Assembly (NCBI GenBank): GCA_013152715.1
Contig: JAADFU010000031.1
Span: 1 to 35,325, forward strand
Reading direction: 5' to 3'
DNA length: 35,325 nt
DNA from: Calditrichota bacterium
Lineage (GTDB): Bacteria > Zhuqueibacterota > Zhuqueibacteria > Thermofontimicrobiales > Thermofontimicrobiaceae
Part shown: one piece after another, positions 1 through 35,325 of the stretch
Layout: every line of letters begins with the position of its first letter
Numbering within the stretch: the stretch's first letter is position 1
Translations under genes and position numbers: made by a program
The notes under the pieces: generated by a model
The model's input: only the letters and a program-made list of their open reading frames with translations
The model's database searches: none
What the model was told of the DNA's origin: nothing

Positions 1-263
1 GCTTATAATGGATTATCCCGAAAAGGTCTTTTGTGATAGTTTTTTTGAGCCGTATCAGATCGATTCAGTCAGGACAATTCGTAAACTTTCTTGCTTTTTT
101 GTATTTTTTGTTCGACATTTTGGTTGTTTTTTGACATACTGTTTTAAACTGATATTTGAATAAGGGTAGCTCAGGCATTGCCACAAAAGAAGTTTCCGGC
201 TTCAAAATGAGCTGAATATTTTCACAATACTCATCCGCACGCTAAATAAATACCCCCATCTTT
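1..263. other. intergenic, no gene supported
   Basis: This stretch lies downstream of the minus-strand lipoprotein gene. It is AT-rich. A plus-strand frame stays open from base 2 to about base 163, but it is rich in Phe, Cys and Tyr, has no ribosome-binding site and resembles nothing I recognise. No terminator hairpin or RNA gene is visible. Confidence 0.4.
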
Positions 264-878
264 TTATATCCCAGGTTCTCCGCTACCGCAACTTTCGCCA
301 TCGGAAAAGGGTTTGAGAACCTCCATGCATTCGGAATATTCAACAGTGGCAACAATTTTGATCCTTACGTCTGCGACAAGCCTTTTGCCCTGAGTGTCTC
401 CATTCAAAATTATCTCATAATCAAAATAATCGTTGCTTTCCAGATAACTTCTTATTTTGTTTCTGATTTTATTGACACCCCGATCCAATAAAAGGCTGAC
501 TGGACTAAATGAATTCGAAATACCCATTAAACCGGTGATTGGCACTTGATAATTTTCAAAAACTTTTTCGCGACCGGTTTGCAAATCTTTATAAAACAGC
601 GTCAACTTAACTTTGTCTGCTGCATTTCCTTCCGCAACGGTAGTGCTGATAGCGAGAGTCTGAATCCGGACATCTTTAATTTCTGCATCGGCGCCGATGT
701 CGACCAACTGCAACACATCATTTCTGGAAATTGCGCTGGCAAGCTCGAAAGCGCCGTTTTGGTCAACATGATACGTAATGACCTGATTCAAATCGAGCAC
801 AAAATCAAATTTTTGCTTTTCGCAGCCGGAAAAAATTAAACCCGCAAATATCAAAATTAAAAATATTCTGCCTTTCAT
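264..878 (-). CDS. putative lipoprotein, unknown function
   Basis: A 204-residue protein that I do not recognise. The N-terminus is a type II signal peptide: Lys and Arg at residues 2-4, a hydrophobic run, then the lipobox-like LIFSGC with Cys19 as the likely lipidated residue, followed by EKQKFDF. It is therefore probably anchored in the envelope, facing the periplasm. The remainder alternates beta-like stretches with charged turns, with no catalytic motif. Two Cys near the C-terminus (ECMEV and ESCGSG) could pair. It follows the 914-1804 gene on the same strand after 35 bases, so the two are probably co-transcribed. Confidence 0.7.
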   Translation of the reverse strand: MKGRIFLILIFAGLIFSGCEKQKFDFVLDLNQVITYHVDQNGAFELASAISRNDVLQLVDIGADAEIKDVRIQTLAISTTVAEGNAADKVKLTLFYKDLQTGREKVFENYQVPITGLMGISNSFSPVSLLLDRGVNKIRNKIRSYLESNDYFDYEIILNGDTQGKRLVADVRIKIVATVEYSECMEVLKPFSDGESCGSGEPGI

Positions 879-913
879 TCTCTATTCTCCTCGGTTTGGA
901 TTTACTTAATAAT

Positions 914-1804
914 TTATAAACCAATTCCCAGACCAACGACGACGACATTTTGCTGAGCGAAATTAAAGTCGGTGTGCAAAACTATCGGTCCCAGTGCTGC
1001 CGCTACGCCTGTAGTGAGCCGAAACGAATTCTTTGCCTTCAACTCGAACGAAATATCTTCGCCATTTTCGTCCGACTCATAAGCATAGCTGATATTCAAA
1101 TTAGACGATTCGTTGGCAAGCCCGCCGTAAAACGTCAGTATGCCTTTCGAATAACTCGCCTGTGCGCCAATGGACAAGCTGTTTGCGTCGATGATATTGC
1201 CCAACTTGAAGCTTTGCTTGTAAAAACCAACGGCGATGTCCACCGGTAAAGTGGGAAAATATTGGCTCACGCTGTGTCTCACGCCGAAACCGACCAGACT
1301 CAATTTTCCGAGATTATCGTCCAGCTTAATGTCAATGAAGCGCAGCATCGCCTCTGTGCCCATGATTGAGCCAAAAGAAAGCTGCGGCACCGCAATGGGA
1401 AAGGTAGTCATATCAAAGCCGCCGGGAAATACATAAGCAGTTCCGCCCGTTCCTTCCACTGCTACATTTTCGCTATTTCCAAAAATGGTCGGCGCTTCTG
1501 CAGTCGTTGGAGGCGAAAATAATCCTTCCGTCTGTGCCGTAAAAACTTTTTGGTCATCAGCAATCGGAGCGAACATTGTGACGATCCCGCCGTAAAATTG
1601 GAAACCATTGCGCTCAATATGCGCTGAATGAAAAAAACCGCTGTTCATATTCGCTCCGAAAGCATCTGCCAGCGGCTGCAAATATTTTTTTCCGTTCTCC
1701 GACGTGTATTTGGAGACGAAATTTTCGATGTCCTGACCAATGCATGAAGTCTGAAACAAAATGATGACGCCAAAAATCATTGTCAAAATCGCGAACCGTT
1801 TCAT
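914..1804 (-). CDS. exported envelope protein, DUF6588-like barrel
   Basis: A 296-residue protein with an N-terminal signal sequence (MKRF, then a hydrophobic run ending near QTSCIGQ). The rest is rich in Gly and aromatic residues and has alternating hydrophobic strands ending in VVVVGLGIGL, typical of an outer-membrane beta-barrel. The Gly-rich YVFPGGFD region and the FGVRHSVSQYFP segment recall the DUF6588 family of FCB-group bacteria, but that assignment is from memory of the pattern. The start is supported by a GGAGGAG site four bases upstream of the ATG, and a promoter-like pair lies just beyond. It leads a two-gene unit with the lipoprotein at 264-878. Function unknown. Confidence 0.65.
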   Translation of the reverse strand: MKRFAILTMIFGVIILFQTSCIGQDIENFVSKYTSENGKKYLQPLADAFGANMNSGFFHSAHIERNGFQFYGGIVTMFAPIADDQKVFTAQTEGLFSPPTTAEAPTIFGNSENVAVEGTGGTAYVFPGGFDMTTFPIAVPQLSFGSIMGTEAMLRFIDIKLDDNLGKLSLVGFGVRHSVSQYFPTLPVDIAVGFYKQSFKLGNIIDANSLSIGAQASYSKGILTFYGGLANESSNLNISYAYESDENGEDISFELKAKNSFRLTTGVAAALGPIVLHTDFNFAQQNVVVVGLGIGL

Positions 1805-1827
1805 CGGCTCCTCCGTTGTCTATTTTC

Positions 1828-1856
1828 ATGATAATGAATTAACAAAATTTTGTCAG
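1828..1856 (-). promoter_or_regulatory. sigma70-like promoter for the 914-1804 gene
   Basis: On the minus strand CTGACA (1856-1851) and TATCAT (1833-1828) are separated by 17 bases, each one mismatch from consensus. Transcription would start about 17 bases before the ATG, giving a very short leader that still contains the ribosome-binding site. Sequence match only. Confidence 0.4.
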
Positions 1857-2113
1857 TTACTCCAATTTATCTCCGCAATGCTGCAAGTAAAACTGAGACC
1901 GATAAAATGCTGGAGAGAGATTTTGCAAATTGTTGATATTGTTAAAAATTGACACACTAACTTTTTAATATAGACATTTCCGCAGAAACATTCAAGCTTT
2001 TTCTCGCCTTTCGCCATTACGTCCCCTTTTACCAATTTCACCAATGGTCAGAAGTGCCCTTGAATTCTAGTGGCAAAAATCTTCGTTTCCTCACAAAATC
2101 GCCATTAAAACGC

Positions 2114-2184
2114 TTGACTCTGTCGCTTAAAATTTGTAATTTTAGCATCAAACATAAATCTCACGTGCGATAGTGGGCTATAAT
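2114..2184 (+). promoter_or_regulatory. candidate promoters for guaB
   Basis: Two overlapping possibilities are visible. TTGACT (2114-2119) and TAATTT (2137-2142) are 17 bases apart. A perfect TATAAT (2179-2184) lies closer to the gene but has no clear -35 box 16-18 bases upstream and no extended -10 TG. The first pair has the better spacing. No purine-riboswitch core was recognised in the leader. Confidence 0.35.
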
Positions 2185-2238
2185 CCGGCGATTTTTGAAC
2201 GCCATTCCTTTTATTAAAATTTAAATTTCGAAAAATAG

Positions 2239-3720
<1,482 letters not shown>

Positions 3721-3734
3721 ACACCAGACTTAAC

Positions 3735-3775
3735 TTTTGCAAACCAGGTTTCTTCTACGAGCCTGGTTTGCAAAA
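3735..3775 (+). terminator. hairpin after guaB, convergent gene ends
   Basis: Perfect 14-base arms, 3735-3748 (TTTTGCAAACCAGG) and 3762-3775, around a 13-base loop. It lies 14 bases after the guaB stop and overlaps the last codons and stop of the convergent SGNH gene. The following plus-strand bases (TTCTTTC) are only a weak T tract, so it may act as a factor-dependent stop or RNA stabiliser rather than a classic intrinsic terminator. Confidence 0.6.
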
Positions 3776-4903
3776 TTCTTTCAATTTTGCCGCTATAATC
3801 TGGTTCGCTTCCGGCGTGAAATGAATATCACCGCTGAAAATCTGCGTGCCCGCTTCTGCCCCTAAAATTTTTCGCCCATCAATGAAATCAAATTGATTCA
3901 GTTGAGCCAACCTTTTCAATTCGTCGTAAGGAGTTTTTGCGGACGAATTTTCAAATTCCCACTTTTCCGGCAACAAGAGCAAAACGAGGCGAAAATTCCA
4001 CTCATGAGCATAAATCTGCATGGCCTTGAGCAGAGCGTTTGTGAGGGTTCCATTTCGCAGCCGAATTTCTTTGTGAGCGGAGTTCATTTTATTGGCAGAA
4101 TCGCCCCATTTTCCCACTTTTTTCTTCATTAAATTGAACAAGCCAAGAAAAGGTGTAAACTCTTGCCTCTTGAATTGTTCAAATTTCTGATAATGCATGT
4201 CGTAGCGATGAAAAAACGCCAGCGGCTCGATTGAACCGGGAATATCTTCCAGAAATTCCAAAACATTCGGCTGAATCAAAATCAGATGATTTTTTTCCAG
4301 ATTAAATCTGGGCTTTACCAACGCGAATTCTACATCAGGGTCGCAAAACGGCAAATAGAGGCAGTCCAGCAATTCCGTGTTGCGGCTGCCCAAACCAACA
4401 ATGACCACGTCCGGCGAAAATTGCTTTGCAGCGTCCATGAGCAAAAGATAAATCTGGTCGAGACTGAAATATTCCGTGCCGAAATTCAGTGTTTCCAGAT
4501 TGCTATCTTCCACAAAGCTGCTCACGGTTTCGTTATTGGAAATTTTTCCCCCGCCACTGAGGCGCGAATCGCCAAGAAAGATGACGCGCGTCTTTTTACG
4601 TTTTTTCTCGGCGATGCTCTCCACGGAACGCGAGCCAAAGGTGTCGAAATGAATATTTTCGCCGGTGTAATTCGGCTGATTTTTCCAGCCCAATTTTTCA
4701 TCAGGAATAATTTGAAAACGACCGTCCTGAAAATCACGCGTCCGTTGCATCAATTTCCAGGAGAGATAGGAGCGTAAATACCAGGTCTCCGGGAAAATCG
4801 ACTCGATGAATCCCGACAGAGCGATCTCGGCCACAGCAATGAAAAACATCGCCAGAAAGAATTTTCGGTTTTGTTTGAGGAATTGTAAAATAGTCTGCCA
4901 CAT
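3755..4903 (-). CDS. SGNH/GDSL hydrolase-like protein, DltD/AlgX-type partner of MBOAT
   Basis: A 382-residue protein anchored by one N-terminal membrane segment (about residues 15-36), with the rest predicted in the periplasm. SGNH catalytic blocks are present: FLGDSRLSGGG with nucleophile Ser113, a block III-like GLGSRN around Asn175, and GDIHFTPEAN carrying Asp359 and His361. Such proteins receive or remove acyl groups on cell-surface polymers, and they commonly sit beside an MBOAT acyltransferase, as DltD does with DltB and AlgX/AlgJ with AlgI. The MBOAT gene ends nine bases upstream, so the two are surely co-transcribed. The start has only a weak AAAGAAA purine stretch upstream. The acyl group and acceptor cannot be read from sequence. 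Confidence 0.8.
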   Translation of the reverse strand: MWQTILQFLKQNRKFFLAMFFIAVAEIALSGFIESIFPETWYLRSYLSWKLMQRTRDFQDGRFQIIPDEKLGWKNQPNYTGENIHFDTFGSRSVESIAEKKRKKTRVIFLGDSRLSGGGKISNNETVSSFVEDSNLETLNFGTEYFSLDQIYLLLMDAAKQFSPDVVIVGLGSRNTELLDCLYLPFCDPDVEFALVKPRFNLEKNHLILIQPNVLEFLEDIPGSIEPLAFFHRYDMHYQKFEQFKRQEFTPFLGLFNLMKKKVGKWGDSANKMNSAHKEIRLRNGTLTNALLKAMQIYAHEWNFRLVLLLLPEKWEFENSSAKTPYDELKRLAQLNQFDFIDGRKILGAEAGTQIFSGDIHFTPEANQIIAAKLKEFCKPGS

Positions 4904-4912
4904 TTTTTTTCT

Positions 4913-6346
4913 TTAAAATTGGAAATAAATAAAATTCCGCGCCTCCGCATGATAGACAACCATGAGAAAAAGCATGAGATACAAAATGCCAAAACGAATC
5001 AGCAGCGGCAAACGAAAAAATTGACTAAGATCATTGTTGTTTTTTGCCAAAAAGATTTCTGCGATGAGCAGCGGCGCTGCATAGGCAGCGATTTTTAGCA
5101 ACAAATCCAGTTCCGAAGGACCGAAAGAAAAATCGCTCAAAATCAACCAAAAGCAATGAGCCGCCCGCGCCAATGTCGGCGCGCGGAAAAGAATCAGACC
5201 AATGATGACAAAATTCAGCGTCACTACGATGGCAATAAAATCGCCGAGAGGACGCACGGGTGAGAATTTTCTCTGCTGTTGATGATTCTTTTTTCTTCTG
5301 ACAAAATGATAAATCGCCAGCGCCGCTCCGTTGTATGCGCCCCAGAACAAAAAATTCCAGCCGGCGCCGTGCCACAAACCGACGAGCAGAAAAGTGACAA
5401 AAATAGCCGCGTAGGGAATCATGGGCCTGTAACGCCACTTCACCATCGCCAGTGGCAAAAAGACGTAATCTTTAAACCATGACGTCAAACTGATGTGCCA
5501 GCGCTGCCAGAAGTCCTGAATATTGCGGCTGAAAACCGGATTGTGAAAATTCTGCGACAATTCAAATCCCATGAGCCGCGCCGCTCCGCGCGCGATGTCG
5601 GTGTAAGCAGAAAAATCCGCGTACAATTGAATGGCGAAGCCGTACAACGTTCCCCAAACGAGCGCAGCGCTCAAATCACTGCCGTTTCGTGCGCCGAAGT
5701 AGGAAATCATTGTTCCTAAATTATCGGCAATTACCACTTTTTTGAACAGTCCCCAATAAATCAGCAGCAGCCCGTTTTTTAATTTGTCAGTCGTCAACGT
5801 GCGCTGCTGTTCGATCTGCGGCAAAAAATCGCCTGCGCGTTCAATAGGCCCGGCGATCAATTTCGGGAAAAAAGCGACGTACAGGGCGTAGTCGATGAAA
5901 TTTTTCGTAGGCTTGATTTTCTGTCGATAAACATCAATGGTGTAGCTCATGGTCTGAAAAGTGTAAAATGAAATGCCGATGGGCAAAATGACCCGCAGCG
6001 TGGATTGATGCAGTTGAATGCCCAAATTTTGCAAAAGCGCAAAGAGATTGTCTGCAAAAAAATGGAAATACTTGAAAAATCCCAGCATGGTTAAATTCAC
6101 GAACAAACTAACGAGCAAATATTTCCGCCGGTCTTTTCGAAAATCGTGCTGATCAATTTTCCAGGCGCAAAAAAAATCAGTGGTTGTAGAAAGTAAAATC
6201 AAACCGAGAAATCGCCAATCCCAGAAGGCGTAAAACAAATAACTGGCGAGCAGCAGAAACCAATTTTGAAGCCGGAGTTTTAGCGAAAGATAAATGACAT
6301 AAACGATGAGCAAAAAAATGAAAAATTCAAACGAGTTAAAATTCAT
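4913..6346 (-). CDS. MBOAT family membrane O-acyltransferase (AlgI/DltB-like)
   Basis: A 477-residue polytopic membrane protein of the membrane-bound O-acyltransferase family, which passes acyl groups across or at the membrane onto polysaccharides, teichoic acids or lipids. The family core is clear: LPIGISFYTFQTMSY (about 121-135), FPKLIAGPIER (160-170), the FWQRWHISLTSWFKDYV segment with His284, and GLWHGAGWNFLFWG with the near-invariant His326. About ten hydrophobic segments are visible. It lies between the FemAB-carrier fusion (120-base gap) and the SGNH gene (nine-base gap), all on the same strand. No convincing Shine-Dalgarno precedes the ATG, which is common for membrane proteins here. 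Substrate unknown. Confidence 0.9.
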   Translation of the reverse strand: MNFNSFEFFIFLLIVYVIYLSLKLRLQNWFLLLASYLFYAFWDWRFLGLILLSTTTDFFCAWKIDQHDFRKDRRKYLLVSLFVNLTMLGFFKYFHFFADNLFALLQNLGIQLHQSTLRVILPIGISFYTFQTMSYTIDVYRQKIKPTKNFIDYALYVAFFPKLIAGPIERAGDFLPQIEQQRTLTTDKLKNGLLLIYWGLFKKVVIADNLGTMISYFGARNGSDLSAALVWGTLYGFAIQLYADFSAYTDIARGAARLMGFELSQNFHNPVFSRNIQDFWQRWHISLTSWFKDYVFLPLAMVKWRYRPMIPYAAIFVTFLLVGLWHGAGWNFLFWGAYNGAALAIYHFVRRKKNHQQQRKFSPVRPLGDFIAIVVTLNFVIIGLILFRAPTLARAAHCFWLILSDFSFGPSELDLLLKIAAYAAPLLIAEIFLAKNNNDLSQFFRLPLLIRFGILYLMLFLMVVYHAEARNFIYFQF

Positions 6347-6466
6347 GGCGGTTTGATCGCTGTTTTGTTTCGATTTCTTCGGATTTCCGGGAGCCGCTCG
6401 TTGTCAGATTTTTTGATTTCAAACATGCAAACGCTTCATTTGTTTGGTTCGCAGTGCAGTGCGATT

Positions 6467-7789
6467 TCAAAAACGAACAGTCATTTTTTCCTGAATCAGG
6501 CGGCAAATTGAACTGATGGAATCAAAGTTTTCAGAAGTAATTTCTTCCGGGAAAAAGTGAACATCAAATTTTTCCTGCAAATCCTGAACCAGGTCCACCA
6601 GTGCCAGCGAATCAATGAGCCCTGAACCGACCAGCGGCATTTTGGGATTTAATGCGCCGTCCCATTCTGGATTCTTTTTTACGACATTTCCCACTGCGCG
6701 CGTGACGCCGCTGGTAATACCGGCGCCCTCCTCGAGAGTTACTTCCCCAACTTCGATGGGCCAATCCAATCCAGGCAAAAAGCCATGCAGGTCAGCGCGT
6801 TTGCGCGAAGTCTGAGATTCCCGAGGCAGAAAACTGGGAAATACCTCGTAATTTCCCGGGTAACTGTATTCTGTGCCGCCGGTTGTTCGTTTGAATGCCG
6901 AAGCGCCCATTTTGCGGGAAGGATCGGCGCCGCCCAGATCGAACCATTTGTAGCGCAAATCGCGATGGTACTGAATCGCACGCCAGACGAGATAGCGCAT
7001 GCCCACAAAATCTGTGGTGCGCGTCGCGTCCCACGCGGTCAGAGCAAAAGCCGTATCAGCGAACACCGTTGTGACCAGCCCCGCTACATATTTTTCTTCC
7101 CGATAAGCAAGGAAAAGCTGGCTGTTCACATCGCTGGTCTCCCAGAAAGCGGACAACAAATCAGACGAAGGCCAACCTGTGGCATTGTTTTTTGCATCGA
7201 GGCGATATTGGAAAAGGAAAAATTGAAAATCATCAGCGGAGTGGCTCACTTTTGCCTGAAAATTTTCCCGCTCCGCGCGCTCCAATGCCTTGCGCCAGTG
7301 CCGTTTCATCTGACTGCGTATTTCATCTTCAGGTCGATCAATATCCAGCCTCACCGACGCCCAGACAGGATCAGATACAGTTCGCAAATTCAATTCTTTG
7401 TGCCAGCCTCTGGGCAATTCTCCGGGGAACAAACAAGGACTGAGATAAAGATGTCGCTGCTGACGATTGACCCAATAATTTTTCAACTCCCGAATGGCGA
7501 TCACAGCAATCATCGGCTGCCAAATTTCATCCGTGTCAAAAAACAAAGGCCCGTTTTGAATGCGAGCTACAGGCCCGATGCCGGAAACTTCTTTCAATAA
7601 AATTTGCGCCATTGCCAGAGGCTTGCCGTTGCGTAAAACGAGCTGCCGAAGGGGGCCAAATCCGACAGTTCTTTTAATCGCTTCGCCGTATTCCCACGTC
7701 TGCATCAAATCTACATGCCGGGCGCGATTTAACAAAATATTCCAATCATAGCCATTCTCGACCGTCTGAAACGCGATCTCTTCCCTCAT
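6467..7789 (-). CDS. FemAB/GNAT-like acyltransferase fused to acyl-carrier domain
   Basis: A 440-residue two-part protein. Residues 1 to about 325 form a FemAB-like double-GNAT fold (WEYGEAIKRTVG near 32, a basic helix SQMKRHWRKALERAE, and the C-terminal WFDLGGADPSRKMGASAFKRTTGG segment typical of FemAB/GNAT_6 enzymes that transfer aminoacyl or acyl groups). After a linker, about residues 372-437 resemble a carrier protein: GSGLIDSLALVDLVQDLQ, with Ser394 (codon 6608-6610) as the expected phosphopantetheine site, then FPEEITSENFDSISSI. FemAB relatives beside separate carrier genes are known from exosortase (PEP-CTERM) loci; a fusion is less usual. It is the first gene of a minus-strand cluster with MBOAT and SGNH partners. 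AAGGG precedes the ATG. No adenylation enzyme or phosphopantetheinyl transferase is nearby. Confidence 0.8.
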   Translation of the reverse strand: MREEIAFQTVENGYDWNILLNRARHVDLMQTWEYGEAIKRTVGFGPLRQLVLRNGKPLAMAQILLKEVSGIGPVARIQNGPLFFDTDEIWQPMIAVIAIRELKNYWVNRQQRHLYLSPCLFPGELPRGWHKELNLRTVSDPVWASVRLDIDRPEDEIRSQMKRHWRKALERAERENFQAKVSHSADDFQFFLFQYRLDAKNNATGWPSSDLLSAFWETSDVNSQLFLAYREEKYVAGLVTTVFADTAFALTAWDATRTTDFVGMRYLVWRAIQYHRDLRYKWFDLGGADPSRKMGASAFKRTTGGTEYSYPGNYEVFPSFLPRESQTSRKRADLHGFLPGLDWPIEVGEVTLEEGAGITSGVTRAVGNVVKKNPEWDGALNPKMPLVGSGLIDSLALVDLVQDLQEKFDVHFFPEEITSENFDSISSICRLIQEKMTVRF

Positions 7790-8071
7790 AGAATTGCCCT
7801 TTTCTTTGAATTTTTCCCCAATGGCACTCCCCCATCATTCAATAAAACATGGCAAAATTTATTCCACAATCAGAAACTATCGCCTAATTACATTTTTTTA
7901 AATGAAATTGCCGTTTAATCTTTACGTATCAAATTGATTTTATTTTAGTAACTCATTATGTTTTTTCTTCTCATACGCAGCAAAAGAAATATTGAAATTT
8001 TTATTTTTTGCAACTTGAAATCACATTTTGCAGTTGTCCGTTCTCAAAATGCCGTATCAGAAATGAACAAA

Positions 8072-9229
8072 CTATCGAGCAGAGAATCGAATCCGGATTT
8101 GCACAATTTCCGGACGATTGCCCAAGCGAATCGGCGGCCCCCAGGTTCCCACGCCGCTGCTGACGTAAAAGTGCGTGTTCCCTTTCTTCAAATAGCCCCA
8201 ACTTTTTTCATAAAGCAAATTTGTGATCAAATTCAAAGGAAACAATTGCCCGTGATGCGTGTGTCCGGAAATTTGCAGATCGATTTTGTTTTCCGCAGCT
8301 TCGTCGAGTCCGAAAGGCTGGTGATCCAGCAAAATGAGCGGTTTTTGAAAATCGATGTCAGCAACCAGTCCCGCAAGTGATTTGCGGCTGTTGCCGTTGA
8401 ACTGGCGCACGCTGCGATCTTCCCTGCCGACAATGTAAAAATCATCCTGTACCAAAACGACTTCATCCCGCAAAACCTGAATTCCGTGTTGCCCGAGATA
8501 AGCTGCCGCGCGATCCACGCCGCCGATGAATTCGTGATTTCCGGTAATGGCAAACACGCCAAATTTCGCCGACAGTTTCAGCAAATCATCCCCCAAATTT
8601 TCTTTGATCACTGGCGCCAGGTCTTCATCGACCACATCGCCGGCCAGCAAAACCAGATCCGGCTTGAGATTATTTATTTCGGAAACAATTCGTGAAAAAC
8701 GGGACTTCCCGACAATCGTGCCCAGATGAATATCTGAAGCGGTAACCACAGTCAGCGAATCAAAGCGGCTTTTTTTGTGAATCTCAAGATCGAGCGTCGT
8801 AATTTTCGGAAAAAGCGCATTCACAAAACCAATTGCCACCAAAACAAAAACGAAGATCAGAGAACCGAAAAACATCAGAGAGCGGAAATTTTGCGCCGAG
8901 GATTTCACCGTCGCGCTGAACGGCACGATGAAATTCACCAGTCGAAAAATATCTGCGAATAAAACAATGAGAAAGAAATAAAACATGGCCGCCATCCAGA
9001 ACGATCCCACCCAGATCAAGGTTTCGCTCAGCGGCGAAATCCACAGCCGTTCTAAAATTCTCCCGATTAAGTACGAAAATGCTACCAGCCAGAAAACGAT
9101 TTTGAACACACTTCGCCACCGCTCATCGAACGGAAAAACACTCAATGCCCGGATGAAAATGTAAGCGTTGATGAGCGTGTAAATTAAAATTACAATGGAA
9201 AAGAATAGTACAAAATTCCAGAATTTCAT
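8072..9229 (-). CDS. membrane-anchored metallophosphoesterase (YaeI/YkuE-like)
   Basis: Calcineurin-like phosphoesterase behind an N-terminal membrane region. About four hydrophobic segments span the first 150 residues. The metal-binding blocks follow in order: ASDIHLG, LLAGDVVDED, TGNHEFIGG and SGHTHHGQLFP, giving the Asp, Asn and His ligands of a dinuclear centre. Relatives such as YaeI and YkuE act on phosphodiesters or lipid-linked phosphates at the membrane; the substrate here is unknown. The ATG at 9229 has AAGG nine bases upstream. A TTG at 9277 would add 16 polar residues and is the alternative start. It stands alone, divergent from the flavoprotein gene at 9507. Confidence 0.85.
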   Translation of the reverse strand: MKFWNFVLFFSIVILIYTLINAYIFIRALSVFPFDERWRSVFKIVFWLVAFSYLIGRILERLWISPLSETLIWVGSFWMAAMFYFFLIVLFADIFRLVNFIVPFSATVKSSAQNFRSLMFFGSLIFVFVLVAIGFVNALFPKITTLDLEIHKKSRFDSLTVVTASDIHLGTIVGKSRFSRIVSEINNLKPDLVLLAGDVVDEDLAPVIKENLGDDLLKLSAKFGVFAITGNHEFIGGVDRAAAYLGQHGIQVLRDEVVLVQDDFYIVGREDRSVRQFNGNSRKSLAGLVADIDFQKPLILLDHQPFGLDEAAENKIDLQISGHTHHGQLFPLNLITNLLYEKSWGYLKKGNTHFYVSSGVGTWGPPIRLGNRPEIVQIRIRFSAR

Positions 9230-9506
9230 CAGTCGCAGCCTTTCGCTGAATGTCCGTTTGCTGTGATTCTCGCTCAATTGTTCTCGGCAAAAATATAAGG
9301 TAAAAAGTTAAACATTTTTGAGAGAATTGCAAGGATTTTTTTGCGGACCCGAGCAGTAAAAAGTGTTTTTTTAGATATTTGTTTTAGGCGAGACAAAAAT
9401 CAGCCCGACTCCATTTTTCCCGCTTGCTTTTTTGTGAAAAATTCATTAGCTTGTGGCACAATTGACTTCATTTTAAAGATGAATTTCATCGCTCAAAAAT
9501 TTTAAT

Positions 9507-10916
9507 ATGATTTTCAGAAGAACACCGATGAAACCTCGCTTTGAAAAAATTTTAACGGAACTTCAAACAAAAATCGGCTCACGGTTCGTTTACACCGACG
9601 AAGAACGATTGGCAGCCTACAACTTTGACGGCACAGATTTACGCTTTTGGCCTGACATTGTGATGGAACCGGAAACCACGGAGCAGGTCTCGTTGCTGAT
9701 GAAACTGGCGACAAAGTACAAAATTCCGGTCATTCCCCGCGGCGCAGGAACCGGCGTCACCGGCGGCGCGCTGGCGGTAAGTGGCGGGATTCTTTTGTCG
9801 CTGCTGCGGATGAACAAAATTTTATCCATCGACGAAATCAACATGACTGCCGTTGTGGAGCCGGGAGTGATCAATCAGGAATTGCACCGCGCTGCCAAAG
9901 AAAAAGGGCTCTACTATCCGCCGGATCCCGCTTCCTACGAAACTTCCTCCATCGGCGGCAACATCGCTGAAGACGCCGGAGGTCCCCACTGCTACAAATA
10001 TGGCACTACACGCGACTACGTGCTGGGGCTGGAAATTGTGCTGCCAGACGGCACGATCATGAACACCGGCGTGCAGACGCGCAAGGGCGTTGTCGGTTAC
10101 GATCTGACAAATTTGATCATCGGTTCCGAAGGCACGCTGGCGATTGTAACCAAAGCAATTTTGCGGCTCATTCCCCTACCGGCGCAGACAATCACGCTGC
10201 TGGCATTTTTCCCGGACATTCACACTCTTTCGCGCACGCTCTACGATTTGACGCAAAAGCGCATTGTGCCGTCCGCACTGGAATTTCTCGATCCCGCTTG
10301 TGTGGAAGTTCTTCGCGACAATATTCATATTTCAATTCCCGGCGCGGCCTCTACTCTGCTCATCATCGATCTTGACGGCGAGGAAAGCGAATTGGAGAAA
10401 CAGACGGAAATTACTGGCGAAGCATGTTTTGAAAATCGCGCGCTGGATGTCTTGCTGGCTGACAGTTCCGAAAAACGCGAAGGTTTGTGGGCAGTGAGAA
10501 GAAAATTTCGGGATTTGATCAAAGAAAGATCCCAATTCAAAATCAGCGAAGATGTAACAGTCCCCATTCGCCAAATTCCCAAATTGATCGCCGGCGCCCG
10601 GCAAATCGCTACAAAATACGATTTCAAAAATTATAATTATGGCCATTTAGGCGACGGCAATGTCCATGTCAATTTCACGCACCAGAAAAAAAGTGAAAAT
10701 ATCGTTCAGCGATCAGAATCAGCAGTGCGAGAACTTTTTGAACTGACCGTGCGACTCGGCGGGACGATTTCCGGAGAACACGGCATCGGCATCACTAAAA
10801 TGAATTTTCTCCACATCGAGCTATCTGAAAAATCCATTGAATTGCAAAAAAAAATCAAGCAGGTTTTTGACCCGCTCAATATTCTCAATCCGAATAAAAT
10901 TTTTCCCAAAAAATAA
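9507..10916 (+). CDS. glcD: FAD-linked oxidase, GlcD-type (glycolate/D-lactate dehydrogenase)
   Basis: A 469-residue flavoprotein of the FAD-binding-4 / FAD-oxidase-C family, oxidising a 2-hydroxy acid such as glycolate or D-lactate. The N-terminal PCMH-type FAD domain has RGAGTGVTGGALAV and the DPASYETSSIGGNIAEDAGG signature. The C-terminal substrate domain has YGHLGDGNVHVNF and ISGEHGIG, with His residues expected to face the flavin. It is a paralog of the protein at 11943 but lies outside the glcDEF operon, so it may serve another acid or partner. An in-frame ATG at 9528 preceded by AGAAG is a plausible alternative start. A bidirectional terminator follows directly. Confidence 0.88.
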   Translation: MIFRRTPMKPRFEKILTELQTKIGSRFVYTDEERLAAYNFDGTDLRFWPDIVMEPETTEQVSLLMKLATKYKIPVIPRGAGTGVTGGALAVSGGILLSLLRMNKILSIDEINMTAVVEPGVINQELHRAAKEKGLYYPPDPASYETSSIGGNIAEDAGGPHCYKYGTTRDYVLGLEIVLPDGTIMNTGVQTRKGVVGYDLTNLIIGSEGTLAIVTKAILRLIPLPAQTITLLAFFPDIHTLSRTLYDLTQKRIVPSALEFLDPACVEVLRDNIHISIPGAASTLLIIDLDGEESELEKQTEITGEACFENRALDVLLADSSEKREGLWAVRRKFRDLIKERSQFKISEDVTVPIRQIPKLIAGARQIATKYDFKNYNYGHLGDGNVHVNFTHQKKSENIVQRSESAVRELFELTVRLGGTISGEHGIGITKMNFLHIELSEKSIELQKKIKQVFDPLNILNPNKIFPKK

Positions 10917-11004
10917 AGAACGTGCCAGGATAAATTTGTCGCCGCGAGAGAGGAAACATTTTTTTATGGCAAATCAAAAATAGCAGCCTGACACGTTCTT
11001 TTTT
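10916..11004. terminator. bidirectional intrinsic terminator
   Basis: Arms 10916-10929 (AAGAACGTGCCAGG) and 10987-11000 pair with one mismatch. A T run (through 11004) follows on the plus strand, and an A-rich stretch before the left arm gives a U tract on the minus strand. It sits between the convergent genes ending at 10916 and 11017. The loop of about 57 bases is unusually long. Confidence 0.65.
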
Positions 11005-11016
11005 CACTCATTCTTG

Positions 11017-11538
11017 CTAACGCAAAATCAAATTGACGCCGCCCAGCAGAGAAAAAGTAGTTTGCTTGTCAATAATGGTCCATCGTGCCTGCAAATACGG
11101 GTACATCGAAGGGACGCGCAATCCACTGAAATCAATGCCCACGAGCAGATTGCCGCCGAAATCCCATTGCGTATCCATTGATTTTTCGTTCAAATATTGC
11201 GTCGCCACGCCGGCGCCGAAATAGAACAAACCATTGATTCTGGGCTTGAAAATAAAATCGCCGTTGAATTGCCAGCGCGTGGTGTCATTTTGCGTGAAAT
11301 AGTAATCTGCGCTCGGTGCAAATTTCCAGAAAATTCCCAGCGGCATCCACAACTGGCCGCCGGCAAGAAACTGATCGTTTTTAAAATCATTTCCGCCATG
11401 AATACCAATGGATGACGCGATACGAACCTTTTTGTGGCGTACGGGCTGACGTCTCCTCCATTGCTGCGCGTCCGCTGTCTGCGCGAGAAAAATTAACACA
11501 AATAATCCGATGATAACTTGAGTCCAAGACCGTCTCAT
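11017..11538 (-). CDS. small outer-membrane beta-barrel protein, unknown function
   Basis: A 173-residue exported protein. Residues 1-24 form a signal peptide with an AQTADA cleavage region, leaving QQWRRRQ at the mature N-terminus. The mature part alternates short amphipathic strands rich in Gly, Phe, Tyr and Trp (GGQLWMPLGIFWKFAP, FNGDFIFKPRINGLFYFGAG, GGNLLVGIDFSGL), fitting an eight-stranded OmpA/OmpW-size barrel. No catalytic motif is visible. GGAGG six bases before the ATG fixes the start. It is a single gene, divergent from the glc operon and convergent with the flavoprotein at 9507. Function unknown. Confidence 0.7.
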   Translation of the reverse strand: MRRSWTQVIIGLFVLIFLAQTADAQQWRRRQPVRHKKVRIASSIGIHGGNDFKNDQFLAGGQLWMPLGIFWKFAPSADYYFTQNDTTRWQFNGDFIFKPRINGLFYFGAGVATQYLNEKSMDTQWDFGGNLLVGIDFSGLRVPSMYPYLQARWTIIDKQTTFSLLGGVNLILR

Positions 11539-11942
11539 AAGTAGCCTCCTTCAGTTTATGTTATTGAGATTAAATTTATTTTGTTGCTGTCCCCAAAAAA
11601 TTGTGATTGTCAACTCATACATTCTGTTCCAACTCATACAAAATTAGTACCTGAAAATTTTTTAAATTTTGATTTCAGCAAAATTCCCGCATGAACCTAT
11701 TTTTAATGAAGTTAAACATGCCGGTGAAAAATAGCAAAATCATGCTTAAGAAATCTTTTTGCCCAAATTCGTGCAAAACGCTGTACCGGCAGGTTCATCT
11801 TTGGCGCCCAAAAAATGTCAGTTGGGAAAAATTTAAAAAAATCAAAAAAATGCTTGTATATTTCCTTTGATTTAGTTATATATTTTTCTTAGAAATTTTC
11901 TTCAGTAATCATTGCTTGGGCTGAAAATAAATCGGAGAAATC
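11539..11942. other. divergent intergenic region with structured segment
   Basis: 404 bases between the barrel gene and the glc operon. Contents: a split inverted repeat (11691-11698 and 11719-11725 against 11785-11798) and a promoter candidate for the operon at 11854-11882. No open frame with a ribosome-binding site was seen. Confidence 0.5.
11854..11882 (+). promoter_or_regulatory. candidate promoter of the glcDEF operon
   Basis: TTGTAT (11854-11859) and TATATA (11877-11882) are 17 bases apart, in an AT-rich stretch about 60 bases before the glcD start codon. The -35 box is weak. Sequence match only. Confidence 0.35.
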
Positions 11943-13334
11943 ATGGATAAAAAAATTGTCAAACGTTTGAAAAAAATTTTTGGCAAAAAACACGTGATGC
12001 ATGAGGAGAGCGATCTGCTTCTCTATCAATACGATGCATCACTGGATCGTTCCCTCCCCGACGCAGTCGTATTTGCACAAAATCGCGAGCAAGTTGCCGC
12101 AGTAGCGCGCCTCTGTTTTGAGGAGCGAATTCCTCTGATCCCGCGCGGCGCCGGCAGCAATTTGAGCGGCGGCACGATTCCGATCATGGGCGGAATTATT
12201 CTTCAGCTTTCGCTCATGAATCGAATTTTAGAAATCGATACGGAAAATCAATGCGCCGTGGTGGAACCAGGCGTTTACAATTTAGCCTTGCAGCAAGCGC
12301 TGGCGCCTTACGGATTTTATTACGCGCCTGATCCTGCGAGCCAACGCGTTTCCACTATTGGCGGTAATATTGCAGAAAACGCCGGTGGCCCTCATTGCGT
12401 AAAATACGGCGTGACCAGCAATCATGTTTTGGGCGTGGAAATGGTCACTGCCGAAGGGGAAATTTTAAATATTGGCGGCAAGGCGGAATTTATTCCAGGC
12501 TACGATTTGCTGGGCACTGTGATTGGCTCTGAAGGCACGCTGGGCATCATCACTAAAGCCATCGTGAAAATCCTTCCCCTGCCGGAAGAAACGCGTACCA
12601 TGCTGGCGGTCTTTCAAAACATGACTAAAGCCGCGAACGCTGTCACGGAAATTATGGGGAGAGGAATTATTCCGGCAACGCTGGAGATGATGGACAAACC
12701 GATCATCGAAACGGTCGAAAAAATCCACCATCTCGGTTATCCGGCGGATGCCGAGGCAATTTTGCTGCTGGAACTGGATGGTCCCAGCGCCGGAATGAAT
12801 GAGCAGGAAAAAGAAATCACGGAAATTTGCCGCAGTTCCGGCGCGACTTCGGTAGAAATTGCCAAAGACGGACAGGAACGAGACGCGCTCTGGCAAGGGC
12901 GCAGACTTTCTTTCGGCTCGCTGACCATGTTGCAGCCGTCCATCATGATCGCCGACGGCACAGTTCCGCGCAGTCGCGTACCGCAAGTGCTGGAAAAAGT
13001 GATGGAAATTTGCCAAAAATATGATTTGAAAGTAGGCAATGTTTTTCACGCCGGCGACGGCAATCTGCATCCGTTCATCATTTTTGACGAGAGAAATGAG
13101 GCTCAAAAAGAAAGAGTCATGAAAGCGAACGAAGAAATTTTGCGCGTCTGCGTGGAAGCTGACGGCACGCTCAGCGGCGAGCACGGCATCGGATTAGAAA
13201 AAAAATCTGCCATGCGTTTGCTTTTCTCCGACGTGGACATTTCCGCCATGATGGACGTGAAAAATGGTTTTGACGAAAAAATGATCTTGAACCCCGGAAA
13301 AATTTTTCCCTCGATTGAAGTAGATAATTTGTAA
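11943..13334 (+). CDS. glcD: glycolate/D-lactate oxidase flavoprotein subunit GlcD
   Basis: A 463-residue FAD-binding subunit that oxidises a 2-hydroxy acid (glycolate, D-lactate or similar) and passes electrons to the iron-sulfur subunit GlcF. Visible signatures: RGAGSNLSGGTIPI in the FAD domain, DPASQRVSTIGGNIAENAGG, VIGSEGTLGIITKA, then C-terminal FHAGDGNLHPFI and LSGEHGIGLEKK. GGAG six bases before the ATG supports the start. It is the first gene of a three-gene operon: glcE starts 28 bases later and glcF three bases after that. The exact substrate cannot be decided from sequence. Confidence 0.92.
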   Translation: MDKKIVKRLKKIFGKKHVMHEESDLLLYQYDASLDRSLPDAVVFAQNREQVAAVARLCFEERIPLIPRGAGSNLSGGTIPIMGGIILQLSLMNRILEIDTENQCAVVEPGVYNLALQQALAPYGFYYAPDPASQRVSTIGGNIAENAGGPHCVKYGVTSNHVLGVEMVTAEGEILNIGGKAEFIPGYDLLGTVIGSEGTLGIITKAIVKILPLPEETRTMLAVFQNMTKAANAVTEIMGRGIIPATLEMMDKPIIETVEKIHHLGYPADAEAILLLELDGPSAGMNEQEKEITEICRSSGATSVEIAKDGQERDALWQGRRLSFGSLTMLQPSIMIADGTVPRSRVPQVLEKVMEICQKYDLKVGNVFHAGDGNLHPFIIFDERNEAQKERVMKANEEILRVCVEADGTLSGEHGIGLEKKSAMRLLFSDVDISAMMDVKNGFDEKMILNPGKIFPSIEVDNL

Positions 13335-13362
13335 AAATTTTAAAATAGGCAGGAAAAGACAA

Positions 13363-14706
13363 ATGACGGCGCAAGTGGAAAATGACCTTAAATTTTTGCT
13401 CCAACATTTTGAAAAAGACCAAATTCAATGGGACGAAAAGACGATTGCCAACTTTTCCATTGAAAATAAATTCCCGCAATTGGTAATTTTTCCCAAAAGT
13501 TACGAGCAAATCCAGACCGCCATAAAACTGGCGAGAAAATTGAAAAAATCAGTTTTTGCCGGTGGGAACAATCGCTGCCGAGACCTGACCGCCAAACCGA
13601 ATGATTTCGATTGGGCAATTTCAACGTCCCAACTCAATCAAATCGTCAGGCACGACGCTGCTGATTTTACCATTACAGTTCAGGCAGGCGTGCTGCTATC
13701 GGACATTCAGAAGCAGATCAAGAAGAAAAACCAGTTTCTGCCGCTGGACCCGTTCGACGCCGGACAGCAGACCATCAGCGGCATCGTCGCGATCAATAGC
13801 GCCGGCAGTTATCGATTTCACTTCGGAACTTGTCAGGACTTTGTTTTAGGCATGAAGGTTATTTTGCCAGACGGCAGGCTCATCAAAACCGGCGGCAAAA
13901 CAGTGAAAAATGTGGCGGGCTACAATTTGTCCCGGCTTTTCACCGGCTCCTGGGGAACGCTGGGCGTCATCGCTGAAATTACCCTGAAATTATCGCCCAT
14001 TGCTCCGCTTCAGCGCACAGTGCTCATTGGTTTCGAAAAAAACGAGCATACGGCGCAAGCCTCACAATTCATCCGCTCGTCGAACATGGTGTTTGATCGG
14101 TTGAATTTTTTGAACGAAAAATTTTTAAAAATTTTACCAATAAAAAACTCAGCAATAAATCCCCAATCAAAATATTTTCTGCTTCTCAGCGCCAGCGGCA
14201 ACGAGAAAGCCATCGTGCATTCGATTCAACGTTTGGAAAAGGAAATTTCAAGCTGGAACACATTCCTCACTTTGCCGACAGGAAAACAGGGAGATGACAT
14301 CTGGCAAAAACTGTCTGACACGGGCTTTCAACAAGTAACAAAAGAAACAGATTTCTGGCTGCAAGTTACTGCTCCCAAGGCAAAAATCTGGCATTTGATG
14401 AATGAAATAGAAACCACATTCCCAGATTCATTTTTGCACGGATTAGCGGGAAACGGCGTGATGAATATTTTTTTCAAACCGAAAAATGAAATATCTATTG
14501 AAATGAAAAATACTATTGGAAATTTTCGCCAGAGCTGCGCTGCTGCATCAGGATTTGTCGTCGGAAAAAAAGTACCCGCCGAGTATCGCGACGCGGCAAC
14601 TGTTTGGGGAGACTCGAATGGACTACTGCCACTCATGAAATCAGTCAAGCGCAAACTGGACCCGGACGGAATCATGGTTTCCGGTCGCTATTTTGGAGGA
14701 ATCTGA
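13363..14706 (+). CDS. glcE: glycolate oxidase FAD-binding subunit GlcE-like
   Basis: A 447-residue FAD-binding-4 protein. The PCMH-like FAD domain is clear (FAGGNNRCRDLTAKP, VQAGVLLSDIQKQIKKK, the LPLDPFDAGQQTISGIVAIN region, GGKTVKNVAGYNLSRLFTGSWGTLG). The KTVKNVAGYDL-type motif is the GlcE hallmark. The C-terminal domain lacks the HAGDGN metal-binding motif of GlcD, as expected for GlcE. It forms the oxidase complex with the GlcD and GlcF encoded on either side. AGGAAAAG lies before the ATG. It is longer than typical proteobacterial GlcE (about 350 residues); the extra length is in the C-terminal half. Confidence 0.88.
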   Translation: MTAQVENDLKFLLQHFEKDQIQWDEKTIANFSIENKFPQLVIFPKSYEQIQTAIKLARKLKKSVFAGGNNRCRDLTAKPNDFDWAISTSQLNQIVRHDAADFTITVQAGVLLSDIQKQIKKKNQFLPLDPFDAGQQTISGIVAINSAGSYRFHFGTCQDFVLGMKVILPDGRLIKTGGKTVKNVAGYNLSRLFTGSWGTLGVIAEITLKLSPIAPLQRTVLIGFEKNEHTAQASQFIRSSNMVFDRLNFLNEKFLKILPIKNSAINPQSKYFLLLSASGNEKAIVHSIQRLEKEISSWNTFLTLPTGKQGDDIWQKLSDTGFQQVTKETDFWLQVTAPKAKIWHLMNEIETTFPDSFLHGLAGNGVMNIFFKPKNEISIEMKNTIGNFRQSCAAASGFVVGKKVPAEYRDAATVWGDSNGLLPLMKSVKRKLDPDGIMVSGRYFGGI

Positions 14707-14709
14707 TCA

Positions 14710-15972
14710 ATGTTTACCGATTTGCAACAAGCCTACGAAGAATCCATTCGCTGCATTCGTTGCGGCTATTGTTTGACGACGTGCCCGACTTTTGTCCTCG
14801 CCAATACAGAACATTCCGTGGCGCGCGGAAGAAATTTTTTGACGCGGCTGATTTACGAGCAGAAAGCCGATCTTTCAAAAAATTCCAAAACTACGATATT
14901 TGAGTGTCTGCTCTGCGGCGCGTGTATTGACAATTGCGCTTCGAACGTGCTGACGCCGCAAATCATGATGGCGACGCGGCAGGAATTCAACAAAGAAAAG
15001 GGGCAACCAGCAATTCAAAAATTTGTTTTTCGCGAACTGCTGCTGCACCCGAAACGTTTCACTCGCGCCATGAAATTGGCAGCGCTGGGTAAAAGGACTC
15101 ACATTTCCAATCTGGCGCAGGCGCTGAAAATTTTCAGTTGGATCGGGAAAAATATCGCCACCATGGAAGATTTGCTCAAATCGCTGCCGGCAAAATTTCT
15201 CCGCGAACGTGCGGAAGAAGTTTCCCAGCCGGGAAATCCCCGCGAACTCAAAGTCGGCTATTTTGTCGGCTGCGGAATCAACTTTGCCTACCCCGACGTG
15301 GGGATGGCGACGCTGAAAGTTCTGACCAAAAACAACTTTCAAACTGCGGTGTTGGAAAATTATTGTTGCGGTCTGCCGGCTTCCGGCTACGGCGATCTGG
15401 AAGCGGCAAAGGAAATGGCGCGGAAAAACATTGAAATTTTCGAACAGAGCAAATGCGATGTCATTCTCACCGAGTGCGGTAGTTGTTCCTCATTTTTGCG
15501 GGAATACGACACTCTGCTCAAAGACGACCCGGAATGGAAAGAACGGGCGCAAAAAGCTGTGGAAAAAATTCAGGACATCAATATTTTTCTCACCGAGCAA
15601 AAGTTGATGACTAAATTCAAATTAAAATATGGAAAAACAGTAACTTACCATGACCCGTGTCATTTGAGCCACTATCAAAAAATTACCTCGCAGCCGCGGG
15701 AACTTATTCAGCAAATCGAGGGTATTCAATTCAAGGAGATGAACGAAGCTAATTGGTGCTGCGGCGGTGCTGGTACATACAATGTCGCGCATCCGGATTT
15801 GTCCATCAAGATTTTGCACAGAAAAATGGAAAATGTGGACGGGAGCGAAGCGGAAATTTTGCTGACTTCCTGCCCCGGATGCATGGTGCAACTTGCTTAT
15901 GGTGCCAGAAAATTCAGCAAACCGATTGAGGTGAAACATATTGTTCAAGTGCTTGCGGAATCAATGGAATAA
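14710..15972 (+). CDS. glcF: glycolate oxidase iron-sulfur subunit GlcF
   Basis: A 420-residue electron-transfer subunit. Two [4Fe-4S] ferredoxin motifs lie near the N-terminus: Cys15/18/21/25 (CIRCGYCLTTCP) and Cys66/69/72/76 (CLLCGACIDNC). Two CCG domains follow (YFVGCGINF with ENYCCGLPASG, and HDPCHLSHYQ with NWCCGGAGTY), which bind a further Fe-S centre or contact the quinone acceptor. It takes electrons from the GlcD/GlcE flavins to the membrane pool. The gene starts three bases after the glcE stop; its ribosome-binding site (GGAGG) lies inside the end of glcE, so translation is probably coupled. Confidence 0.93.
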   Translation: MFTDLQQAYEESIRCIRCGYCLTTCPTFVLANTEHSVARGRNFLTRLIYEQKADLSKNSKTTIFECLLCGACIDNCASNVLTPQIMMATRQEFNKEKGQPAIQKFVFRELLLHPKRFTRAMKLAALGKRTHISNLAQALKIFSWIGKNIATMEDLLKSLPAKFLRERAEEVSQPGNPRELKVGYFVGCGINFAYPDVGMATLKVLTKNNFQTAVLENYCCGLPASGYGDLEAAKEMARKNIEIFEQSKCDVILTECGSCSSFLREYDTLLKDDPEWKERAQKAVEKIQDINIFLTEQKLMTKFKLKYGKTVTYHDPCHLSHYQKITSQPRELIQQIEGIQFKEMNEANWCCGGAGTYNVAHPDLSIKILHRKMENVDGSEAEILLTSCPGCMVQLAYGARKFSKPIEVKHIVQVLAESME

Positions 15973-16172
15973 AATTTTGATCCCGTCCATTTTTTTTGAA
16001 ACTTTTAGGAGCTTTCCAAATATAATTTCATTGAAAATTGGGGCGGTGCTAAAAAATTTTCTTGCATCTTAAAAATTTATTCAATAAATTTGCGCCCAGA
16101 TTCATTTTTTTATTCTAATTCAAATGTCCAAAAGTTAATAATTTAATGCAATTCTTACTGGTGAGGTTCTCG

Positions 16173-16544
16173 ATGAAAAAGACAGACACACAACGGATGT
16201 CCCAATTATTTCGTCAACTCATCGCTTATCGATTTTTCAGAGATATTTCATTGTTATCGTTTATGCTCGCCGGAGTTAATACCAACCGTCCGAGTTTGGC
16301 AACCGTCTCCCGGTGTTTTTTCAATGAAGACGATTGGGATGGTGAAGATTGGGATGAAGACGACGAAGACGAAGATGAAGACGACTGGGATGACGAGGAA
16401 GATTGGGACGATGAATGGGACGAAGAAGAAGATGAAGAATGGGAAGACGATATCGACGACGACTGGGACCCGGACGATGACTGGGAAGAAGACTGGGAAG
16501 AAGACAACGGGGCAGATATTGACGACGCGGATGACTGGGATTAA
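16173..16544 (+). CDS. hyperacidic Asp/Glu/Trp-rich small protein
   Basis: A 123-residue protein not assigned to a family. GGTGAGG (16160-16166) six bases before the ATG at 16173 fixes this start rather than the in-frame ATG at 16146. Residues 1-50 are basic with a short hydrophobic stretch (DISLLSFMLAGV), possibly an amphipathic helix. The last 73 residues contain about 54 Asp/Glu and 10 Trp spaced mostly three to nine residues apart (EDWDEDDEDE, DWEEDWEED). Such a strongly negative tail with regular aromatics could mimic nucleic acid, bind metal ions or basic proteins, or act as an unfolded spacer. It is convergent with dnaK. The clean reading frame, good ribosome-binding site and non-random composition argue that it is real. 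Confidence 0.7.
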   Translation: MKKTDTQRMSQLFRQLIAYRFFRDISLLSFMLAGVNTNRPSLATVSRCFFNEDDWDGEDWDEDDEDEDEDDWDDEEDWDDEWDEEEDEEWEDDIDDDWDPDDDWEEDWEEDNGADIDDADDWD

Positions 16545-16634
16545 TTCCTCTGCGCGAATTAGTAACGACATCGAGAAAGAGCGGGAGACTCTCCCCGCTT
16601 GAGAATCCATAATTTTTGCAGATTGTTTTTTATG

Positions 16635-16677
16635 AAAAAAAAAGCGAGACGATTATTAGCTATATCGTCCCGCTTTT
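16635..16677 (-). terminator. intrinsic terminator of dnaK
   Basis: Arms 16640-16653 and 16664-16677 pair over 14 bases; the one mismatch becomes a G-U pair in the minus-strand RNA. The nine A at 16635-16643 read as a U tract in dnaK mRNA. It starts about 24 bases after the dnaK stop. On the plus strand it could also stop the acidic-protein transcript, less efficiently. Confidence 0.8.
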
Positions 16678-16700
16678 GTCGTTTTGTGCGATATCAGACA

Positions 16701-18623
16701 CTATTTTTTATCATCATCATCCACTACTTCGTAATCGGCTTCTTCCACATTTTTACTATCTTGCGAGCCAGCATCAGTTCCTTCGGCTTCTGCGCCGCCT
16801 TGCGGGCCAGCACTGGCTTCCGTTTGCTGCTGCTGATAAAGTTTCGCTGAAACCTCATTCCAGGCATTATTCAGCGCTTCAATGCTAGATTTGATTTGAT
16901 CCGCATTTTCAGTTTTCATCGCATCTTTCACAACATTCACAGCGGACTCAATTTTGCTCTTTGCATCTGAATCCAACTTGTCCGCCATTTCTTTCATGTT
17001 TTTCTCTGTCTGATACACCATCTGGTCGGCTTGATTTTTTAAGTCGATCAATTCACGTTTTTTCTTGTCATCGGCCGCATGTTCCTTGGCATCGTTAACC
17101 ATTTTGTCAATCTCTTCTTTGGACAGACCGGTGGAAGCTTCGATGCGAATCGATTGTTCCTTGCCAGTCGCTTTGTCTTTGGCAGAGACATTCAAAATTC
17201 CGTTAGCGTCGATGTCAAATGTCACTTCGATTTGCGGTACGCCGCGCGGTGCCGGCGGTATTCCGTCCAGATGGAATTTTCCCAACGTGCGGTTATGCGA
17301 CGCCATCTCGCGCTCTCCCTGCAACACGTGAATTTCCACCGACGGCTGATTGTCCGACGCCGTAGAAAAAATTTCTGATTTCCGCGTCGGGATCGTTGTG
17401 TTCTTGTCAATGAGCTTGGTAAAAACTCCGCCCAAAGTCTCGATTCCCAGAGACAGTGGCGTCACGTCCAACAGCAACACATCACTAACATCGCCGGCCA
17501 AAACGCCGCCCTGAATCGCCGCGCCGATAGCTACGACCTCGTCAGGATTCACGCCTTTGTGTGGGTCTTTGCCAAAAATTTCTTTCACGATTTGCTGTAC
17601 TTTGGGCATTCTCGTGGACCCGCCGACCAGCACAACTTCATCGATTTGAGATGTGGTCAAACCAGCGTCTTTCAGCGCCATTTGGCAGGGGGAAACCAAA
17701 CGCTGGAACAGATCGTCACACAATTGTTCAAATTTGGCTCTCGTGAGTACCATATTCAAGTGTTTCGGCCCCGCATCCGTCGCGGTAATGAACGGCAAAT
17801 TGATGTCGGTCTGGCTCATCGTAGAGAGCTCAGTTTTGGCTTTTTCCGCCGCTTCTTTTAACCGCTGCAATGCCATAGCGTCTTTAGACAGGTCAACCCC
17901 TTCCTGTTTCAAAAATTCATCCACCATCCAGTCGATGACCCGCTGATCAAAATCGTCGCCGCCCAAATGTGTATCGCCGTTAGTGGACTTTACTTCAAAA
18001 ACGCCGTCGCCGATTTCCAAAATGGAAATATCAAAAGTACCGCCGCCAAGGTCGAACACAGCAATTTTTTCGTCTTTTTTCTTGTCCAGACCATAAGCCA
18101 ACGACGCGGCAGTCGGCTCGTTTATGATACGTTTCACCGTCAACCCGGCAATTTCTCCGGCTTCCTTCGTCGCCTGGCGCTGGCTATCATTGAAATAGGC
18201 GGGCACAGTGACGACAGCCTCAGTGACTTTCTGCCCCAGATAATCCTCCGCCGTCTGTTTCATCTTCTGCAAAATCATGGCAGAAATTTCCTGCGGCGAA
18301 TATTCTTTATTCTCTATTTTCACTCTGGCAACGTCATTTTTACCGCGCGCCACTTCATACGGCACTTCTTCAATTTCACGCTTCACTTCAGCATATCGTC
18401 TTCCCATGAATCTTTTAATGGAATAGACCGTATTTTTCGGATTTGTCACGGCCTGCCGTTTGGCAATTTGTCCCACCAATCGCTCGCCGTCTTTGGTGAA
18501 GGCAACAACTGACGGCGTCGTCCGTCCGCCTTCCGCATTCGGAATCACCACCGGCTCGCCGCCTTCCATCACTGCGACACACGAGTTTGTCGTCCCCAGA
18601 TCAATACCAATTATCTTTCCCAT
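16701..18623 (-). CDS. dnaK: chaperone protein DnaK (Hsp70)
   Basis: A 640-residue ATP-dependent chaperone of the cytoplasm. The nucleotide-binding domain (about 1-385) opens with [19 protein letters not shown] and has [28 protein letters not shown] and [13 protein letters not shown]. The substrate-binding domain (about 390-505) has [16 protein letters not shown] and [21 protein letters not shown] helical lid is followed by a Gly/Ala/Glu-rich tail ending in [12 protein letters not shown], the bacterial EEVD-like C-terminus. GGAGG lies nine bases before the ATG. DnaJ and GrpE partners are encoded upstream on the same strand, but dnaK sits last, after a terminator, so it needs its own promoter or read-through. 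No CIRCE element was seen in its leader. Confidence 0.98.
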
Positions 18624-18727
18624 AAAAAAAAACCTCCTTCAGTCATTTTATGTTCAAACTCTTTGCACATTTCTTTCCGTTCAATTCATGCCGTCACTTC
18701 GCAAATTCCATGCCATATTTAGGAAAC

Positions 18728-18779
18728 AAAAAAGGCGTACTTGTAAGATATTATTTTTTAATAAATTACAAACACGCCT
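18728..18779 (-). terminator. intrinsic terminator upstream of dnaK, after fmdB-like gene
   Basis: Arms 18733-18746 (AGGCGTACTTGTAA) and 18766-18779 pair at 12 of 14 positions. The A run at 18728-18733 gives a U tract on the minus strand directly after the stem. It lies about 80 bases past the fmdB-like stop and about 105 before the dnaK start, separating dnaK from the upstream genes. Confidence 0.65.
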
Positions 18780-18856
18780 AATAAATAGCATCTCGCTGTC
18801 AATTTTACAAGTTCTAACAAGTCTGCCTATTTGTCAGTAATTTATGGCATACTTTT

Positions 18857-19126
18857 TTATGCCACCTTCTTCCCTGTTCCTGACGCTTTTGAGCTATCTT
18901 TGGATGAAATTCCTTCAGATTTTTGCTTGTCTTTCTTGTAGCTGTTTCTGCGATAATCAGTGACATAAAATCCGCTTCCCTTAAAAATAAAGCCGTTGCC
19001 AGCGCCGATCAACCGTCGCACATGGCCTTGACATTTCGGACATTTTGTCAACGGTTCGGCTGTAATCGATTGAAATTCCTCAAAATGGTATCCGCAATCG
19101 TCACAAATGTAATCATAAGTCGGCAT
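18857..19126 (-). CDS. FmdB family zinc-ribbon protein
   Basis: An 89-residue protein with the FmdB regulatory-type zinc ribbon: MPTYDYICDDCGYHFEEFQS, then TKCPKCQGHVRRL, giving the two CxxC pairs for one Zn(II). The GSGFYVTDYR segment after the ribbon is typical of the family. The C-terminal third is Lys/Ser-rich and probably disordered. The start at 19126 is chosen because GGGAGTGGG precedes it and family members begin MPTY; an upstream in-frame start at 19180 would add 18 atypical residues. The molecular role of this family is not established. Here it lies between htrA and dnaK, each side bounded by a terminator. Confidence 0.85.
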   Translation of the reverse strand: MPTYDYICDDCGYHFEEFQSITAEPLTKCPKCQGHVRRLIGAGNGFIFKGSGFYVTDYRRNSYKKDKQKSEGISSKDSSKASGTGKKVA

Positions 19127-19193
19127 AATCCCACTCCCTTTTCCTGCAAAATAAAAATGACGTTTTTTGTTTCCTGGCAAATGTCTCGCTCTT

Positions 19194-19231
19194 AAAAATG
19201 CCGGGCAGATGAAAATGATTTCACCTGCCCG
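19194..19231 (-). terminator. intrinsic terminator of htrA
   Basis: Arms 19202-19214 (CGGGCAGATGAAA) and 19219-19231 pair with one mismatch around a four-base loop. Five A at 19194-19198 read as a U tract on the minus strand. It lies 17 bases beyond the htrA stop codon. Confidence 0.75.
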
Positions 19232-19247
19232 ATTCTGCCGGTCACGG

Positions 19248-20843
19248 CTAATCCGAAATTCGAACCGTCACATAGTAATTGCTCACAGTGCCATTCAGAT
19301 TTTTCTTCAAGCGAATAACGAGAATATCTCCTTTCTTCACTTTCCGCATGTACCGGTCATAGTCGCGGACACTCTTAATTTTCGTCTGGTTAATCGCAGT
19401 AATCAAATCGCCTTCACGGATTCCTTTGCGATATGCTTGACTGGTGCGCTCAACCGACGTTACCAGCACGCCGCGCTCAGAATCTTCAAATCCGTATCGT
19501 TGCGCCATTGCCGGAGCCAAATTCGTAATGTGGATTCCCAGTTTTTCGACTTGCGGTTCTTTGCTTTCAGATACAGGATGATCACCCGGCCTCTGGCCCA
19601 ATTTAACCGGAACGGTCAAATATTTGCCGTCGCGGAAAACTTTTAATTTCACGGTCGTCCCCGGCTCATAGTCCGCAACTTTCAGTTGCAATTCCGTGTT
19701 GTCTTTTACCGGATGCCCGTCAATCGCGACAACGATATCACGCTCTTTTAAACCCGCTTTTTCAGCCGGAGTTCCTTTCTGCACGCTGGAAATCAACGCG
19801 CCCTTTCCTGATTTAAGACCAAAAGCTTCCGCCATATCCTCATCGACGGGCTGAATGATTACGCCGAGATAACCGCGAACAACGTAGCCTTTTTTAATCA
19901 AAATATTCATAATATGTTTTGCCATATTAACAGGAATGGCAAACCCGATGCCGTTGAAACCGCCGGATTGCGAAATAATCGCCGTATTAATTCCAATCAG
20001 TTCGCCGTGCAAATTAACCAGCGCGCCGCCGCTGTTTCCGGGGTTGATAGCCGCCGTTGTCTGAATATAATCCTGATACGAAGCGCCCAAACCAATGCCG
20101 GAACGGCCTTTGGCACTGATGATTCCGTTGGTTACCGTGGACTGCAATTGTTTGCTGAACGGATTTCCGACAGCCAATACAATTTGCCCCACTTCTATTT
20201 TATCGGAATTCCCGAGTTTTGCAAAAGGCAAATTTTTATCGTCAATCTTAACGACGGCAACGTCTGTTTTTTCATCTCTACCAATTAATTTGGCTTCGTA
20301 TTCTTTGCCATCATTCGTGATGACGCGAATCTGATCCGCTTCTTTCACCACGTGATTATTCGTCAAAATATAGCCGTCAGAACTGACCAGCACGCCGGAA
20401 CCCAAACCTTCCTGAACATACGTACGTTCGCGGCCCTGCTGTTCGTTTTGCCGTTGTCCTCGTCTGTTAAAAAAATCAAAAAAGTCGCTACCGAAAAAAT
20501 CTTGAAACGGATTGTTCATGTGGTATTTGATATACTTTTCGCTGGTAATGGTAACCACAGTAGGTTTCACTCTTTTGGCTACTGAAATATAGGCCTTTTC
20601 CAGATCGAGCAATCCCTGTGGCAAAGATGAATCATCGGTCGCTTGCACAGCAGATTCGCTCCCTTCGTCAGAAGCTTGCGCTGTGGCCACCGAATTCTCC
20701 GCGGCCGGAGCTTCTTTGGTTGAGTGATCCGAGGCAATGCTATTCCAAATTAAACCAAAATTCGTCGATATTGCCAGTCCAATAATTACTCCCAAAAATA
20801 TTGCCGTCACAATAAACAGCGCATTTCTCTTTGTCGTTGGCAT
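19248..20843 (-). CDS. htrA: Do family (DegP/HtrA) periplasmic serine protease
   Basis: A 531-residue envelope protease/chaperone. One N-terminal membrane segment or uncleaved signal (about residues 8-28) is followed by a Ser/Ala-rich linker. The trypsin-like domain has an intact triad: His164 (TNNHVVKEAD), Asp194 (KTDVAVVKI) and Ser271 (NPGNSGGAL). Two PDZ domains follow (GYLGVIIQPV to about 415, and a second to the C-terminus). The LA loop with FFDFFNRRGQ is typical of DegP/DegQ. AGGAGG precedes the ATG. It lies 81 bases after dnaJ on the same strand, linking envelope and cytoplasmic protein quality control in one cluster. Confidence 0.93.
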   Translation of the reverse strand: MPTTKRNALFIVTAIFLGVIIGLAISTNFGLIWNSIASDHSTKEAPAAENSVATAQASDEGSESAVQATDDSSLPQGLLDLEKAYISVAKRVKPTVVTITSEKYIKYHMNNPFQDFFGSDFFDFFNRRGQRQNEQQGRERTYVQEGLGSGVLVSSDGYILTNNHVVKEADQIRVITNDGKEYEAKLIGRDEKTDVAVVKIDDKNLPFAKLGNSDKIEVGQIVLAVGNPFSKQLQSTVTNGIISAKGRSGIGLGASYQDYIQTTAAINPGNSGGALVNLHGELIGINTAIISQSGGFNGIGFAIPVNMAKHIMNILIKKGYVVRGYLGVIIQPVDEDMAEAFGLKSGKGALISSVQKGTPAEKAGLKERDIVVAIDGHPVKDNTELQLKVADYEPGTTVKLKVFRDGKYLTVPVKLGQRPGDHPVSESKEPQVEKLGIHITNLAPAMAQRYGFEDSERGVLVTSVERTSQAYRKGIREGDLITAINQTKIKSVRDYDRYMRKVKKGDILVIRLKKNLNGTVSNYYVTVRISD

Positions 20844-20924
20844 GATTTATTCCTCCTAAAAAATTTTTTAATAAACATCGTTTCTTTTAACTTTAGAAAA
20901 ACGGAAAAGATTCACAAACGCCCA

Positions 20925-22058
20925 CTACGGCGCATGTGCCATTTCATATTCCTCGACCAATTTCTTTTCTTCTGCCGTAAGATTGGTTCTTTTCTTCACG
21001 CGAATAGTTACGTACATGTCGCCGATCCCTTTCTTCGATTTAATTCCTAACTTTCGCAGATTGAATTTTTTCCCGTCTTTTGTCTGCGCCGGAACTTTGA
21101 TCTCCACTTTCTTATTATAGACTGTCTTTAATCTGATTTTGGTTCCTTTGATAGCCTGAATTATGTCGATGGGAACCTCGCAAAACACATCGTTACCTTT
21201 TCGCTTGAAGAAATGATGCGGCGAGACATGTACTTTCAAATATAAATCGCCGCGTTTTTCCTTGCTGGAACCGTTTCCGCCAAGACCTTTCAACCGCAGC
21301 ACGGCGCCGTCTTTGATTCCCGCCGGGATGGTCACGGATAACCTTTTTGTCTTTTTCACCTCTCCGCTGCCTCCGCACACGCGACAGGGCTTGTCAATAA
21401 TGATACCTCGCCCCAGACAACGGGGGCAGGTTCTATTTACCGCAAAAAATCCCTGAGACAGCGAAATTGTACCGCGACCATTGCACTGGGGACAAGTTTG
21501 CGGATTTGCGCCTGGTTCAGCACCGGTTCCGTTACAGTGAGAACACCTCTCGTCCACTTGAACAGCGATCTGTTGTTTTCCGCCATTTACAGCTAACTCG
21601 AAAGGAATAGTCAAATCTGTCCGGGCATCCGCGCCAACGCCGGGTCTCCCGCTGCGTTCGCGCCGAATTCGGCTCCCTTGGTCAAACATCTCGCTGAAAA
21701 TATCGCCCAGTCCGCCGACACCGAACAACTCTTCAAAAATGCTGCCTCTCGAAGAGTGGGTTCTCGCCCGCCCCTGTCTGTTGAATTGACCAAAATCAAA
21801 ATTTCCAAAATCAAAACCGCCTGCTTGTCCGCCTGAAAAACCAAAGCGACGCATCTGATCGTATTTTTTTCGTTTCTCCGGGTCGCTCAACACGGCGTAA
21901 GCTTCAGAAATATCCTTAAACCGATCTTCGGCTTCTTTATTGCCTCTATTTGCGTCCGGGTGGTATTTTTTGGCTAACTGTCGATAAACGCGCTTTATCT
22001 CCGCCGCAGAAGCGTCCTCTTTCACGCCCAGTATTTCGTAGTAATCCTTTTTCGCCAT
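20925..22058 (-). CDS. dnaJ: chaperone protein DnaJ (Hsp40)
   Basis: A 377-residue type I J-protein that delivers substrates to DnaK and stimulates its ATPase. The J domain (1-70) has the HPD motif in KYHPDANRG. A Gly/Phe-rich region follows (GFSGGQAGGFDFGNFDFG). The zinc-finger region has four CxxCxGxG-type repeats (CSHCNGTG, CPQCNGRG, CPRCLGRG, CRVCGGSG). The C-terminal substrate domain (VTIPAGIKDGAVLRLKGLGG) is complete. AGAGGTGG precedes the ATG. It starts 12 bases after grpE, so the two share a transcript. Confidence 0.97.
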   Translation of the reverse strand: MAKKDYYEILGVKEDASAAEIKRVYRQLAKKYHPDANRGNKEAEDRFKDISEAYAVLSDPEKRKKYDQMRRFGFSGGQAGGFDFGNFDFGQFNRQGRARTHSSRGSIFEELFGVGGLGDIFSEMFDQGSRIRRERSGRPGVGADARTDLTIPFELAVNGGKQQIAVQVDERCSHCNGTGAEPGANPQTCPQCNGRGTISLSQGFFAVNRTCPRCLGRGIIIDKPCRVCGGSGEVKKTKRLSVTIPAGIKDGAVLRLKGLGGNGSSKEKRGDLYLKVHVSPHHFFKRKGNDVFCEVPIDIIQAIKGTKIRLKTVYNKKVEIKVPAQTKDGKKFNLRKLGIKSKKGIGDMYVTIRVKKRTNLTAEEKKLVEEYEMAHAP

Positions 22059-22070
22059 TATTCACCACCT

Positions 22071-22655
22071 CTATTCATCTTTTTTATTGACCTTCACTTG
22101 CGCCGGTCTCAGCAATCGGTCTCTAAATTTGTAACCCTTGCGCCATTCTTCGATCACATGATCGTCATCGAGATGATCGTGATTTTCCACCATCACCGCC
22201 TCATGGACATTCGGATCAAATTTTTCGCCGACGGACTGAATTTGTTCCAATCCTTGCTCTTCGAGAACATCGTTCAATTTTCTGTGAATCAGTTTAATCC
22301 CTTCGATGACATGTTCCCGATTTTCATCAGCGTCGATGTGTTCAATCATGCGATCAAAATCATCGATCACCGGCAGCAGCCGCTGCACAAAATCCGCGCG
22401 TATCGAGTCAGCGAAAGATTTCTGTTCGTTCTCCGTACGCTTTTTGTAATTTAAAAATTCTGCCTGCAAGCGCAAATATTTCTCCTGCAAATTTCCCTGT
22501 ACGCCTGAAACATCAGCAACGGATTCTTCTTCGTCAGCAGTCACCGCTTCCCGAGTGCCTTCATTTTCATCTAAATTCTCATTTCTCACCTTTTCCTCTG
22601 CTTCGTCCTGAATGTCAATTTCGATGCTGTTATCTTTTTTGTCTTCATCAAACAT
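22071..22655 (-). CDS. grpE: nucleotide exchange factor GrpE
   Basis: About 194 residues. GrpE exchanges ADP for ATP on DnaK. An acidic, low-complexity N-terminus (residues 1-50) is followed by a long coiled-coil helix (LQEKYLRLQAEFLNYKKRTENE), the four-helix-bundle region and the beta-wing with EKFDPNVHEAVMVE and KGYKFRDRLLRPAQVKV, the family signature. The ATG at 22655 is preferred: GGCGGAGAG lies five to ten bases upstream. A GTG at 22676 would place that site inside the coding region. First gene of the chaperone cluster. hrcA, usually its neighbour, is absent. Confidence 0.95.
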   Translation of the reverse strand: MFDEDKKDNSIEIDIQDEAEEKVRNENLDENEGTREAVTADEEESVADVSGVQGNLQEKYLRLQAEFLNYKKRTENEQKSFADSIRADFVQRLLPVIDDFDRMIEHIDADENREHVIEGIKLIHRKLNDVLEEQGLEQIQSVGEKFDPNVHEAVMVENHDHLDDDHVIEEWRKGYKFRDRLLRPAQVKVNKKDE

Positions 22656-22858
22656 AAAAACTCTCCGCCTTCCCACATGTTTTTTTGCATGTTCTAAATT
22701 TTAAAAACTCTGCCGTTGAAAATTGTCCATCAAGGCAGGTCAATCGCTTTATTAATTCAATGATAGCAATTATTCATTTACAAACTTTGTGCCATTTTTG
22801 TTTTTGCTAACTATTTATTTGATTTTACTGATGTTAACCAACAAGCAAAGATATTTCC

Positions 22859-22881
22859 TCGTCTGCCAAATTGGCAGACGA
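22859..22881. repeat. 23-base palindrome upstream of grpE
   Basis: Perfect 11-base arms (TCGTCTGCCAA and its complement) around one central A, about 205 bases upstream of the grpE ATG. The symmetry suits a dimeric repressor operator; it could also fold as a nine-pair hairpin with a five-base loop. No T tract follows on either strand, so a terminator is unlikely. Confidence 0.6.
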
Positions 22882-23011
22882 ATGAGACGTTGATACTGCA
22901 AAATGCTGAAACAGTTGGATTAATTTATCTGATGGTGTGCAAAGAAGTGGCATTTTGAATCGCATCAATCGCTTGCTTTTTTTAATCGGCAATTGAGAGA
23001 AATTAAACTGC

Positions 23012-23086
23012 AAGGCACAAATAAAGAAAGCACGTTTTTGTTATTATTTCAATTGAAAAACTCGACGAAAAAGGACTTCGTGCCTT
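23012..23086. repeat. small inverted-repeat element
   Basis: Arms 23012-23021 (AAGGCACAAA) and 23077-23086 (TTCGTGCCTT) match at nine of ten positions and flank a near-central palindrome TTTCAATTGAAA (23047-23058). It looks like a decayed non-coding repeat just downstream of the second htrA gene. Confidence 0.4.
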
Positions 23087-23124
23087 CGAGCCTTTATGGT
23101 AAAAAAAAATATCGAGCCTGCCAA

Positions 23125-24600
23125 TCAATTCGCCTCAACGAAACGATGAAAAAAGTTATCTTTCCTCTTAATTTTCATCATGAAGACCTTGCGATGCGGA
23201 GGTTGAGCGAGGATTTTTTTAAACAAATAAAGCGAAGTAATTTTTTGATTGTCAACTTCTAAAATGACATCATTGACCTGTACCTGCGCCTCTTGAGCCG
23301 GACTTTCCGGCTCGACCTGTGTCACGACCACGCCCTCGCCGACATTGAGATCCAGCTCTTTGGCAATTTTCGCATCGATGCTTTTCACGGTCAATCCCAA
23401 CAAGGAAAAACCAGGCGTTTTTTTTGCAAAAGTCTGACGTACCTTTGGACCCTCTCGGCTGCCCAAAATGACTTTCACGTTCAATTCTTTTCCCAAACGG
23501 AGAATTGTCAGCACAACAGAATCACCCGGTTTTTTTTGCGCAATCAGGCTTTGAATGACATTGCTCTTCGTTACCGGTTTGTGATCCACGGCGATTAAAA
23601 TATCCTTTTCCCGCAAGCCGCTTTTCCACGCAGGACTGTTCTCACTCACGTAATCGACAAAAACGCCTTGAGGTTTCAGCAAATTCAGGGCGCGGGCAAT
23701 TTTTTCATCCACGTCCTGCATGGCGATACCGAGATAGCTACGAATGACATAGCCGCGGTTGATTAAATCCGACAAAATTTGTTTAGCAAGATTAATCGGA
23801 ATGGCAAATCCGTACCCCTGATTGTAGCCGGACTGCGTGGCGATGGCGGTGTTGATGCCGATCACTTCGCCGGACAAATTCACCAGAGCGCCGCCGCTGC
23901 TTCCAGGATTAATTGTGGCGTCAGTTTGAATGAAATTCTCCACGCCGAAATTATCATCAATAATGTCGATTTCCCTGCCGATGGCGCTCACGATTCCCGC
24001 TGTCACAGTGGATTTCAATTCCAACGGATTGCCCACCGCCAACACCCACTCGCCTATTTTCACCGAATCAGAATTTCCCAATTTCGCCGCTGGCAAATCC
24101 GTGGCGTCAATTTTGATGACTGCCAGTTCTGTCAGCGGATCCGCACCCACAATTTTCGCGTCGAGCGAGCGATTATCCGACAGCGTTACTTCGATTTTTT
24201 CTGCGCTTTCCACCACGTGCAAGTTCGTCAAAATATAGCCATCTCGCGTAACAATGATTCCCGAGCCGGAGCCTTTTTGCTTGTACTCCCGCGGCGGCAC
24301 CAAATTCAAGTATTTTTCACCCAAAAAATCGCGCAATTCCCGGTCAACGATATTGTCGTCCCAAATGCGGGAACTGGTGATACGTTTTGTGCTGTAAATG
24401 GTCACCACCGTCGGGATGACTTGTTTGGAAATTTTGACAAAGACACGGGAAGTCTGAATCGGATCAAACGAGATACCGTTGATGCTTTGCTGCAACCGCC
24501 CAAGAGAGGCGCTGTTTTGAGAATATAAATTCAATGCCCAAAATTGACAAATAAAAGCGCAAAAATAAATAAAGATTTTTCTGAATGACATAATTTTCAT
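23125..24600 (-). CDS. HtrA-like trypsin/PDZ protease with altered triad
   Basis: About 491 residues. The signal sequence is MKIMSFRKIF followed by a hydrophobic run ending near LYSQ, so it is periplasmic. The trypsin-like domain has His128 (NLHVVESA) and Ser235 in NPGSSGGAL, but the Asp position reads PLTELAVIKI, so Glu158 replaces the usual Asp of TDLAV. Two PDZ domains follow (YLGIAMQDVDEKIARAL onwards, and LGLTVKSIDAKIAKEL to about 475). The start is uncertain: ATG at 24600 with AAGAA six bases upstream is preferred over ATG 24606 and a TTG at 24627. It lies 58 bases downstream of the restriction-modification gene on the same strand. Confidence 0.85.
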   Translation of the reverse strand: MKIMSFRKIFIYFCAFICQFWALNLYSQNSASLGRLQQSINGISFDPIQTSRVFVKISKQVIPTVVTIYSTKRITSSRIWDDNIVDRELRDFLGEKYLNLVPPREYKQKGSGSGIIVTRDGYILTNLHVVESAEKIEVTLSDNRSLDAKIVGADPLTELAVIKIDATDLPAAKLGNSDSVKIGEWVLAVGNPLELKSTVTAGIVSAIGREIDIIDDNFGVENFIQTDATINPGSSGGALVNLSGEVIGINTAIATQSGYNQGYGFAIPINLAKQILSDLINRGYVIRSYLGIAMQDVDEKIARALNLLKPQGVFVDYVSENSPAWKSGLREKDILIAVDHKPVTKSNVIQSLIAQKKPGDSVVLTILRLGKELNVKVILGSREGPKVRQTFAKKTPGFSLLGLTVKSIDAKIAKELDLNVGEGVVVTQVEPESPAQEAQVQVNDVILEVDNQKITSLYLFKKILAQPPHRKVFMMKIKRKDNFFHRFVEAN

Positions 24601-24658
24601 AATCATTTCTTGTAAGAATTCAAACAACTTTCAGACTATTTCCTCTTTTGACTGCACC

Positions 24659-27600
24659 CTAAAATTCAACCACGCTATCTTCAACTAACGGATAAATTTC
24701 ATCTATTTTTTTCTGAATTTCCATCGTCGTGCTCAACGCCGTAATGATCCGGCAAAAACGCGGCGCCTCATCCATAATTCTTCCTTTGCGGTCCTTCAAA
24801 TATTTTTGCAACACCTGATATCCGCCGATGTGGTAATCCCACACCTCCGGCGCGACACCTTCAAAATATTTGTTTTTGTTGATATAAATTCTTTGCTCAT
24901 TTTCTTTGTAATCAATTTTTTCAACCCGATCGTTGTCACCGCTGCCTTGAAATCTGGCGACCGGAAGATCAAGCGCCGGACTTTTTAGCAGATGCAGATT
25001 AGCTAACTCTTTGCCCAATCTTCCGATTTTCTTGAACAGAGCAAAATCGGCTGTAAAAGGAACACGCGGAAAATCCATTTTCAAATACTCGGCGTAGGTT
25101 TCGCGGTAAACATTGCTGTAAAAAACGCCGTAAATGTAGTAGAGGATTTCTTCCGGAGACGGCCTTTTCCCAAAAGCCATTTCTAATTTTTCGAAAATGA
25201 TCAGCGAGATATTAGGTTTCCTGCCGTAAGTCTCTTTATGGTCGAAAACCATCATAATGGTGGAGCCAGACCTGGAGGTGTGTTTTTCTTTTTGGGGATA
25301 AAGGTACAAAGGCAATATATATGTGATTTCACTTGTCTTATTGGATATAAAACTACTTTCGATGATAATATCGGATACTAAACAGTGCCGCCAATTTCTG
25401 CTTGCTTTAACCTGCCTCTCAATTGTCAAGGCAACATTCTCTTCCTGCATGTGACGCATGACTTCAGACCGCATTCGTTCAATCATTGCTTTGTGGTAAA
25501 ATATGTAGCGTTGGTCAAAAGGTCGATATGATATCTCTTTAATATAATCATCAATATCAGTAATTTTATTCACAATTTTCCGCGCATCCTTAATTTTCCA
25601 ATTTGATTTTTCTTTTAAATTAAAAGCCTGCTTAATAACCTCATCCGGCTGTGACAAGTTTCTGAATTGAAGCATTCTATTTTTTAGCTCATTCTCATTG
25701 AAGCCAATTACGAAATGATCCCTTGCCGTGACAATCCCCACGCTATTTACAGGGAAAATTTCATTTATCTTTTCCCATTTCAAATATTTTTTAATCTTTT
25801 CAGTATCTCTTTTAATGAAAAAATAGTAAGGGCTTTGCGGGTGAATTTGCGTGTAATTTTTTTTGATGATTGAATGTTGGCTCAACCATTCATATTTCTC
25901 TTTTCTCAAGCCAAATAAATCAGCATGAAAAATGCGCGGTTTTTTCTTCTTTTTATTTTTAATGAACAATGCAATCGCTACGCCCTGTCTGATGTCAAAC
26001 ACATTTTCATCTTTGCCGCCCTTGGGAGTGGTTTCTTTTTTCAAACTATTGCCGTGCAAATCAAGGATATAAATTTCGTCAAAAGTTTTCATCAGGCTCT
26101 GGCGCATACCGCGAAAAGTCGGATTGTCAAGATAGCTATGATTTGTGATCATGCCAACGATGCCGTAGCCAGAATTTTGTATTTTCCATTGAGCGAAACG
26201 CAAAAATTTGACATAATCATCTTGCAGCCATTTCGGATTTTTCTCGCCAAGAGGAGCTCCGTCAACTTCATAGTAACTCTGGCAATCATCGAGATTTTCC
26301 TTCAACAATTTCTCTGTCCAGTCATTGGTGTTTGCTGAAATACCGCTGTAGGGAGGATTACCTAAAATTACCAACACTGACTGCTCTCTTTTGATTTTTC
26401 CTGCACGATGACTTTCTTCGCTCAATGAACTCAATCCGGGGATGGCGATTTGCTCAATTTCTTCCATCTCCAGTGAATTCGTCAAATAAAGTTGGAATCG
26501 CTCATCCTCGGACATTTTATAACCCAAGTCATCAAAAACAAACCCCATTTTCAAATGGCCGATGGCGTAAGGCGCCATCATCAATTCAAAAGCATAAAAA
26601 TTGGCAAGAATATGTTTTTTTATCCATTGTCCCAGCGCACCGATGCCATATTTTTCCTTAAATTCTTCCGCCGCAAGCCGAACAGCTTTGGCAGGAAAAG
26701 TCAGAGTGCCGCCTGCCGGATCGAGGAGTTTTACTTCCTGGCTGGCAAGACCGTCAGGCAGAGCAAAATGCGTTTTTAAAATCTCATGAATTGAGCAAAC
26801 GATATAATCGACTACTGGCTCCGGTGTGTAATAAACGCCGCGCCGTTCGCGGACCTCAGGGTCATACGTTTCCAGAAAAGTCTCGTAAAAATGAATAATC
26901 GGATCTTTGCCTTTGCCGCTTTTCATGTACTCATGCAAAATTTTATTCACATCAGCGACATGCAAAATCTCCGCGATGTCTTCAACAATTATTTGCAACG
27001 CTTTGGGAGGTTCTCCGAGAGAAATGAAATGAAAAATATCACGCAGAATACCTATCGTATGCGGGATGTAATCAAAGGCAAGTTTTCGGCTAAACTCTCC
27101 GTTCGCACGCGTCCTGGCGGCAAACATGCCGTAAGTTATCGTCTGTGCGTATAGGTCAGCAAATTGTTTTTCGGATAAGGTTCCGATTAAATATTTTTTG
27201 AATGCCTCATAAAATCCGACGATGTGTTTGCGTCCCTTGCTCCCATTTTCCGATAGCTCGACAGTGATGACCTCATCACGTAAAAATCGCGTTCGTTTGG
27301 CTAATTCGACCGCCAGCGAATGGGCCGTTTGCACTCTTGGCAAAGAAAAAGAAAAGAATAAATCAAACAGTTCTTTGAATTTGTCGATATTCTCTACTGG
27401 CGGTGCTGTGCGCAATTTTTTAGCAACAATAGGACGCCCAATCATCGCTTGGGCAATTTTTTTGCCTTCCCGATAAAGACGGAATTCATAAAAATTTGTA
27501 AGAATGACATTAGGGAAAGTCGACAAATAGCGGCGCAACTGTTCAGTATTTTCAACATAATCAAGGTTTGTAACAGAAGGGTCTTTCGCTTCTATGTAGC

Positions 27601-27817
27601 CGGTGATGTGATTTTTGCCGTCCCAGATGCGAAAATCCGGATTGCCGGCTTCGGTTTTCTTGGGGACGATGGTAATGTCAATTTTTTTTATTTTTTTAAT
27701 GTCGGTAAATTGCTCGATCAAGTTGTGCAAATGCTGGTAATAACTCTCTTCACGTGCATCCCCGCGACGCGAGGTGGCAGTAAGATTTTTCAGGTATTGT
27801 TCTAATAAATTTTTCAT
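24659..27817 (-). CDS. single-chain type ISP-like restriction-modification enzyme, no helicase
   Basis: A 1052-residue protein combining nuclease and N6-adenine methyltransferase parts. The N-terminus has a PD-(D/E)xK nuclease pattern: Asp61 in GNPDFRIW, then Glu76 and Lys78 in GYIEAKDP. A helical region of about 180 residues leads to the methyltransferase: RRGVYYTPEPVVDYIV (326-341), motif I-like DPAGGTLTFPAKA (from 366) and catalytic motif IV NPPY (487-490). The C-terminal half, ending in VWDYHIGGYQVLQKYLKDRKGR, is the type ISP C-terminal, target-recognition region. LlaGI-type ISP enzymes carry an SF2 helicase between nuclease and methyltransferase; no Walker A or DExH motif is seen here. 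No separate specificity or restriction gene is adjacent. The start has only a weak purine stretch upstream. Confidence 0.88.
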   Translation of the reverse strand: MKNLLEQYLKNLTATSRRGDAREESYYQHLHNLIEQFTDIKKIKKIDITIVPKKTEAGNPDFRIWDGKNHITGYIEAKDPSVTNLDYVENTEQLRRYLSTFPNVILTNFYEFRLYREGKKIAQAMIGRPIVAKKLRTAPPVENIDKFKELFDLFFSFSLPRVQTAHSLAVELAKRTRFLRDEVITVELSENGSKGRKHIVGFYEAFKKYLIGTLSEKQFADLYAQTITYGMFAARTRANGEFSRKLAFDYIPHTIGILRDIFHFISLGEPPKALQIIVEDIAEILHVADVNKILHEYMKSGKGKDPIIHFYETFLETYDPEVRERRGVYYTPEPVVDYIVCSIHEILKTHFALPDGLASQEVKLLDPAGGTLTFPAKAVRLAAEEFKEKYGIGALGQWIKKHILANFYAFELMMAPYAIGHLKMGFVFDDLGYKMSEDERFQLYLTNSLEMEEIEQIAIPGLSSLSEESHRAGKIKREQSVLVILGNPPYSGISANTNDWTEKLLKENLDDCQSYYEVDGAPLGEKNPKWLQDDYVKFLRFAQWKIQNSGYGIVGMITNHSYLDNPTFRGMRQSLMKTFDEIYILDLHGNSLKKETTPKGGKDENVFDIRQGVAIALFIKNKKKKKPRIFHADLFGLRKEKYEWLSQHSIIKKNYTQIHPQSPYYFFIKRDTEKIKKYLKWEKINEIFPVNSVGIVTARDHFVIGFNENELKNRMLQFRNLSQPDEVIKQAFNLKEKSNWKIKDARKIVNKITDIDDYIKEISYRPFDQRYIFYHKAMIERMRSEVMRHMQEENVALTIERQVKASRNWRHCLVSDIIIESSFISNKTSEITYILPLYLYPQKEKHTSRSGSTIMMVFDHKETYGRKPNISLIIFEKLEMAFGKRPSPEEILYYIYGVFYSNVYRETYAEYLKMDFPRVPFTADFALFKKIGRLGKELANLHLLKSPALDLPVARFQGSGDNDRVEKIDYKENEQRIYINKNKYFEGVAPEVWDYHIGGYQVLQKYLKDRKGRIMDEAPRFCRIITALSTTMEIQKKIDEIYPLVEDSVVEF

Positions 27818-27909
27818 AAAAAAAAGATTTTTTTCTTTGAGAAATTAAGAAAGGGGATCGATTAATGGAGACGACATGTTCTGCATTTTGCTTGCTCACT
27901 AATAATACC

Positions 27910-28032
27910 AATGACCAGTTAAATTTTATGATCAACTATTTTTATTGAAATTAGGTCGTAGGGGATGCATATATGCGTCCCCTACATTGTTTTTAACGTA
28001 ATATTTACAAGAATATTTTCTAACTGGTCATT
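27910..28032. mobile_element. MITE/REP-like non-coding element
   Basis: Perfect 12-base terminal inverted repeats, 27910-27921 (AATGACCAGTTA) and 28021-28032, enclose 99 bases centred on a 28-base palindrome at 27958-27985 whose arms (GTAGGGGATGCATA) differ at one position that can form a U-G pair. AATAAT occurs on both sides (27901-27906 and 28039-28044) and could be a target duplication, though the region is AT-rich. No coding capacity. Confidence 0.5.
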
Positions 28033-28050
28033 CATATTAATAATTAAGCC

Positions 28051-28085
28051 AACCGGAGCGGCGTGCTGATAGGCCGCTTCCGGTT
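28051..28085 (-). terminator. hairpin downstream of zinc peptidase gene
   Basis: Arms 28051-28062 (AACCGGAGCGGC) and 28073-28085 pair with one bulged base around a 10-base loop. It lies 20 bases after the peptidase stop codon, at the end of the minus-strand gene run. The tail is AT-rich but not a clean T tract. Confidence 0.55.
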
Positions 28086-28105
28086 AACTATTTTGCTATT
28101 CCGAA

Positions 28106-28792
28106 TTAATTATCGCTCGCCCCACGAATCAACAGCAATCTGACCAATTGCATAATTGCCACCGCCGTCGCCGCCACGTACGTCAGCGCCGCCGCACGCA
28201 GCACTTTTCTGGCTCCGCCAATTTCATCGCGTTCCAGAAAACCGCCCGACTCCAAAATCGCCAATGCCCGGCGACTGGCGTCAAATTCCACTGGCAGTGT
28301 GATGAGTTGAAACGCCACGGCTGCCAGGAAAAAGTAGATGCCCACGTCCATCAAAAATCCCGAGCTGAAAATCAGTCCGATGAAGAAAAACGGGAACGCC
28401 AAATTTGAGCCCAAATTAGCAACAGGAAAAATACTATGACGCCATTTGAGCGGCGCGTAGCTCACATGATGCTGAATCGCGTGCCCTGTCTCGTGCGCCG
28501 CAACTCCCAGCGATGCCACAGATGTGGAATGAAAATTTTCGCTGGAAAGTCTCAATTTTCTCTTTATCGGATCGTAGTGGTCGGACAAAAGTCCGTTCGT
28601 TTCTTCGATGGTTACGTCGTGGATATTATTCGCCAGCAAAATCCGCTGCGCCACTTCCGCACCCGTGATGCCGCGCCGAGAGCGCACTTTGTTGTACTTG
28701 GCAAATGTACTTTTCACTTTCATCTGCGCGTACATGGAAATGATAAACGCAATTACCAATAAACCAATATCAATAGGCGACAAAAAATACAT
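28106..28792 (-). CDS. YugP-type membrane zinc metallopeptidase
   Basis: A 228-residue integral membrane peptidase. The zinc site is HETGH (His100, Glu101, His104) in GVAAHETGHAIQHHVSY, the signature of the YugP neutral zinc metallopeptidase family. Membrane segments flank it: one at the N-terminus (IGLLVIAFIISMYAQ) and two to three after the active site. The start at 28792 is chosen because GGAGG (28802-28806) sits nine bases upstream; ATG 28798 and GTG 28801 would be too close. The family is widespread and its substrate is not known. Last gene of the minus-strand run that begins with hisS. Confidence 0.88.
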   Translation of the reverse strand: MYFLSPIDIGLLVIAFIISMYAQMKVKSTFAKYNKVRSRRGITGAEVAQRILLANNIHDVTIEETNGLLSDHYDPIKRKLRLSSENFHSTSVASLGVAAHETGHAIQHHVSYAPLKWRHSIFPVANLGSNLAFPFFFIGLIFSSGFLMDVGIYFFLAAVAFQLITLPVEFDASRRALAILESGGFLERDEIGGARKVLRAAALTYVAATAVAIMQLVRLLLIRGASDN

Positions 28793-28816
28793 ACTCATCA
28801 CCTCCGTTTATGATTT

Positions 28817-29050
28817 TCATATTTTTCTTTTAAAAAAAGTCCTGAACCAATCTTTGATTTTTTTTATCAGCTCTTCGCCGCGTTTTTGATCCAGCAATGC
28901 CACGCCCATGCCGAGCAATAATATTCCCGGAATCACAGGCAAAATCAGTCCCAAAATTCCAAAAAAGAACAAAGCAATGACATATTTTTTCTTTTCCTTG
29001 TGGAATTCTTTGATTTCATCGTAAAGAGAACGCTGCTTTTTGGTCGCCAT
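28817..29050 (-). CDS. small membrane protein, PGPGW/DUF454-like
   Basis: A 77-residue protein with a charged N-terminus (MATKKQRSLYDEIKEFHKEKKKY), a hydrophobic hairpin broken by Pro and Gly (ALFFFGILGLILPVIPGILLLGMGVALL), and a basic C-terminal helix (KKIKDWFRTFFKRKI). The PVIPGILLL turn resembles small two-helix membrane families such as PGPGW, but the assignment is tentative. AAGGAAA precedes the ATG. It lies eight bases after the kinase gene and 24 before the zinc peptidase. Function unknown. Confidence 0.7.
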   Translation of the reverse strand: MATKKQRSLYDEIKEFHKEKKKYVIALFFFGILGLILPVIPGILLLGMGVALLDQKRGEELIKKIKDWFRTFFKRKI

Positions 29051-29058
29051 AGATTTCC

Positions 29059-29991
29059 TTATTCAGGTAAATTTTTAATCAGAATCAGCCGATTACCGAC
29101 ATTCTGATCTTTCAAATAACAAATTTCGTCCACCGAACGACGAATGATGTGCAAGCCGAACCCGCCGGTTTTTCTTTGCTTTACTGCCATTTCCACATCA
29201 TAATCCCGATCAGGATTGAACTCAAAACTCGCGCCCCAATCGTGAATCACAATATAAAATTTCCCATTGCGACGAACGGCGTACACATCGATCCAGTAAT
29301 CCGGATTCGAAAAATAGGCATGTTCGACAACGTTTAAACTGGCTTCGTACGCTGTCACTTTCAATTTTGCCAGTTCGTGCTGATCAAAGCCAGCGTCTTT
29401 AGCTCGCTGCACCACAAAATCGCACACTTTGTACAGATTATCGGCAGAGCTGTTGATGCGCACTTTATCCGCTTCGCGCAAATCCAGCGATTGCAAAATC
29501 TCCAGCGCAATTTCTTCATTTCGATTATTTTCTACGTCAGCAGTTCCCTTTGGTTCCTCTGGAATTTCTTCGGCTGGCGGTTCCGTCCCCTTCTCTGTCT
29601 CCTGCAGCGACGCTGGTTCAATATCCTCGCCAAAATCAAAGAGAGCAAAATCCTCCGAAGGCTCAATGGACAAAAAAGTTCTCGGAGAAAAAGTCACCAA
29701 ATTATTTCGCACGAAAGTGTGCAAATTTGTCAATTCAACATCTCCGCCCAGCCGCCGCGCTTGACTGCTGATGCGGATGAAAAAGACGATCATTCTCGCC
29801 GGAGCAATTTTCACGTGACGCAAGTCGATTTTCAAATGAAAATGTCCCTGACGAAAATGGTCAAACACCTGCTTTTCCAGCGAGGAAATTTGCGCGTTAA
29901 TGTCGCCCGACTCATCCGCGACAATGGTAAAAATCTCCGGCGATGGCTGCTTGTTTGAAGCTGTCGAATCCAGTTTTTCCAAATGTTGCAC
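29059..29991 (-). CDS. STAS-like domain fused to RsbW/SpoIIAB-type ATPase
   Basis: A 310-residue cytoplasmic regulator candidate. Residues about 20-115 have the STAS-type alternation of an anti-sigma antagonist (HFHLKIDLRHVKIAPARMIVFFIR, RRLGGDVELTN), but the usual DSSG phosphorylation site reads APAR. An acidic Glu/Pro linker (about 120-160) leads to a GHKL ATPase: N box EASLNVVEHAY (Glu216, Asn220), G1 box DWGASF (Asp251) and G2 box TGGFGLHII. This is the arrangement of serine-kinase anti-sigma factors. The start codon is GTG, 14 bases after the polyferredoxin stop. No sigma factor gene is adjacent, so its target is unknown. Confidence 0.78.
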   Translation of the reverse strand: MQHLEKLDSTASNKQPSPEIFTIVADESGDINAQISSLEKQVFDHFRQGHFHLKIDLRHVKIAPARMIVFFIRISSQARRLGGDVELTNLHTFVRNNLVTFSPRTFLSIEPSEDFALFDFGEDIEPASLQETEKGTEPPAEEIPEEPKGTADVENNRNEEIALEILQSLDLREADKVRINSSADNLYKVCDFVVQRAKDAGFDQHELAKLKVTAYEASLNVVEHAYFSNPDYWIDVYAVRRNGKFYIVIHDWGASFEFNPDRDYDVEMAVKQRKTGGFGLHIIRRSVDEICYLKDQNVGNRLILIKNLPE

Positions 29992-30005
29992 TCTTATTTT
30001 TCTAG

Positions 30006-31571
30006 TTAAAAATTCTCGGGATAAATTCCGTCAGACTCATCCATCTCGCCCCAGCGTTGTTCCTGCGCATTCGTGAGGAAAATTCCTGCCGGGCCTGTCA
30101 CCGGGCACTTTGTCACACAAATACCACAGCCGATACAGAGCGACTCATCGACGTAAGGAAATTTCACCACGCGCGTGGAGCCGTCCTGCGCCCGTACCTC
30201 GCGCACGTCAAATTTGATCGCCTTGTCCGGCAGCGGACAATGTTCCTCGCAGACGAGACAATCTTCGTTCCTGTACCACGGAATACAACGGTTGCGATCG
30301 AAGTACGCCAGCCCCATTTTCAGTTTTTTCTTTATCTCTAATTCAAGGGGATGAATGGCGCCGGACGGACACACCTGTCCGCACAAAATACAATTATATT
30401 CGCAATAACCGTGCCGCGCGTTCACCATCGGCGTCCAGATTCCTTCCCAGCCGCTCTCCAGAAACGCCGGCTGTAACGCCTTGCCCGTCGTGGAACAAAT
30501 CTTTACGCACTCCTGACAACGCACGCAACGATCCAAAAATTCATCTTCCGGCAGCGCGCCCGGCGGACGCACCACAGCGCCCTGGCTCGTTTTATTGGGG
30601 AAGCCGGTCTTCACCAAACCCAGTGTCAACAGCCCGGTCGCCGTTGACCAGATGAATCTTCTCCGGCTCAAATCCGTCTTCTGGCGCGCAAAACGAAAAT
30701 TCATTTTGTAAGAAATCGCCTGCTCCGGGCAAACCTGAATGCAAGACATGCATTCAATGCATTCGATGGCATTCGCTGATTGGAAATCATCGTCAATGGC
30801 GTCCATTTTGCAAGAGATCTGGCATCTCCCGCATTTGGTACAGAACTTTTGATCAATGGAAATTCCTTTTGTCAAACGAAACGAAGAGACGAAGCCGAAC
30901 ATCGCCCCCAGAGGGCACAAGTAGCGACACCAGAATCGTTTAGCAAAACGGTTCAAAAGCAAAATTCCCAGAAAAATCAATCCGAAAATGACGCTCTGCT
31001 GAAAGAACAACGGCTCCAGCGGCAAAATACTGTTGCGCAAAAAATCATAAACTGAAAAAAGCGGATCCTGAAAAATGCCGAACTGCAGCAACAAATTCAT
31101 CGTCCCGTCGACAAAAAAAACGGCGATGGGATATAATGATGTTGTTGCCACCCGGGTCATAATCACAATGGGATCGAAAAACCAGATGAATTGAAAAGAG
31201 AAAATCGCCGCAACTAAAATGGCGAGCAGGATGGAAAATTTCCACAAACGAAATTTTCGAACTTTTTTGGAATCGGAACGCCGAAGTTTGCCTAACAGCC
31301 GATCCATCAAATCGATGGTCGTTCCCAGCGGGCACATCCAGCCACAAAAATATCTGCCCAGAAAAAATGACAGCGCCAAAACAATCAACCCAAAAATTAG
31401 CGTCGCCACGAACGCCCGCGTCGCGATCATGGTGATCACCGCCACCAGCGGGCTTATGCGCAGAAAAATTTCAGCCGGAACCCCGCCTTCGTAAGGATAA
31501 GTGGCATGAAAAAATAGGTAGAGGAAAAAAATAAGAAACAGAATTTGCGAGATCCTTCGTAACCGTTCCAT
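30006..31571 (-). CDS. membrane polyferredoxin, NapH-NapG-like fusion
   Basis: A 521-residue electron-transfer protein. Residues 1-230 are NapH/MauN-like: several membrane segments and two CxxxCP motifs (FCGWMCPLG near 75, WCRYLCPLG near 214). Two [4Fe-4S] ferredoxin motifs follow (CTKCGRCQISC from 244, CIECMSCIQVCP from 271). At 302-323 a twin-arginine motif SRRRFI precedes a hydrophobic stretch. The remainder is NapG/MauM-like: RPPGALPEDEFLDRCVRC, then CEYNCILCGQVCP, CLVCEEHCP and CIGCGICVTKCP, making about six clusters in total. Quinol or a soluble donor may be linked to an external acceptor through it. GAGGGA precedes the ATG. The upstream neighbour is a Tat-exported DUF362 protein. Confidence 0.85.
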   Translation of the reverse strand: MERLRRISQILFLIFFLYLFFHATYPYEGGVPAEIFLRISPLVAVITMIATRAFVATLIFGLIVLALSFFLGRYFCGWMCPLGTTIDLMDRLLGKLRRSDSKKVRKFRLWKFSILLAILVAAIFSFQFIWFFDPIVIMTRVATTSLYPIAVFFVDGTMNLLLQFGIFQDPLFSVYDFLRNSILPLEPLFFQQSVIFGLIFLGILLLNRFAKRFWCRYLCPLGAMFGFVSSFRLTKGISIDQKFCTKCGRCQISCKMDAIDDDFQSANAIECIECMSCIQVCPEQAISYKMNFRFARQKTDLSRRRFIWSTATGLLTLGLVKTGFPNKTSQGAVVRPPGALPEDEFLDRCVRCQECVKICSTTGKALQPAFLESGWEGIWTPMVNARHGYCEYNCILCGQVCPSGAIHPLELEIKKKLKMGLAYFDRNRCIPWYRNEDCLVCEEHCPLPDKAIKFDVREVRAQDGSTRVVKFPYVDESLCIGCGICVTKCPVTGPAGIFLTNAQEQRWGEMDESDGIYPENF

Positions 31572-31666
31572 CGTCCCTCGTTTTTTTGCTGAACCTTACC
31601 TTCGCAAGAATATTATTTAAATGTCATCCAAAAATTAATTTGTTCGTTTTGTTCGCTGCAAATATT

Positions 31667-32587
31667 TTATCCCAAACTCACTTTTTCGATTTTCAATTTA
31701 TCCAAATTCATCTCCCCAAGCCCGCGGGCATGCGCTTCTTTCAAAAATCCCAACTGCTCCGGTTGGAGACCAAACAATGTCGCGCCAAACGCATCCACGG
31801 CAACAATATCCGCACCGGCGATAATTGTATTCACCGCTTTGACATCGCTCAAATTGCCCCCCTGAGGCCCGTTTCTCAACAAAATCCGCACCGCGTCCAA
31901 AATAGTCAACTGCGGTCGAATGATCGTGTTCAAATCGGTAATTTTCACATTAAAATGATTATGAATTTTACCGCGATTCCCGCCGATGAGCCCCATCAAA
32001 TTTTTCATCCCCAAAGTCACGCGGCTCAGCGAATGGTGTTTGGCAATGGGCACGTTGATCAGCACATCCGCTTTCAGCGCATCGCGGTAAATCTCCCAAG
32101 TCCTCAACTCTTTGCCGTGAGGAATGCGCACTTTCTCAAATTTCTGTTTGTACATGAAACTGACATCCGCGCCGGCTTCCTTTGCTTTTTTCTGAATCTG
32201 GCTGCGCTTGTAACAGCGCCGCGCCTGATTGCAGGTATTGTCAAAAACCATAACTTTTAACGCTCCGGCTTCTTTGCACATGCGGACAATCTCCGCGACA
32301 ACATCGGGATTGGTCGTGGCAGCCTGTTCCGGGACGCGATCCCAGCCGATATTTGGTTTTACGACTACTGTTTGGCCTTTTTTGACAAATTTCGACATGC
32401 CGCCGAGCATTTCCACAGCCTTACGCACCATCGCTGCCGGATCGCCATTTTGGACAACCGCCAAATCTATGGGCAAATCTGGACGATTCGACTTGCCGAT
32501 AAGCGGCAGAGTGGACATCACTCCCGACAGCGCCGCTGTGGAAATTCCGGCGATTTTGATGAATTCACGACGATTCATTTTGGACAT
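31667..32587 (-). CDS. DUF362 family protein with Tat signal
   Basis: A 306-residue protein. The N-terminus has a twin-arginine signal: NRREFIKIAG followed by a hydrophobic stretch (ISTAALSGVMS), so the folded protein is probably exported with a cofactor. The body matches DUF362 (VVVKPNIGWDRVPEQAATTNPDVV, VLINVPIAKHHSLSRVTLGMKNLMGLIGGNRG, LTILDAVRILLRNGPQGG, VDAFGATLFG). No complete 4Fe-4S ferredoxin motif is visible, unlike some DUF362 relatives. The family has no firmly established reaction. The polyferredoxin follows 95 bases downstream on the same strand; pairing with it suggests a redox role. GGAACGGA lies before ATG 32587. Confidence 0.85.
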   Translation of the reverse strand: MSKMNRREFIKIAGISTAALSGVMSTLPLIGKSNRPDLPIDLAVVQNGDPAAMVRKAVEMLGGMSKFVKKGQTVVVKPNIGWDRVPEQAATTNPDVVAEIVRMCKEAGALKVMVFDNTCNQARRCYKRSQIQKKAKEAGADVSFMYKQKFEKVRIPHGKELRTWEIYRDALKADVLINVPIAKHHSLSRVTLGMKNLMGLIGGNRGKIHNHFNVKITDLNTIIRPQLTILDAVRILLRNGPQGGNLSDVKAVNTIIAGADIVAVDAFGATLFGLQPEQLGFLKEAHARGLGEMNLDKLKIEKVSLG

Positions 32588-32670
32588 TTTTCCGTTCCCT
32601 ATTTATTTCGAGTTTTCTAATTTTTACTTTCAACTTTTTCCGGCAATTGCTTCCGGCTAACAATTCCCTA

Positions 32671-33459
32671 TTAATTTTCTGCCAAAACTTTAACCGCATC
32701 TTCCAGCGCCATCTGTTTCTGTTCCCCGCTGTTCATGTCTTTTAGCGAAACAAGATTTTGCACTGCTTCGTCGGGTCCCATGATGATCACATACGGGATT
32801 CCCAGCCGATTGGCGTATTTGAACTGTTTCTTCAGATTAGCGCTATCGAGAAAAATTTCCGCGTTGACGCCTTCTGCCCGTAATTCTTTGACCAATTTCA
32901 GACTGTCAAGTTTGGTGTTTTCATCGAAAACAGTCACCAGCACCTTGGTGGAACTCTTTGCTTCCGGCAGCATGTTGAGTTCGGCCATCACGTCGATGAT
33001 TCTCTCGATCCCCAAAGTTGTTCCTGTCGCCGGAATGTCTTCGCCCAAAAACATGCCGATCAATTTGTCGTACCTGCCGCCGCCGGTGAGCGAGCCGATG
33101 CGCGGCTCCTCCACCACGGACTCGAAAATCGGGCCCGTGTAATAGCTCAAGCCACGCGCCAGATACAAATCTATGGTGTAATTTTCCGCGGCAACGCCCA
33201 GCGGTTCCAGATAGCCGATCAATTCTTTGAGTTCCTCGACCCCTTCAGTGCCGATTTGTGATTCCGCGAGCAAAGCTCCTACTTCATTGAGCACCGTTTC
33301 AGGCGAGCCATTAATTTCCAGCACCGGAAGTAATTTTTTGATCGCCGCTTCCGGTATCTCACGCTTGACGAGTTCCGCTTTTACGCCGTCGATGCCTTTT
33401 TTCAAACTTGTCAATAGCAACACAGACATCGATTCCCAGTTCAGCAGAAACGCCGGCAT
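32671..33459 (-). CDS. hisS: histidyl-tRNA synthetase, C-terminal part after frameshift
   Basis: This frame carries the second half of HisRS. True homology begins at KKGIDGVKAELVKREI (about base 33402); the residues before it (MPAFLLNWE...) are out-of-frame sequence. It contains the histidine-binding loop LARGLSYYTGPIFE, motif 3 region GGGRYDKLIGMFLGEDIPATGTTLGIER, and the C-terminal anticodon-binding domain (KVLVTVFDENTKL to the end, with YVIIMGPDE). It has no ribosome-binding site of its own. With the upstream frame it would make about 455 residues, normal for HisRS. Confidence 0.9.
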   Translation of the reverse strand: MPAFLLNWESMSVLLLTSLKKGIDGVKAELVKREIPEAAIKKLLPVLEINGSPETVLNEVGALLAESQIGTEGVEELKELIGYLEPLGVAAENYTIDLYLARGLSYYTGPIFESVVEEPRIGSLTGGGRYDKLIGMFLGEDIPATGTTLGIERIIDVMAELNMLPEAKSSTKVLVTVFDENTKLDSLKLVKELRAEGVNAEIFLDSANLKKQFKYANRLGIPYVIIMGPDEAVQNLVSLKDMNSGEQKQMALEDAVKVLAEN

Positions 33460-34039
33460 ACTCGACCAGACCGGTCAAAATTTTTCGGTTGTTAATTTTT
33501 ACCTTAAATTTTTCAAAACCCAGCCTCAGCAAAATCTCATTGATCAGCGCAATCGTCTCAGCGTCCGCTAACATGGAAGCGCTGCCGACGTTATCCGCAT
33601 CGCACTGAAAAAACTCCCGGTAACGTCCCTTCTGAGGCCTGTCAGCACGCCAGACTGGTTGAATTTGATAACGCTTGAACGGAAGCGTGATTTCGTTGCG
33701 ATACATCGCTACTACGCGGCATAGTGGCACCGTCAAATCATAGCGCAGCCCCAAATCGACGATATCTCGAAAATTTGTGATCGTAAATTCTTTCAGACTG
33801 TATCCGACTTTTTCGATGCCGGTCCCCCGCTTCAAAATTTTGAACATCAATTGTTCGCCTTCTTCGCCGTATTTTCCGGACAACACATCCAGCCGCTCAA
33901 TTGAGGGCGTTTCCAATGGCTGATAACCATATTTTTCAAAAACAGTTTTGATGATATTTATGACATACTGCCGCCTCAACATCTGTTCCGGCAGAAAATC
34001 CCGCGTTCCTTTGGGAATTCCCGGTTTAATCATCTCCAT
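33359..34039 (-). CDS. hisS: histidyl-tRNA synthetase, N-terminal part before frameshift
   Basis: Charges tRNA-His with histidine; essential. This frame encodes the first half of the class II catalytic domain: GIPKGTRDFLP at the start, motif 1 region, DLTVPLCRVVA, and motif 2 VWRADRPQKGRYREFFQCDADNVG. Homology runs to AIDKFEK, then the frame passes into RHRRRKSG, which is out of frame. GGGAGG seven bases before the ATG sets the start. The break lies at six consecutive T (33397-33402, A on the coding strand). Both halves retain intact motifs, so a recent indel, a sequence error or a programmed shift are all possible. Confidence 0.9.
   Translation of the reverse strand: MEMIKPGIPKGTRDFLPEQMLRRQYVINIIKTVFEKYGYQPLETPSIERLDVLSGKYGEEGEQLMFKILKRGTGIEKVGYSLKEFTITNFRDIVDLGLRYDLTVPLCRVVAMYRNEITLPFKRYQIQPVWRADRPQKGRYREFFQCDADNVGSASMLADAETIALINEILLRLGFEKFKVKINNRKILTGLVEYAGVSAELGIDVCVAIDKFEKRHRRRKSGTRQA
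33397..33402 (-). other. frameshift site in hisS
   Basis: The coding strand reads TTT GAA AAA AGG C. Moving from the first frame to the second needs one base skipped (+1, giving FEKGIDG) or two gained (giving FEKKGIDG, which fits the usual DKxxKxG spacing better). The run of six A is a typical place for an indel or for slippage. Confidence 0.75.
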
Positions 34040-34214
34040 TCAAATGCCTCCCAAAATATTTCTGATTCATTTCATTGTTTCACATTTCTGCTAAACAGCA
34101 TCAAGCGCGCTGCCTATTTATTATGCTTTTTACCATATTGAGAAAAAAAATTACCAACTTTTGCCAGAAAATTCTTACAAGAAACATCCCGAAGTAGACC
34201 CTGTGAAAATATAT

Positions 34215-35219
34215 TTAGACAGATAATAAATTTGTAATTAACTTGGTAAGTTTCTCTTTTTCATTTGTATTGCTCACAGCAATTAAAAGTGCCAGTGCTG
34301 TCAAGGCATTGTCATTTATTTTTTTCTCACCGCTATCTTTGTAAAGAAAATTATTTCTATCCAAAAAATACACAAACAGAAATGAAGCAATTCGTTTGTT
34401 GCCATCTACAAAAGGATGATCCTTAATAATAAAATACAAAAGATGAGCTGCTTTTTCTTCTAAACTCGGATATAGCTCTTTACCCTCAAAAGTTTGGAGG
34501 ATGCTTCCTAAAATCCCCTTGAGTTTGCCAGGATTTTCCTGACCGAATAAATCACTAGCTTCCTTTTTGGCAATAAGCTCCTCTTTAATCCTATCAATAA
34601 CTTCCTTTGCTTCATCATAGCGTAGAACAAATTCCCCTTTTGCTTTCTTAACAATAGGAATTTTCTCTTTATCGTATTGTTCAAGGAGCGTTAGTGTTTT
34701 TGCGTAGCTGCTAAGCAAACCCAATATTTCACGTTCTTGCCCTGCGAGCAATTCATGTTTAGATTTCTCCTGAAGTAATACGATGATTTCCTGCAAATTT
34801 TTTAATGAATCTTGTACTTGCAGTAGTCTCTTTTTATTTATGGTATAACCTTTAATTAAATGCTCTTTTAATGTTCTTGTAGCCCAAATTCGAAATTGAG
34901 TCCCTTGCTTAGATTTTACACGATAGCCAACGGAAATTATAACATCAAGACTATAAAAATCCATATTTCTTTCTACTTTCCGGCCACCTTCAGATTGAAC
35001 TATTCGGAATTTCCGAATAGTTGAATTTCTTTCTAATTCCCTTTCTTTATATATGTTTTTAATATGTTCATTGATGGTTGGCACCCCCTTGTTAAAAAGT
35101 ATTGCCATTTGTTTTTGTGTGAGCCAAACAGTATCTTTTTCAAGACGTACATCCAATTTAGGTCCCTCTTTGGCCTTGTAGATTACAATCTCACCTTTTT
35201 TTAACTCTTGATTTTGCAT
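34215..35219 (-). CDS. RhuM family protein with C-terminal Fic/Doc domain
   Basis: A 334-residue protein from ATG 35219. The N-terminal half (about 20-130) is RhuM-like: VWLTQKQMAILFNKGVPTIN, then FYSLDVIISVGYRVKS and FRIWATRTLKEHLIKGY, a probable DNA-binding fold found in phage and mobile-element proteins. A coiled-coil region (about 130-190) leads to the Fic/Doc domain with HPFVDGNKR (His268). Fic enzymes transfer AMP or phosphate from nucleotides to proteins; the GNKR ending, as in Doc, leaves AMPylase or kinase activity open. A four-residue longer start at 35231 is possible. The gene looks more AT-rich than its neighbours, suggesting transfer. No antitoxin gene is visible in the 94 bases upstream that remain. 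Confidence 0.88.
   Translation of the reverse strand: MQNQELKKGEIVIYKAKEGPKLDVRLEKDTVWLTQKQMAILFNKGVPTINEHIKNIYKERELERNSTIRKFRIVQSEGGRKVERNMDFYSLDVIISVGYRVKSKQGTQFRIWATRTLKEHLIKGYTINKKRLLQVQDSLKNLQEIIVLLQEKSKHELLAGQEREILGLLSSYAKTLTLLEQYDKEKIPIVKKAKGEFVLRYDEAKEVIDRIKEELIAKKEASDLFGQENPGKLKGILGSILQTFEGKELYPSLEEKAAHLLYFIIKDHPFVDGNKRIASFLFVYFLDRNNFLYKDSGEKKINDNALTALALLIAVSNTNEKEKLTKLITNLLSV
34998..35022. repeat. 25-base palindrome inside RhuM coding sequence
   Basis: Perfect 12-base arms (AACTATTCGGAA and its complement) around one central T. With a single mismatched pair the symmetry extends to 16-base arms (34994-35026). It encodes the residues STIRKFRIVQ near the end of the DNA-binding half. 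Confidence 0.7.
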
Positions 35220-35250
35220 AAAACAGTCCAATCAAATCAGCTCTTTTTTG

Positions 35251-35278
35251 AATTTAACAGACAAATCTATTTAGTCAA
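35251..35278 (-). promoter_or_regulatory. candidate promoter of the RhuM-Fic gene
   Basis: On the minus strand TTGACT (35278-35273) and TAAATT (35256-35251) are 16 bases apart, placing the transcript start about 25 bases before the ATG at 35219. Sequence match only. Confidence 0.4.
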
Positions 35279-35325
35279 CACCTTTACAAATCAAGAATTC
35301 AAAAATTTGAAAAATCTTTCAAAAT

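Follow-up and report, generated by a model that had tools for sequence, protein, structure and literature searches.

A carrier domain fused to a FemX-like enzyme and encoded beside an MBOAT and an SGNH protein: a candidate carrier-fed envelope acylation system in candidate division KSB1

A carrier, an MBOAT and an SGNH protein encoded side by side raise the question of whether an acyl group is handed from one to the next as in the Dlt system, and, where the carrier is fused to a FemX-like enzyme, what that enzyme contributes. We examined such a locus on one contig of a 4.15 Mb genome (G000) of candidate division KSB1; the window is the whole stretch of DNA analysed, 35,325 nucleotides in length. 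The three genes of interest are:

3755-4903, minus strand: SGNH gene; N-terminal helix, GDSR motif with Ser113, DxxH near the C-terminus; putative DltD/PatB-like role
4913-6346, minus strand: MBOAT gene (PF03062); His326, FLPLAMVKWR (residues 296-305), FIYFQF (Tyr474)
6467-7789, minus strand: FemX-like plus carrier fusion gene; tandem GNAT at about residues 1-320, carrier at about residues 355-438

The genes follow one another in the order fusion, MBOAT, SGNH within a single minus-strand cluster, 120 and 9 bases apart, and open reading frames, strand and spacing are all as the first-pass annotation had given them. Its neighbours in the window are guaB (IMPDH, plus strand) on one side and, on the other, a metallophosphoesterase gene (8072-9277, upstream of the fusion, with an LpxG/YaeI-like sequence). 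Farther along, two HtrA/DegP-like proteases are interleaved with dnaK, dnaJ and grpE, all on one strand (16701-24627), and a type ISP restriction-modification-like protein (24659-27817; PF18135, N6_Mtase) adjoins an HtrA-like protease.

Searching 388 genomes with a profile of the fusion returned full-length fusions in three, all of them among the 82 genomes of the phylum and none among about 306 outside it, while the shorter matches were FemAB-only or carrier-only. All three fusions stand beside both an MBOAT and an SGNH gene and all three conserve the carrier serine, in keeping with the linked system that the first-pass annotation had proposed. The nearest named relative, NATN01000115.1 (a candidate division KSB1 MAG), shares 80% identity across the entire fusion. 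Besides the window, the complete trio is present on the congener contig (L005), where the IMPDH gene is again one flank and a GlcD-like gene the other, and in a genome from another family of the order (G010, locus L038), at 38-49% identity. All three trios share the carrier residue Ser394, the MBOAT residues His326 and Tyr474 and the SGNH residue Ser113, at overall identities of 38-80%. The metallophosphoesterase gene does not adjoin the trio in L005 or L038. In G010 the SGNH copy is frameshifted, and a TIGR03099-like PLP-dependent decarboxylase gene beside the trio (L038:10059-11198) contains in-frame stop codons, both of which may be either assembly errors or decay.

Its conservation both in NATN01000115.1 and, at 38% identity, in another family shows that the arrangement did not come about by chance. 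That three unrelated genes merely lie next to each other, with no functional link, could be argued from the 120 bases that separate the fusion from the MBOAT and from a genome of a sister genus in the same family (G002), which has no fusion at this site; set against order and strand that are the same in three genomes of two families, and an MBOAT loop signature common to other carrier-linked MBOATs (see below), this explanation is very improbable. The relatives are MAGs of varying completeness (G001 73%, G002 56%). G002 has the MBOAT and SGNH genes at the same site between IMPDH and GlcD, with a 650-base gap where the fusion would be expected and no trace of the fusion in that gap, and its MBOAT branches within the fusion-linked clade. 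The trio is thus not obligatory, and the simplest reading is that the fusion was lost or relocated in G002.

The MBOAT matches PF03062 (E 1.4e-22) and has DltB as its best NCBIfam family (E 2.3e-53), at 182 bits and so far below the DltB equivalog cut-off of 375 (TIGR04091). Its catalytic His326, its Tyr474 and the whole C-terminal FXYXXF acyl-shuttle motif, here FIYFQF (F472, Y474, F477), are kept in 40 out of 40 MBOATs (39 from KSB1 genomes plus that of the window). The function of this motif has been shown for PatA and DltX, where the Tyr carries the acyl group (PMC12148441). MBOATs of the window's family are present in 39 of the 82 phylum genomes, and most of those looked at adjoin an SGNH-like or similar-sized gene, without a carrier. 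The first-pass interpretation has to be amended here: MBOAT-SGNH pairs are ordinary in the phylum, and it is the carrier and FemX-like additions that are unusual.

For the SGNH protein, neither Pfam nor the sequences of the PDB gave a match. It aligns with other MBOAT-neighbour SGNH proteins (hhalign, 97%, E 7e-11), and Foldseek on its structure model, which is of low confidence (mean pLDDT 59) and was used for fold class only, returned SGNH hydrolases including PatB (7tjb, E 8e-5). Together with its GDSR and DxxH motifs and an N-terminal helix that may serve as membrane anchor, this makes the product look like a membrane-anchored SGNH-fold acyl transferase.

Investigating the MBOATs of the phylum, we observed that 35 out of 40 contain an [LI]GG loop within DYxxxxLGG, which is absent in the window's clade and in one further KSB1 locus (L122); on the tree of these 40 proteins the four members of the window's clade group together (100/100) on a long stem. 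A six-frame profile search for carrier domains within 3 kb of the same 40 MBOATs detected them only at the window, L005, L038 and L122, all without LGG. In a second sample of 80 further MBOAT loci, 79 of which come from outside the phylum, a carrier lies near none of the 68 with the loop and near six of the 12 without it. For the total of 120, a carrier gene is found within about 3 kb of 0 out of 103 [LIM]GG MBOATs and of 10 out of 17 non-LGG MBOATs (hypergeometric 1.7e-10, a value that takes no account of relatedness). At least six changes of the carrier label are required on the tree, and an independent-pairs test of LGG loss against carrier presence gave two to three pairs for and none against the association, which are too few for significance. 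Seven of the 17 non-LGG MBOATs have no nearby carrier gene, one of them (L180) at a contig edge, and the LGG loop itself is a marker found in this analysis, with no published criterion behind it.

The position of the loop relates it to carrier docking. DltC docks on helix HC of DltB through Met302, Val305, Ile306 and Met309 (PMC11035591), and these residues align with L297, A300, M301 and W304 of the window's MBOAT, a putative docking site that is hydrophobic and free of LGG, whereas Gly-Gly occupies the Val305/Ile306 columns in the LGG homologues. In place of the loop, the window's protein thus has a DltB-like hydrophobic segment, FLPLAMVKWR. From the association between the missing loop and carriers, and from the DltB-like sequence at the DltC-docking helix, we consider it likely that this MBOAT is carrier-fed. 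The Dlt-like hand-off from carrier to MBOAT to SGNH protein put forward at first pass is likewise favoured by this segment, together with the carrier serine and the neighbouring genes retained at all three loci. The window's genome encodes a second MBOAT (L050:7841-9457, contig C20) in which the LGG loop is present, with no carrier; both MBOAT kinds therefore coexist in one cell.

The second non-LGG lineage in KSB1, L122 (5321-9672, G056 contig C6), is a compact operon with the order ligase, carrier, MBOAT and SGNH, in which a free carrier lies between the AMP ligase and an MBOAT with the shuttle motif fused to it, and which amounts to a complete Dlt-like set. Further carrier-linked MBOATs resembling that of L122 are found at L192, L203, L217 and L256. 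One genome (G351) holds two close MBOAT paralogues, L235 with LGG and no carrier and L249 without LGG and with carrier sequence nearby, a natural pair for comparing a donor switch.

The same observations bear on another explanation, in which the FemX-like domain would, on the cytoplasmic side, move a carrier-bound acyl group to an amino sugar in the precursor of a surface glycan, and the MBOAT and SGNH protein would carry out a separate, acetyl-CoA-fed acylation of that glycan. FemAB relatives in the phylum do occur in surface-glycan gene clusters (L036/L037, L039-L042), and carrier-less MBOAT-SGNH pairs are common, G002 having the pair alone at the same site. However, the fusion-linked MBOAT clade lacks the LGG loop of the 103 carrier-less homologues and has DltB-like sequence instead, and no glycan-synthesis genes are located near the trio, so we hold this explanation to be quite improbable.

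Turning to the fusion protein, its single-sequence matches to the Pfam families PP-binding, FemAB and Acetyltransf_6 are all slightly below the cut-offs (for FemAB 18.1 bits against 24). Residues 12-316 nevertheless align with an alignment of eight FemAB-family proteins of the phylum (hhalign, 99.6%, E 6e-25), FemX is the top Foldseek match (E 5e-8) of a low-confidence model (mean pLDDT 53) used for fold class only, and an FK motif (F299-K300) lies where FemX has its catalytic Lys. Judged by its tandem GNAT arrangement and FK motif, the domain clearly belongs to the FemABX fold class. For the carrier part, the PDB returned aminoacyl carrier protein 1, peptidyl carrier proteins, PigG and DltC, and its predicted phosphopantetheine Ser394 sits in GLIDSL.

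A DltA-type adenylating ligase is encoded neither in the window's cluster nor on the L005 contig. The statement of the first-pass annotation that no DltA-like gene is present therefore holds for the cluster; the genome as a whole does encode candidate adenylating ligases elsewhere, the best being an amino-acid-adenylation/DltA-like ligase on contig C87 that adjoins a free carrier and a PigA/prolyl-PCP-dehydrogenase-like gene. It had also been proposed to look in the genome for an acyl-AMP ligase, for which C87 offers this candidate, and for an Sfp-type transferase; only one match to the phosphopantetheinyl transferase family was found, which we infer to be of AcpS type from its length and single-copy state. 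The C87 region (L036:12956-19533 and L037:325-3506) is a surface-polysaccharide-type cluster in which the ligase, the PigA/prolyl-PCP-dehydrogenase-like acyl-CoA dehydrogenase and the free DltC-like carrier are accompanied by a methyltransferase and three FemAB-family proteins, and it looks like a proline-to-pyrrole-carboxyl carrier cassette beside FemAB transferases.

Since the fused carrier is of the aminoacyl/peptidyl kind and the C87 ligase of the amino-acid-adenylation/DltA-like type, an amino acid is the probable cargo. We also considered whether the window's genome has a PLP decarboxylase dedicated to this system, and rejected this because the sole match scores like the general decarboxylases found in every relative. 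The decarboxylase of G010 scores much higher than these and adjoins the trio, which argues that it is not a general one.

What the FemX-like domain does with such a cargo can be approached from its position or from its chemistry, and these point in different directions. In the operons of L122 and L217 a ligase lies directly upstream of the carrier, and this is the place that the FemX-like domain occupies in the fusion, which favours carrier loading: an amino acid would be transferred from aminoacyl-tRNA to the phosphopantetheine thiol, replacing the ligase (DltA). Neither G000 nor L005 has a ligase next to the trio, and G001 (73% complete) gave no ligase match at E below 1e-25. In G010, on the other hand, a TIGR03098-like ligase gene and the PLP decarboxylase gene converge on the trio, and a close orthologue of this ligase was not found in G000 or G001. 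Furthermore, known FemABX products are mostly amides, with one aminoacyl hydroxylamine ester (VlmA), and we know of no FemABX member that loads a thiol, which leaves loading from tRNA unlikely.

The chemistry of the domain instead favours extension of an amino acid that is already carrier-bound. The substrate of PacB, a FemABX enzyme, is reportedly carrier-bound. FemX and its relatives use aminoacyl-tRNA, transferring the amino acid to amines, and PacB does the same onto a growing nonribosomal peptide (from a review). Our best guess is that the FemX-like part acts on an amino acid bound to the carrier of the same polypeptide, and extending that amino acid is the role we tentatively prefer over loading or a cytoplasmic modification, though with somewhat less than even confidence.

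Together, these observations suggest the following sequence of steps. Judging by conserved residues and homology, the C-terminal carrier of the fusion would be converted to the holo form at Ser394, probably by the single AcpS. A ligase encoded elsewhere, for which C87 is the best candidate, would pass it an activated group that is most likely an amino acid. The FemX-like domain might then act in cis on this cargo and join an amino acid to the amine on the carrier in the manner of PacB, which is the least certain step. Going again by conserved residues and homology, the carrier would dock on the DltB-like segment of the MBOAT, the acyl group would pass through the lumen (His326) onto Tyr474 of FIYFQF, and the SGNH protein would take it from there onto Ser113 and deliver it to an outer envelope polymer. 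As a whole, a carrier-fed MBOAT-SGNH envelope acylation with a Dlt-type donor and a PatA-type fused shuttle is the reading that we moderately favour on sequence grounds. Rather doubtful is a tRNA-linked form of it, in which the FemX-like domain would draw on aminoacyl-tRNA either to load its own carrier or to extend what that carrier holds, and the carrier-fed MBOAT with its Tyr shuttle would export an aminoacyl or dipeptidyl group to the cell surface; if true, it would tie the charged tRNAs of translation to MBOAT-SGNH chemistry.

Among known systems, the trio resembles Dlt teichoic acid D-alanylation (DltA, DltB, DltC, DltD and DltX) in combining a carrier, an MBOAT and an SGNH protein, with an MBOAT that, in the columns of DltB's DltC-docking helix, is DltB-like in sequence and has no LGG, and with a carrier domain of the DltC/aminoacyl kind. 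It differs from Dlt in that a shuttle motif is fused to the C-terminus of the MBOAT, with no DltX microprotein seen, the cluster is without DltA, the carrier is fused to a FemX-like enzyme, and the MBOAT falls below the DltB cut-off. To our knowledge, the KSB1 phylum has no teichoic acids, unlike the hosts of Dlt. With FemABX enzymes (FemX, MurM, PacB, Orf11) the fusion shares the tandem GNAT fold and FK motif, but it is joined to a carrier and encoded in an MBOAT-SGNH cluster, a fusion found in none of the other 385 genomes.

Two further systems were considered and set aside. The XrtA/PEP-CTERM set (TIGR03019, TIGR03098, TIGR03099) is matched weakly by the fusion (E 2e-5), the G010 ligase and the G010 decarboxylase, with all matches below the curated cut-offs. 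An OlsHI ornithine-lipid carrier reaches 28.8 bits against a cut-off of 130, and OlsH needs no carrier according to its paper.

The closest counterparts on the MBOAT side are the PatAB and AlgIJ-type O-acetylation systems, which likewise pair an MBOAT bearing a C-terminal FXYXXF motif with an SGNH protein (PMC12148441). PatA is fed by acetyl-CoA, and MBOAT-SGNH pathways other than Dlt are said to lack a carrier (PMC12148441), whereas the window's MBOAT has no LGG loop and is linked to one. In the published account, Dlt has a carrier as donor and a separate DltX, and the other pathways have an acyl-CoA donor and a shuttle fused to the MBOAT (PMC12148441). Against this split, the window and several unrelated operons join a carrier with a fused shuttle, a combination that, judging by the literature examined, appears to be new. 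Presence or absence of the LGG loop at the DltC-docking helix would then predict whether the donor is acetyl-CoA or a carrier-bound acyl group such as an amino acid. The FemX-like enzyme of the fusion, for its part, suggests that groups more elaborate than the acetyl of PatA-type systems or the D-alanine of Dlt are placed on the surface of some bacteria.
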